From a virus, in the IMG/VR virus record IMGVR_UViG_3300027906_000039, positions 1 to 43,441 of that record: a stretch of 43,441 nucleotides of DNA. One strand, given 5' to 3'. Every line of letters starts with the position of its first letter. Positions within the stretch are counted from its first letter, which is position 1. This document shows positions 1 to 43,441 of the stretch, one piece after another. A program made the position numbers and the translations under genes. The notes under the pieces are model-generated. The model saw only the letters and a program-made list of their open reading frames with translations, was not told the origin of the DNA and ran no database searches.

Positions 1-2
1 AA

Positions 3-296
3 TCGATGCATAATTATAGATGGTTATGGATTCACATGATGGCTTTAGGAAAAGAATATACGTATAGATACGGTAAAGAACATTTAACAATTAAAAAGTT
101 AGGTAAACTATTAGAAAGATTACCTCACAATATTCCAAGATCAATGATGACTGAATTTCCTCAATGTATGCCAGATGAATATAAATCTGATAATATTGTT
201 GAAGCATATCAATCATATTATATAAATGAAAAAGCTAGTATAGCTACTTGGAATAAAACCCGTGCACAGCCGGAGTGGTTTAATGCCCAGATATGA
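3..296 (+). CDS. Conserved T4-like phage protein, 5'-truncated by window edge
   Basis: The frame is open to the left edge; the first ATG is at position 6, but the codon before it is also coding, so this is probably the C-terminal part of a longer gene. The visible 97 codons show EYTYRYGK near the start, MPDEY in the middle and a Trp-rich end (PEWF). I recognise this pattern from conserved proteins of marine T4-like phages, but I cannot name a function. The end overlaps the next gene by 14 bases, as is usual in this genome. There is no signal peptide or membrane segment in the visible part. Confidence 0.6.
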   Translation, partial: SMHNYRWLWIHMMALGKEYTYRYGKEHLTIKKLGKLLERLPHNIPRSMMTEFPQCMPDEYKSDNIVEAYQSYYINEKASIATWNKTRAQPEWFNAQI

Positions 297-528
297 TTTT
301 TTAAATACAGAGACAGGTGAAGTAAAAGAATACACTATGTCTTGGAAAGAACTAGATCAATTCAAAGAAGATAATCCGCATTTAAAACAGCAGATTTCTT
401 CATTGAATATGATAACTGGTAAAGAAGGAGCAACGCTCAAAAAAGCAGGTGATGGCTGGAAAGAAGTTCAAGATAGAATTAAATCCGGACTCCCACCAAG
501 ATTAAAAGGTAACATAAGGTCCAAATAA
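283..528 (+). CDS. Small conserved phage protein (FmdB-like N-terminus without zinc cysteines)
   Basis: This encodes 81 residues from the ATG at 283; a longer in-frame ATG at 262 lies deep in the preceding gene and is less likely. The N-terminus (MPRYDFLNTETGE) resembles the opening of FmdB-type zinc-ribbon proteins, but the paired cysteines of that family are absent, so metal binding is unlikely. A DNPHL motif follows at about residue 32, and the C-terminal half is basic and Gly/Lys-rich. Related short proteins occur in marine T4-like phages. Function unknown. The stop overlaps the next ATG (TAATG). Confidence 0.6.
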   Translation: MPRYDFLNTETGEVKEYTMSWKELDQFKEDNPHLKQQISSLNMITGKEGATLKKAGDGWKEVQDRIKSGLPPRLKGNIRSK

Positions 529-644
529 TGAATAAAATCGAAACACAATCAGATCAATCTAGATTTCAAAATAAAAAAATCAAAGATCAATCAGAAGAAA
601 TCAGAAAACAAGCTGAGTTGATCGAAAAACTAATGAAGGAATAA
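528..644 (+). CDS. 38-residue charged coiled-coil microprotein
   Basis: ATG at 528 overlaps the previous stop as TAATG, and the stop at 642-644 directly abuts the next ATG at 645. The 38-residue product is almost entirely Gln/Lys/Glu with heptad-like spacing of Ile and Leu (EIRKQAELIEKLMKE), so it is probably a short helix or coiled coil. I do not recognise a family. The gene is supported by its exact fit between neighbours and by translational coupling. Function unknown. Confidence 0.5.
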   Translation: MNKIETQSDQSRFQNKKIKDQSEEIRKQAELIEKLMKE

Positions 645-818
645 ATGGAAAGTATTTTAGATAGAGATGATTATAGAACCTTTACTCAAAAAGTTCAAAT
701 CTTAGAGAGTAAAGGATATGATCTACCTCATATGGTAGAAAAAATTAAAGACAAATTTAAAGTAACTATTCATGGTGAACATGATATAGCTACTTTGGAT
801 AAACTCTGTGATGATTGA
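645..818 (+). CDS. 57-residue hypothetical phage protein
   Basis: ATG 645 follows immediately after the preceding TAA, and the TGA at 816-818 overlaps the start of the exonuclease gene. The product is 57 residues, acidic to neutral, with no membrane segment, signal peptide or cysteine cluster (one Cys near the C-terminus). It contains two short predicted helices around KVQILESKGYDLPHMVEKI. I do not recognise the family. The call rests on its tight packing between two genes on the same strand. Confidence 0.5.
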   Translation: MESILDRDDYRTFTQKVQILESKGYDLPHMVEKIKDKFKVTIHGEHDIATLDKLCDD

Positions 819-1467
819 ATTAGAACTCAATAACGAAGATTATAGTCTTAAGCAGATTACTAAAGAATCTGGTAGAGTTTATGTTGATGATGAAGGGAAT
901 TCATATCCTAGTGTAACTACGGTATTATCCATTCTCAGTAAACAAGCAATCATGGAATGGAGAGCGAGAGTAGGAGAAGAAGAAGCTAATAGAATATCTT
1001 CAAGAGCTGTTACTCGGGGAAATAAAGTTCATGATATGATAGAAAATTATATCTTAGGTAAAGAAGTTAATGAAGATCATTTACCCTCATTAGCTAACTT
1101 TAAAGAGATAAAACCTATTATTGATGCGAGCTTAAGTAAGGTTTATGCAACAGAAAAAAGAATGTATAGTAAATATTTAGGCGTTGCAGGAACAGTGGAT
1201 TGTGTTGGTGTTTGGGATAATAAAATAAGTATTATCGATTGGAAAACATCAGCTAAATTTAAAAAGAAAGAGTGGGTTCATAATTACTTTATGCAAGCTT
1301 CCGCATATGCTATTATGTGGGAAGAAAGAACAGGACAACCAATAACTAATTTGGTTGTATGTATTGCAGGTGATGCAGGTCCACAAATCTTTACAGAACA
1401 TAGAGATAATTGGGATGATCAATTAATTTCTTGTATAAGTGATTATAATCATAGGAAATATAAATGA
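811..1467 (+). CDS. PD-(D/E)XK (RecB/MGME1-like) exonuclease
   Basis: This is a DNA exonuclease of the RecB-like PD-(D/E)XK superfamily, 218 residues from ATG 811 (a GTG at 808 is the alternative start). Visible active-site elements are Asp130 in GTVD, the Asp143-x-Lys145 pair in IIDWKTS, and a conserved Gln162 in FMQASAYA. An upstream HDMIENYI helix (His74, Glu78) matches the conserved helix of the MGME1-like branch. Proteins of this length and motif order are common in marine T4-like phages, where they are presumed to degrade or trim DNA during recombination or host DNA breakdown. The gene overlaps the previous stop and the next start (4 bases), so it is probably co-translated with them. 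Substrate polarity cannot be read from sequence. Confidence 0.85.
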   Translation: MIELELNNEDYSLKQITKESGRVYVDDEGNSYPSVTTVLSILSKQAIMEWRARVGEEEANRISSRAVTRGNKVHDMIENYILGKEVNEDHLPSLANFKEIKPIIDASLSKVYATEKRMYSKYLGVAGTVDCVGVWDNKISIIDWKTSAKFKKKEWVHNYFMQASAYAIMWEERTGQPITNLVVCIAGDAGPQIFTEHRDNWDDQLISCISDYNHRKYK

Positions 1468-1682
1468 ATAAAACAATTATAAATGCACTTAGAGCATATT
1501 ATATTGGTGAAGTTGAAAAAGCTAAAGCTAATGTTAATATTTTTCTTGAGAATAGTGTTGGGGTTGGAGAACACCCAGACGTATTAGAATCAGTAACGCA
1601 ACTTATTGAAAAAATAGCACAATTCGAAGATAATATAGCAGTATTAGATAAGCATTTTAATCAGAGTTTACCAAAGATCTAA
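1464..1682 (+). CDS. Conserved T4-like phage protein of unknown function
   Basis: The 72-residue product starts at an ATG overlapping the exonuclease stop by 4 bases (ATGA). It is mostly helical: YYIGEVEKAKANVNIFLEN is followed by GVGEHPDVLE and a Glu/Ile-rich helix. The GVGEHPD stretch is one I recognise from small conserved proteins next to the exonuclease gene in marine T4-like phages. No enzymatic motif is present. The coupling suggests a role together with the exonuclease, but that is inference only. Confidence 0.65.
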   Translation: MNKTIINALRAYYIGEVEKAKANVNIFLENSVGVGEHPDVLESVTQLIEKIAQFEDNIAVLDKHFNQSLPKI

Positions 1683-1694
1683 GACTAAGTGCAT

Positions 1695-1702
1695 CATAAA
1701 TA
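1695..1702 (+). promoter_or_regulatory. T4-type late promoter (CATAAATA), leaderless geometry
   Basis: CATAAATA differs at one base from the T4 late -10 box TATAAATA. T4 late transcription starts 6 nt after the box, which here is the A of the ATG at 1708 (box, 5 nt, ATG). There is no Shine-Dalgarno sequence upstream of that ATG. The box is also flanked by a perfect inverted repeat, GCATC ... GATGC, at 1691-1695 and 1703-1707. Confidence 0.65.
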
Positions 1703-1707
1703 GATGC

Positions 1708-2319
1708 ATGAATAGGAATATTTTACAAATAATATTGGAGGCCAAAGGAAACAAAGGCCTTACAATGTTTGATATAGACGAAACACTCTTTCACTCCAAA
1801 GCGAGAGTAAAGGTTGTGAAAGATAAAAAGATTGTGAGAGATCTTGATAATGTTCAGTTTAATTCCTATAAACTAAAGCCAGGTGAAGAATTTGATTTTG
1901 GTGAATTTAAATCAGCTAAGATTTTTAACCAAACTTCTACACCAATAGCTAAAATGATTGCTAAAGCAAAGGCAATCATAAAAAATGCAGTTGCTAAAGG
2001 ATCTGATGTTATATTTGTGACAGCGAGAGCTGACCTAGATGATCGAGAATTATTCTTAGATACATTTAGAGCACAAGGAATCAAAATAGATAATGTACAT
2101 GTGGTTAGAGCAGGTAACATTGGATTAGACTCAGCAGCAGCTAATAAAGAAGTCGTTTTTAGGAAATATCTTAAAGACGGAAAATATAAACGAATAAGAC
2201 TATTCGATGACCATGTCGAAAATTTATATGCACTTCTAAAGTTAAGGGATGAATTTCCAGATGTAACTTTCGAAGCTTATAGGGTGAAAAAAGATGGTTC
2301 AACGAAAAAAATGAGATAA
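1708..2319 (+). CDS. HAD-superfamily phosphatase
   Basis: This encodes a 203-residue haloacid dehalogenase-fold phosphohydrolase. Motif I is FDIDET (nucleophile Asp22, acid/base Asp24), motif II is the Thr in FVTAR (Thr105), motif III is probably Lys147, and motif IV is LFDDH (Asp167, Asp168). All four motifs are intact, so it should be active. Substrate is not evident; related phage proteins include polynucleotide 3'-phosphatase-like and nucleotidase-like members. The ATG at 1708 lies exactly 5 nt after a late promoter box and lacks a ribosome binding site; the ATG at 1704 would give only three codons. It stands apart from the upstream operon by 25 bases, which suggests its own transcript. 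Confidence 0.8.
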   Translation: MNRNILQIILEAKGNKGLTMFDIDETLFHSKARVKVVKDKKIVRDLDNVQFNSYKLKPGEEFDFGEFKSAKIFNQTSTPIAKMIAKAKAIIKNAVAKGSDVIFVTARADLDDRELFLDTFRAQGIKIDNVHVVRAGNIGLDSAAANKEVVFRKYLKDGKYKRIRLFDDHVENLYALLKLRDEFPDVTFEAYRVKKDGSTKKMR

Positions 2320-2325
2320 ATTATT

Positions 2326-2553
2326 ATGCCGACAAAATTAAAACCATCGAGTGCTACATACAATAGAGCAACAGGTAAAACTACTATTGAGCACCACTAT
2401 ATAAAAGGGGTTAGTAAAGAAGAATTATTTAAGGAATTAAATAATCATAATACGAAGCCAAAGATAAAACAGAAAGTAAGAAATGAACTTACAAGACGCG
2501 GGATCGGAATAGTCTGGAAAGAACGGACTAACGATGACACACAAGGAACTTAA
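2326..2553 (+). CDS. Small basic conserved T4-like phage protein
   Basis: The 75-residue, strongly basic product begins MPTKLKPSSATYNR and contains HHYIKGVSKEELFKEL and KPKIKQKVRNELTRRG. This combination is one I recognise from a small conserved protein of marine T4-like phages, function unknown. It has no membrane segment. The basic repeats suggest nucleic acid or ribonucleoprotein contact, which is inference. The next small gene starts inside its last 20 bases. Confidence 0.65.
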   Translation: MPTKLKPSSATYNRATGKTTIEHHYIKGVSKEELFKELNNHNTKPKIKQKVRNELTRRGIGIVWKERTNDDTQGT

Positions 2554-2662
2554 AAAAATGGGATTAGTAGCTTCTAATAAACAAATAAAAGAACAATATA
2601 GATTGTTATTTGGAATGCTAGTAATAGGAATATTAACATACGGGATCAATGGCATTATATAA
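2534..2662 (+). CDS. 42-residue single-pass membrane microprotein
   Basis: ATG 2534 lies 20 bases inside the preceding gene and the stop is 14 bases inside the following gene. The product has a charged N-terminal half (KKMGLVASNKQIKEQ) and one hydrophobic segment (LLFGMLVIGILTYGI, about residues 24-38). It is therefore a likely single-span membrane peptide with N-in topology by the positive-inside rule. Small hydrophobic late proteins are common in T4-like phages; a particular function cannot be assigned. Confidence 0.55.
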   Translation: MTHKELKKMGLVASNKQIKEQYRLLFGMLVIGILTYGINGII

Positions 2663-2807
2663 AGCATTCTCCAATACACATAATGGGGTAAAAAAATGTA
2701 CATCACAAGGTGTAGGTGGGAGAGGTAGAAGAACAAAGATTTCTATGAGCCATATGAATAAATCTAAAAAACGATCACACAAGAAATATCGTGGACAAGG
2801 TAAATAA
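2649..2807 (+). CDS. 52-residue Lys/Arg-rich conserved phage protein
   Basis: The product is highly basic, with GVGGRGRRTKISMSHMNK followed by KKRSHKKYRGQGK at the C-terminus. This arrangement (MALYKAFSNTHN, a GGRGRR turn, a final YRGQGK) matches a short conserved protein of marine T4-like phages. Its composition suggests RNA or DNA binding, or capsid-internal neutralisation of DNA, but no family function is known to me. The start overlaps the preceding gene. Confidence 0.65.
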   Translation: MALYKAFSNTHNGVKKCTSQGVGGRGRRTKISMSHMNKSKKRSHKKYRGQGK

Positions 2808-2810
2808 ATT

Positions 2811-3032
2811 ATGTCAAAGTGGATTGGTGGAAAAGGAAGCGATAGGCGGCCGATGAATATTAGTGATAAACAAATGCAAGACAATTGGCAAACTATATTT
2901 GGTAAACCAGAACCTAAAGTAAAGGTTAGGAAGGTTACGCCTGTGCATGCGGTCACCCGCGTAGAACCTGATAAAACTAAAAAAATCCCAAGAAAAAACA
3001 AATATAAAGATATAAATATATCTGGAGAATAA
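2811..3032 (+). CDS. Small basic hypothetical phage protein
   Basis: The product has 73 residues, begins MSKWIGGKGSDRRPMN, and continues with DNWQTIFGKPEPK and a Lys/Arg-rich C-terminus. The DRRP...NW..IFGK arrangement is seen in small conserved proteins of marine T4-like phages; the function is unknown. The gene starts 3 bases after the previous stop. Its 3' end contains a TATAAATA late promoter box (3011-3018) that serves the next gene. Confidence 0.6.
   Translation: MSKWIGGKGSDRRPMNISDKQMQDNWQTIFGKPEPKVKVRKVTPVHAVTRVEPDKTKKIPRKNKYKDINISGE
3011..3018 (+). promoter_or_regulatory. T4-type late promoter (TATAAATA)
   Basis: This is an exact match to the T4 late box, located inside the 3' end of the preceding gene. 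The predicted start (about 3024) leaves an 11-base leader beginning GGAGAATAAAA before the ATG at 3035, so the ribosome binding site would sit at the extreme 5' end of the transcript. Confidence 0.65.
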
Positions 3033-3034
3033 AA

Positions 3035-3301
3035 ATGGCAGACGATTTATTAAAATTTGATTTTGGTTTTACAGCCGTTGATGAAGATGAAATAGATGCA
3101 GTACAAGAAATTACTGCTTCGTCTTCTTCTGCAGCTGCTGAACTAAAAGCAGCGGAGGATAAAGTAGATGATTTGTATAATGCAATATTACCTCTTTTAT
3201 CCAATCTTAAAATGAATCCTGAAAAGGAATATATAAAGTGGCCAGATCGAACAGCTAAAATAGAAGCTTTCGAGGATCACATAAGGAAAATTATTGAATG
3301 A
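3035..3301 (+). CDS. Acidic conserved T4-like phage protein
   Basis: The 88-residue acidic protein has an Asp/Glu-rich N-terminus (FTAVDEDEIDAVQEI), an Ala/Ser-rich linker helix and a conserved C-terminal block NPEKEYIKWPDRTAKIE. That last block is one I recognise from a conserved protein of T4-like marine phages, function unknown. A GGAG ribosome binding site precedes the ATG by 7 bases, and a late promoter box lies just upstream, so it is likely a late gene. The stop overlaps the lysozyme ATG. Confidence 0.7.
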   Translation: MADDLLKFDFGFTAVDEDEIDAVQEITASSSSAAAELKAAEDKVDDLYNAILPLLSNLKMNPEKEYIKWPDRTAKIEAFEDHIRKIIE

Positions 3302-3738
3302 ATATAGATAAACTACGTGAACAATTAATTATTGATGAGGGGCAAGTAAATGAAATATATCTTGATCATCTTGGTTATCCCACATTTGGTATCGGGCATT
3401 TGGTACTGGAATCAGACCCAGAACACGGAGAAGCTGAAGGGACTTCCGTTTCAGAGGAACGAGTTAAAGATTGCTTCGAAAAAGATGTCCAAACAGTAAT
3501 TGGTGATTGCAAAAAACTTCATGATGGATGGGACGGTTATCCAGAAGAAGCTAAACAAGTAATTGCTAATATGATGTTTAATATGGGTTATACTAGATTA
3601 AGCAAATTTAGAAAACATAATGCCGCACTAGTAAGCGGTGACTGGAAAGAAGCAGCAGTAGAAGGTAGAGATTCCAGATGGTATAATCAGGTCACAAATA
3701 GAGCAGAAAGACTCATGACTAGATTAGAAAATATATAA
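3298..3738 (+). CDS. T4-type lysozyme (GH24 endolysin)
   Basis: This enzyme cleaves peptidoglycan between MurNAc and GlcNAc. The 146-residue protein aligns with T4 lysozyme (164 residues): the catalytic triad is Glu14 in IDEG, Asp23 in YLDHLGY and Thr29, with the same 9- and 6-residue spacing as Glu11, Asp20 and Thr26 of T4. The GIGHL motif follows. There is no signal peptide, so it would need a holin to reach the cell wall. It overlaps the preceding gene by 4 bases. The gp5 spike homologue in this window lacks a lysozyme domain, so this is the only visible muralytic enzyme. It could act as endolysin or be packaged; I favour endolysin. Confidence 0.9.
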   Translation: MNIDKLREQLIIDEGQVNEIYLDHLGYPTFGIGHLVLESDPEHGEAEGTSVSEERVKDCFEKDVQTVIGDCKKLHDGWDGYPEEAKQVIANMMFNMGYTRLSKFRKHNAALVSGDWKEAAVEGRDSRWYNQVTNRAERLMTRLENI

Positions 3739-3741
3739 ATA
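3734..3741 (+). promoter_or_regulatory. T4-type late promoter (TATAAATA)
   Basis: Exact TATAAATA overlapping the lysozyme stop. The predicted start at about 3747 gives a 15-base leader with AGAGGAAA as ribosome binding site before the ATG at 3762. It is probably the late promoter for the small virion-type protein and the Fe-S genes behind it. Confidence 0.7.
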
Positions 3742-3761
3742 ACTATTTAGAGGAAATAAAA

Positions 3762-4013
3762 ATGGCAGTATTAAGACTATTAGGATCACAAGGCACTTTA
3801 GCCTCAGCATCTAATGTTGGCTTTGCTAAATTAGTTAGAGTATTAAATAACAAAACATCAGTTCAAGTTATAACTCAAAAGAATGCTGGTGGTACAACAC
3901 TAGCTACAGTCACATTGGCTGCAGGAGAAGTAGCTTATATAGCAAAAGCTCCAGATGATACTTTAACAGGCGTAGCAACTTCACTAGCAGTAAGTGTAGC
4001 ATTTGCTAACTAA
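3762..4013 (+). CDS. Small late protein, probable virion component
   Basis: The 83-residue protein is Ala/Thr/Val-rich, nearly free of aromatic residues, and predicted to be all beta (SVQVITQKNAGG, TLATVTLAAGEVAYIAK). It has a strong late promoter and a good ribosome binding site, which implies abundant late expression. Small beta proteins like this in marine T4-like phages are usually annotated as structural or hypothetical. No catalytic motif. Role as decoration or tail component is inference. Confidence 0.6.
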   Translation: MAVLRLLGSQGTLASASNVGFAKLVRVLNNKTSVQVITQKNAGGTTLATVTLAAGEVAYIAKAPDDTLTGVATSLAVSVAFAN

Positions 4014-4015
4014 AA

Positions 4016-4444
4016 ATGGCCTATTCTAAGCAGGTCGTTGAAAGATTCGAATCTGTTCTAGCAAACCCAGAAAAACACGCAGTTGGGAGATTCGATCCGA
4101 AAGACCCTATGGTGGCAACAGGATTAGCTGGTGCCCCAGCATGTGGTGATGTTATGAAACTAGATTTAAAGCTAGATGATAACGATACTATATTAGATGT
4201 CAAATTTAAAACTTACGGATGTGGTTCAGCAATTGCCTCATCTACAACATTTGTTGAAATGCTTAAAGGTAGAACTTTAGAAGAAGCTAAACTCATTAAA
4301 GATAAAGAGATAGCTAAAATCTTAGAATTACCTCCTATAAAATTACATTGTTCTGTATTAGCTGAAGAAACAATCAAACACGCAATTGAAGATTGGGAAA
4401 AGAAAACAGCTCATAGAAGGCACAATCATGTTAGAGTTAACTGA
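4016..4444 (+). CDS. iscU: IscU-type Fe-S cluster scaffold protein
   Basis: IscU assembles [2Fe-2S] clusters from sulfur delivered by a cysteine desulfurase and passes them on through the HscA/HscB chaperones. The 142-residue product aligns along its full length with bacterial IscU: Cys43 and Asp45 in GAPACGDVMK, Cys69 in TYGCGSAIASS, and His111-Cys112 in LHCSVLAE. The LPPIK segment (105-109) matches the HscA recognition motif LPPVK. All ligands are intact, so the protein should be functional with host IscS. A 9-residue insertion is seen near the N-terminus and a His/Arg-rich tail at the C-terminus. It overlaps the IscA-like gene by 17 bases, making a coupled pair. Confidence 0.93.
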   Translation: MAYSKQVVERFESVLANPEKHAVGRFDPKDPMVATGLAGAPACGDVMKLDLKLDDNDTILDVKFKTYGCGSAIASSTTFVEMLKGRTLEEAKLIKDKEIAKILELPPIKLHCSVLAEETIKHAIEDWEKKTAHRRHNHVRVN

Positions 4445-4745
4445 TAGTGCTATTCAGCAACTTTTAATTAAAACAGAAGAAAATGGTAATGATACCATTC
4501 GAATAGGTATTACCGGTGGAGGTTGTGCTGGTTATGAATACGTATTCGATTTTGCTCAAGAAGTACACGAAGATGATAACATATTAGACTTTGGTAAGTT
4601 TATGATTGTTATTGATCCAACATCAGTACCTTATCTAGAAGGTGCAACACTCGATTACGTAACAGAGGGTATTAACTCCCAGTTCAAATTTGCCAATCCA
4701 AATGTCCAAATGGCATGTGGTTGTGGCGTTTCTATCCAATTCTAA
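4428..4745 (+). CDS. A-type Fe-S carrier (IscA/ErpA/HesB family)
   Basis: A-type carriers receive Fe-S clusters from the scaffold and deliver them to target proteins. From ATG 4428 the product has 105 residues, typical of the family; an in-frame ATG 14 codons earlier lies deep in iscU and would add residues not seen in the family. The three conserved cysteines are present: Cys33 in GGGCAGYEY, and Cys97 and Cys99 in ACGCGVSIQF. The FANPN motif before the last pair is also typical. HesB-like genes are known in marine T4-like phages; pairing with an IscU scaffold is less usual in my knowledge. Translation is probably coupled to iscU by the 17-base overlap. Confidence 0.92.
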   Translation: MLELTDSAIQQLLIKTEENGNDTIRIGITGGGCAGYEYVFDFAQEVHEDDNILDFGKFMIVIDPTSVPYLEGATLDYVTEGINSQFKFANPNVQMACGCGVSIQF

Positions 4746-4757
4746 CCCCAATTTTAT

Positions 4758-4765
4758 TATAAATA
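4758..4765 (+). promoter_or_regulatory. T4-type late promoter (TATAAATA), leaderless geometry
   Basis: Exact TATAAATA followed by 5 bases (GAAGT) and then the ATG at 4771. T4 late transcription starts at the sixth base after the box, so the transcript should begin at the A of the start codon. No Shine-Dalgarno sequence is present. It is the promoter nearest upstream of the curli/cyclase operon, and I see no terminator until 11566. Confidence 0.75.
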
Positions 4766-4770
4766 GAAGT

Positions 4771-5064
4771 ATGGAAATATTTCAATTGATTGCAGAGGTC
4801 GGAGCTCCTATTGCTGGAGCATTAGTAATGGGTTATTTTATCTTTATAATACTCAAGCAAATGATGAGCGGTCTGATAGATCAAGTGAAAACATTAACCA
4901 TGTTTACTAAAAGTTTAGAAACTAGAGTAGGAACAATGAATAATGATATGATAAAGATAGATTTACTAGTGAGTAGTGCGTTAGATTTAACCCCGCCAAT
5001 TGATAGAGTAGCCAGAGCAGAAAACTTTGTTGAAGACGGGAAGATAGACGCTAGAAGAGATTAA
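4771..5064 (+). CDS. Single-pass membrane protein A of a tandem pair (holin-like candidate)
   Basis: The 97-residue product begins MEIFQLIAEVGAPIAGALVM; the ATG at 4771 is preferred over in-frame upstream codons because it sits 5 nt after a late promoter and starts the hydrophobic segment properly. One membrane helix covers about residues 8-31, followed by a long amphipathic or coiled-coil cytoplasmic or periplasmic tail. It aligns with the next gene (both have QL..., G.P, A..MGYFI), so the two arose by duplication. Size and topology resemble YvrJ-like or holin-like phage proteins. A holin role, or anchoring for the adjacent secretion genes, is inference. Confidence 0.6.
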   Translation: MEIFQLIAEVGAPIAGALVMGYFIFIILKQMMSGLIDQVKTLTMFTKSLETRVGTMNNDMIKIDLLVSSALDLTPPIDRVARAENFVEDGKIDARRD

Positions 5065-5375
5065 TGTCTGAGTTAGGACAATTAGTTTCAGATTTTGGAT
5101 TCCCAGTGGTTCTTGCTGTAGGCATGGGTTACTTTATATATTATGTGTGGACTTTTATTACTAATCAAATAGAACCACAACTTGAAAAAATGCACTTTCA
5201 ATTGATTAGATTGATTGATCAAATAAGGATGCTTGATCAGGATATGATCAGATTACAGCAAAAGGTTAATGTTGTAATTGAATATAGAGAGCGCCAAAAA
5301 GAGCTGGAAGATGCTAAAGAAAAGGAAGCTCTCGCGGAGAAAGAAGAAAATGAAGATAAGAAACCTAAGAGATAA
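5064..5375 (+). CDS. Single-pass membrane protein B of a tandem pair (holin-like candidate)
   Basis: The ATG overlaps the previous stop (TAATG). The 103-residue product has one membrane helix at about residues 12-34 (FPVVLAVGMGYFIYYVWTFI), a coiled coil from about 40 to 80, and a strongly charged Glu/Lys tail. It is a paralogue of the gene just upstream, differing mostly in the tail. The csgF-like gene starts within its last 26 bases, so production of this protein and of the secretion proteins is probably coupled. Possible two-component holin/antiholin pair; unproven. Confidence 0.6.
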   Translation: MSELGQLVSDFGFPVVLAVGMGYFIYYVWTFITNQIEPQLEKMHFQLIRLIDQIRMLDQDMIRLQQKVNVVIEYRERQKELEDAKEKEALAEKEENEDKKPKR

Positions 5376-5916
5376 ATTAGAATTAACTACTCTAATAGGT
5401 ATTTTTCTATTATCAGTATTGAGTTTAACACCAGCAGCAAATGCAGATGAACTAGTTCATGAATTTAAAAATCCATCATTTAGTGGTATTGGTGCTTCAG
5501 CTCATTATTTAACTGTTGAAAACCAAGAAAAATCTAGAAGAGATGCTATAAGAGATGATATTGAAGCTGCTTTAAAACAGGCAGAAAGAGATGCTGAAAA
5601 TACAACCTTAGCTAAATTTATGCGTAACCTCGAGAGTAGGATATATGCGCAATTAAGTAAACAGCTAGTTGAGAATTTATTTAGAACATGTTCAGCTGAA
5701 GCTATAGCAGCTGGAACATGTACTGAAACAACATTTGGTAGTTTTGTATTAGAAGGTAATACAATTACCTATCAAAAAACCATATGTGATGCAAGTTTAT
5801 GGGCTTGTACTCAAGGCGATGATGTTATTGTTATGACAATTGTGGCTGAAGATGGAACTGAAACACAAATAGTAATACCAATCGGAGCCGGAACAGCTGG
5901 ATCAGGTGATGGTTAA
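5350..5916 (+). CDS. csgF: CsgF-like curli assembly factor
   Basis: CsgF is exported through the CsgG pore, caps it, and couples secretion to surface nucleation of curli. From ATG 5350 the 188-residue product has a signal peptide (hydrophobic core about 14-29, cleavage after ANA) and then the CsgF signature FKNPSFSG (bacterial FRNPNFGG). A C-terminal beta region (GNTITYQKTICD, VIVMTIVAEDG, TQIVIPIG) matches the end of CsgF, though four cysteines (FRTCSA, GTCTE, TICDA, WACTQ) are additional and may form disulfides. Length exceeds E. coli CsgF (about 138). The upstream in-frame ATG at 5278 would put a basic extension before the signal peptide and is unlikely. It overlaps csgG. Confidence 0.82.
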   Translation: MKIRNLRDKLELTTLIGIFLLSVLSLTPAANADELVHEFKNPSFSGIGASAHYLTVENQEKSRRDAIRDDIEAALKQAERDAENTTLAKFMRNLESRIYAQLSKQLVENLFRTCSAEAIAAGTCTETTFGSFVLEGNTITYQKTICDASLWACTQGDDVIVMTIVAEDGTETQIVIPIGAGTAGSGDG

Positions 5917-6877
5917 GAAACTTCTAGGACTTACCCTGCTTATAGGGTTAATACAGGGATGTGCATCTATTGTTCCTCCTGGAGGATTAGATGCAACAAA
6001 TTGTGTAGATAAATTTGCATGTGTAGAAGAACCAGAAGTAGTTCAAATGCCTACACATAAAGAATTAAAGAATTTACCCTCACCAGAAAAACCAGTTATT
6101 GTAGCCGTATACAAATATATGGATAAGACTGGTCAAAGAAAGCAAAAAGGAAATGCAGCTATGTTTAGTACCGCCGTTTCTCAAGGTGGTGAAACAATGC
6201 TGATCGATGCATTGAAAAGTGCTGGTGATGGTACGTGGTTTAGAGTAGTAGAAAGAGTAGGATTAGATCATCTAACAAGAGAACGTCAAATCGTACGAAC
6301 TACTAGAGAGCAGTATAATACAGAGGGGAAAGATGATACAGGTCTTGCCCCACTACTATTTGCTGGAATTATTCTTGAAGGAGGTATCATAGGATTTGAT
6401 ACTAATATTGAGACAGGAGGTGTGGGAGCTAGAACTCTAGGTATAGGTTATTCGCAACAATACCGAAGAGATATAGTTACTGTTTCCCTCCGAGCTGTTA
6501 GCACATTGACAGGTGAAATTTTATTAAATGTGCAAGCGTCAAAAACCATTTTGTCGATCGCTGATGGTTATGACGTATTTAAGTTCGTTGATATGGACAC
6601 TCAACTTGTAGAAATAGAAGATGGGATGACAGAGAACGAATCGGTGACAAGGTCGCTAAGATCAACAATCGAAGCGGCAGTGTTGGAATTAATATACCAG
6701 GGGGATGAACGAGGTTTTTGGGAAATTAATTGGCCAGTAGAAAAGATAATAGAAAGCAAAGTTGAAGAAATTATGGACGAAGCTGAAATTATCTATAGTG
6801 TACCGGTCGAGGATAATCCTGATGATTTACCTATTGAAGTTCCTACTCCTGATAATTTAGAGGAAATAAGAGGATGA
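5909..6877 (+). CDS. csgG: CsgG-like curli secretion channel lipoprotein
   Basis: CsgG forms a nonameric outer-membrane channel that exports unfolded curli subunits. The 322-residue product from ATG 5909 (GTG 5906 is alternative) has a lipoprotein signal ending in LIQGC (Cys18). It then follows E. coli CsgG closely: KNLPSPEKPVIVAVYKYMD, FSTAVSQGG, GGIIGFDTNIETGGVGAR, STLTGEILLNVQASKTILS and the C-terminal RGFWEI. In the constriction loop the E. coli Phe56 is retained (MFSTAV), whereas the positions of Tyr51 and Asn55 appear to be Gly and Met, which would change pore gating. An acidic, Pro-rich tail of about 40 residues extends past the bacterial protein. It overlaps csgF and the curlin-like gene. 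Confidence 0.93.
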   Translation: MVKKLLGLTLLIGLIQGCASIVPPGGLDATNCVDKFACVEEPEVVQMPTHKELKNLPSPEKPVIVAVYKYMDKTGQRKQKGNAAMFSTAVSQGGETMLIDALKSAGDGTWFRVVERVGLDHLTRERQIVRTTREQYNTEGKDDTGLAPLLFAGIILEGGIIGFDTNIETGGVGARTLGIGYSQQYRRDIVTVSLRAVSTLTGEILLNVQASKTILSIADGYDVFKFVDMDTQLVEIEDGMTENESVTRSLRSTIEAAVLELIYQGDERGFWEINWPVEKIIESKVEEIMDEAEIIYSVPVEDNPDDLPIEVPTPDNLEEIRG

Positions 6878-7602
6878 ATATTTTAAAAAGATATATCGCA
6901 TTCAGTCTTTTATTATGCCCGTTAGTTGTGTTCGGTGGAGCAAACGATAATGAGATCGTGCTTGACCAATCCGGTGATACACTTAAATTATACGTAGACC
7001 AAATTGGTTACGGTAATAAGATTTGTGGAACTATTTCAAGTGGTGCTTGTGCAACACCTTGGACTTTAACCGGTAATACCGTCACAATGGATATAGATAT
7101 GATCGGCAACTTAAACCAAGTCTTTGGTCCAACTCTATTTGATAGTACTGACGTTGATTTAAAAATGACAGGTAATTCAAATATATGGGATTGGAACGTA
7201 GGTTACGGTGGTAGTGCTGATTCATCTGTTCTAGATGTAGAGATGACCGGATCTTCAAATACTTTCGATATAGACTGGGGTTATTCAGCTTCAGCCGAAA
7301 GATTGGATTTTGATTTAGATATAACCGGTGGATCTAATGTTTGGAATATCGATATAAACTCTGACGATGTTACTTGGAACGTAGATGTTATAGGAAGTTC
7401 AAATAACTTCTTAACTGCACAATCTGACGGTGGTGATCACGAGATTACTATGGAATGGATTGGAAGTAACGGAGACATTGATATTATTCAAAGTAGCGGT
7501 ACATGCCCAACAGGTATAACTGGTTGCTTTGGAGTAATCGATGCGGATTTTGATTCAGAAAATGCAATTGTCGACATTAAGCAAAAAGATACTGGCGACT
7601 AG
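6874..7602 (+). CDS. Curlin-like secreted repeat protein 1
   Basis: This is a probable substrate of the CsgG channel. The 242-residue product has a signal peptide (residues 1 to about 21) and a repetitive body. About six repeats of 20-24 residues (roughly 69-197) share the pattern M/I-x-G-x-SN-x-(W/F)-x-(I/V)-D, for example KMTGNSNIWDWN, EMTGSSNTFDID and DVIGSSNNFLTA. The N-terminal stretch (LDQSG ... VDQIGYGNKI) is closer to true curlin repeats with Gln and Asn at the ladder positions. Repeats are rich in Asp, Asn, Gly and Ser and predicted to form a beta-solenoid or amyloid. It overlaps csgG by 4 bases. Minor or major fibre subunit cannot be distinguished. Confidence 0.75.
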   Translation: MNILKRYIAFSLLLCPLVVFGGANDNEIVLDQSGDTLKLYVDQIGYGNKICGTISSGACATPWTLTGNTVTMDIDMIGNLNQVFGPTLFDSTDVDLKMTGNSNIWDWNVGYGGSADSSVLDVEMTGSSNTFDIDWGYSASAERLDFDLDITGGSNVWNIDINSDDVTWNVDVIGSSNNFLTAQSDGGDHEITMEWIGSNGDIDIIQSSGTCPTGITGCFGVIDADFDSENAIVDIKQKDTGD

Positions 7603-8704
7603 TCTAGTATTTAGTTCTATTGCTTTTGCCGACGATATTGGCGATATAACAGAACACAAGGGCAGTGGTGGAATCACTCGCGAAGGTGAGAGTTTCATCA
7701 CTGAACTTGGATTAGGTGTTCAGCAACTGGATGCTATTGAAACGGCCAAAGGTCGTATTAAATTAACTTTTAGAGATGATACGGTATTAAGATTAGTAGA
7801 ACATACAGAAGTTGTACTAACTAAATATTATTTCGATCCAAATAATACTCAGAACAATTCTCTTGCTATGAATTTTGTATCTGGGACAGCAAGATTTGCT
7901 ACAGGTGGATTAGGCTTAGTACCGAAAGAAAATATTGTTATAACAACCCCAACAGCTACTATTGCAGTTAGGGGAACAGATTTTACTACTACTGTGGATG
8001 AATTAGGTCGAAGTTTAGTTATACTTCTTCCAGAAACAGAATGTACTATAGATGGAGATTGCTCTCCTTCTGGTGCAATCACAGTAACAAATGAAGGTGG
8101 TACGGTATCGTTAACCGAAGCATACCAAGCAACAATGGTATCAAGCTTTGATAAAATACCTACACAACCAGTTACATTAGATAATATAAATTTAAATATG
8201 ATAGACAATATGTTTATCGTAGCACCACCTCAAGAAATTAAAGAGGCGGTGGAAGAAGAAAGTTCTACTTCAGATACTTCTACTTCTTTATTAGATTTTA
8301 CTGAACTCGATCAGGATTTATTAAAAGAAGAATGGGAAGAAGAAGATCTAGAGTATACTGAACTTGATATGGATCTATTAGATGTAGATTTTTTACAAGA
8401 TGTTTTAGTTACAATTGAAGAAGTAAATATATTAAAACGTAGTACAGCAGCAGCTGAACGTGGTTCAGGTTCTGCAAATATAATCGGTACCTCATTAGGT
8501 TTCGATAAAGATACACAATATAATACCATTATAGATCAAGGTATGGGTCAAATATGGTTTTATAGAGAAGTAAATGGTATTATCAGTGTAAGAATACCTA
8601 TAGATAGTAATACAACATTGAGGAGCGAAAATGAAGGTAAAGAAAACCTTATTACTGTTGGCGATGGTCAGTCTATCGTTATCATCATACGTCAAGGCGG
8701 GTGA
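7562..8704 (+). CDS. FecR-domain secreted protein
   Basis: FecR-type domains are periplasmic or surface beta domains, often found next to signalling proteins. From ATG 7562 (alternative ATG 7541) the 380-residue product has a signal peptide ending AFA and then a FecR domain at about 53-190, with QLDAIETAKGRIKLTF, TVLRLVE, FVSGTARFATG and ITTPTATIAVRGTDF. Its middle section (about 230-300) is a very acidic Asp/Glu/Leu repeat (LDFTELDQDLL, YTELDMDLLDVDFL). The C-terminus returns to beta structure. Its start lies inside the curlin-like gene, and its last 74 bases are also the start of the next curlin-like gene. FecR proteins are known as genomic neighbours of CHASE2 cyclases, as here. Confidence 0.82.
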   Translation: MQLSTLSKKILATSLVFSSIAFADDIGDITEHKGSGGITREGESFITELGLGVQQLDAIETAKGRIKLTFRDDTVLRLVEHTEVVLTKYYFDPNNTQNNSLAMNFVSGTARFATGGLGLVPKENIVITTPTATIAVRGTDFTTTVDELGRSLVILLPETECTIDGDCSPSGAITVTNEGGTVSLTEAYQATMVSSFDKIPTQPVTLDNINLNMIDNMFIVAPPQEIKEAVEEESSTSDTSTSLLDFTELDQDLLKEEWEEEDLEYTELDMDLLDVDFLQDVLVTIEEVNILKRSTAAAERGSGSANIIGTSLGFDKDTQYNTIIDQGMGQIWFYREVNGIISVRIPIDSNTTLRSENEGKENLITVGDGQSIVIIIRQGG

Positions 8705-9443
8705 TGAACATAATCATATTGAAATAGCTCAAGTTGGGTCTTCAGATAATTTCGATCTGGGGATTGAACAAATAGGCTATGAGAATCATATTAGATTTTC
8801 TTTTAGCCACAATAATAATACTGTAAATCTTTTACAACTTGGAAATAAAAACTATATAGGATATACCGATGCATGGGGATCTGGTTATAGTTGGGGTGGA
8901 GATTTAGATGGATTAGATAATGAAATAGATATTCGTCAAAAATGTTCTAAGACCTCTTGCAATGCTAATGATTTTCAATTCCATATCTTGGGTGATGATA
9001 ATACAGTTAAATTTGGGCAAGGATATTCTCTTAATGATAGTACAACCCCAACATGGAGTTATGATGGTAATGAACCAGGTGGAAACTTTGTTAGATTAGA
9101 TATACATGGCGATGATAATACATTTACTGGAAGCCAAAAGATGGATACGAGTACTATATCACATTCTATAACTGCAAATATATACACAGATAATAATGAT
9201 GTATATGTAAGACAGGCACAAAATGGAAACAAAACATTTACTCTTACAATTAGAAATTCAGATGGTAATGATGTATTTGTTAATCAAAGAGATAACGGAG
9301 CTCACACAGCAACGGTATCATTATTAGGATCACAACCAACAGATTTAATGTTACTCCAAAAAGGAAATACTACACAATCATATAGTTTAACTCAGAATTG
9401 TGTAACAGTTGGTGGATGTTCAATTAGCGTAACTCAAGAATAA
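8631..9443 (+). CDS. Curlin-like secreted repeat protein 2
   Basis: The 270-residue product has a signal peptide (MKVKKTLLLLAMVSLSL, cleavage near VKA-GD) and curlin-like repeats: EIAQVGSSDNFDLGIEQIG, NLLQLGNKNYIG, VRQAQNGNKTFTLTI, VNQRDNGAHTATVSLLG and LLQKGNTTQSYSLTQN. Gln and Asn sit at regular ladder positions, closer to bacterial CsgA/CsgB than protein 1. One Cys pair lies at about 105-110 and another at the C-terminus. The first 25 codons overlap the FecR gene in another frame, an unusually long overlap. It ends TAATG into a microprotein. It probably leaves the cell through CsgG, and may nucleate or form surface fibres; this is inferred from context. Confidence 0.78.
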   Translation: MKVKKTLLLLAMVSLSLSSYVKAGDEHNHIEIAQVGSSDNFDLGIEQIGYENHIRFSFSHNNNTVNLLQLGNKNYIGYTDAWGSGYSWGGDLDGLDNEIDIRQKCSKTSCNANDFQFHILGDDNTVKFGQGYSLNDSTTPTWSYDGNEPGGNFVRLDIHGDDNTFTGSQKMDTSTISHSITANIYTDNNDVYVRQAQNGNKTFTLTIRNSDGNDVFVNQRDNGAHTATVSLLGSQPTDLMLLQKGNTTQSYSLTQNCVTVGGCSISVTQE

Positions 9444-9505
9444 TGTTAAGTAAAGAATATTTCGATTATATTGGTTCATGGTTAAGGTGGTATTATAATG
9501 TCTAA
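9443..9505 (+). CDS. Possible 20-residue aromatic microprotein
   Basis: ATG 9443 overlaps the preceding stop as TAATG, and the TAA at 9503-9505 lies just inside the next gene (ATG 9498). The product is 20 residues with unusually many aromatic residues (KEYFDYIGSWLRWYYNV), likely an amphipathic membrane-surface helix. It may be a genuine peptide, or simply a coupling frame that carries ribosomes from the curlin-like gene to the next one. No family is recognised. Confidence 0.35.
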   Translation: MLSKEYFDYIGSWLRWYYNV

Positions 9506-9662
9506 TTGGATTTTTAATAAGCTTGCTCCTTATGCTATAAGATTTAGAGAATGGTCTAAAGGAAAAACCTGGGTTCAAATACCTTTATGGATTTTGATAT
9601 TATGGATGTTAGGTTTTGCAAATCCTTATTGGTGTGTTTATCCTGTTTGCTGGATAGTATGA
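9498..9662 (+). CDS. 54-residue Trp-rich membrane protein before the cyclase
   Basis: ATG 9498 overlaps the microprotein upstream, and its TGA overlaps the cyclase ATG (ATGA, 4 bases), so it is likely coupled to the cyclase. It has a basic N-terminal amphipathic segment (YAIRFREWSKGK) and one hydrophobic helix (IPLWILILWMLGFA, about 28-42), ending in a Cys/Trp/Tyr-rich tail (PYWCVYPVCWIV). Probably a single-pass inner-membrane protein. I do not recognise a family; its position suggests a role with the cyclase or export machinery. Confidence 0.55.
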   Translation: MSNWIFNKLAPYAIRFREWSKGKTWVQIPLWILILWMLGFANPYWCVYPVCWIV

Positions 9663-11545
9663 AATATTTAACTTCAATCGGAGCTTGTTTAGCTTTATTA
9701 ACTTTACTTATCGGTATAAGGGTTATTGATCCAGAACCAGTAGAAAGAGTTAGATTAATCTCTTTCGATTCTAAAATAAATTCCATTCCGGAAACACAAT
9801 CAGATCAATTAGTTTTACTTAATATAGGTGAAAAAGCTTTAGAGGTAAATGGTCAATGGCCGTGGCCGAGACAATACTTTGCCCAAATGATTTCTGATTT
9901 AAGAAATGCAAATGCTGGTATAATTGGTATCACTGTAATGTATCCTGAAGCGGATAGATTTGGTGGTGATGAAGTATTTACATCTTGGGTAAAAGGTAAT
10001 GGTATTGTATTATCTCAGGTTCCTTCCGCGCGAGGGCGCTCGGACGTGGCCCCGTACGTGGGTACGGCCGTGCTCGGGGAAGGTGATCCGTATGATTTTG
10101 CATATGAATATTCTAACTTAGTAACTAATATACCAGCCTTAGAAGAGGTTGCAGAAGGTGTAGGAATGGTAAACAGTACTGTTGAGGTGGATAATTTAGT
10201 TAGGAGAATGCCATTAATAACACAAGTTAATGATCAATTATATCCTTCTTTCCCAATGGAAGTAATAAGGGTATTACAACAAAAGATTTCTTATTCTATG
10301 AAAGTAAATGAATTAGGAATACAAGATTTAATGATACCACCATATGAACCTATTAAAACAGATACAACAGGTTCTATTTGGATAAATTTTTCAAACCAGT
10401 TTGAACAAATTGAGTATTCGGATCCTTTACCCAATCTGCAGGGAAAAACTGTAATTGTTGGTGTGACCGCAGAGGGGATTCAACCCATTCTTTCAACTCC
10501 TGCTGGTCCTGCATATCCTCATCAGATCCAAGCTTCTTCTCTTCAAACAATAATGAATGGTGATTCAATTTCTCGTCCTCTGATAGCTGATATCGTGGAA
10601 ATAGTTCTAGCTGCTCTTCTTGGGTTGGGAATAATTCTAGCTGTTTACTATCTCGATGTTTGGTTAGGTGCGATTGCTTTTGTAGGTTTTGCTGGCGGCG
10701 CCGTGCTCGCCTCGAATTTTGCATGGTCCGGTTCCTTTTTCTTAATCGATTGGACTTGGTCATTAGTAGTATCTATATTAGTTTTTGCCCAAGCATCATT
10801 TAATAACTTTTATGTACAATTTAAATTAAGACAACAGATTAAGAAACAATTTGGAACTTATGTATCACCAGATCTAGTAAAACAATTACAAAAGAATCCA
10901 GGATTATTAAAGTTAGGAGGAGAAAGAAAAGAAATGACTTTCCTCTTTATGGATATATGTGGATTTACTCCAATATCAGAACACTATAAAAATAATGATG
11001 ACCCAGAAGGATTAGTAGATTTAGTTAATGAATTCTTAGATAAAATGACTAAGATCATTCTTAAGAATGGAGGAACTATTGATAAGTATATGGGAGATTG
11101 CATAATGGCTTTTTGGAATGCTCCTTTATTCTGCCCAAACCATGCAGAGTTAGCAGTTAAATCAGCAATAGAAATAGAAGAGGAAATAAATGAACTTAAG
11201 AAGGTATATGAAGAACGTGGGTTACCTGATATTAATGTTGGCACCGGTATTAATACCGGAACTTGTATTGTGGGGAACATGGGTTCTGAAACCAGATTCG
11301 ATTATTCTGTTATTGGGGACGCAGTTAATTTGGCTGCCCGTTTAGAAGCTACTGCGGGAAGAGGAGAATATATTAATAAAAAGACTATTATGTCCAGAGC
11401 TACTATGGAACAATTACCAGCTGGTTACCTCTCCGAGGAGCTAGGAACGATACAAGTTAAAGGTAAAGAAGAGAAAATAAGGATATACTATCCATCTAAG
11501 ATAGATGAATATATGCCAAAAAGTCATATTGATATGAGAAAATAA
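9659..11545 (+). CDS. CHASE2-domain class III adenylate cyclase
   Basis: This membrane receptor should convert ATP to cAMP in response to an extracytoplasmic signal. The 628-residue product has an N-terminal membrane helix (5-22), a periplasmic CHASE2 sensor (about 30-305), three closely spaced helices (about 307-378) and a cytoplasmic class III cyclase domain (about 425-610). Metal-binding Asp432 (FMDICGF) and Asp480 (KYMGDC), adenine-selecting Lys476 and Asp548, and transition-state Asn557 and Arg561 (DAVNLAARLE) are all present, so it should be active on ATP. An in-frame ATG at 9587 would prefix the helix with extra residues inside the upstream gene. The CHASE2 region contains a very GC-rich patch (10027-10080). 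It is the last gene before a terminator. Confidence 0.9.
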   Translation: MKYLTSIGACLALLTLLIGIRVIDPEPVERVRLISFDSKINSIPETQSDQLVLLNIGEKALEVNGQWPWPRQYFAQMISDLRNANAGIIGITVMYPEADRFGGDEVFTSWVKGNGIVLSQVPSARGRSDVAPYVGTAVLGEGDPYDFAYEYSNLVTNIPALEEVAEGVGMVNSTVEVDNLVRRMPLITQVNDQLYPSFPMEVIRVLQQKISYSMKVNELGIQDLMIPPYEPIKTDTTGSIWINFSNQFEQIEYSDPLPNLQGKTVIVGVTAEGIQPILSTPAGPAYPHQIQASSLQTIMNGDSISRPLIADIVEIVLAALLGLGIILAVYYLDVWLGAIAFVGFAGGAVLASNFAWSGSFFLIDWTWSLVVSILVFAQASFNNFYVQFKLRQQIKKQFGTYVSPDLVKQLQKNPGLLKLGGERKEMTFLFMDICGFTPISEHYKNNDDPEGLVDLVNEFLDKMTKIILKNGGTIDKYMGDCIMAFWNAPLFCPNHAELAVKSAIEIEEEINELKKVYEERGLPDINVGTGINTGTCIVGNMGSETRFDYSVIGDAVNLAARLEATAGRGEYINKKTIMSRATMEQLPAGYLSEELGTIQVKGKEEKIRIYYPSKIDEYMPKSHIDMRK

Positions 11546-11565
11546 TCTAACTTTTTTGCATTTAG

Positions 11566-11588
11566 GGGGTTTACAAACCCCTTTTTTT
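11566..11588 (+). terminator. Intrinsic terminator of the curli/cyclase operon
   Basis: A GC-rich stem GGGGTT/AACCCC with a TACA loop is followed by seven T residues, 20 bases after the cyclase stop. The -35 box of the next promoter (11570-11575) lies within the hairpin, so termination and initiation signals are superimposed. Confidence 0.75.
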
Positions 11589-11598
11589 GTGGTATAAT
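11570..11598 (+). promoter_or_regulatory. Sigma70-type promoter, family copy 1
   Basis: TTTACA (11570-11575), 17-base spacer and TATAAT (11593-11598). The spacer ends in GTGG, as in two of the three other copies. It should be read by host RNA polymerase and drives the gene at 11632, which has an AAGGAG ribosome binding site. Confidence 0.8.
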
Positions 11599-11631
11599 GG
11601 TACCCATAAAATAAAATAATAAGGAGAAATT

Positions 11632-11811
11632 ATGGAATTTATCGAACTAGAGCACATCGCGACAAGGATACCTGAGCGTGTGGAAATAGATCCTAAGGTA
11701 ATTAATACCGAGGAAAAAGCATTTAGACATTTAGATAAAGTTATGCCTGAATGGGAATTAGATTTCTTCTTCGAAGGAATAACAAAAGGAGTAAATAATG
11801 GCAGCAATTAA
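11632..11811 (+). CDS. 59-residue hypothetical early protein
   Basis: ATG 11632 is preceded by a strong ribosome binding site (AAGGAG) and a sigma70-type promoter. The product is an acidic 59-residue protein (MEFIELEHIATRIPERVEID, then WELDFFFEGITKG) with no membrane helix or known motif. Early phage proteins of this size often bind host enzymes, but nothing here identifies a target. The last 14 bases overlap the next gene. Confidence 0.65.
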   Translation: MEFIELEHIATRIPERVEIDPKVINTEEKAFRHLDKVMPEWELDFFFEGITKGVNNGSN

Positions 11812-12034
11812 AGTTATGGAAAAACAATCCGATTTAAATAACTCTATTTTAGAGGTATTAGATAAAGTGATTGATAAAGTTAACCAATTAGATGATAAAC
11901 TAGATATGCTAGAAAGCAGAATTAGTGAAGTTAATGGTGATACTTCTGGATTAAGTTCTGAGATAAGTGGTTTAGAAAGCTCGATTTCATCAATAGAATC
12001 CAGTGTAAGTTCAATTGAATCACAAATATCGTAA
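11798..12034 (+). CDS. Small coiled-coil protein
   Basis: The 78-residue product is nearly all coiled coil, with heptads such as VLDKVIDKVNQLDDKLDMLE, followed by a Ser/Ile repeat tail (SGLESSISSIESSVSSIESQ) whose seven-residue units recur about three times. It probably forms a helical bundle. A GGAG site precedes the start at 11788-11791. No family is recognised; function unknown. Confidence 0.65.
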   Translation: MAAIKVMEKQSDLNNSILEVLDKVIDKVNQLDDKLDMLESRISEVNGDTSGLSSEISGLESSISSIESSVSSIESQIS

Positions 12035-12067
12035 CGAAAAGTTCACGAGATTGTGACGAAAAAGGGG

Positions 12068-12096
12068 TTTACAAGTCCCCTAAAATACGGTATAAT
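12068..12096 (+). promoter_or_regulatory. Sigma70-type promoter, family copy 2
   Basis: TTTACA (12068-12073), 17-base spacer, TATAAT (12091-12096). The -35 box lies within an AGGGG...CCCCT inverted repeat that may act as a weak terminator for the upstream gene. It drives the 12129-13448 cluster. Confidence 0.8.
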
Positions 12097-12128
12097 GATC
12101 GTATATATTTAAAAAATAAGGAGTTTAA

Positions 12129-12623
12129 ATGCAAAAACTAGTAATATCAACCCAATACCGCGAGAACTATGCGGCTCATAACGAGGACTATAACCACGGT
12201 GTGGATCAACCACATTGGAAATTTAAAGGTGGTACTACTTACGTAGTTCCTAACTTTAAGGACTTTAATAATGTCCAGGATGTAGTTGCAAAACTTACTG
12301 ATCTTATTACTTACTCTAATCCAGGTTCGGAAGAGTATATCTTAGATTTTGAGATTGTAGAACAATCCGCTAAGGTTTGCGAATCTTGGGAAACACCTAT
12401 CCAAGTTTCACAAGATGGTGACAAATTTGTTGCTCTTAAGGTTATTGATAACCGTGAAGATGGTTGGATGAAATCTGAGATCTTAGAAAAAACTGAGGCT
12501 TGGACTATGATGCCAGAAGGCGAAAGAAAGGGTTATTCAGATTCTTTCTTAATGGAAGATGGAGACATCGTTGAAGGCCCAGCTGGTCTCAAAGAATGGT
12601 TTAATGCTAAGGAGGCAGCGTAA
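12129..12623 (+). CDS. Conserved phage protein, early cluster
   Basis: The 164-residue protein begins MQKLVISTQYRENYAAHN, followed by HWKFKGGTTYVVPNF; the same opening is found in conserved hypothetical proteins of several large phages. It is acidic, soluble, with no membrane helix and one Cys, and no recognisable active site. The start has a GGAG ribosome binding site 9 bases upstream, and it lies first in a promoter-headed cluster of four overlapping genes. Function unknown; early expression is likely. Confidence 0.75.
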   Translation: MQKLVISTQYRENYAAHNEDYNHGVDQPHWKFKGGTTYVVPNFKDFNNVQDVVAKLTDLITYSNPGSEEYILDFEIVEQSAKVCESWETPIQVSQDGDKFVALKVIDNREDGWMKSEILEKTEAWTMMPEGERKGYSDSFLMEDGDIVEGPAGLKEWFNAKEAA

Positions 12624-12886
12624 TGAGAAGTTCACAAAATTATATAATGACTGCACACGCTGAATGTGCAGGTGATATGCTCGAATTAGAGAATATCAGA
12701 AAAGTGGTAAAGATTATGAATAAATCTAATCCTTACAAAAAATTCTATGTTAAATGCCAAGGTCGAGGACCTAGAACTAATCCTTCTATCCTAGATGGAA
12801 GAGGGTTTAGAGGATATGATTCTTTCCTTCCACTTAGACATGCAACCCATATGGATGTATACATTTATGAGAAATATCAATGGTAA
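12623..12886 (+). CDS. Small hypothetical phage protein
   Basis: The 87-residue product starts at an ATG overlapping the previous stop (TAATG) with GGAGGC upstream. It is basic, with a YKKFYVKCQGRGPRTNP block and a Gly/Arg-rich RGFRGYDSFLPLRHA section. Related small proteins occur in large phages without known function. No membrane helix. It is likely co-translated with its neighbours in the early cluster. Confidence 0.65.
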   Translation: MRSSQNYIMTAHAECAGDMLELENIRKVVKIMNKSNPYKKFYVKCQGRGPRTNPSILDGRGFRGYDSFLPLRHATHMDVYIYEKYQW

Positions 12887-13098
12887 ATGGAATTAAACTT
12901 ACTCATATTGCAACAGGTTATCCTGAAGAGATCCATTTAAACACGAAAGAAATGCAATTAGCCTTAGACAATACTAACATTAATAAGTCATGGGAAATGC
13001 TCTGTACGAGCGTATACGTGCGTCTAGGGATAGGTATAGAAGGTAACTATGAGTTAGAAAGCATAGTGGTAAATGGTAAAGAGAGGCCGTTACATTGA
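12880..13098 (+). CDS. Small hypothetical phage protein
   Basis: The 72-residue product starts 7 bases inside the preceding gene. It is predicted to be mixed alpha/beta (GIKLTHIATGYPEEIHL, YVRLGIGIEGNYELESIVV). No motif or family is recognised. The stop overlaps the TTG start of the metallopeptidase-like gene (TTGA), so the two are probably coupled. Confidence 0.6.
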   Translation: MVNGIKLTHIATGYPEEIHLNTKEMQLALDNTNINKSWEMLCTSVYVRLGIGIEGNYELESIVVNGKERPLH

Positions 13099-13448
13099 AT
13101 CTTTTTATAAAAGGTGATATTGATAATAAAGATCTTGTTGAGATTTATATTATCAATGTCTTGAAACATCTTAAAATAGATAGAAGAAAATCAAGTGAAA
13201 TAAAAATTAACTTTAGATCTAAGATGCCTAAGGGATATGGAGATTCAGTTGGTTTATGTGAAGGTGATACTGAGGATTGTATCATCTATATAGCAAAGAA
13301 ACAGACTTTTTATGAACAAATGATTACCCTCGCGCACGAGCTAGTACACGCGAAACAATTTTTAAAAGGGGAGTATCCTTCCGAAATGGAGGCTAAATCC
13401 CAAGAATATGACCTATTAGGACGTTGTTTTCCTTGGGAAATGACATAG
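13095..13448 (+). CDS. Zincin-type metallopeptidase-like protein with TTG start
   Basis: This is a 117-residue protein with the zinc-protease motif HELVH (in LAHELVHAKQ) and a downstream Glu in YPSEMEAKSQEYD that could be the third ligand, as in gluzincin/SprT-like minimal proteases. The start is a TTG overlapping the previous TGA; GAGAGG lies upstream as ribosome binding site, and no in-frame ATG exists near the N-terminus. A small size and lack of signal peptide indicate a cytoplasmic enzyme. Substrate is unknown. Similar HExxH proteins occur in T4-like marine phages. It ends the cluster before the next sigma70-type promoter. Confidence 0.75.
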   Translation: MNLFIKGDIDNKDLVEIYIINVLKHLKIDRRKSSEIKINFRSKMPKGYGDSVGLCEGDTEDCIIYIAKKQTFYEQMITLAHELVHAKQFLKGEYPSEMEAKSQEYDLLGRCFPWEMT

Positions 13449-13495
13449 TATGAGATTTGTATGCCAATTATTTTCAATTATTTGCAAAAAGGGGG

Positions 13496-13524
13496 TTTAC
13501 AAGGGACCAAAAATGTGGTATAAT
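13496..13524 (+). promoter_or_regulatory. Sigma70-type promoter, family copy 3
   Basis: TTTACA (13496-13501), 17-base spacer ending in GTGG, TATAAT (13519-13524). It precedes the gene at 13560, which has a GAGGAG ribosome binding site. The -35 is preceded by a run of five G, as in copy 1. Confidence 0.8.
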
Positions 13525-13559
13525 ACACATGTATTTAATAATATAACTGAGGAGTTAGA

Positions 13560-13901
13560 ATGAATAGATTAGAATTAATCAAAGAAGCAGCCTTAAAAGC
13601 TAAGGCTAAAAAGCTCGGAACATCCGTTGAAGAGCTTAAATTCCAAGAATCAATTAAAGCTTTAGATGAACGTAAAGCTAGAATTAAAGCTGAGCAAAAA
13701 GCTAAAGCTAAAGAAGAGCGTAAAATCGCTAAAGACTTAACTGGTCAAGTTAAAAAAGCTGGACACCTAAAGGCTGGATCTTTAGATCTAAACAGTCCAG
13801 AAAATATGTATTACTCTGAGAAAGAAACCCAAGACTGGTTCGAAGGTTCTTCTTTAATGGATGCATATAATGCTAACCGTTCAGCTGATGGAGATTACTA
13901 A
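13560..13901 (+). CDS. Lys/Ala/Glu-rich helical early protein
   Basis: The 113-residue product is a long charged helix (residues about 5-65, with AALKAKAKKLGTSVEELKF and ARIKAEQKAKAKEERK) followed by an acidic, aromatic tail (YYSEKETQDWFEGSSLMDAY). Charge is strongly basic in the first half, suggesting nucleic-acid contact. It heads a new cluster behind its own promoter. Unknown family. The next gene starts one base after its stop. Confidence 0.65.
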   Translation: MNRLELIKEAALKAKAKKLGTSVEELKFQESIKALDERKARIKAEQKAKAKEERKIAKDLTGQVKKAGHLKAGSLDLNSPENMYYSEKETQDWFEGSSLMDAYNANRSADGDY

Positions 13902-13902
13902 G

Positions 13903-14091
13903 ATGTTCGTAGCTAATTTTTTAACAGGTCCTGGTACTAACCATGACCCAGTAAACGTAAGAGTTTCATTTATAGATTATATTGTTTACCTTATAAGTTC
14001 AAAACGATTTTTACTTAGGATAGGTAAGAAATATAATACAAATTTTTTATCAAACTATTTTTTTGAAGGAGTTAAATATTATGGAAAATAG
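13903..14091 (+). CDS. 62-residue hypothetical protein
   Basis: ATG 13903 is preferred over in-frame ATGs at 13861 and 13870, which lie inside the preceding gene. The N-terminal block FVANFLTGPGTNHDPVNVRV is followed by an Ile/Tyr/Phe-rich section (FIDYIVYLISSK) and a basic C-terminus. It is weakly hydrophobic, not a clear membrane protein. The end overlaps the next gene by 11 bases. The C-terminal half has unusually AT-rich codons and could be degenerate. No family recognised. Confidence 0.45.
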   Translation: MFVANFLTGPGTNHDPVNVRVSFIDYIVYLISSKRFLLRIGKKYNTNFLSNYFFEGVKYYGK

Positions 14092-14506
14092 CATTCAATT
14101 AATTCCTTGTGAAGGCGAAGGGTGTAGTCGTGGAGGCTCTTTACAAGGTTCAATTAAAGCTTCATTCGCTGATCTTAAAGAAATGTTCGGAGAGCCAGCT
14201 TTTGAAGGCAAAGGTGATAACATTACTACTGAGTTTGTTATCGATTATCAATGGTACGATAACAGCGATGATGCTGAGTATGGACAATTTGTTCTTTATG
14301 ATTGGTACTATGGAAGAAATTTTGGTAATGATTATGAAGTTATCGATTGGAATATTGGTGGAAAAGGGTTCAATGATGGCTATGCAGCTATTCTTGCCCA
14401 AAGAATATTTGAGAAAACCGATATTAGATATGGTCATGATGAAGCTTGTTTAGCACATGCTCATTGGCATGATCTAAATGAAATTGAGGAAAAGAATGTC
14501 GCTTAA
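14081..14506 (+). CDS. Conserved phage protein with FGEPAF motif
   Basis: The 141-residue product starts at ATG 14081, with GGAG 10 bases upstream. It contains [29 protein letters not shown] and [13 protein letters not shown] followed by WNIGGKG. This pattern (FGEP, then a Trp-containing strand, YDWK/Y and IGG) occurs in conserved hypothetical proteins of many large phages. The His-rich end ([13 protein letters not shown]) could bind metal. Function unknown. It overlaps the next gene by 11 bases. Confidence 0.7.
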
Positions 14507-14744
14507 AGTAACATTTAGGAATCTTCCACCTTATGGTATTCAAAAAGAATATACATTCGAAAATGGATATGGGGCTTCGGTCATATGCCATGAAGGTTCT
14601 TATGGTCACCAAGCAGGGTTATGGGAATTAGCCGTTCTTAAAGGTGAAGATCTTTGTTATGATACTCCTATTTCAAATGATGTGATAGGAAACCTAACTG
14701 AAGCACAAGTAGAAAACTATTTAGAGGAGATCAAAGCACTATGA
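14496..14744 (+). CDS. 82-residue hypothetical phage protein
   Basis: ATG 14496 follows a GAGGAAAAG ribosome binding site; the in-frame ATG at 14478 is earlier but less well placed. The product has beta-rich character ([36 protein letters not shown]) and a helical C-terminus. Small acidic proteins with [13 protein letters not shown] are found in marine T4-like phages, function unknown. The stop overlaps the next ATG (ATGA). Confidence 0.65.
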
Positions 14745-14914
14745 GACTATTAGAAGAACATTATGGTGATGTGAGAATTTTTTCTGATAGGCCATACGGA
14801 TATAAAAGATATATCGTAGAATGGCCGAATGGTAATATAACTACTTATTCTAGTTTATGGTATAAATTAGATAAAGTAAAAACGCTGGTAGAGGCCAGAT
14901 TAAAAAATGACTGA
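14741..14914 (+). CDS. 57-residue hypothetical protein
   Basis: This frame fits exactly between its neighbours: its ATG overlaps the previous TGA, and its own TGA overlaps the ATG at 14907. The product is basic, beta-rich and Tyr-rich ([20 protein letters not shown]) with a C-terminal helix. No family or motif recognised. Support comes from the overlap geometry on both sides. Confidence 0.6.
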
Positions 14915-15179
14915 ATTTGACGATAGAGTCGAAAGACAAAGAATACTACTAGAAGCCGAAGAATGGGCTGATGGAGTAAAGCAGATGCATGCCCACAGTT
15001 TAAAATCCTGTTGGTATGATGACCGACCTCAAGATACTGATGATGGTGGTGTACTTGATGTACAGTACAATGATGGTAGAATTGAGAGAACCAAAGATGG
15101 TAAAGTTATCCATATTTGGGATGGTGAGGTTAAAGAAGGAGACGACCTAATAGCTGCATATTTGTCAAGGGGTAAATAA
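14907..15179 (+). CDS. Acidic hypothetical phage protein
   Basis: The 90-residue acidic protein starts inside the preceding gene (8-base overlap). It has an N-terminal helix (DRVERQRILLEAEEWADGV), a single WYDDRP block and a beta-hairpin segment (GVLDVQYNDGRIERTKDGKV). It is the last gene before two hairpins and a clear terminator. No function can be assigned. Confidence 0.65.
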   Translation: MTEFDDRVERQRILLEAEEWADGVKQMHAHSLKSCWYDDRPQDTDDGGVLDVQYNDGRIERTKDGKVIHIWDGEVKEGDDLIAAYLSRGK

Positions 15180-15184
15180 GTTTA

Positions 15185-15208
15185 AAAGTACTTTTTTATA
15201 AGTACTTT
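15185..15208 (+). other. Small hairpin after the accessory cluster
   Basis: AAAGTACT and AGTACTTT form an 8-bp stem with an 8-base loop (TTTTTATA), directly upstream of a stronger terminator. It may assist termination or protect the mRNA 3' end. Confidence 0.5.
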
Positions 15209-15210
15209 AT

Positions 15211-15269
15211 GTTGGCTAAAATCCCCAACCCTAACTCCTTATTTTATAGGGGATTTAGCCAGCTTTTTT
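15211..15269 (+). terminator. Strong intrinsic terminator
   Basis: GTTGGCTAAAATCCCC pairs with GGGGATTTAGCCAGC (about 15 bp with one bulged A and one G-U pair), a 28-base loop, then six T. It separates the early accessory cluster from the replication/late-control genes. Confidence 0.85.
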
Positions 15270-15281
15270 GAGAATATTATT

Positions 15282-15383
15282 ATGAGAACATTATTAAATT
15301 TTATATTAGGAGTATTAAAACTGGGATTATATTTTATAATCGCATGTATGATATTCGTTGTTTTGATGAGTATATATGGCTAA
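15282..15383 (+). CDS. 33-residue single-pass membrane microprotein
   Basis: ATG 15282 begins shortly after the terminator, and the stop overlaps the next gene (ATG 15376) by 8 bases. The product is almost entirely one hydrophobic helix (LGLYFIIACMIFVVLMS) after a short MRTLLNF. No ribosome binding site stronger than AGAA is visible. Probable small membrane peptide coupled to the gene downstream; function unknown. Confidence 0.5.
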   Translation: MRTLLNFILGVLKLGLYFIIACMIFVVLMSIYG

Positions 15384-16530
15384 ACGATTTAAATCATTAG
15401 ATGAAAAATATATGGGTCACGAACCTGATTTTTTCGAAACCCCGATGCCTTCAGATCTGAAGGAAAGAAGTTCTGTGCATTCAAAGTCCACTAGATGGTA
15501 TTCTTATTTTCTAGATAAGAAAAAATATGTGCAACGTGTATATACATATTGTGCTACTACAGATTTATTCACTAAAAAAGAAATACAATATTTAAAGTCT
15601 TGCCCAGATTGGAGACTTTATATGAATATAAAAGGCCATGCATTTGTTAGAATGACAGAACGTGGTTGGGTTTATACTCCAGAAGAAATAGAAGCTGCAC
15701 ATGATTTCCTTAAACAATGTATGTTAGAAGGGAAAAAGATTTGGTTAGAAAAGAAAGCAGAAAGAGATGCTAAACCTAAGCCAAAGATTATACCTCCTCA
15801 TGAAAGATTAAAATTAAAAGTAGCAGGTACTATTGGATTAGATTTTGATAAGATGGTAGTTGATAAGTGGATGGAGGGAGTATATGATAAGAAACATATT
15901 CAATTCCCTGTTTATAGTTTATTCCAAATGCACGGATTAAAAGGTCTTGCTGCTATTAAAATGTTTAAAGAAGTAGTTGATAGTGAATATGATCCATTAA
16001 AAGAAGCTTATGAAAAAACATGTGATCAAGCAATAGAAGCATATTCACATGTTAAGAAAGGTGACCAAAGAAAGATGCTTGACCTTATGGATAAGATATA
16101 TGAAGAATTAGATAGGGTTACAGAAGCTCAAAGAAATGCAAGAATAAGAACTAAGAAACCTAGGTCAAGATCAAAACAGGTAGAGAAATTAAAGTTCTTA
16201 AAAAAAGCTGATGAATTAGAATCAATTAGTCCTTTAGGAATTCCGGAATCTAATTACTTCTGGATGTATAATGCCAAGACTAAAAAGCTTACAGAATTTG
16301 TTACATCTTCTTCCTCAGGATTTGAAGTTAGAGGTTCCACTCTATATAACTGGGAAAAAGGTAGAACAGCTACACTGAGGAAACCAGATGAAATTATTCC
16401 TCAAATATTAAATAATGAAGTTAAACAAATTGATAAAATCTGGAATAGTTTAACTACAAAAATAGGAAAACCTACAGGAAGAATAAACAAAGATACTATT
16501 CTTTTACGTAGAGAATTATGGAAGAACTAG
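15376..16530 (+). CDS. Conserved T4-like phage protein upstream of gp33
   Basis: The 384-residue, strongly basic protein (many Lys/Arg) has helical segments such as KACLKEAYEKT-like stretches around residue 205 and a basic linker (RNARIRTKKPRSRSKQ, about 255-270). The C-terminus contains ESNYFWMYNAKTKKLTEFV, which could be a small beta domain. I recognise it only as a conserved gene near gp33/gp59 in marine T4-like phages. It overlaps gp33 by 13 bases, so coexpression with replication/late-transcription genes is likely. No catalytic motif is evident; nucleic-acid binding is a reasonable guess. Confidence 0.65.
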   Translation: MAKRFKSLDEKYMGHEPDFFETPMPSDLKERSSVHSKSTRWYSYFLDKKKYVQRVYTYCATTDLFTKKEIQYLKSCPDWRLYMNIKGHAFVRMTERGWVYTPEEIEAAHDFLKQCMLEGKKIWLEKKAERDAKPKPKIIPPHERLKLKVAGTIGLDFDKMVVDKWMEGVYDKKHIQFPVYSLFQMHGLKGLAAIKMFKEVVDSEYDPLKEAYEKTCDQAIEAYSHVKKGDQRKMLDLMDKIYEELDRVTEAQRNARIRTKKPRSRSKQVEKLKFLKKADELESISPLGIPESNYFWMYNAKTKKLTEFVTSSSSGFEVRGSTLYNWEKGRTATLRKPDEIIPQILNNEVKQIDKIWNSLTTKIGKPTGRINKDTILLRRELWKN

Positions 16531-16757
16531 AACATAAGATTATGACTAAGAAGCGATTTACTGCTGCAGTTGAAGCATGTGTTTCTAAAAATAATATGTC
16601 TTACCTAGATGCGATGACGTACATTATCGAGAAAAGAGGTATGGATTATATGAATGTGAAGAAACTATTGTCCCCTGCACTCAAAGAGAAGCTTACACAA
16701 GAAGCTACAGGATTGAATCTAGTTAAAGTCAAGAAGAAGAATACATTACCCGTATGA
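16518..16757 (+). CDS. 33: gp33 late-transcription co-activator
   Basis: gp33 bridges host RNA polymerase and the sliding clamp and, with gp55, activates late promoters. The 79-residue product is a small helical protein as in marine T4-like phages (T4 gp33 is 112): KKRFTAAVEACVSKNNMSYLDAMTYIIEKR followed by a short C-terminal tail. Identification rests on the helical signature and on position directly before gp59 and gp32, as in T4. The TATAAATA boxes across this window are what it should act on. It overlaps gp59 by 4 bases (ATGA). Confidence 0.8.
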   Translation: MEELEHKIMTKKRFTAAVEACVSKNNMSYLDAMTYIIEKRGMDYMNVKKLLSPALKEKLTQEATGLNLVKVKKKNTLPV

Positions 16758-17338
16758 TGGATCCTTTTGAGGTATACAAGTTATACAATGCACTAAAGCT
16801 GCATTTTGAACAAGATAGTTATGATGCTATTAAATATAACTTCAAGAGTAATGTAACTCCCCAATCTTTCTTTAAAAGAAAAGACAAATACTTTTTTGCA
16901 AAGATTGGAAAGAACCAAAAAGATATACAGAACTTTTTCGTATTTAACTTTATAGAAGATATGAAATATATTGGAGATATGATGGATATAGAAGGACAAC
17001 AAAACTATACCAAGCATAAGAAGATACACGAATCCTTAACACGTGAGTTCGAAAAGGATATAAATAACATAGATACATCGTTTGATGATCTGCTGGTGGT
17101 GAACAATATAAACACTCCACCCAAGATTATTGAACTATGGATGGAAGAAGAAGTAACATTGGAAACAGTGGTGATTCTAAATTCCATCACGGACTTTGTT
17201 ATTCGGGAAGGAAACAAGATAACTGAAACTTTGTTTTGGCCAGATGTTTCCAAGAAGATAATAAAGTACCAACCTTTTGTAAATATTGATAGAGGTAAAT
17301 TCGTAGAAATTACCAAAAAAAGGTTTACAAATGGATAG
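16754..17338 (+). CDS. 59: gp59 helicase loader
   Basis: gp59 loads the gp41 replicative helicase onto gp32-coated DNA at forks and recombination intermediates. The 194-residue product is close to T4 gp59 (217), is basic and helical, and begins MMDPFEVYKLYNALKLHF, followed by YNFKSNVTPQSFFKRKDKYFF, the typical N-terminal block. The gene order gp33-gp59-gp32 supports the call. Its last 15 bases overlap the -35 box of the gp32 promoter (17324-17352). Confidence 0.88.
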   Translation: MMDPFEVYKLYNALKLHFEQDSYDAIKYNFKSNVTPQSFFKRKDKYFFAKIGKNQKDIQNFFVFNFIEDMKYIGDMMDIEGQQNYTKHKKIHESLTREFEKDINNIDTSFDDLLVVNNINTPPKIIELWMEEEVTLETVVILNSITDFVIREGNKITETLFWPDVSKKIIKYQPFVNIDRGKFVEITKKRFTNG

Positions 17339-17352
17339 GTATGTGGTATAAT
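17324..17352 (+). promoter_or_regulatory. Sigma70-type promoter, family copy 4 (gp32 promoter)
   Basis: TTTACA (17324-17329) inside the end of gp59, 17-base spacer ending in GTGG, TATAAT (17347-17352). It lies 66 bases before the gp32 ATG. The same layout is found at three other places, marking a common early/middle promoter type. Confidence 0.82.
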
Positions 17353-17417
17353 GTACCTATATTATATTATGAGTAAAGTGGATAATTCAGTAATACAACG
17401 CAATACGGAGAAAATAT

Positions 17418-18308
17418 ATGTCGTTTGAAAACTTAAAGAGCGCGCGAGGCTCGTCTATCGACCAACTCGTAAAAGCAGCAGGAGCTGTTTCAGAGAAGAC
17501 AGAAACAAAATCTTATATAGATGAACGTTTCTGGAAACCAACCCAAGATAAAGCAGGTAATGGCTACGCAGTAGTTAGATTCCTACCTGCGAAAGAAGGT
17601 GAAGACCTTCCATGGGTAAGATACTGGGATCATGGATTTAAAGGTCCAAATGGTCTTTGGTATATCGAAAATAGTTTAACCACTATTAATCAACCTGATC
17701 CAGTTTCAGAGATGAATACTCAACTCTGGAATACAGGAAGAGAAGAGGATAAAACTATTGCTCGTGAACGTAAAAGAAGATTACATTATGTGTCAAATAT
17801 TCTAGTAATATCTGACTCTGCGAATCCAGCCGCTGAAGGAAAAGTATTCCTTTATAGGTATGGTAAAAAAATCTTTGATAAAATCATGGATGCTATGCAA
17901 CCACAATTTGCTGATGAAAGCCCGGTGAATCCTTTTGATTTCTGGGAAGGTGCTGATTTTAAAATTAAAATTAGAAAAGTGGATGGTTGGACAAACTATG
18001 ACGCATCTGAGTTCTCTCCAGTTAGTGCATTACATAACGGTGATGATACTATGTTGGAAGGAACTTATGGTAAGATCTATGGTCTATCAGAGTTCACAGA
18101 TCCAAGTAACTTTAAATCTTATGATGAGCTTAAAGCTAAAATGAATAGAGTTCTTGGAATTAGTGCAGGGGTTAGCGCACCAGAACCAGCCGTAGCGGCT
18201 ACAATGGCAGCGCCTGAAATGGAATCTGCACCCGTATCAGAACCTGAAAGTACTTCAGAAGAGGATGATACAATGAGTTATTTTGCTAAATTAGCAAATG
18301 ATTCATAA
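17418..18308 (+). CDS. 32: gp32 single-stranded DNA-binding protein
   Basis: gp32 coats single-stranded DNA in replication, recombination and repair. The 296-residue product (T4: 301) has the N-terminal self-association region (FENLKSARGSSIDQLVKAA), an OB-fold core (FWKPTQDKAGNGYAVVRFLP, WVRYWDHGFKG) and an Ala/Pro/Glu linker leading to an acidic tail (STSEEDDTMSYFAKLAND) used for partner contacts such as gp59. T4 gp32 zinc ligands (one His, three Cys) are absent: there is no cysteine at all, and the region reads GLWYIENSLTTINQPDP. The gene has a strong ribosome binding site (GGAG), its own sigma70-type promoter and an elaborate terminator. Confidence 0.93.
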   Translation: MSFENLKSARGSSIDQLVKAAGAVSEKTETKSYIDERFWKPTQDKAGNGYAVVRFLPAKEGEDLPWVRYWDHGFKGPNGLWYIENSLTTINQPDPVSEMNTQLWNTGREEDKTIARERKRRLHYVSNILVISDSANPAAEGKVFLYRYGKKIFDKIMDAMQPQFADESPVNPFDFWEGADFKIKIRKVDGWTNYDASEFSPVSALHNGDDTMLEGTYGKIYGLSEFTDPSNFKSYDELKAKMNRVLGISAGVSAPEPAVAATMAAPEMESAPVSEPESTSEEDDTMSYFAKLANDS

Positions 18309-18357
18309 AAAGTCTAGATATTTGGCCTGAATAAGGCCTACAAACTAGAAACTTTTT
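18307..18357. terminator. Bidirectional terminator after gp32
   Basis: AAAAAGTCTAG pairs with CTAGAAACTTTTT around an inner GGCCT/AGGCC hairpin. Both strands end in a T run, so the element can stop transcription from gp32 and from the convergent minus-strand tail genes. Confidence 0.6.
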
Positions 18358-18370
18358 AAGGCGATGAAGA

Positions 18371-18386
18371 CTTAAAAAGAGCTCGG
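18371..18386 (+). repeat. Direct repeat copy 1 (CTTAAAAAGAGCTCGG)
   Basis: A 16-base perfect repeat, second copy at 18405-18420, both inside the loop of the gp32 terminator. It contains the palindrome GAGCTC. Spacing between copies is 18 bases. Confidence 0.8.
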
Positions 18387-18404
18387 AATAACTTGATTGG
18401 TATT

Positions 18405-18420
18405 CTTAAAAAGAGCTCGG
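18405..18420 (+). repeat. Direct repeat copy 2 (CTTAAAAAGAGCTCGG)
   Basis: Second perfect copy of the 16-base repeat; its final G is the first base of the 3' arm of the terminator stem. The stretch from 18438 to 18503 holds only a CTTAGGA/TCCTAAG inverted repeat (18445-18451 and 18478-18484). Confidence 0.8.
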
Positions 18421-18503
18421 TCTTCCGCCTTTTTTTTATGCGTGCTTAGGAAGTTGATTCGTATAGATATATTGAGATCCTAAGAAAAGGGACCATACAA
18501 GTT

Positions 18504-20537
18504 TTATGTTCCTGGGGTGGAACCACTTACTGCGGATTGAGTTCTATTTACTCCGGATGGTATAATAGTAACATTTGAAGAGCTAGTAGTACTATTATCA
18601 ACTGAGGATGAGATTGATTGGGTAAGAGCATTGATTGATCTTTCTAATTCTGATGTATCAAGTTCTACCGCCGTTTGAGAAGGGATTAATCCTAAAGCTT
18701 CTTTTAAATTATTAATATCTGAAACTGCATCATCAATTCCATCTATATTAACTAAACCTTTATATTCAATTGGACCATCAGACCATGGCATCCAACCACC
18801 TTCTGTTTTTCCACCTAATAAAGCCATTTCAAATACTTTTGATGCACCTAATAAATCTGAAGCCATCTTTTCAGTATCTAGATTAAAATCAACATCACCC
18901 ATACCAGAGAAATCATCTAATACCTGTTTAAATCGTTCTAAAGAATCTACACCTTTATTAATATCATCAGATTTATCAGCTAATATTAAAGCTTGTTCTA
19001 CTGGGCTTTTCTCACCTGAGAAGAAGTCTAATACTGCTCCTGCGGCTGCTGCTAATGATTGTACAAATTTACCAGCTCCAAATTTAAATAATGCTCCACC
19101 TAATGTTCCTAATATATCACTTACCTTTTGTGCTTTTTCTGGACCATCTGGACCTGCCATCGCTGGTATTGTTAATAATGTTGCTACTTCTGATTTAATA
19201 TCTTCAGCAAAATTATCACCAGCTGAGAATTTGGTAATTGCATCAGCTGCTCCAGCAGCTCCTTTACCTAGTGCAAATGCTACTAAACCTGCAGCTATTC
19301 CACCCATAACCCCTATAAATTTAACTGTATCCCAACCTATACCTTCTATTTGAGCTATTGATAATAATGTTATAATTTCAGCTTTAATATCTTCAGCAAA
19401 GTTATCTCCTGCACTAAACATTGTAACCGCATCAGCTACCCCTGCAGCTCCTTTACCAAATGCAAATGCTGCAAGACCTACTCCTAAGCCTATTAATGCT
19501 AGTGTTAAACTACCACTATCTTTTAATACATCTAAATTACCACCATGTGAGGTTGGAATTGATAATAGAGTTAATACATTATCTTTTATTGATTGTGCCC
19601 AGTTATCTTCACCAGTAAATAAACCTACACCAGCTTGTACTCCGCTAGCTACTGCGTTTGCTCCTTGACCTAATGCAAATACTGTTAAACCAACACCTAA
19701 ACCTATTAATGCAAGAGTAAGTGTTCCACTATCTGCAAGCATATCTAGTTTACCACCTGCTGCTTCTGGTATACTAAGAAGAGAAATAATATTTTCTTTT
19801 ATAGTTTCAGTCCAATCTGTTCCTTCAGTGAATTTTGATACACCTGCTGCAGCTGCTCCACCTACGGCAAATAGTGCTAAACCTATCCCTAATCCAGATA
19901 ATGCTAAAACGAGAGGTCCACTATCAGCTAACATTTCTAGATTACCACCTTCAAAATCATCACCCATATTCATTAAGGTAACAATATTTGATCTTACTTT
20001 TTCAGCATCTAGATCGGCCATAGTATCTGCAAGATATGCAAATGAAGCTATAACAGCTGCAATACCAATACCAGCAGCTCCTACTCCTAGGCCTACTCCA
20101 CCTACCATCTTACCAACCTTCTCCATCATACTTCCACCCTGATCGTTCTGGGCTTTAGCTAATGCGTCTGGTTGGTTTTTAATTGAATCTCTAATATCAA
20201 CAAAGATATCTTTCATATCTTCATCGGATTCACTCTTTTGCATTTTTTCTATATCACTGGATTGCTGAGAGTCTTCTGCAGCTGCTTTTTCTGCTGCAAG
20301 GTCTATACCAAATGATTTATTTAAGGCTACTGAATTGGCTAATGCTTCTTTTTGAATATTCTTCATTTCAAGTAGATGTCTACGAACATTAATCGTATCT
20401 CTACCTAAACTACCACCCGTGGCTTTACTTTGTTCAACTAACGTTGCTTTTATTTCGGATAGTATTGATGTATGCTCTTTCTGGCGTTGTTGTTCTTCCT
20501 CGCCTTGATTAGCATTATTTGTTATATCATCAGCCAT
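18504..20537 (-). CDS. Probable tail tape measure / hub protein with internal repeats
   Basis: The 677-residue protein starts with a Gln/Glu-rich helical region (1-130) and then has about four hydrophobic repeats of 65-70 residues (about 177-449, with a degenerate fifth to about 512). Each has the form I-x-T/S-LLSIP ... GG-x-LDxLxDSG-x-LTLALIGLGVGL-x-FA-x-G-x-GA. A helical segment and a Ser/Thr-rich end follow. Hydrophobic repeats, size, and position just after gp26/gp51 and a membrane protein are as expected for a tape measure protein (T4 gp29 is 590 residues, same cluster). At 1.5 angstrom per residue it would span about 100 nm, close to a T4 tail. Clear homology with gp29 cannot be seen. 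Confidence 0.6.
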   Translation of the reverse strand: MADDITNNANQGEEEQQRQKEHTSILSEIKATLVEQSKATGGSLGRDTINVRRHLLEMKNIQKEALANSVALNKSFGIDLAAEKAAAEDSQQSSDIEKMQKSESDEDMKDIFVDIRDSIKNQPDALAKAQNDQGGSMMEKVGKMVGGVGLGVGAAGIGIAAVIASFAYLADTMADLDAEKVRSNIVTLMNMGDDFEGGNLEMLADSGPLVLALSGLGIGLALFAVGGAAAAGVSKFTEGTDWTETIKENIISLLSIPEAAGGKLDMLADSGTLTLALIGLGVGLTVFALGQGANAVASGVQAGVGLFTGEDNWAQSIKDNVLTLLSIPTSHGGNLDVLKDSGSLTLALIGLGVGLAAFAFGKGAAGVADAVTMFSAGDNFAEDIKAEIITLLSIAQIEGIGWDTVKFIGVMGGIAAGLVAFALGKGAAGAADAITKFSAGDNFAEDIKSEVATLLTIPAMAGPDGPEKAQKVSDILGTLGGALFKFGAGKFVQSLAAAAGAVLDFFSGEKSPVEQALILADKSDDINKGVDSLERFKQVLDDFSGMGDVDFNLDTEKMASDLLGASKVFEMALLGGKTEGGWMPWSDGPIEYKGLVNIDGIDDAVSDINNLKEALGLIPSQTAVELDTSELERSINALTQSISSSVDNSTTSSSNVTIIPSGVNRTQSAVSGSTPGT

Positions 20538-20546
20538 TTATTTTCC

Positions 20547-20924
20547 CTATTTCTTTTGATTATCTGCGTGTTCTTTTGCTGCTGAATTTACATATAGTCC
20601 AAACCATGCTGCACCTGCACCTACTAGTATACTAATAAGCCCTGATTGTTCCATAGTTGGAGCTGGTAAATCAATAAACCACATAACCACAAAATAAATT
20701 AGAAATATGTATACACTTAAAAATGCTCTTGGCCATATTCTCCAAGAATCTACTGCACGTGCTAGATGAATCCATTTTTGCCATGGATTAACCTGATCGT
20801 CAGCTTCAAGTTCTCTAATTCTATCTTTTAATTTTGCTTCATTCGCAATAAGTTCCATAAATTTATTTAAATCTATTTCTACTTCATTTCTGGACATATC
20901 GCCTGAAAATCTTTCGTCTGCCAT
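20547..20924 (-). CDS. Two-helix membrane protein, conserved in marine T4-like phages
   Basis: The 125-residue protein has an N-terminal charged helix (DLNKFMELIANEAKLKDRI), a Trp-rich amphipathic segment (NPWQKWIHLARAVDSWRIWP) and two membrane helices (about 68-88 and 94-113, with ISILVGAGAAWFGLYV). A similar protein is conserved in the same place in marine T4-like phages. The topology resembles small holin-like proteins, but its position in a tail cluster makes a membrane-associated assembly role just as possible. Its ATG overlaps the gp51-frame stop (TAATG). Confidence 0.65.
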   Translation of the reverse strand: MADERFSGDMSRNEVEIDLNKFMELIANEAKLKDRIRELEADDQVNPWQKWIHLARAVDSWRIWPRAFLSVYIFLIYFVVMWFIDLPAPTMEQSGLISILVGAGAAWFGLYVNSAAKEHADNQKK

Positions 20925-21085
20925 TATAAGCTCCTCTGCTTGTTACGAGCCTGCTCCACTTTTTCTATGTGCTCTTTCAGCAATGAAAGGTAAATCTCCC
21001 TCTCCCATGGCATCATACTATCTAATTCTGTCAAACTGTAATTGTGATGTTGCATCAACACAAAATTCGTTTGATAGTGGTTCAC
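20924..21085 (-). CDS. 51: gp51-like frame, probably made as a -1 frameshift extension of gp26
   Basis: From the first possible start (GTG 21085) the frame gives 53 residues: YQTNFVLMQHHNYSLTELD, MMPWEREIYLSLLKEHI and a basic end. The HH-YSLTEL and PWERE elements are those of the short hub-assembly proteins annotated gp51 in marine T4-like phages (T4 gp51 itself is much longer). The frame is open further upstream through the end of gp26 (YLGLSHESIVNH), and there is no ribosome binding site at GTG 21085 or ATG 21055. This suggests that it is translated mainly as a gp26 fusion through the slippery T7 at 21112-21118, giving about 297 residues. Confidence 0.7.
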   Translation of the reverse strand: MNHYQTNFVLMQHHNYSLTELDSMMPWEREIYLSLLKEHIEKVEQARNKQRSL

Positions 21086-21089
21086 TATG

Positions 21090-21118
21090 CTCTCATGTGA
21101 GAGGCCTAGGTAAAAAAA
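21090..21118 (-). promoter_or_regulatory. Putative -1 programmed frameshift site (T_TTT_TTT plus hairpin)
   Basis: In the gp26 frame the mRNA reads AAT TTT TTT ACC TAG. T-TTT-TTT is a canonical -1 slippery heptamer; 8 bases downstream is a hairpin CTCTC-ACAT-GAGAG. A -1 shift avoids the gp26 stop and enters the open gp51 frame. Confidence 0.65.
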
Positions 21119-21816
21119 TTAGCTAATCCCCTTAGGTGTTGCTTATTCTCTTTTTTACATTTTACACATTCAAACTCTAGATCATATTCTAATCTAGGTG
21201 TTTTACTAAAGAACGCACTTATTTTTTGGAATTGGTCCGTTGTTAAAGATTCTATAAAATCCTTAACTTCATCCTTATCCTCTTGTTTAACATTATGAAC
21301 CGAATCGTGATCGAATATAGTATCAACACAAGCGATGATTAAATCCATTAATCCATCTACTGTATCTAAAGCATCTAATCCAACATCTCTTAAAGTATTA
21401 GCTGTAGGATAGGTCATTGTAACACCAACACTATCAGTTAATTTAATAACATTAGCATTTGGTTCTATATCTTTCATCGTTATATCTGTAGTACTAATAG
21501 TAACGGGTGTTTGCCCATCACATTCTGTATCTGAACAATTTCCCATTAGGTTAATTTGTTCTCCTACTGATATTCCTCTTAAATCTAGAAATAATTTTTC
21601 TACATCAAATCCGGCAAGTTTATCTAGGTTAATACCTTTAATACAAGATTCAATTAAGTTACGTATCGCCATTGTTATTTGTTTCGAATCTTCTGATTCT
21701 AACGCCATCAATAGCACCTTTTCTTCTTTGACCAAGTATGGTCTCATAGTAAGTTCCTCACCCGTTGACGGAATTGTCACTGGGTATTGAGGCAAATCAA
21801 TTTTTGGTAAAGCCAT
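21106..21816 (-). CDS. 26: gp26 baseplate hub protein
   Basis: gp26 belongs to the T4 baseplate hub assembly group. The 236-residue product (T4: 208) begins MALPKIDLPQYPVTIPSTG and continues RPYLVKEEKVLLMALESEDS, which is characteristic. A Cys-x-Cys segment (FECVKCKKENKQHL) lies near the C-terminus and, with NCSDTEC upstream, might bind a metal. It ends at FFT-stop, within a TTTTTTT run that should allow -1 frameshifting into the gp51 frame. It follows the tail-tube-like gene and precedes the membrane and tape-measure-like genes. Confidence 0.85.
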   Translation of the reverse strand: MALPKIDLPQYPVTIPSTGEELTMRPYLVKEEKVLLMALESEDSKQITMAIRNLIESCIKGINLDKLAGFDVEKLFLDLRGISVGEQINLMGNCSDTECDGQTPVTISTTDITMKDIEPNANVIKLTDSVGVTMTYPTANTLRDVGLDALDTVDGLMDLIIACVDTIFDHDSVHNVKQEDKDEVKDFIESLTTDQFQKISAFFSKTPRLEYDLEFECVKCKKENKQHLRGLANFFT

Positions 21817-21837
21817 AATTATATTTTCTCCATTTTA

Positions 21838-22476
21838 TTATGTAAGTAAGTTTCCGATAGCTCTTAGCCCACCGCCAAGAGTTGAACTGAGTGCATCTTC
21901 TGCTACCCAACGATCATACGACCATTGAATAGATATTTCAGCTGATGAATCAGCGGAATCGTTATCGAGGGAATAACCACCAATAGAAGTAGGAAAAGCA
22001 TTAATTAATCTTACTCCATATACTGGTTTATCCTCTTTATTCAACTGTTGTATAGTTACATCAGTCGAAAAATCTTTTTTATAACCAACGTAATAATTAT
22101 CAACATCGAATATGGCTTTTTGCCAACTATCGAACATTGTTTTGATATACATATCGCTGGTTAATCTAAAAACTGTTGTTATTTCTTCATCTGTGTGAGC
22201 ATTAACCATTTTCATTTGGTTAATGTGATTTTGGTAATCTAAAGTTGCTAATTGTCTACTTGGTATACTAGCTGATTTACAAAGTAGATTTATATCTCTT
22301 GGATCATTAATTAAACTTTTAACAGAGAATGATCCACTAATTAGTGATCCTAATAGATTACTGGGATTTAAATTTAATAAAGACATTTTAGGTGGAGTAA
22401 AGATTATATTAAATCTATTTGCATGTAATACACCACCGTGACTTTTTATACTGGATTTTAATTTTTCTATGCTCAT
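21838..22476 (-). CDS. Tail-tube-like (gp19 family) baseplate/tail protein
   Basis: The 212-residue product has the features of tail-tube-fold proteins in T4-like phages: HANRFNIIFTPP at the start, LLCKSASIPSRQLATLDYQ, TTVFRLTSDMYIKTMFDSWQ and INAFPTSIGGYSLDNDSADS before SIQWSYDRW. The set is shared with gp19 tail tube and the related gp48/gp54 caps. As a separate gene next to gp26 it is more likely a tube initiator or connector than the major tube protein, which I do not see in the window. It abuts the next gene upstream (TAAATG). Confidence 0.7.
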   Translation of the reverse strand: MSIEKLKSSIKSHGGVLHANRFNIIFTPPKMSLLNLNPSNLLGSLISGSFSVKSLINDPRDINLLCKSASIPSRQLATLDYQNHINQMKMVNAHTDEEITTVFRLTSDMYIKTMFDSWQKAIFDVDNYYVGYKKDFSTDVTIQQLNKEDKPVYGVRLINAFPTSIGGYSLDNDSADSSAEISIQWSYDRWVAEDALSSTLGGGLRAIGNLLT

Positions 22477-23070
22477 TTATTTTCCGTAAATTTGTTTTCT
22501 GCTATATCTCCAAACCGTATCTCTTGAAACTTTCTTAAAGTTATCTACCGGTAAGAATACTGCAATTTCCCATTCTGTCATTGGCACTCTCATAATTCTA
22601 GATCTTACATGATCAGTTAAATAATGTTTGAAGCAAGGTTTAAATTCTCTATATTTCTTTGCTTTCTGTAATAAACTATATCTCAATCTCATCAAACGAG
22701 TTGTATCATTAATTTTATTTGGAGCTAAATTCATTAATTCATCTAAGAATTCTGCTCTAATAACAGGTGAAAGATAATGTAAATTTAATCCATGAAATCC
22801 ACCCTTTGCTGCCTGAACCATTATGGTTAAAGGAAACATATCATAATATGGTAAAGTTTGTTTAAACTTTGGATCATAAACATACATAACCATATCACCA
22901 ATTAATGGTTTAGCTCTTTTATCAAGAATAGGATCTTTCATTAAAGATGTTCTATTAACAGTTCCTAATTCTTTTACTGCTTTACGAAACCAAGTCCTAG
23001 CTTTATCTGATCTAGGAACTATATTAGCTCTGTAAGCATTTGCCTGTAATGTATCGAATAAAGATGCCAT
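22477..23070 (-). CDS. Conserved T4-like phage protein next to gp4
   Basis: The 197-residue, very basic protein contains GDMVMYVYDPKFKQTLPYYD, FPLTIMVQAAKGGFHGLNLHY and LSPVIRAEFLDELM. I recognise this pattern as a conserved late protein in marine T4-like phages, with no firm function; it sits where T4 has its genes 2-4-53. It could contact DNA ends or the neck, which is inference. Its ATG is 5 bases after CATAAATA on the minus strand and has no ribosome binding site, so it is probably leaderless. Confidence 0.65.
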   Translation of the reverse strand: MASLFDTLQANAYRANIVPRSDKARTWFRKAVKELGTVNRTSLMKDPILDKRAKPLIGDMVMYVYDPKFKQTLPYYDMFPLTIMVQAAKGGFHGLNLHYLSPVIRAEFLDELMNLAPNKINDTTRLMRLRYSLLQKAKKYREFKPCFKHYLTDHVRSRIMRVPMTEWEIAVFLPVDNFKKVSRDTVWRYSRKQIYGK

Positions 23071-23075
23071 ATATC

Positions 23076-23083
23076 TATTTATG
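23076..23083 (-). promoter_or_regulatory. T4-type late promoter (CATAAATA), leaderless geometry, minus strand
   Basis: On the minus strand the sequence reads CATAAATA, GATAT, ATG. The spacer GATAT is identical to that of the gp25 promoter at 28444. The predicted start is the A of the ATG at 23070. The gp4 stop codon is embedded in the box. Confidence 0.7.
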
Positions 23084-23531
23084 TGCCAGACTTAATTAGT
23101 TTGATACCTAAATTCTTTAAAGTTTCCTCTGTCCAAACCTGGAACTTCCACCCTTTATGTTCAGCAAATTTATTAGCTGATTCCCATTTATCTTGATTTT
23201 TAACATAGGTTAATACTTCATTAATGTATCTTTTTGTCTTTCTTTTCGGTTCTTTTGGTGGCATTGTTTGCTTTTTAGGTTTAATTTCAATAAGAAATAT
23301 CTCACCATCAGTCATTTCTATGAATAAATCTATAAAATATCTGTGCATTCTTTTATCATGTCTGGATATATAAGGAACAACAACCTCTTCTGAATTCCAT
23401 GCTTTAACATTTGGATTACTTTCACACCATCTAAAGCATTGTCTTTCCCAAAGTGATCGATATACCACATTAGTATAATCCCCGATATATTTTTCTGGTT
23501 TAGTAATTTTAAATCTGCCTTTGTAACTCAT
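23079..23531 (-). CDS. 4: gp4 head completion protein (PD-(D/E)XK fold)
   Basis: gp4 (T4 gene 4/50) completes the head after DNA packaging. The 150-residue product has the same length as T4 gp4 and aligns throughout: KYIGDYTNVVYRSLWERQCF, AWNSEEVVVPYISR, RYFIDLFIEM and FLIEIKPKKQTMPPKEP. The D-(x)n-E-x-K arrangement (Asp in RYFIDLF, Glu and Lys in LIEIKPK) is the PD-(D/E)XK nuclease core. A minus-strand late promoter (23567-23574) lies upstream. It is the first gene of the minus-strand late cluster. Confidence 0.92.
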   Translation of the reverse strand: MSYKGRFKITKPEKYIGDYTNVVYRSLWERQCFRWCESNPNVKAWNSEEVVVPYISRHDKRMHRYFIDLFIEMTDGEIFLIEIKPKKQTMPPKEPKRKTKRYINEVLTYVKNQDKWESANKFAEHKGWKFQVWTEETLKNLGIKLIKSGT

Positions 23532-23538
23532 ATAAATA
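23531..23538 (+). promoter_or_regulatory. T4-type late promoter (TATAAATA), plus strand
   Basis: Exact TATAAATA, overlapping the gp4 start codon on the other strand. The predicted start at about 23544 gives a 43-base leader before the gp48 ATG (23587). It heads the plus-strand baseplate cluster. Confidence 0.65.
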
Positions 23539-23566
23539 CTCTTATAATATTAATTAATTATAACTC

Positions 23567-23574
23567 TATTTATA
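23567..23574 (-). promoter_or_regulatory. T4-type late promoter (TATAAATA), minus strand
   Basis: Exact TATAAATA on the minus strand, predicted start at about 23561, 30 bases before the gp4 ATG. Together with the plus-strand box at 23531 it makes an overlapping divergent promoter: each transcript passes through the other's box. Confidence 0.65.
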
Positions 23575-23586
23575 ACGGAAAAAAAG

Positions 23587-24483
23587 ATGGCAGAAGAAAA
23601 TCAAGCACAGGAAACACCCGCACCAAAGAAACCAGTGCTAACATATCCATTAGATTTAAGAGAACACGCCGAAAGAGAAGTAATTCGTTTTACAATTAAA
23701 GATAGAACAGAATTAGAAGAAAAAAAATCTATATATCTTTATACCCCACAAGGTGTATCAGTACCAGATGGAGCTCAATATGGTACTATGGATTTAGGAA
23801 TGTTAGGTAAAGCTGCAGATAAATTTGCAGAAAATAAAGAAGGTGGTATGGGTAATATGGAAGCTTTAAAAAATACCGTTGGAACTGCAGATGTTGTAGC
23901 AGGTATTCAATCAAAAGCTGGAAATATGGGTGGACCACTAGGTGGACTTGTGGGTAAACAAGCTTTTAAAAGTGGTGTTGCTGCAAATCCATATACTGTT
24001 AGTAATTTCCAAGGAGTTACACAAAGAAATTTTAGTTTTACTTTTAAAATGGTTGCTCAATCTGAAAAAGAATCATTAGAAATTAAAGCAATAGAAAATA
24101 CTTTTAGGAAATTCTTATATCCTAAATTAGCTAAGTCCCCAATATTATTTAAATATCCACCATATTGGCAAATAGAATTTTTAAAAGGGGATAAACCAAA
24201 CACACATTTACCATTTATTAATTTATGTTTTTTACAAAACATGACTGCAACATATAATGCTTCAACAAATGTTTTCCATCCAGATGGTTCACCGGTTGAA
24301 TGCGATGTAGCTCTAACGTTTGTAGAAGCTAAGCATATCACAAGAGAAGATCTTTATAAAGAACCTGATAGTTATCAAGATGCTGAATACCACTATGATT
24401 ATAATAAAACTGCTATAAAAGGTACAAAAGATAGTATGGAAGTAGCTGAAGGCGTAGGTAGTGGTGAAGGAGGACCTGAATAA
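23587..24483 (+). CDS. 48: gp48 baseplate tail-tube cap
   Basis: gp48 caps the baseplate and with gp54 starts tail-tube polymerisation. The 298-residue product (T4: 364) has a short acidic N-terminus, the LTYPLDLREHAEREVIRFTI block and IYLYTPQGVSVPDGAQYG, characteristic in marine T4-like phages. The central part is Gly/Ala-rich, and the C-terminal half is tube-like (RNFSFTFKMVAQSEKESLEI, ILFKYPPYWQIEFL). No separate gp54 is visible in this window, apart from the tube-like protein at 21838. The stop overlaps the gp53 ATG (TAATG). Confidence 0.85.
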   Translation: MAEENQAQETPAPKKPVLTYPLDLREHAEREVIRFTIKDRTELEEKKSIYLYTPQGVSVPDGAQYGTMDLGMLGKAADKFAENKEGGMGNMEALKNTVGTADVVAGIQSKAGNMGGPLGGLVGKQAFKSGVAANPYTVSNFQGVTQRNFSFTFKMVAQSEKESLEIKAIENTFRKFLYPKLAKSPILFKYPPYWQIEFLKGDKPNTHLPFINLCFLQNMTATYNASTNVFHPDGSPVECDVALTFVEAKHITREDLYKEPDSYQDAEYHYDYNKTAIKGTKDSMEVAEGVGSGEGGPE

Positions 24484-25424
24484 TGGCATTCTTTAATAAA
24501 TTCCCAAAAGCAGAATATGATTTTAATAGACAAGGTGTTGTTAATAATGTCGTAGATATTTTTAGACAAGTAAGACCATTACAAAATTATGTAGATACTT
24601 TTTCTTCATATCGTTATTACGAAATTCAAGATGGTGAAAGACCAGATATAGTATCTAAAAGGTTATATGATAATCCAGATTATTATTGGACATTTTTTAT
24701 TATCAATGATTTTTTACATGATGGATTAAGTTCATGGCCAATGTCCTCACAGGATTTAGATGATTATATTAAATCAGAATATAGTGGTTATGCTTTAGAA
24801 ACAAGACCAAATGTTAAATATGATACCGATGGTGGAATAGAAGAATTTGAAAATTCTTTAGCTGGTACAGTAGCTGGTCAGAATCAAGGAGGTTTTACTC
24901 CAGGAACAACAATTACTTTATCAAGAGGTGGAGTTACTACTGCTACAGGAACACTTAGAAGAAAAGATATTTACCTTAATCAATTAGTAATTCAAGATGT
25001 TACTGGAACACCAGTATCAAATGGAACAGGTAATATTGTAGAAAACTGTTCAGGATTTCATACAGATCCTGTAACAAAAGCACCAATTGCAGTTAATGTT
25101 GAGATATGGAAAGCTTGGAAATACGATGAAGCACCACATCACTATTATATTTCAGGTGATGGAAAAGAAGATTCTATAGAAAATCCAGATGGAAGCAAAA
25201 GCTATGGAATAGAAGCTCATGTATCTTCTGCAAATTTCTTTTCAGTAACAGATAATGCAGCTAAGAATTTAATTCTTCAAGAAGGTTCAACAGCTGCTCC
25301 ACTATATACTTCTAATAGAAAATATGCTCATGATTTAAATGAACAAAGATCTAAAATAAGAATTATCGACCCGTCGTTCATACCTCAATTCATAGAAAAA
25401 TTTGAACAACTAATTAAAGCTTAA
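24483..25424 (+). CDS. 53: gp53 baseplate wedge protein with inserted beta module
   Basis: gp53 closes neighbouring wedges in the baseplate. The N-terminal part is typical: YRYYEIQDGERPDIVSKRLY, DNPDYYWTFFIINDFLHDGL and SWPMSSQDLDDYI. T4 gp53 has 196 residues; this one has 313 because of an inserted beta module at about 127-195 (TTITLSRGGVTTATGTLRRK, LNQLVIQDVTGTPVSNGTG) and a longer C-terminus that ends in NEQRSKIRIIDPSFIPQF, as seen in wedge proteins. The inserted module resembles segments of gp8 and the fibre proteins in this window. Confidence 0.88.
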   Translation: MAFFNKFPKAEYDFNRQGVVNNVVDIFRQVRPLQNYVDTFSSYRYYEIQDGERPDIVSKRLYDNPDYYWTFFIINDFLHDGLSSWPMSSQDLDDYIKSEYSGYALETRPNVKYDTDGGIEEFENSLAGTVAGQNQGGFTPGTTITLSRGGVTTATGTLRRKDIYLNQLVIQDVTGTPVSNGTGNIVENCSGFHTDPVTKAPIAVNVEIWKAWKYDEAPHHYYISGDGKEDSIENPDGSKSYGIEAHVSSANFFSVTDNAAKNLILQEGSTAAPLYTSNRKYAHDLNEQRSKIRIIDPSFIPQFIEKFEQLIKA

Positions 25425-25426
25425 TT

Positions 25427-26767
25427 ATGTCTAACGTTGGGAATACAGGACAAAGTACTAATCTAGGAAGAGATGGAAAAATTACTTCTCCATCGTCTTA
25501 TCGTATTGAATATTGTAAATTATATCCAAACGAAAAAGCAAATCCATTAGATAAAGAGTTCCTTGAAATAAATGATATTATAAAAACCGTTAAGATAGAA
25601 GAATCTATGGATATGCAATCTATTTTAGTATCATTAGTGGTTGGTGATGCTAGTAATACCTTAGAATTTTTAAGAATAACTGGTAATGAAAAATTAGAAT
25701 TATTAATTACACAAGATATATTAGATAGAGAAAAGAAAGAAATAGAATTAGAACTTTATATTTCTGATATTATTAATTATAGTAAACCTGCTATAGCTCA
25801 ACAATCATATGAAATTCAATGTGTAGCTAAGCACGCATATTTAAATCAATTAGAAATGGTAAATGAACCGTTTGATAATTCTATAGGAAAAACTATAGAA
25901 GGTATTTGCCAATCCCATTTAAATATAGAAGATGTTACAATAGATTCCCAAGGGGGAAGAGCAAAAGGAATTATTCCCAATCTTAGACCATTAGGTGCTT
26001 GTAATTGGTTAGCAAGAAATGCTTTAGAGAATGGTCAACCACATTATTTTTGGGATAGTGTAAAAAATGGATTAAGGTTTTCTTCGTGGGAAGAGTTAAC
26101 AAAACAAGAACCTATAATAAAATTAAATAATAAACCTTTCTTTGATGGTATTCAAAAAGATCAACCAGAAAATTATGAAATGGAATTAGAAAAGGTACAA
26201 AGAATATCATCTGATCTTAATCTTTCTAAATTTAATGATGCGGCCATGGGCGCGTACGCATCTACATTAACATCAATTGATATAGCAAAAAAGAAAATAG
26301 AAGTTAAAAAATCTGAAGATACTGAATTAATAAAATTAAATGAAAATAAACCATGGCCAGAACAAGATGATAAGTTTGGTGATAAATTAAATAAAAAGAA
26401 AAATTCAAAGAAATTTTTTACAAATCAGAATTCTATGGCATTCGATGGTCAAAAAAATTATCATGGAGAGGAATTAGATAATTTACAAAAAGCTATTATG
26501 CACATAGCTAATCAAAACTTTATTACTCATACGATTGAGGTTGCAGGTAATCCAGATTTATATCCTGGAGGAATAATAGAATTAGATTTTTGGAAATCAG
26601 GTGCACCAGAACTTTTAGAAGGTTCTGAAAAAGAAGAAGATGAATTAATGAGTGGTAAATATATTATTCATAGAGCACTTCATGTATTTGGAAAAGAATA
26701 TTCTGTTAAATTAGATATTAAAAAGGAATCTAGTAAATTTAATTTTGACGAGAAAGGAAAAATATAA
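25427..26767 (+). CDS. gp27-like baseplate hub protein
   Basis: The 446-residue protein (T4 gp27: 391) precedes the gp5-like spike, as expected for the hub trimer that joins spike and tube. It has two similar N-terminal beta domains (DIIKTVKIEESMDMQSILVS, KLELLITQDILDREKKEIEL), a helical insertion (IEGICQSHLNIED) and the segment ACNWLARNALENGQPHYFWD, typical of hub proteins of this fold (gpD/gp27-like). The middle region (about 270-345) is Lys-rich and disordered. Fold and position support the call; the sequence is far from T4. Confidence 0.72.
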   Translation: MSNVGNTGQSTNLGRDGKITSPSSYRIEYCKLYPNEKANPLDKEFLEINDIIKTVKIEESMDMQSILVSLVVGDASNTLEFLRITGNEKLELLITQDILDREKKEIELELYISDIINYSKPAIAQQSYEIQCVAKHAYLNQLEMVNEPFDNSIGKTIEGICQSHLNIEDVTIDSQGGRAKGIIPNLRPLGACNWLARNALENGQPHYFWDSVKNGLRFSSWEELTKQEPIIKLNNKPFFDGIQKDQPENYEMELEKVQRISSDLNLSKFNDAAMGAYASTLTSIDIAKKKIEVKKSEDTELIKLNENKPWPEQDDKFGDKLNKKKNSKKFFTNQNSMAFDGQKNYHGEELDNLQKAIMHIANQNFITHTIEVAGNPDLYPGGIIELDFWKSGAPELLEGSEKEEDELMSGKYIIHRALHVFGKEYSVKLDIKKESSKFNFDEKGKI

Positions 26768-27285
26768 TGAGAAAAGATGATTTTATAGGACAACAATTTT
26801 ATTGGTTCACAGGTGAAGTAAAAGAAATTGCCGATCATAATAGGGTAAAAGTATTATGTCACGGATATTATCCACAAGATATAGAGAAAAAAGATTTACC
26901 GTGGGCAACAGTTATGATGCCAACAACAGTAGCAGGAACATCTACTAGTTCAGCAAATCATCATTTAGAAGAAGGTTCTTGGGTGGTTGGATTCTTTAGA
27001 GATGGTATGTCCGCACAAGATCCTATTGTTATTGGTTCTGTTGCTGCAGAAGATATACCTTCTGAATCTTCTAAAACAAATAAAGTTTATAATTCCCAAG
27101 CAGGACATAAAATAGAATTAGAAAATAAAGAAGGTGATGAAACAATAAGAGTTACACATGCAAAAGGTGCAGTAATTACCATTGATAAAGATAATAACCT
27201 TTCAATAGCTAATTCAGGAACAACAAATATTAATTCAGCTGGTGCTATTACAATAACATCAGCGGTTAAAACAACTATAGTATAA
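26767..27285 (+). CDS. 5: gp5-like spike protein lacking the lysozyme domain
   Basis: gp5 forms the membrane-piercing spike. The 172-residue product has the N-terminal OB-fold (FYWFTGEVKEIADHNRVKV, WATVMMPTT, EEGSWVVGFFRDGMSAQDPI) and a short C-terminal beta-helix (IELENKEGDETIRVTHAKGA, TNINSAGAITITSAV). T4 gp5 (575) carries a lysozyme domain between them; here no such domain is present, and a stand-alone lysozyme lies at 3298-3738. No PAAR tip protein is visible. The gene overlaps both neighbours by one base (TAATG). Confidence 0.82.
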   Translation: MRKDDFIGQQFYWFTGEVKEIADHNRVKVLCHGYYPQDIEKKDLPWATVMMPTTVAGTSTSSANHHLEEGSWVVGFFRDGMSAQDPIVIGSVAAEDIPSESSKTNKVYNSQAGHKIELENKEGDETIRVTHAKGAVITIDKDNNLSIANSGTTNINSAGAITITSAVKTTIV

Positions 27286-27347
27286 TGAGTATTGAACAAA
27301 TATTAGTAGCATTAGTAGTTATATTAACAATATGGGCTTTGAGCTAA
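27285..27347 (+). CDS. 20-residue membrane peptide between spike and baseplate genes
   Basis: ATG 27285 overlaps the gp5 stop (TAATG), and its TAA (27345-27347) abuts the next ATG at 27348. The product is a short Glu-containing start followed by one hydrophobic helix (ILVALVVILTIWALS). It fits the gap exactly, so either it is a genuine membrane peptide or it keeps ribosomes moving into the next gene, whose start has no ribosome binding site of its own. Confidence 0.5.
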   Translation: MSIEQILVALVVILTIWALS

Positions 27348-28439
27348 ATGTCATTACCTAGTTTAGAAGTACCTCCAATGGAATGCCCGGCAACATTATT
27401 GCCAACTCCAGCTAATTTATCTAATATGTTTGGTGGTCTTGCGACCTTTCCAGCTAAGCTAATAGCATTAGCAAAAACTACTGCAACTTCTGAAGCAGAA
27501 GCATATTTAAAACAAGCTGAGGATCTTCAAAAAACATTAGATAGTATACGGTCAGCATTTTCTCCTTATGATCCTAAATGGGAAAAATTAAGTATCCCAG
27601 AAAAAGAATGGGAGATAATGATACAAAGATTAATTGAAGAATATCCAACATATATTCAAGCTAAGATAATGAGTTTGATTAGTTCTTTTGTTAGTTTTAA
27701 TATGCCATTAATGGGTTTATCCATTGATGTAGTTAAGTTAGCAACTGATAGAGAATATTTAACTACATTATTAGAAGATATAAAAGGTGATGAGTTAGAT
27801 AGATTATATGGTTTATTACCATCTGAATATAAATTATTTGATGGTGAATATGGATTAGAAAATCTAGAACTAAAGAAAAAACAAATAGTAGATTATATTA
27901 ATAATGAATCTGCTAAATTTATGAATGGTCAACTCTTTACTGGATTTGGTGGATTGATAGGAGCATTTCAAGAAATATGGGATGCTTTAGGATTACCAGC
28001 ATTACCGGTGCCTTTAAGCTTAGATGTAAAAGGAATGATTGATGCAGCTATAGCAAATGCTAAAACGGATGCAGAAAAAATAGCAGCTTTAAAGGATATA
28101 TCTATTGCAGGATTTAAAGTAGAAGGATTATTAGGTGGGGAATTTACTGATAATTTTGATTCTATGGAATTTAAAATAGCAAGGATAAGTGCAAAGCTAA
28201 AAGAATTTGCTGAAGGGTATCAATTATTTTTAATAAGAGAGTGGATGGGTAAGGTTACATCTTTCTTTGATGCAATAGGATTAGGTACTTTAACCCAGTA
28301 TGCTACATTAAATTTTTGTACATTTATGGGATTAGTAGGTATACCTTCATCAATTGATTTAAGTGGATTTAGTAATATAACAACAAAAGCAAATGAAATT
28401 AAAAAACTAGAGGAAACTCTTGATGAAACTAGTGGTTAG
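27348..28439 (+). CDS. Baseplate-region protein of unknown function
   Basis: The 363-residue protein is mostly helical, with LKQAEDLQKTLDSIRSAF, IEEYPTYIQAKIMSLI and a C-terminal YQLFLIREWMGKVTSFFD. It has Pro/Leu-rich ends (PSLEVPPMECPATLLP) and some hydrophobic helices. The position between gp5 and gp25 in marine T4-like phages is usually taken by an unnamed virion protein. T4 gp28 is another hub protein, but no similarity is visible. Probably a structural late protein. Confidence 0.6.
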   Translation: MSLPSLEVPPMECPATLLPTPANLSNMFGGLATFPAKLIALAKTTATSEAEAYLKQAEDLQKTLDSIRSAFSPYDPKWEKLSIPEKEWEIMIQRLIEEYPTYIQAKIMSLISSFVSFNMPLMGLSIDVVKLATDREYLTTLLEDIKGDELDRLYGLLPSEYKLFDGEYGLENLELKKKQIVDYINNESAKFMNGQLFTGFGGLIGAFQEIWDALGLPALPVPLSLDVKGMIDAAIANAKTDAEKIAALKDISIAGFKVEGLLGGEFTDNFDSMEFKIARISAKLKEFAEGYQLFLIREWMGKVTSFFDAIGLGTLTQYATLNFCTFMGLVGIPSSIDLSGFSNITTKANEIKKLEETLDETSG

Positions 28440-28443
28440 GTAG

Positions 28444-28451
28444 TATAAATA
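28444..28451 (+). promoter_or_regulatory. T4-type late promoter (TATAAATA), leaderless geometry
   Basis: TATAAATA, GATAT, ATG: the predicted transcription start is the A of the gp25 start codon (28457). No Shine-Dalgarno sequence is present between 28430 and 28456. Confidence 0.75.
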
Positions 28452-28456
28452 GATAT

Positions 28457-28894
28457 ATGGCATACGCATCAGACAAAACAGCAGAAACAGTTCAAATCAC
28501 AACAGTTGCAAGAAAAAAGAACTGGGCCGATTTAGATTTATCTTTAGTACCACATGGTATTACTAAAGATTTAATACCACTTAAAGACGATAGAGCTATT
28601 AAAAATGCAGTTAAGAATTTAATCCTAACTAATTTTTATGAAAGACCTTTTCAACATAATAAAGGTGCTAACCTAAGAGGATTATTATTTGAACCTGCTG
28701 ATTATATTACAAAAATAGAATTAAAAGATGGTATAAAAGAAGTATTAAGTTTCCATGAACCTAGAATTTCAGTAAAAGGTATTGAGGTTCAAGATGAAAC
28801 AGAAAGGAATGCATACAAGATAATCGTGCATTTCTTAATAAAAGAAATTAATGCTGACGAAACAGTTAGCATAACATTAAAAAGGTTAAGATAA
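28457..28894 (+). CDS. 25: gp25 baseplate wedge protein
   Basis: gp25 belongs to the GPW/gp25 family and is part of the wedge core with gp6 and gp53, where it can nucleate the sheath. The 145-residue product (T4: 132) has NWADLDLSLVPHGITKDLIP, NLILTNFYERPFQHNKGANL and the LFEPAD motif typical of the family. It starts a leaderless late transcript at its ATG. Its stop overlaps the gp6 ATG (TAATG). Confidence 0.92.
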   Translation: MAYASDKTAETVQITTVARKKNWADLDLSLVPHGITKDLIPLKDDRAIKNAVKNLILTNFYERPFQHNKGANLRGLLFEPADYITKIELKDGIKEVLSFHEPRISVKGIEVQDETERNAYKIIVHFLIKEINADETVSITLKRLR

Positions 28895-30753
28895 TGGCTA
28901 CTAATTTAAATATAACAGATCTAGATTTCGACGATATAAAAGATAATCTAAAAAATTATCTTAAACAACAAACTATATTTAATGATTACGATTTTGACGG
29001 TTCAGGTATGAATGTATTACTAGATGTTCTAGCATATAATACACACTACAATGCCATGGCAGCTCATTTATCATTAAATGAGGCATTCCTCGATTCTGCC
29101 CAGATAAGAGGAAATGCGGTCTCGAGAGCTCGGATGTTAGGATATGTTCCTACGTCCGAGTTAGCCCCTCGAGCTAAAGTTAAAGTTGTTTTAGATGTTT
29201 CATCAGAAGTTGCTGGAGGAGCACAGGTTCCTACTACAATTACTATCCCAAGAGGAGCTAAATTTCAAACATCACTTCAAGGAATTACATATAGATTCGT
29301 TACTTTAGATGCTCATACTGCAACTATATCTAATAATACATACACATATAATGATGTAGAGGTAGCTGAAGGAACATATAATTCAATTAAATATAGAGTT
29401 GATAATGATATTCAAATTCAAAAACATCAAATACCACACAAAAATGTAGATACTACTTCAATGCGTGTGCGTGTACAGGCGAATGAAGAATCAACTTCAT
29501 ACGATCTTTATAGTAAATTTGAATCACTATTAAATGTAGATTCAGCTTCGAAGATATATCACATACAAGAAAATTCAAATGGATATTATGAAGTATATTT
29601 TGGTGATACAGTTATTGGTAAGAAACCAGCATATAATAATATAGTTACTTTAGATTATGTTTACTCACACGGAAAGGACGCTAACGGAGCTTCTACGTTT
29701 ACAATGAGTGATAGTATTGGTGGGTATAATAATATCACTGTAACAACAGTTACTAATGCAGCTGGTGGAGCAGAACAAGAAGGATTAGAATCAATAAGAT
29801 ATAATGCTCCAATATCATTTACTGCACAAAATAGAGCAGTTACAGCTGAAGATTATAAATCAATTATTAAAAAGAACTTTACTAATATAGCTTCTATTAA
29901 TACTTGGGGTGGGGAAGATCAAGCTATTCCTGATTATGGTAAAATATATATTTGTATTAAACCAAATACAGCAGATATATTAACAACTGCAGAAAAAACT
30001 TCTATTACTAGTTCGATATTAAAAGGAAAGAATGTAGTTAGTATTACCCCAGAGGTAATTGATCCTAATTATTCTTATTTAGAATTAGATGTTAATTTTA
30101 AATTTAATTCTAACTTAACAGATAGAACTGCAACAGATTTAAAAACATTAGTTACAGATACTGTAATTGATTATTCAGTAAATGAATTAAATAGTTTTGA
30201 TGGATTATTTAGACATTCTAGATTATTAAAAACAATTGATTCATCTGATCCATCTATATTAAGTTCAACTGTAAGACCATATCTATTTCAAAATTATACA
30301 CCAACAGCTAATATTTTAAATAATAAAACATTAACTTTCCCAGGTGTAATATATGTTCCGAGTGGAAGTTCAGAATCATGTATTAGTTCTACCGGATGGG
30401 TTGATGGTAATGGAGTAACAAATTATTTTAATGATCAAGTAATAGAAGGTTCTACTGATAGAAAGGTATTTGCTTATAAATTAGTAGGAGATGTAAAAGT
30501 AACTACAATAGAAAATTGTGGAACAGTCACTCCATCAACTGGAACAGTTATATTAAATAACTTTACCCCAGCAAATACTACTGCTATTCGAATACAAGTT
30601 ATACCAAATTCATTAGATGTAGCTCCAAAGAGAGATGAAATACTTTCAATTGATGCTACAAGATTAACAGTTACAGCAGAAGAAGATACAATTGCAACAG
30701 CAGGTTCTTCTGGTTCTATAGATTATACAACAACTTCAAGGTTTAGATCGTAA
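28894..30753 (+). CDS. 6: gp6 baseplate wedge protein
   Basis: gp6 forms the inner ring of the baseplate and dimerises to join wedges. The 619-residue product (T4: 660) begins with the typical LDFDDIKDNLKNYLKQQ, then DYDFDGSGMNVLLDVLAYNT, HLSLNEAFLDSAQIRGNAVS and a baseplate-J-like body (NAPISFTAQNRAVTAEDYKS). The C-terminal part is beta-rich. A small GC-rich patch is seen at 29116-29175. Overlaps both neighbours by one base. Confidence 0.93.
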   Translation: MATNLNITDLDFDDIKDNLKNYLKQQTIFNDYDFDGSGMNVLLDVLAYNTHYNAMAAHLSLNEAFLDSAQIRGNAVSRARMLGYVPTSELAPRAKVKVVLDVSSEVAGGAQVPTTITIPRGAKFQTSLQGITYRFVTLDAHTATISNNTYTYNDVEVAEGTYNSIKYRVDNDIQIQKHQIPHKNVDTTSMRVRVQANEESTSYDLYSKFESLLNVDSASKIYHIQENSNGYYEVYFGDTVIGKKPAYNNIVTLDYVYSHGKDANGASTFTMSDSIGGYNNITVTTVTNAAGGAEQEGLESIRYNAPISFTAQNRAVTAEDYKSIIKKNFTNIASINTWGGEDQAIPDYGKIYICIKPNTADILTTAEKTSITSSILKGKNVVSITPEVIDPNYSYLELDVNFKFNSNLTDRTATDLKTLVTDTVIDYSVNELNSFDGLFRHSRLLKTIDSSDPSILSSTVRPYLFQNYTPTANILNNKTLTFPGVIYVPSGSSESCISSTGWVDGNGVTNYFNDQVIEGSTDRKVFAYKLVGDVKVTTIENCGTVTPSTGTVILNNFTPANTTAIRIQVIPNSLDVAPKRDEILSIDATRLTVTAEEDTIATAGSSGSIDYTTTSRFRS

Positions 30754-32744
30754 TGGCTTTATATGGATCAGATCACGATAATCCGAATTATATCGAATCG
30801 GTAGCTTCTTTAAAAAGAAAAACAAAAGAAGATATTCGTATTGATTCATTAATACCTGCTGATATATTAGCTAATGCTGATAGAGATGATAAAGCTAATA
30901 TAAAAACTTTATTAGAAAAGTATTATGAATACATGAATATGGAAGAATTCATTTATAATGATACTGAAACTTTTACAGATATTGTTGCCCCATCACCTTC
31001 ATATGCAGGAAATGGTAAAGTAGTTTTTAGAATTTTAGATCCTAATAATGATAATAATGAATTTTTTAGAGGTAATGCTACACATACCTTAACTATTGAT
31101 GGAACTACTATTACTTTAAATGGAAATAGTACTCCGATTATTTCAAATGGTAATGAACTTCCAGGAAGTTTAGAAAATTCATCTGTTGAAACAGGTAAAA
31201 CTATTACAATTGATGATATACCTTCTTCACATTTAAATAAAGTAGCTACTTTATCAACCACAATTACTAATTGGGTTGGTCCAGGTCCAAGTTATATTTT
31301 AAATGCTATTGAAGAAGCAATGAACATAGATGAAAATACAGAAGATTATCTGGAAATGATGCAGAAAGAAATAGCTGCTGTTATTCCTCGTGATTTATCC
31401 TCAGTTGAAAAAAGATCTCTATATAAAAATATCACAGAGCTTTATAAACTAAAAGGATCACAGGATTCAATTGAAATATTTTTTAGATTATTATTTAATG
31501 AAAATGTTGAAGTAGATTATCCATGGGATGTTACATTAATACCTTCTTCAGGGGATTGGGATGGAGCACAAAATAGATACCTAGATCATAAAGGATTCTT
31601 ATCCGATAAAATTAAATTACAAGATTCAAAATATTATCAGAAATTTTCTTATAATGTTAAAACAGGTAAAAACCTTAAAGATTGGGAATATGCTTTCGAA
31701 AGATTAGTTCATCCAGCTGGATTTATATTCTTTGGAGAGGTATTACTATTAACACAATTAACAAGAGCAGTATTAGGAGATGGACAAAGAGTATCAGCAA
31801 CAACTCCTGGTGGTGGATTAGTTCAAGATCCAGATAACGCAGGATTACAATATAAATACTTAAATGTTTATCCAAGATCAAATAGAAAAACTCTCAGCTC
31901 TATGCCAGGATTACAGCCTGGGGTTATTGGTGCTGAGGACGTTCCATTACTTGTAGAAGCTTTTGCATCAACATTCTTACCTAACTTTATAGCTAAGATT
32001 GATAAATCAGCAAACTTTTCTACAGATATAAGTGGGGGTCAAATTTCAGCTATAAATATAGTAGATGGTGGATATGGATATTCTTCAGCTCCAACATTAA
32101 CAATTACTGGGGATGATGGTTCAAGTGCTACAGCTTCATGTACTATCGATAGTAATGGTGTAGTTGATGCAGTAACAATTACAGCTGCTGGATCAGGATA
32201 TACAACTGCTTATACAGCTGCAGCTGCTAATCCAGATGCTGGTAAAGTTAAAACAATATTGTTAAGTAATCTGGCAGATAAAATATATACATCTGCTCCT
32301 ACTTTAACATTTGCAGAACCAACATCGAAAGATGCAGATGGTAATCCTTTAGGAACTAACGTAACAGCAACAGCTACAGTACAATTAGATTCAGAAGGAG
32401 AAGTTTCTGGAATAACTATAGTCGAAGATGGATTTGGCTATATTAAAGATCCAGTAATAAGAGTTGCCTCACCTACAGAAAGTGAAGGAAGAGGTAAAGA
32501 TGTAGCAGAAATAGCAATCATTATGCTTAATCACGTAGCTAATGTTGATGCTGGTTCTTATGCATCTGGATTTAAAACTTTAACTGGAAATAACTATTTC
32601 AATAGAAAAGAATTAGGTTATTATGCTAATAAAAAGTTTAGGGATAATTATCCAATAAGTTTTTTTAGTGATAAAACCATCGGAACTAGTTATGAAAGTG
32701 ATATAAATAGATATAACGTGAAAACAAATATTAATCAGGGATAA
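30753..32744 (+). CDS. gp7-like baseplate wedge protein
   Basis: The 663-residue protein lies between gp6 and gp8, the position of gp7 in T4 (1032 residues). It has an N-terminal helical part (RIDSLIPADILANADRDDKA, LLEKYYEYMNMEEF), a central TELYKLKGSQDSIEIFFRLL block and FERLVHPAGFIFFGEVLLL, all conserved in marine T4-like phages. From about 427 to 580 there are repeats of the form I-x-x-GGxGYxxxPTxTITG (NIVDGGYGYSSAPTLTITG; EDGFGYIKDPVIRV). The assignment to gp7 is by synteny. Its last codons contain the gp8 late promoter. Confidence 0.65.
   Translation: MALYGSDHDNPNYIESVASLKRKTKEDIRIDSLIPADILANADRDDKANIKTLLEKYYEYMNMEEFIYNDTETFTDIVAPSPSYAGNGKVVFRILDPNNDNNEFFRGNATHTLTIDGTTITLNGNSTPIISNGNELPGSLENSSVETGKTITIDDIPSSHLNKVATLSTTITNWVGPGPSYILNAIEEAMNIDENTEDYLEMMQKEIAAVIPRDLSSVEKRSLYKNITELYKLKGSQDSIEIFFRLLFNENVEVDYPWDVTLIPSSGDWDGAQNRYLDHKGFLSDKIKLQDSKYYQKFSYNVKTGKNLKDWEYAFERLVHPAGFIFFGEVLLLTQLTRAVLGDGQRVSATTPGGGLVQDPDNAGLQYKYLNVYPRSNRKTLSSMPGLQPGVIGAEDVPLLVEAFASTFLPNFIAKIDKSANFSTDISGGQISAINIVDGGYGYSSAPTLTITGDDGSSATASCTIDSNGVVDAVTITAAGSGYTTAYTAAAANPDAGKVKTILLSNLADKIYTSAPTLTFAEPTSKDADGNPLGTNVTATATVQLDSEGEVSGITIVEDGFGYIKDPVIRVASPTESEGRGKDVAEIAIIMLNHVANVDAGSYASGFKTLTGNNYFNRKELGYYANKKFRDNYPISFFSDKTIGTSYESDINRYNVKTNINQG
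32702..32709 (+). promoter_or_regulatory. T4-type late promoter (TATAAATA)
   Basis: Exact box within the 3' end of the gp7-like gene, again followed by GATAT. The predicted start at about 32715 gives a 33-base leader before the gp8 ATG (32748). Confidence 0.6.
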
Positions 32745-32747
32745 AAA

Positions 32748-34376
32748 ATGACAGCAATAGTAAGTACACCTTTTAGAGTGGTTAATGCAGAAAACTTTAA
32801 GGAAGATATTGCCGGATCCTCAGTATATGTGGGTATTGGTAAATCGGACGTTTGGTCCACAACAACTTCTGACTTAACGGACGCATCAGTACCATTCACA
32901 CCACAAGATCGAATAGACGATCTCCACGAAGCATACCAAAATATGATTGGTATGAAAAAAATAGCATCGAGCGATGTTTCACACATTGTACCAAGACATA
33001 CTTGGAATACAGGAACAGTATACATAGCTTGGGATTCAGATGATTCTGCAATATATGACAAAGCGTTTTATATAATCACTTCTGAATTTAAAGTTTATAA
33101 ATGTATATCTTCACCTGGAACAGCATCAACCATAGAACCTACACATATTAATACAGATCCAACAGCGGAATCTGATAATTATATTTGGAAATATATGTAT
33201 ACAATTACAGTTACGGATTCAGAAAAATTCTTAACTACTTCATATATGCCGGTAGTTACACAGTTTGATCCAGTTACAGCAACAGTTAATGGAGCAGTTT
33301 CAAGTTCAGCAAGTGTTACATTAGATGCAGGACAAAACAACGAATTTATTAAGGTTGGTCAATTAGTTACAGGTTCTGGTATATCAGGATCAGTCACAGT
33401 TGCTACCAAGCCTTCAGCAACAAGTATTACATTAAGCTCAGCGGTAAGTATTGCAGATGGAGTAACATTAACATTTGGAAGATTAGCAAGTACAGATGTT
33501 AACTATGCTAACCAAACAGCACAGATTAATTCAAAAGCTTCAAGTACAGCAGCAGGTATAGAAAGATTAGAAATTACAGCAGGTGGATCAAATTATGATG
33601 CAGCTGATGTATTCACAGTAACAATTACTGGCGATGGAACAGGCGCAACCGTAGTTGATGCAGGTGTAACCGTTTCTTCTGGAGCTATTACAGCTATAGC
33701 ATTAAATGCTAAAGGAACAGATTATACAGTAGCTGATGTAACTATTACACATAATAATGCTTCAGGCGGAACAGCGGGAGCAGGTGCGACCGCGAGAGCA
33801 GTTATTGCTCCTCCATTAGGACATGGAGTAGATCCAGTTAGTGAATTAGGAGCTTTTTATGTAGCTGTTAATACACAATTATCAGGTTCAGAATCTGGTG
33901 ATTTAACAGTTGGAAATGATTTCAGACAAGTAACATTAATTAAAGAGCCAAAGGCTTTTGGAAGCAATGCAACACTTACAGCATCTACAGCTAGAGTAAG
34001 AAAATCATTAGTATTACATTCAGGTGCATCACTAAGTGGTTTTGCAGTTGATCAATTACTTAGTGGATCAAGCTCTGGAGCTAAAGCTTATTTAGCAGAG
34101 ATAGATACTACAAATAAAGTATTATATTATTATCAGAATTCAAAATCAGGTTATATTCCTTTTGTTTCAGGAGATACTGTTACAGGAACACTTCCAAGTG
34201 GAGGATCTGCAGTTTTAAATACAACTTCAGGAACTACTTGGTATGGACAAGCAACAAATGGCTATGGTCCAGAAGTAGCTATGAATTCAGGACAAATTTT
34301 ATTCCTGGAAAACAGAGCTGCTATTAACAGATCATCTTCACAGATTGAGGATATTAAACTGATCATTGAATTCTAA
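32748..34376 (+). CDS. 8: gp8 baseplate wedge protein, extended
   Basis: gp8 forms part of the wedge arm. The N-terminal third is typical of gp8: TPFRVVNAENFKEDIAGSSV, YVGIGKSDVW, IDDLHEAYQNMIGMKK and YIWKYMYTITVTDSEKFLTT. T4 gp8 has 334 residues, this one 542: an insertion at about 180-350 contains Ser/Thr/Ala-rich beta segments (EITAGGSNYDAADVFTVTIT). The C-terminal part returns to gp8-like sequence (DFRQVTLIKEPKAFGSNATL, GQILFLENRAAINRSSSQIE). Confidence 0.88.
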   Translation: MTAIVSTPFRVVNAENFKEDIAGSSVYVGIGKSDVWSTTTSDLTDASVPFTPQDRIDDLHEAYQNMIGMKKIASSDVSHIVPRHTWNTGTVYIAWDSDDSAIYDKAFYIITSEFKVYKCISSPGTASTIEPTHINTDPTAESDNYIWKYMYTITVTDSEKFLTTSYMPVVTQFDPVTATVNGAVSSSASVTLDAGQNNEFIKVGQLVTGSGISGSVTVATKPSATSITLSSAVSIADGVTLTFGRLASTDVNYANQTAQINSKASSTAAGIERLEITAGGSNYDAADVFTVTITGDGTGATVVDAGVTVSSGAITAIALNAKGTDYTVADVTITHNNASGGTAGAGATARAVIAPPLGHGVDPVSELGAFYVAVNTQLSGSESGDLTVGNDFRQVTLIKEPKAFGSNATLTASTARVRKSLVLHSGASLSGFAVDQLLSGSSSGAKAYLAEIDTTNKVLYYYQNSKSGYIPFVSGDTVTGTLPSGGSAVLNTTSGTTWYGQATNGYGPEVAMNSGQILFLENRAAINRSSSQIEDIKLIIEF

Positions 34377-34395
34377 AGATTAGAAGAGAAAAAAT

Positions 34396-37300
34396 ATGGC
34401 AATTACTAGAGTTAAGAACTATAACATATCACCCTACTTTGACGATTATGATGAGTCTAAAAATTATCATCGGGTATTATTTAGACCAGGATTTGCGGTA
34501 CAAGCGAGAGAATTAACTCAGTTACAAACTGCTCTTCAATCCCAAGTTGATAAATTAGGTCAATATAACTTTAATGACGGTTCACGTGTAATCGGTGGTA
34601 AAGTTAGTATTAATACAGAATATGATTTTATTAAATTAACATCAACCAGTTCAGTTGCAGCATTTGTTGGAACAACTATTACAGGTGGAACAAATGGAGT
34701 AACAGCTGATGTATTAGAAGCTGTTGCAGCTACTGGTTCAGATCCAGATACACTTTATATTAAATATAATAACTCTGGAACAAATAATGCTACACTTTTA
34801 TTTGCTAACGGTGAATCAATTACTAATGGTTCTAAATCAGCAACTCTAGCATCTTCCTCAGCGACAGGAAAAGGATCAAGAGTAAGTATAGAAGAAGGTG
34901 TATATTTTATTTCTGGAAGTATGGCTTATGTAGCAGCTCAATCAGTATTACTTGATAAATATACAAATACTCCTAGTTATATTATAGGATTATCTGTAAC
35001 AGAATCATTAGTAGAAAGTGGAACTGATTCAACTCTAGTTGATAATGCTACTGGAACTCCTAACTATGCAGCACCAGGTGCACACAGATACAAAATAGCT
35101 ACTGCTTTAATTAAAGAAAGTTTAACTGCACCTAATACTACATATAGCAATTATATTTTGCTAATGAAAGTTAAAGCTGGTGTTATACAGGTTAAAACAG
35201 AAGATAAAACAGCTAATACAGAATTAACTTCAAGATTAGCTAGAAGAACACACGAAGAATCAGGTAACTATTCCGTAACTCCATATACTCTAGATATAAG
35301 AGAACACTTAGATGATGCAGCAGGTAACGGTGGTTGGAAAACATCAGGTAATGGTGGATCAGCTACTAAATTAGCAATTGGTGTTGAACCATCTACAGCT
35401 TACGTTCAAGGTTTCAGAGTAGAAAATTTAGCAACGAAATATGTTGCAGTAGATAAGCCAAGAGATCACGTAAATGAAAATGAAAATTCAGTTTTCTTAC
35501 CAATTGGTAACTATGTAAATCTAACTCTTTCAACAGTTAGAGGTATGCCTGATGTTAATTCATATACAACAATCGAATTAAGAAATAGTTCTAGTACAAA
35601 AATAGGTGAAGCAAGAGTAAGAGGTTTTGAAGTAGGTACTGCTTCAATTTGGCGTTTATACCTATTTGATATTGTTATGAATTCAGGACAAACATTCTCA
35701 AATGTTGCTAAAGTATTCCAAACACAATCAAATCAAGATTTTCAAGCAGACTTAAATCCTGCAGGAATAAGATATGATTCAGGTAATAATGGAATGGTAT
35801 TTAAATTACCATATGATGGTGTTAAAACTTTATTAGGTTCATCTCCAGCAGATCCATTAGAATATAACGTAAGAAAGGAAGTAGAAGGAACAGTATCAGG
35901 TACTGGTGCATCAGCAACGGTATCATTTACTAACTTAGGTGGAAATCTACAATCAAATTCAGATATTATAATTGCAACAGCAGGAAATGCTGCTGAAGCA
36001 GTTCCCCCAGCATGTGTTGGAGGAGTAGGTTCAACTACTTTAACATTAACAAATGTAGGAAGTGCATTAACTGGATTTGCTTCTGGAACACCACACGTAA
36101 AAGTTATATGTACAGTTCAAAAGAATGCTTCAGGTGGACAGAAAGCTAAAACACTTACAACAGTATCAGCGACTTCTTTCACATATGCTTCAGCTACAGG
36201 ATATATTCCCTTAGATAAATCAGATATCTATTCAATAGATACAGTTACAGTTGGTGGAGTAGATGCTAAAGATAAATTTACTTTAGATGATGGTCAAAGA
36301 GATAACTTCTACGATGAAGGAAGATTAATACCAATTGGTGGATGGTTAGCTAACGGTACAGCAGTTACAATATCATTTAAATATTGGTTACATTCAGGAG
36401 CTGGAGATTATTTCTCAGTAGATTCCTATGGTGGTGCTAATTATGAAAAGATTGGAACATTTGATGGTAGCCAAGGTAAAGTAGAATTAAGAGATTGTTT
36501 AGACTTTAGACCAACAAAAGCTTCTTCCGGTTCTATTACAAGTGGATCTGAATTTACAACTGGTACTGGATTCTCAAACTCACAAGCTCCTAAACCTGGA
36601 TCAGTAGCTCAAGCAGATATTGATCATTATATAGGAAGAATTGATAAACTTTATATTGATAGAGAAGGAAACTTTAAAACAGTTACAGGTGTAGCTGCTA
36701 ATCACCCACAATCCCCAGATGATATAGATGATTCAATGACAATCTTTGAATTACATTATCAACCGTATGTGTTTAATACTGGTGATTGTATACCTGTTAA
36801 AATAGATTCAAAACGCTATACGATGCGTGATATTGGATCTATTGATACAAGAGTTAGAAATCTAGAGTATTATACTTCACTATCTCTTTTAGAAAAAGAT
36901 GCAACTTCAGTACAGATTCAAGATGGTTCAAGTAACGATAGATTAAAAAATGGTATTATAGTTGATGGGTTTTACGGTCATAATATAGGTAATGTAAGAC
37001 ATCCAGATTATCATAATTCAATTGATAAAACTCCTGGTATATGTAGACCAAAATACTATTCAGATAATACAAATCTTATAAAAGGTGCAGTTAGTAACGT
37101 AGCACAAACTGGATCATTACTTCATTTACCATTTACAGAAGCAGTATATGCTGAACAACCTTATGCTACAATGCAAGAGTTTGTTAATCCATATAATGTA
37201 TTCAGTTGGGGTGGAACATTAGATCTTTCTCCAGAATCAGATGAATGGAAAGATACAGATACAAGACCAGACGTTGTAATTGATGATGAAGGTGTTTATG

Positions 37301-39597
37301 ATCAATTAGTTTCAATGGCAGAACAAAATGGTATATTAGGAACAGTTTGGAACGAATGGGAAACTAACTGGACAGGTGTAGAGGTTACAGAAACTACACA
37401 AAGAAATAATATCGAAGGTGGTGAAGGAAGATGGAGAAGAAGGAGAGGAGCATCCTCAACAACTACTGTAGCTACAACTACTACTTCAAATCAAGCTAGA
37501 ACAGGATTAAGAACAACGGTCGTACCTGATACACAATTAAAAGAATTAGGATCAAGAGTGGTAGAAACAAACTTTGTACCATTTATGAGATCAAGAGAAA
37601 TATTCTTTAAAGCAGAAATGATGAAACCTAATACAAAGGTATACGCATTCTTTAATGGATCTGATGTAACAAATTATTGTTCAGAAACAGGTGGATTTAA
37701 AAACTTCGCAAATGAAACAAATGTAGTTGGATATAAAGGTGCTACTTCTCATGCAAATAATACTGATTTAATTACAGATGCATCAGGTAAAGTAGAAGGT
37801 TCATTTAGAATTCCACATAACGATTCACTTAAATTTAAAACTGGTACAAGAGAATTTAGATTAACAGATTCTACTACTAATGATAAGGATGCAGAAACAA
37901 CATTTGCAGAAGCATTATATCACGCTCAAGGTTTACTTGAAGTAAAAGAAAATGTTATAATGTCAACTAAGGTACCTAGATTCGTATCAACAGAATTAAC
38001 CGATGATAGGGTTATTCAAGATATTGCTATTACAAGATTTACAGATCCAGTTGAATGGGTTGATCCATTAGCACAAACATTCGTAGTTGATCAAGCTGGT
38101 GGAGTATTCATGTCATCTTGTGAGATTTATATAGCAGCAAAAGATGCAAATCTACCAATAAGACTTTCAATACGTTCAGTTGAAAATGGAACACCAACAC
38201 AACAAATAGTTCCTGGATCAGATATTAAAGTATATCCAAGTTCAATTACTACATCAACTGATGGTTCAGTTGCAACTAAATTTACATTTGATCACCCAGT
38301 TTATTTAGGTCAAGATCAAGAATATGCAATTGTATTAATATCAATGTCCGATGATTATAAAGTATTCATCGCAGAAACAGGTGGATTTGATTTACAAAAC
38401 ACAGCAAATAGGGTTACAAAACAACCTTATAACGGTGTATTCTTTACATCAGCTAACGCATCTACTTGGACTCCAGAACAAACAAAAGATATGAAGTTTA
38501 AACTTAATAAGTGTAACTTTACTTCAACTACTGGTACAGTGGTATTAAATAATGATGCTATACCAGCAAAAGCATTAGGAACAAATCCAATAAGATATGT
38601 TGCTAACTCTGGTTCAGATTGTATTATAAGAGTTACACATAGAAACCATGGTATGTTTAATAATAGTTCAGTTACATTAGCTGGATTTGGTGCAGAGAAT
38701 GGTATAGCAGCTAATAAGATTAATGCAAATCATACGATTACAAATGTAGAACATGATAGTTATTCAATTCTTATTACAGGTGATAACGCATCAACCGTCG
38801 CTATTGATGGTGGTGGAGATGCTATGACAGCTACCGAGAATAAAGTTTATAACGTTGTAGTTCCACAGGTTCAAACACTGGAAGTACCAGGGACAGGTAT
38901 GTCATTTAGCTTAGCTGGATATACAGCCCAATCACAAGATGGTTCTGAATCAGCATATGCTTCCTCAACTATAGGACAGATATTACCTAATTCAAATAAT
39001 ACACTTACATCACCACACGTAATTGCATCAGCAAGAAATGAATCAGCACAAAGTATAACTGCTAATCAATCATTTGCTCTTACAGCTACATTAAATGGAA
39101 CAGCAAACTTAAGTCCAATTATTGATTTAAATAGATGTTCAGTTACAACAATTGCTAATAGAACAAACGATGCAGGAGCTAATTCAGGTGGATCAGCTTA
39201 TAATAATACTGGATATGGTAGAACATACGTTGCTGAAACAGAAGCATTTGGTGGATCAGAATTAAATTCATATATAACAAAGAGAATTGATCTTAATAAT
39301 GAATCATCAAACATCGATGTTTATATAAGTTGTAATAAGCCTAAGAATGCTAATATAGATCTTTACTATAAAACATTACCAGCTGGTTCTGATTTAAACT
39401 TTGATGATCAAGGTTGGACAATCGATACACCAGAAACTGCAATACCAGATAATGATGGTGGAGCATATAATGAAGCACATTATTCAATAACTCCTACAGA
39501 TAAATTTGGATCATTTGCAATTAAGATCGTATTGAGAACAACTAACAGCTCATATGTTCCTTCAATTAAGGACTTCAGAGCAATAGCGAGTATATAA
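34396..39597 (+). CDS. Giant virion protein with DUF4815-like N-terminus (baseplate/tail fibre)
   Basis: The 1733-residue protein is the largest in the window. The N-terminus (YNISPYFDDYDESKNYHRVL, FRPGFAVQARELTQLQTALQ) is the DUF4815-type opening found in very large structural proteins of marine T4-like phages after gp8. The body is Ser/Thr/Asn/Gly-rich beta structure with some Arg/Thr-rich linkers (about 1010-1040, RWRRRRGASSTT). There is a late-phage ribosome binding site (AGAAGAGAA) before the ATG. It probably takes the role of gp9/gp10-type baseplate parts or the fibre attachment. No enzymatic domain is recognised. Confidence 0.78.
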   Translation: MAITRVKNYNISPYFDDYDESKNYHRVLFRPGFAVQARELTQLQTALQSQVDKLGQYNFNDGSRVIGGKVSINTEYDFIKLTSTSSVAAFVGTTITGGTNGVTADVLEAVAATGSDPDTLYIKYNNSGTNNATLLFANGESITNGSKSATLASSSATGKGSRVSIEEGVYFISGSMAYVAAQSVLLDKYTNTPSYIIGLSVTESLVESGTDSTLVDNATGTPNYAAPGAHRYKIATALIKESLTAPNTTYSNYILLMKVKAGVIQVKTEDKTANTELTSRLARRTHEESGNYSVTPYTLDIREHLDDAAGNGGWKTSGNGGSATKLAIGVEPSTAYVQGFRVENLATKYVAVDKPRDHVNENENSVFLPIGNYVNLTLSTVRGMPDVNSYTTIELRNSSSTKIGEARVRGFEVGTASIWRLYLFDIVMNSGQTFSNVAKVFQTQSNQDFQADLNPAGIRYDSGNNGMVFKLPYDGVKTLLGSSPADPLEYNVRKEVEGTVSGTGASATVSFTNLGGNLQSNSDIIIATAGNAAEAVPPACVGGVGSTTLTLTNVGSALTGFASGTPHVKVICTVQKNASGGQKAKTLTTVSATSFTYASATGYIPLDKSDIYSIDTVTVGGVDAKDKFTLDDGQRDNFYDEGRLIPIGGWLANGTAVTISFKYWLHSGAGDYFSVDSYGGANYEKIGTFDGSQGKVELRDCLDFRPTKASSGSITSGSEFTTGTGFSNSQAPKPGSVAQADIDHYIGRIDKLYIDREGNFKTVTGVAANHPQSPDDIDDSMTIFELHYQPYVFNTGDCIPVKIDSKRYTMRDIGSIDTRVRNLEYYTSLSLLEKDATSVQIQDGSSNDRLKNGIIVDGFYGHNIGNVRHPDYHNSIDKTPGICRPKYYSDNTNLIKGAVSNVAQTGSLLHLPFTEAVYAEQPYATMQEFVNPYNVFSWGGTLDLSPESDEWKDTDTRPDVVIDDEGVYDQLVSMAEQNGILGTVWNEWETNWTGVEVTETTQRNNIEGGEGRWRRRRGASSTTTVATTTTSNQARTGLRTTVVPDTQLKELGSRVVETNFVPFMRSREIFFKAEMMKPNTKVYAFFNGSDVTNYCSETGGFKNFANETNVVGYKGATSHANNTDLITDASGKVEGSFRIPHNDSLKFKTGTREFRLTDSTTNDKDAETTFAEALYHAQGLLEVKENVIMSTKVPRFVSTELTDDRVIQDIAITRFTDPVEWVDPLAQTFVVDQAGGVFMSSCEIYIAAKDANLPIRLSIRSVENGTPTQQIVPGSDIKVYPSSITTSTDGSVATKFTFDHPVYLGQDQEYAIVLISMSDDYKVFIAETGGFDLQNTANRVTKQPYNGVFFTSANASTWTPEQTKDMKFKLNKCNFTSTTGTVVLNNDAIPAKALGTNPIRYVANSGSDCIIRVTHRNHGMFNNSSVTLAGFGAENGIAANKINANHTITNVEHDSYSILITGDNASTVAIDGGGDAMTATENKVYNVVVPQVQTLEVPGTGMSFSLAGYTAQSQDGSESAYASSTIGQILPNSNNTLTSPHVIASARNESAQSITANQSFALTATLNGTANLSPIIDLNRCSVTTIANRTNDAGANSGGSAYNNTGYGRTYVAETEAFGGSELNSYITKRIDLNNESSNIDVYISCNKPKNANIDLYYKTLPAGSDLNFDDQGWTIDTPETAIPDNDGGAYNEAHYSITPTDKFGSFAIKIVLRTTNSSYVPSIKDFRAIASI

Positions 39598-39833
39598 TGC
39601 CAAGAAAAAAGAATATAGATCAACCAGAAATAGTACCAGTACAAGATAATCCTGACTTAGTTCGTGATTTATCTACTAATGCTATTATAAATAATAATAA
39701 CTATGCATTTGAAAATAGATTAAAACAAATACAAAAATCTGAATTAGATGCAAAACAGTCTGAGGATATAGTACAACTTAAAAAAGACGTGGAAGATATT
39801 AAGAAACTTTTAGAAAAGATAGCGAGTAAATAA
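39597..39833 (+). CDS. Small coiled-coil protein between fibre genes
   Basis: The 78-residue protein overlaps both neighbours by one base (TAATG at each end). It has a disordered Pro/Asp-rich N-terminus and a C-terminal coiled coil (SEDIVQLKKDVEDIKKLLEK). A role as a short chaperone or trimerising piece for the flanking large fibre proteins is likely from context, not shown. A weak late-promoter-like box lies inside it (39686-39693). Confidence 0.7.
   Translation: MPRKKNIDQPEIVPVQDNPDLVRDLSTNAIINNNNYAFENRLKQIQKSELDAKQSEDIVQLKKDVEDIKKLLEKIASK
39686..39693 (+). promoter_or_regulatory. Possible internal late promoter (TATAAATA)
   Basis: Exact TATAAATA inside the coiled-coil gene, in a run of Asn codons (AAT AAT AAT). 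It could drive the downstream fibre gene (ATG 39833, leader about 134 bases) but could equally be a chance product of the AT-rich Asn run. Confidence 0.3.
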
Positions 39834-42800
39834 TGCCAGCAAATAACGAAACTAGAATTATAAAAACCAACACATTTGAAGATTGGAGACAAAAGGATAA
39901 CGAAATCTCATTTGAACTTGGTGACGTTGATCAACTAGATTCTCGTATACTAGATAAAAATCATAGTTGGACAGCATCAGCCGATGACTCTGTCTTTCAA
40001 AATGTAGCTCATAGATTTGAGATAGCCCCAGAACAAACAACGGATATAAATGCTATAATCTTTACAGGATTATCTTCTATACCAAGTAACTTTGTAGCTG
40101 GAAATACTGTAACACAATCAGGTGGATTCTCCGGTAAGATTTTATGGATTAATAAAAATAAAGTTGCACTTGGAACAACATCTGGAACATTTAATGCAGG
40201 ACAAAATTTAGTCCAAGGTGGACAAAATATTCCACATGCTAATATAGTAAGACAGATAGCAGAATCAGTTAGAGTTGGATATGGTAGAGTTAAGGTCGAA
40301 GGGACAGAAATTTCTCAAAGCCAAATCCAAGCTGGTTGGCACGCACCTACTTATAGCTTAAGTGTTACATTATCAGGTTCACCAACGCTACCATCTACAT
40401 TTACAGAAGGTGCAACACTTTATCAAGGAAGTGTTGGATCAGAATCATTTACTGGTACATTACTATATGCTGATTCATCAGTTCTACATTTTAAAACCCA
40501 TACTGGAACATTTAATACCAGTGTTATGGTTAAACAATCAGAAACATCTGGTGATAGAATCACAGCTGGTGGATTAAACGCAGCAACTGCAGCAGATACA
40601 TCATTCTTACAAATGGTTGAATTACATACCCAATCAAGTGCTGATGATGTTGTATTACTTATAGCAAACTCAGCAGTTAAAGCTATTAACGAAGTACAAG
40701 ATGATATTGGAGATATTACTTCATTAGGAACAACTGATAAAGCAGATCTAGTTACAGCTATTAACGAATTAGAAACAGCAACACGTGGATCAACAGCTAA
40801 CTATACTATTAATACTACAGCAAACGATTTAGTTGGAGCAATAAACGAACACGATGCTGAATTAGGAACAATTACAGCTGGTGTAATGGGAACAAGCGCA
40901 TCAACAGTAAGTGGAGCTATTGCAGAATTAGAAAATGAAATAGATCTATTAAATACAAAAGTAGAACCAACACAAGCATTTGCAGGAACATTTAGTTCAT
41001 CAACAGTGATAGATGCTTTAAATGAGCATGAAGCTGATATTGGTAATATGACTTTTACAGGCTTAGCAGCTACTGATATATCAGCAGCATTAAGAGAAGT
41101 AAGAGTTGATATAGGTAACGTTGGAAATAGTGGAGCAACACTAACAACTGGTACAAATATCGCAGCTACAGATTTAACAGCAGCAGTTGTAGAATTAGAT
41201 TCAACAATAGGATCTGGTGTTATAACAGGATCAGGAACAGAAGCAGTTGGAGCTGGAAGCTTAACCACTGCAGTTAATCTATTAAATACAGCAATTGGTG
41301 ATTCAGATTCATATAATGATGGAACATACGGTGCAAATACAATTGCAGGTACATTAGATCTTTTACAAGCTGGAATGATTGCTAATGATACAGATATAGC
41401 AGCAAGATTAACTAAAGTAAGTGGAAGTTCACAAACATTACAAACAGATTTATCATTTAGTGGTAATAAAACCTATACTGTAACCTCTGGTTCAACACTA
41501 GACGTTTCAAATGGTACATTATTATTACCAGGTAATGCTTCAGGTATTAACACATTCTCAGTATCATATCTAAACGTTGATGGTAATCAAACATCAACTG
41601 GTATGGGTATGAGAGTTGATAGAGCTCATATTGGTTCTTCTCCAACTCCTTATCCAGCAGTACAATGGAGAGAATCTCAGGTTGGTGCTAGTAAAGGACA
41701 TAGAGGATGGCAGATAGTTGGAACAAACGCTGCTGGTTCTTCATCAGTTACATCTGATTTAGTTACATTCTATAATGCTGAAGATTTAATCTCAAGTAAT
41801 ACTGAATCAGGTATTGCAGTCACATGGGATTCAACAGCTCAAAACTTTGATTTTAATGCAAATGATTTTACAATTACATTAGCTGGTGATTTAACAGGTA
41901 ATGTTACAATTACAGACTTAGCAAGTGCTACACTTACAGCGACAGTCGCAGCTAATTCCGTAGCTTTAGGAACAGATACAACTGGCAATTATATGTCAGG
42001 TATCTCAGGTACTGCAAACGAAATTACAGTAACACATACCCCAGGTGAAGGTTCATCTGCAACAATAGCATTACCAGACGATGTTACTATTGGAAATAAC
42101 TTAGTAGTTACAGATTATGCAAGAGCAGCTGGTCTTAGAGTTGGTACATCTGGAGCAGATCCAGGTGATAACAATATGGCAGTTGCTGGTAATGCAGAAG
42201 TAGGTGGAAACTTAACAGTTACTGGAAACTTTACAGTAAATGGTACAACAACTACATTAAGCACAACTAACTTAGAAGTTGAAGATACACTTATACTAGC
42301 AGGTTCAGATTTAGGATCTACAGCACCAAGTACAGGTGGATTTGGATTAGAAACTAAAGTGTTCGCGGGCGTACACTCGAACGCGGCAGCAGGCGTAACG
42401 GGTGCACACTCACTCGTATATAACTTTGCTACAGATAGATGGGAAGCTGATGGATCATTAGTTCTTTCAGCAGCTACTGTAGGTTCACCAGCAGTTAAAC
42501 ACACAGGCGGAAGTTCATCTGATTTAGAACAAGATGATACTTTAATATTTACAACTGGTGCATCTGGTCAAGGTGTTTCAGTAGCAGTTTCTAAATCAAG
42601 TAATGATTTAACCGCATTAATAACCAATACAGATAAAGGTTCATCACAAAACATATTTAAAAATATAGCTGGTGATTCTGGTGGTACAGCTGTAGCTAAT
42701 AGTAATAATGATACACTTACAATATCAGGTGGTAATGGATTAGCATCAGTAAGATCTGGTGATACAATTACAATTAATCATGATGATACTTCTTCACAAG

Positions 42801-43441
42801 CTTCAGTTAATAATTCAAATGGAAATGTTATACAAGATATCACTCTTGATACTTACGGTCATATTACAGCTATAGGTTCAGCAGATCTTGATGGAAGATA
42901 TTATCAAGAATCTGAATTTGCTTCAGCTAATACAGCTTCAAAACCAGTTATAAGAGATAGTAATGGAGATTTCTCAGCTGGTACAATAACAGCAAACTTA
43001 ACTGGTACAGCTTCACTTGCAACAAGTGCAACTAATGCAATTACAGCTGATAATGTAGATGTTACAAATGTTAGTAGTCCTAATTCTCCATTAAGAATTA
43101 CTTTTATTAATGCAAGTAGTGCAACTAAATTACAAACTGATGCTGGTGGAGATCTTGCGTGGAATCCAAGTACACATACATTAACAACAGCTAATGTTAA
43201 TATAACTGGGACATATACTGGAAATGGTTCAGGATTAACAACATTAAATGCTTCTAATATTTCAAGTGGAACAATAAATGATGCAAGATTGCCAGCTACA
43301 ATATCTTCAAATACAACAGGAAGTGCAGCATTAGCAAGTACAGTTACCATTAACTATAATAATAACGCAAATGCTAGTTATCAAATGCTTTGGGGTTCAG
43401 GTACAGGTGTATATGGTACAGCTGGGATTACAGTTAATCCA
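39833..43441 (+). CDS. Long tail fibre/baseplate fibre protein, truncated by window end
   Basis: This gene begins at ATG 39833 (TAATG overlap) and is open for 1203 codons to the window edge. After a unique N-terminus (MPANNETRIIKTNTFEDWRQ) and two beta modules (about 85-130 and 190-235), it has repeats of the form AINE(L/H)-x-x-(E/D)(L/I)G (DLVTAINELETATRGS, DLVGAINEHDAELG, STVIDALNEHEADIG, DISAALREVRVDIG; about 290-480). Further on are VGGNLTVTGNFTVNGTTTT and TGSASLATSAT-type motifs common to marine myovirus fibres. It is Ala/Thr/Ser-rich, with nothing enzymatic. The receptor-binding end lies beyond the window. Confidence 0.85.
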   Translation, partial: MPANNETRIIKTNTFEDWRQKDNEISFELGDVDQLDSRILDKNHSWTASADDSVFQNVAHRFEIAPEQTTDINAIIFTGLSSIPSNFVAGNTVTQSGGFSGKILWINKNKVALGTTSGTFNAGQNLVQGGQNIPHANIVRQIAESVRVGYGRVKVEGTEISQSQIQAGWHAPTYSLSVTLSGSPTLPSTFTEGATLYQGSVGSESFTGTLLYADSSVLHFKTHTGTFNTSVMVKQSETSGDRITAGGLNAATAADTSFLQMVELHTQSSADDVVLLIANSAVKAINEVQDDIGDITSLGTTDKADLVTAINELETATRGSTANYTINTTANDLVGAINEHDAELGTITAGVMGTSASTVSGAIAELENEIDLLNTKVEPTQAFAGTFSSSTVIDALNEHEADIGNMTFTGLAATDISAALREVRVDIGNVGNSGATLTTGTNIAATDLTAAVVELDSTIGSGVITGSGTEAVGAGSLTTAVNLLNTAIGDSDSYNDGTYGANTIAGTLDLLQAGMIANDTDIAARLTKVSGSSQTLQTDLSFSGNKTYTVTSGSTLDVSNGTLLLPGNASGINTFSVSYLNVDGNQTSTGMGMRVDRAHIGSSPTPYPAVQWRESQVGASKGHRGWQIVGTNAAGSSSVTSDLVTFYNAEDLISSNTESGIAVTWDSTAQNFDFNANDFTITLAGDLTGNVTITDLASATLTATVAANSVALGTDTTGNYMSGISGTANEITVTHTPGEGSSATIALPDDVTIGNNLVVTDYARAAGLRVGTSGADPGDNNMAVAGNAEVGGNLTVTGNFTVNGTTTTLSTTNLEVEDTLILAGSDLGSTAPSTGGFGLETKVFAGVHSNAAAGVTGAHSLVYNFATDRWEADGSLVLSAATVGSPAVKHTGGSSSDLEQDDTLIFTTGASGQGVSVAVSKSSNDLTALITNTDKGSSQNIFKNIAGDSGGTAVANSNNDTLTISGGNGLASVRSGDTITINHDDTSSQASVNNSNGNVIQDITLDTYGHITAIGSADLDGRYYQESEFASANTASKPVIRDSNGDFSAGTITANLTGTASLATSATNAITADNVDVTNVSSPNSPLRITFINASSATKLQTDAGGDLAWNPSTHTLTTANVNITGTYTGNGSGLTTLNASNISSGTINDARLPATISSNTTGSAALASTVTINYNNNANASYQMLWGSGTGVYGTAGITVNP

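Follow-up and report, generated by a model that had tools for sequence, protein, structure and literature searches.

A string of overlapping genes led by a T4-type late promoter, in which curli-type export genes are joined to genes for a FecR-domain protein and a CHASE2 class III adenylate cyclase, can be found in phages of several types as well as in two bacterial chromosomes. It was analysed in a 43,441-nt T4-like phage fragment from a marine virus (record IMGVR_UViG_3300027906_000039), the whole of which is called the window here, and it occupies positions 4771–11545 of the plus strand, on which all features given below lie. The genes run in the order mpA, mpB, CsgF, CsgG, curlin 1, FecR, curlin 2, two microproteins and the cyclase. 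Their predicted function, as the most likely one, is to export a curlin-type fibre at a late stage of infection while FecR and the cyclase sense the state of the fibre or of the envelope. That the string is a portable, late-expressed phage cassette in which curlin fibre export is sensed by these two proteins we consider about an even prospect. To our knowledge, a complete system for secretion and signalling is rarely found in a phage.

The gene content given in the original prediction (two membrane paralogues, CsgF, CsgG, two curlins around FecR, microproteins and a cyclase) agrees with domain profiles and open reading frames. Its proposal of a surface amyloid paired with cAMP stands in part: the single late operon, the curli export genes and their fixed partners are supported, and FecR plausibly faces the fibre, whereas fibre assembly, cAMP output, superinfection block, aggregation and lysis timing are conjectural. 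The gene combination is already known from SAR11 phages. The same cluster was described in pelagiphages by Wittmers et al. 2022 (PMC9599517), the first report being PMC7029224; the cultured phages HTVC008M (KC465899) and Melnitz (MZ577097) carry it. New here are the co-occurrence counts, the octamer at the operon front, the non-kinase leading genes, the FecR tail and the copies in Caulobacteraceae.

Operon layout and late transcription

The junctions between the operon genes are mostly overlapping (TAATG, ATGA). The T4-type late promoter octamer TATAAATA is found at 4758–4765, and of 154 relatives 85 have an exact match no more than 70 nt from the first gene, compared with 0–6% before inner genes (0/177 for mpB, 0/199 for csgG, 0/199 for fecR, 11/197 for csgF and 5/183 for the cyclase). 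Because the octamer is nearly confined to the operon front, the string from the csg genes to the cyclase is read as one late unit, and a single late operon, as first proposed, is predicted from this conserved position. Statistical enrichment of the octamer in the window was ruled out, with 11 copies found and 10.9 expected by chance; its position is conserved instead. A terminator-like hairpin 3′ of the cyclase gene (11564–11583) was rejected as a conserved boundary, being kept in only 6 of 168 relatives.

The leading genes encode a 97-residue membrane protein, mpA (4771–5064), and its 103-residue paralogue mpB (5064–5375), which match phrog_18771 with E values of 8.8e-25 and 3.2e-27. No kinase domain was found in mpA, and HisKA and HATPase were absent from the 25 families listed in a domain scan of 43 diverse members of the family, which are 79–117 residues long. 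Judged by their sequences, the leading “histidine kinases” of the published cluster are membrane proteins of about 100 residues without a kinase domain. Weak matches to a holin family were seen in 16 of the 43 members scanned, and mpB weakly matches holin phrog_4898 (0.003). The two may form a separable, phage-only, possibly holin-like pair.

A pore role in timing lysis has been proposed for Melnitz (PMC9004378); CsgG and CsgF would serve instead as a gated pore or pinholin, and the curlins, FecR and the cyclase would feed the decision. The late octamer and the holin-like pair at the operon front fit such a role, as do a lysozyme gene upstream in 29 of 138 relatives and an endolysin gene adjoining the module at one locus (L356). 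We nevertheless regard it as unlikely: CsgG is a wide outer-membrane pore and alone cannot open the inner membrane, Melnitz, thought to be without curlins, has two annotated curlin-repeat genes, and the bacterial copies described below also argue against it.

Export genes, FecR and cyclase

The CsgF-like gene (5350–5916; PF10614, 2.9e-11, above the cut-off) is followed by csgG, encoding the outer-membrane export pore (5906–6877; PF03783, 6e-48; PDB 4uv3, 4e-48). Curlin-like proteins 1 (6874–7602) and 2 (8631–9443) match PF07012 weakly, with 18.3 bits, just below the cut-off of 20.7, and 13.3 bits, respectively. This assignment was retained because of the GxxN ladder, with five copies in curlin 1 (reached in 0 of 2000 shuffles) and four in curlin 2 (1 of 2000), and because the curlin 1 profile matches the curlin chains 8c50 (5e-4) and 8enq (5e-3). 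The predicted model of curlin 1 is all-beta (pLDDT 85); a Foldseek search with it gave no significant match. The curlin repeats are degenerate, several being without the Gln ladder, and a domain profile search of the operon proteins found no CsgE. Where a locus has room for it, csgG is nearly always found together with one or more curlin genes. PF03783, PF10614, the ladder and the profile matches together uphold the earlier claim of curli-type export genes with curlin-like proteins of their own, export itself being predicted.

The FecR-domain gene (PF04773, 2e-11) ends at 8704 and starts at TTG 7568 or ATG 7541. The model of its N-terminal beta domain resembles the PupR/FecR signalling structures 6ovk and 4m0h (Foldseek probability 1.00, E about 1e-3). 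A cytoplasmic anti-sigma region with a separate transmembrane helix was not found in the model, in which only a short helix (residues 4–14) precedes the domain at residue 25; this helix looks export-type, and FecR is apparently exported. A curlin-like C-terminal strand is present in 178 of 180 unique module FecR tails and in 0 of 23 unrelated bacterial FecRs; among the other module proteins it is seen in 0/167 cyclases, 0/193 CsgG, 0/311 mp and 6/174 CsgF proteins. By sequence, the module FecRs are a full-length family of their own with this tail. The strand makes it plausible that FecR faces the fibre and offers a concrete hypothesis for the coupling of fibre export to cAMP; on the model, the tail may be merely the last strand of the FecR C-terminal domain.

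The FecR domain, the width of the CsgG pore and the IscU/IscA genes just upstream of the operon in the window would also suit a pore through which the infected cell takes up nutrients (cobalamin, siderophores), FecR acting as an iron-linked regulator. Of 138 loci, however, only 30 have IscU upstream and 41 IscA, FecR has the export-type helix and no anti-sigma region, and curlin genes are nearly constant companions of csgG. Import, a role raised in PMC9599517, is in our judgement very improbable.

FecR and the cyclase, which had been proposed as partners of csgG, proved to be fixed ones across the relatives compared and not random neighbours. In wider searches, csgG loci with flanks had FecR in 32 of 32 cases and the cyclase in 30 of 32; conversely, FecR loci had csgG in 30 of 30 and the cyclase in 28 of 30. 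Two independent modules, one for curli export and one for FecR–CHASE2 signalling, could merely be adjacent, as bacteria without curli do have FecR beside CHASE2 cyclases; FecR matches were present at 25 of 82 loci scanned, 22 of them without csgG. Yet the order csgF-csgG-cur-FecR-(cur)-AC is fixed across phages (T4-like, HK97-type and others) and bacteria, curlin genes often lie on both sides of FecR, the FecR family with its tail is peculiar to the module, and the FecR, CsgG and cyclase trees group similarly. Mere adjacency is accordingly the kind of coincidence we hold to be highly improbable.

Between curlin 2 and the cyclase lie a putative TAATG-coupled ORF of 20 residues read from the sequence (9443–9505) and, from the ORF list, a 54-residue membrane microprotein (9498–9662); the latter has just 9 matching ORFs in the set of close relatives, which places it outside the operon core. 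The cyclase gene (9659–11545; PF05226, 2e-37; PF00211, 4e-20) has all catalytic residues, as stated in the original prediction: metal-binding Asp432/Asp480, adenine-binding Lys476 and the transition-state residues Asn557 and Arg561 do not vary among 102 phage cyclases, and position 550 is occupied by Ser (by Thr in one of them). The enzyme is predicted to be active. A search for PF00027 cNMP-binding proteins found none in the complete HTVC008M and Melnitz genomes or in 14 other module-bearing phage records, ruling out a phage-encoded effector of this type in the 16; any cAMP target would therefore come from the host or from another family. A GC-rich 90-nt patch within the cyclase gene was set aside as a candidate RNA element, since its fold z-scores are close to 0, it matches no Rfam family and it was found in cyclase genes only; it is probably a short recombination tract.

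In the fibre-sensing reading that we prefer, Sec would export the curlins, FecR, CsgF and CsgG, and nine-mers of CsgG, gated by CsgF, would pass curlins to the cell surface to form a fibre. FecR, with its signalling-type N-terminal fold and curlin-like C-terminal strand, would associate at the pore with the fibre or with its curlin subunits; the CHASE2 domain would read this state from the periplasm and set cAMP in the infected cell, whose surface the fibre would change by shielding or aggregation. This reading is weakened by the lack of an operon CsgE, the degenerate curlins, the absence of a phage PF00027 effector, and the report that infected OM43 cells do not clump (PMC9004378).

Copies in Caulobacteraceae

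The set csgF-csgG-curlin-curlin-FecR-cyclase is intact in two Caulobacteraceae genomes, between unrelated bacterial flanks. The suspicion that one locus, L163, is a misbinned phage contig was dismissed, as its flanks encode a glycosyltransferase, an S9 peptidase and a TonB receptor, and the second genome has other bacterial flanks. The pair is under purifying selection, with dN/dS of 0.04 for csgG, 0.08 for fecR and 0.08 for the cyclase, and the membrane pair is absent beside both cassettes. The core six genes are therefore retained together by cells not undergoing lysis, which counts against a purely lytic pore and makes lysis timing by the module itself less likely.

When the cyclase tree is rooted with 11 bacterial sequences, the Caulobacteraceae pair lies four supported nodes inside the phages, and a phage-only grouping appeared in 0% of 200 bootstrap trees; the rooted CsgG tree agrees. 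An earlier placement outside the phages, in the first cyclase tree, was a sampling effect removed by wider phage sampling. These sequence relationships suggest capture from phages. Descent from a bacterial donor would accord with the ultimately alphaproteobacterial origin inferred in PMC9599517 and with the separate occurrence in bacteria of csgF-csgG-curlin sets and FecR-CHASE2 pairs, but it is quite unlikely given both trees and the rarity of the cassette, found in 1 of 385 Alphaproteobacteria genomes and 2 of 299 Caulobacteraceae, with no further case in 398 genomes of the phylum. The broader idea that phages evolved a self-sensing amyloid-export device, which bacteria captured as a surface-fibre organelle with second-messenger output, is put forward as a tentative and somewhat doubtful one. 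Transfer of the whole cassette between dissimilar phages and into Caulobacteraceae makes the function testable in a potentially culturable bacterium, beyond SAR11 infection.

Comparison with known systems

With E. coli curli (csgBAC/csgDEFG) the phage operon has in common the CsgG pore, CsgF and, putatively, curlin-type secreted repeat proteins; it differs in having neither CsgE nor CsgD, in its degenerate curlins, in the addition of FecR and a cyclase, and in being polycistronic with overlaps. Bacterial FecR–CHASE2 pairs likewise place FecR beside a class III cyclase, whereas the module FecR belongs to a separate full-length family whose curlin-like C-terminus is not shared by any of the 23 ordinary FecRs. 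The FecR/PupR anti-sigma proteins (6ovk, 4m0h) resemble it in the modelled fold of the N-terminal beta domain, but the module protein has no cytoplasmic anti-sigma domain or separate transmembrane helix and is apparently exported. The pelagiphage T8SS cluster (PMC9599517) has identical genes in identical order, HK(s)-CsgF-CsgG-CsgA/B-FecR-CsgA/B-AC, its “HK” genes matching the position of the small membrane proteins without a kinase domain. Bacterial T8SS operons were described there as having no FecR and AC; in contrast, two Caulobacteraceae genomes do carry both beside their csg genes.

Operon organization and predicted late transcription

The window, a 43,441-base virus fragment from IMG/VR, comes from a T4-like phage, with genes for gp32, a helicase loader and baseplate proteins. 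From 4771 to 11545, throughout on the + strand, lie genes for two membrane proteins of about 100 amino acids, CsgF, CsgG, a curlin-like protein, a FecR-domain protein, a second curlin-like protein, two very short open reading frames and a CHASE2 class III cyclase (AC). Most of these genes overlap, by a few to about 70 bases. The CsgG assignment is secure by sequence comparison (PF03783, 6e-48; E. coli CsgG structures, 4e-48). The curlin-like proteins match Pfam weakly, and chance does not account for their G-x-x-N ladders, of five copies (0/2000 shuffles) and four copies (1/2000). The profile of the first matches curlin-repeat chains 8c50 (5e-4) and CsgA 8enq (5e-3); its AlphaFold model is all-beta (pLDDT 85), with no significant match found among PDB folds.

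Iron-sulphur assembly genes, iscU (4016-4444; NifU_N, 3e-37) and iscA (4437-4745; 1e-17), lie directly upstream, as they do in 30/138 and 41/138 relatives, respectively. Downstream are three near-identical sites resembling TTTACA-17-TATAAT (11570-11598, 12068-12096 and 13496-13524; 11/12 matches each), perhaps early or middle phage promoters.

The original prediction held that random association of csgG with FecR and cyclase genes would argue against a single system. The association proved non-random: IMG/VR loci with enough flank, retrieved by a distant CsgG profile, had FecR in 32/32 and the cyclase in 30/32, and those retrieved by a FecR profile had csgG in 30/30 and the cyclase in 28/30, rates that hold for the reachable family rather than for all phages, since hits come ranked by closeness and redundant loci were retained. 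The T4 late octamer TATAAATA stands within 70 nt of the first membrane-protein gene in 85 of 154 distinct loci; before the inner genes it was seen at 0/177 (second membrane protein), 11/197 (csgF), 0/199 (csgG), 0/199 (fecR) and 5/183 (AC). Co-occurrence, with the octamer at the front, thus provides comparative evidence that the cassette is one late unit. Conservation of a terminator 3′ of the window's cyclase was not found in relatives.

The two leading genes (4771-5064 and 5064-5375) stand in the position of the published histidine kinase (HK) genes. Scans of 43 diverse members revealed no HisKA or HATPase domain; all fall in phrog_18771, with weak matches to a holin family (16/43) and YvrJ (13/43), and the member from phage locus L351 has a match at 2e-6. 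These sequence matches hint at a holin-like pair. In INPHARED the proteins occur solely in module-carrying records, and in some phages the pair is on the opposite strand.

The cyclase and the FecR protein

The window's cyclase has all class III catalytic residues; of the solved structures, CyaB (3r5g) is closest to it in sequence. The metal-binding Asp432/480, together with Lys476, Asn557 and Arg561, do not vary across 102 phage homologues; the cyclase of the cultured phage Melnitz, not among the 102, has Ser where Asn557 aligns. The cyclases of seven module-bearing phages (L359, L366, L368, L369, L370, L387 and L397) sit apart on a very long branch, and may have been replaced or be evolving fast. 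An in-frame patch of about 90 nt in the cyclase gene (10007-10097), with mostly GC-ending codons, reaches 77% GC in a 34% GC genome, and near-identical DNA recurs at this position in about 10 of the 102 phage cyclases, otherwise 54-65% identical in protein to the window's. No stable RNA, Rfam family or copy in other genes was found for this patch, which may be a short tract recombined in from a GC-rich donor.

The FecR model, built from 52 sequences (pLDDT 80), has an N-terminal domain resembling the PupR/FecR cell-surface-signalling domain (Foldseek probability 1.00, E about 1e-3), a short stretch of which also resembles the surface-anchoring domain of an antifreeze adhesin (5ix9). This domain is followed by a helical, acidic linker and then by a beta domain at the C-terminus. 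Classical FecR has a cytoplasmic part, whereas the module FecR has none. Hydrophobic-x-hydrophobic-x-Gln occurs within six residues of the C-terminus in 178/180 distinct FecR tails, compared to 3.9% of body positions. Many curlins share this ending (216/325); it was found in 6/174 CsgF, in no cyclase (0/167), CsgG (0/193) or membrane-pair protein (0/311), and in none of 23 bacterial FecRs near CHASE2 cyclases. The tail is taken here as a curlin-like strand that may pair with curlin subunits. It is also the last strand of the modelled C-terminal domain, so its role could be merely structural.

Chromosomal copies and probable direction of transfer

Species genomes scanned with the phage cyclase profile yielded 80 loci. 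One, in a Caulobacteraceae MAG (L163), carries the ordered string csgF, csgG, two curlins, FecR and cyclase, flanked by a glycosyltransferase gene on one side and S9-peptidase/TonB-receptor genes on the other. The same block (5,975 bp, 87% DNA identity) also occurs in another genome from this genus (G422/L258), between dissimilar flanks: phosphoesterase upstream; TetR, amidohydrolase and acyl-CoA dehydrogenase downstream. The membrane pair was found in neither genome. No further full-length module-family FecR was found among 385 Alphaproteobacteria, 299 genomes of the family and 398 of the phylum; one further partial match (G086) is without a neighbouring csgG, and FecR and cyclase are missing from four other alphaproteobacterial csgF-csgG loci.

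Values of dN/dS between the two copies (csgG 0.04, fecR 0.08, AC 0.08, csgF 0.14, curlins 0.22-0.35) indicate maintenance of the whole six-gene set, with FecR and cyclase constrained nearly as tightly as the pore, although with two separate captures part of the divergence would date from phages.

A tree with few phages had placed the Caulobacteraceae cyclase outside them; wider phage sampling overturned this. Phages from the wider scans have CsgG and FecR 49-67% identical to the Caulobacteraceae copies. Rooted on 11 bacterial cyclases, the cyclase tree places Caulobacteraceae four supported nodes inside phages (97/93, 100/99, 100/100, 99/95), and phages grouped without them in 0% of 200 bootstrap trees. 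The CsgG tree, rooted on other bacteria, agrees, and the unrooted FecR tree gives the same grouping. The simplest reading of these trees is capture from phages. The phages near these copies are real: L351 has phage-type ribonucleotide reductase and dCMP deaminase genes. The terminases, portal, protease-capsid and endolysin of L356 mark it as an HK97-type phage, a further carrier type beyond the T4-like window, with the cassette (6259-14432) between endolysin and terminase large subunit.

At three loci a GC-rich tRNA-Ala(TGC) gene lies 3-5 kb upstream of csgG (L009 3063-3138, L012 5027-5102, L014 5033-5108); in L009 and L012 one open frame runs through it into flanking sequence.

Possible function and relation to published cassettes

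The analysis establishes a conserved, portable late operon with predicted secreted or outer-membrane parts and an intact cyclase, maintained in bacteria. As a mechanism, CsgG and CsgF would export a fibre, FecR would sit at the fibre or pore, the CHASE2 domain would sense, and the cyclase would give a cAMP output. Searches for cNMP-binding (PF00027) proteins found none in HTVC008M and Melnitz, whose genomes are complete, and none in 14 further phage records; they gave six and seven matches in the two Caulobacteraceae genomes. The cassette in Melnitz has been discussed as a possible lysis regulator (PMC9004378). The six genes are retained in bacteria that lack the membrane pair, which makes a purely lytic role unlikely for them; a fibre that serves the cell or infected cell is the better fit. 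Superinfection exclusion or aggregation may be among its roles; Melnitz showed no clumping under laboratory conditions (PMC9004378).

The original prediction of an operon joining curli-type export to a membrane adenylate cyclase read the genes correctly; the combination was already in print and so is not new. CsgF and CsgG were described in pelagimyophages (PMC7029224, 2020), followed by HK-CsgF-CsgG-CsgA/B-FecR-CsgA/B-adenylate cyclase in podo- and myophages, with transfer between viral families (PMC9599517, 2022); no later paper on the cassette turned up in the full-text collection searched. HTVC008M and Melnitz have the same gene string as the window. The analysis adds to this the apparent captures into bacterial chromosomes, which nest among phages; it also corrects the kinase label and contributes evidence for a late promoter, a carrier of HK97 type and the tail motif of FecR. 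The published statement that bacterial T8SS operons are without FecR and AC is corrected by the Caulobacteraceae copies.

Follow-up and report, generated by a model that had tools for sequence, protein, structure and literature searches.

The gp26 gene and the gp51 frame that follows it in this marine T4-like virus appear to form a single cistron that is read in two ways through a −1 slip of the ribosome, giving a short and a long chaperone like the lambda pair; on the sequence evidence, we put the probability of this reading at roughly 0.93. The window analyzed here is a stretch of 43,441 nucleotides, positions 1 to 43,441 of IMG/VR virus record IMGVR_UViG_3300027906_000039, and the features discussed lie on its minus strand (Table 1).

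Table 1. Features of the gp26/gp51 locus in the window, in the direction of transcription
Feature	Position	Strand	Basis and remarks
Tail-tube-family protein, upstream of gp26	21838..22476	−	phrog_45, gp19-like
gp26 ORF, 0 frame, predicted short form, 236 aa	21106..21816	−	PF12322, phrog_150; tail-assembly-chaperone-like; structure model and fold matches
SD-like element AAGGGG, candidate stimulator	21128..21133	−	9 nt 5′ of heptamer; GAGGGA/AAGGGG in relatives, codon-level bias
Slippery heptamer T_TTT_TTT, in phase with gp26	21112..21118	−	sequence; T_TTT_TTN in 168/168 comparable loci; codon-level constraint
−1-frame extension (gp51 frame), 62 codons plus stop, YLGLSHESIVNHYQ...	20924..21112	−	phrog_634 match, tblastn, frame and selection tests
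Hairpin CTCTC-ACAT-GAGAG	21090..21103	−	8 nt 3′ of heptamer; lineage-specific, role doubtful
Small inverted repeat ATAGTG-AAC-CACTAT	21074..21088	−	in window minimum-energy fold; not conserved; role doubtful
Next gene, 125 aa, apparent membrane segments	20547..20924	−	phrog_10198 (unknown function); ATG overlaps gp51 stop
677-aa ORF, tape-measure candidate	18504..20537	−	position and length only

The 3′ end of gp26 reads GCT AAT TTT TTT ACC TAG on the minus strand. The heptamer is followed by an 8-nt spacer (ACCTAGGC, positions 21111 to 21104) and then by CTCTC-ACAT-GAGAG, exactly to the base as a first-pass annotation of this DNA had described the junction. The −1 frame, which had been reported to be open from the slip site through the gp51 frame, is indeed open from the heptamer as far as the stop at 20926 to 20924, and after a slip of one base backward the reading would continue TAC CTA GGC CTC onward for 62 codons to that stop. 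The product sizes given earlier are right as predictions from the open reading frames: 236 aa for the short form and 297 aa for the long form (gp26 residues to 235 plus the 62 codons), the two having a common N-terminal part as in pairs of the G/GT type. A TAA stop in the −1 frame directly abuts the heptamer on its 5′ side, so no start farther upstream can initiate the gp51 frame; the first GTG lies 9 codons and the first ATG 19 codons past the slip.

Both parts of the cistron belong to recognized families. gp26 matched PF12322 (T4_baseplate, the T4 gp26 family) at 182 bits against a curated cutoff of 24.5 (E = 1.5e-53, profile positions 2 to 218 of 219), and it also matched phrog_150. The extension matched phrog_634, “baseplate hub assembly catalyst” (E = 6.7e-25, profile positions 56 to 116 of 121), from 2 to 3 residues beyond the slip, well ahead of any start codon. 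A tblastn search with the extension matched 632 phage records, cyanophages in the majority, and the matches among those listed start at LGL right past the slip; the homology thus covers the region upstream of the first start codon, where family-like sequence had been noticed earlier. Along the locus, a tail-tube-family gene is followed by gp26/gp51, then by a small membrane-protein gene and the long ORF, an order that resembles lambda V-G/T-H. The product of the long ORF had no confident match in Pfam or PHROG, and its counterpart in phiM12 gave weak tape-measure matches (E = 2e-5). Repeated hydrophobic motifs (DSGxLxLALIGLGVGL) were seen in this 677-aa product. No psbA was found in the window.

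Conservation was analyzed in 203 loci with a gp26-family gene, taken from viral contigs and phage records. Twelve Tevenvirinae records with two gp26-family genes were set apart from the single-copy loci, and the comparable set comprised 168 untruncated, single-copy loci exclusive of Ackermannviridae and Vibrio phage D528. An in-frame T_TTT_TTN was present in 168/168 of these, with C as the last base in 110, T in 54, A in 3, and G in 1, and the gp51 tail was in the −1 frame in all 165 loci in which the tail was recognizable. The first-pass annotation had suggested aligning gp26-gp51 junctions for a conserved slippery run and an open −1 frame, and both were recovered; these are the features of a programmed −1 frameshift of the X_XXY_YYZ type. 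Fusions of gp26 and gp51 in the same frame numbered 0/165 among the relatives. C-terminal matches of phrog_150 to the gp51 tail, at first read as in-frame fusions, are explained by gp51 of the T4 type.

Codon choice at the site was evaluated in 87 nonredundant representatives, obtained by clustering at about 85% nucleotide identity; these were picked from heptamer-bearing loci, yet none of the 168 comparable loci is without the heptamer. The first Phe codon is TTT in 87/87 representatives, against a mean TTT usage of 0.63 elsewhere in the gene. The codon before it, which encodes S, D, N, A, F, H, or T, likewise ends in T in 87/87, against 0.58 elsewhere. The naive joint probabilities of 10^-19 (first Phe codon) and 10^-22.6 (preceding codon) are too small because they ignore shared ancestry. 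Away from the site, T6N heptamers occupied 13 of 20,795 codon positions in the same genes of the 87 representatives. Judged from sequence comparison, the conservation of the heptamer exceeds chance.

The stretch beyond the slip bears the marks of coding in the −1 frame. Among 105 distinct 54-nt stretches past the slip, none contained a −1 stop and all contained a 0-frame stop. Differences over the −1 codon positions were distributed 43/28/119, with a pN/pS of 0.15 (34 independent pairs), and the first eight −1 codons alone gave 0.22, or 0.29 where a start codon was absent from those eight. By these measures, the segment ahead of the ATG evolves as a −1-frame protein under purifying selection. 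This bears on the reading implied by most deposited annotations, in which gp51 is a separate small protein, translated from its own start (GTG 21085 or the ATG that lies 19 codons beyond the slip) or by ribosomes that terminate at the gp26 stop and then reinitiate. In many deposited records, the annotated start of gp51 is internal or overlapping, and an ATG does lie 2 to 3 codons past the slip in KVP40-like, Rhizobium, Menderavirus, and phiM12-type phages. However, purifying selection acts ahead of the proposed starts, and no ATG, GTG, or TTG occurs in 54/87 representatives from the upstream −1 stop up to the eighth codon after the slip. The common internal ATG, about 19 codons in, encodes Met in 62/87 representatives and so is not invariant; it also has no SD, its mean anti-SD energy being −0.64 kcal/mol, compared with −1.04 kcal/mol for random gp26 sequence and −4.95 kcal/mol for gp26 starts. 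The earlier statement that the gp51 frame has neither an ATG nor a ribosome binding site at its beginning holds for the ATG but needs qualification for the ribosome binding site, as GTG 21085 is preceded at 4 nt by a weak SD-like GAGAG (anti-SD, −2.7 kcal/mol, versus −6.4 kcal/mol at the gp26 start). Neither a −1 stop in the 105 stretches nor a conserved start with a ribosome binding site, the two results named at the outset as contrary to a frameshift, was found, and the frameshift reading is not refuted. A separately initiated gp51 would furthermore leave the codon-level constraint on T_TTT_TTN unexplained, and we consider it highly improbable. In the records of phages S-CAM1 and S-WAM1 (L001 and L002), the gp51 frame is unannotated, with an apparent gap of ∼180 bases from gp26 to the next gene.

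Candidate stimulators were sought on both sides of the slip site. Structure 3′ of the heptamer is frequent at −1 frameshift sites but is not required. The hairpin noted by the first-pass annotation is present after the heptamer and can form on paper, but it is not a conserved element and its fold is unremarkable (z = −1.46 for the window segment, with 18/200 shuffles equally good). The exact hairpin was found in the window and its near relatives L005 to L007 only, and RNAalifold on 30 ungapped relatives returned 0 consensus pairs, with no conserved 3′ structure and no covariation; the hairpin was consequently rejected as a conserved stimulator. Sequences downstream of the slip were slightly more stable than their shuffles (mean z, −1.1), which coding content may explain. 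An Rfam search of positions 20700 to 21400 gave two matches only, both far below gathering scores.

On the upstream side, most relatives have GAGGGA or AAGGGG 9 nt ahead of the heptamer; the mean anti-SD energy is −5.8 kcal/mol, no weaker than that at gp26 starts and as befits the optional upstream SD-like stimulator of −1 frameshift sites. The amino acid motif encoded by the element is also conserved, and synonymous choice favors SD pairing besides: GAG was used in 35/47 Glu cases (14.8 expected), GGA or GGG in 53/83 Gly cases (33.5 expected), and a wobble G in 47/75 (23.7 expected; z = 6.3). Shuffling the whole segment synonymously gave a weaker signal, with 64/87 representatives stronger than their own shuffle mean. 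In the dnaX gene of Escherichia coli, the in-frame slippery heptamer A_AAA_AAG is preceded at ∼10 nt by an SD-like sequence and is accompanied by a 3′ stem-loop. By analogy with dnaX, the upstream SD-like element may act as a stimulator and is a better candidate than the downstream hairpin, although the relatives of the window differ from dnaX in having no conserved 3′ structure.

A −1 product might instead come from slippage of RNA polymerase, rather than of the ribosome, on the T run, as a homopolymer of 6 to 9 T is found at each site. The run consists of just six T followed by C in 60/87 representatives, however, and the T runs usually needed for polymerase slippage are longer than six. It is also always phased NNT TTT TTN, which tandem tRNA slippage requires and polymerase slippage does not, and the upstream SD-like element would be left unexplained; we hold this to be even less probable than a separate gp51. 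Finally, homopolymer indels are common artifacts, but a frame break due to sequencing or assembly error, or to decay of the gene, can be dismissed because related assemblies L005 to L007 show the same arrangement and the −1 relation is kept in every relative with a recognized tail, isolate genomes included, with no same-frame fusion.

In the ribosomal frameshift that we favor, most ribosomes would read gp26 to its own stop and produce the short chaperone. We infer that a minority would pause at T_TTT_TTT, probably aided by pairing of the SD-like sequence with 16S rRNA, and slip back one base, both Phe-tRNAs re-pairing on UUU UUU, so that translation of the further 62 codons would yield the long form. 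By analogy with lambda gpG/gpGT, the short form may coat the tape-measure protein, the long form may use its extension to recruit tail-tube subunits, and both forms would leave the finished tail. The lambda heptamer is G GGA AAG and differs from that of the window, lambda gpG has 140 aa compared with 236 aa for gp26, and the window has a small membrane-protein gene ahead of the long ORF. The likeness lies in the arrangement: a −1 frameshift (predicted, in the window) close to the 3′ end of the first ORF, and a chaperone gene that comes after the tail-tube gene and before the tape measure, the last having a candidate by position in the window; frameshifted G/GT pairs are documented for lambda and other phages (PMC5009743).

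The predicted structure of gp26 is consistent with a chaperone identity. The AlphaFold model of the window gp26 had a pLDDT of 94, and its top Foldseek match in the PDB was the HK97 tail assembly chaperone 2ob9 (probability 0.94, E = 0.49). VIA alignment gave Z scores of 8.0 for 3fgx, 7.6 for YqbN (3klu), 7.0 for 2ob9, and 5.6 for 5ir0, the next being 4.3 and below. The matches to 2ob9 (82 residues) and 3klu correspond to gp26 residues 1 to 84/86 at a sequence identity of 10 to 11%, and gp26 has an extra domain of ∼140 residues. The fold matches as a whole cover only gp26 residues ∼1 to 94 with middling Z scores, and the Foldseek and VIA scores for 2ob9 fall short of a safe threshold, so the modeled resemblance to the HK97 tail assembly chaperone supports the assignment without proving it. 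Sequence searches of solved structures with the gp26 and gp51 profiles returned nothing relevant, and a structure search with a T4-like gp51 model gave no chaperone among the matches listed.

T4 itself is not a frameshift user. Its genes 26 (208 aa) and 51 (249 aa) are adjacent and divergent, with 20% similarity between the products over 161 residues by BLASTP (E = 2e-6). T4 gp51 aligns with the entire PF12322 profile (E = 4e-52) and also has the phrog_634 extension; T4 gp26 represents the short form. T4 and its relatives lack the heptamer and have two divergent paralogues instead; near the end of T4 gp26, Phe-Phe is kept, as TTC TTT. The short/long pair therefore exists both with and without frameshifting, the slip site being absent where a separate long gene is present, and the T4 lineage can be taken as a natural codon-level control for this site. 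We are inclined, with some reserve, to regard a T_TTT_TTY frameshift, SD-like-stimulated and without 3′ structure, as ancestral in the wider T4-like group, and T4 genes 26 and 51 as a derived duplication in which the slip site was removed and Phe-Phe kept. T4 gp26 (L086, positions 11803 to 12429) also matched phrog_1140, the gp28 family, at a marginal level (E = 9e-4), which may point to a remote relationship among hub proteins. Ackermannviridae (L091 and L108 to L125) and Vibrio phage D528 (L090) have a gp51-like ORF in the −1 frame and no canonical heptamer; this ORF opens only 10 to 22 nt before the gp26 stop, and gp26 ends in GAR ATT TTC ATT TAA or TCA CTT TTC AAG TAA. A noncanonical slip at [AC]TT TTC possibly occurs in these phages.

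The tail assembly chaperone (TAC) genes of T4-like phages were reportedly identified by Vladimirov, Gautam, and Davidson (2022, Virology 566:9-15), in a paper whose title stresses a mechanism other than frameshifting. As cited in the PRFect paper, that work found some T4-like phages with a short gene and a longer fusion gene (PMC10885494), and, as cited in the Adele paper, poly-T slippery sites in the TAC-N genes of T4-like phages (PMC12846349). As predicted for the window, the TACs in these accounts are short and long forms of one chaperone. By the profile matches given above, T4 gp26/gp51 fit the two-gene version; the window differs in having a single gene with a −1 site. The Adele paper also describes a TAC in Vandenendeviridae and Andersonviridae in which a conserved poly-T slip motif and an open −1 frame precede the tape measure (PMC12846349); the arrangement is like that of the window, where the tape measure is a candidate by position, but the motif, GTTTTT, and the virus families are different. 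Going by these citing papers, the interpretation is already known in kind: the idea of frameshifting in T4-like TACs is not new, and the assignment of these genes to the TAC family has been published before. The earlier proposal that gp26/gp51 is the T4-like counterpart of lambda G/GT gains support from the fold likeness to the HK97 chaperone, the short/long pair of T4, and the 2022 paper as cited.

A 2016 review described G-T frameshifting as conserved among long-tailed phages “except T4” (PMC5009743). Our results suggest that this exception applies to T4 and the phages closest to it and that a frameshift of the lambda type is retained by their marine relatives. In many deposited genomes, gp51 is either omitted or annotated as a short independent gene, and the longer fusion is probably made in those phages.
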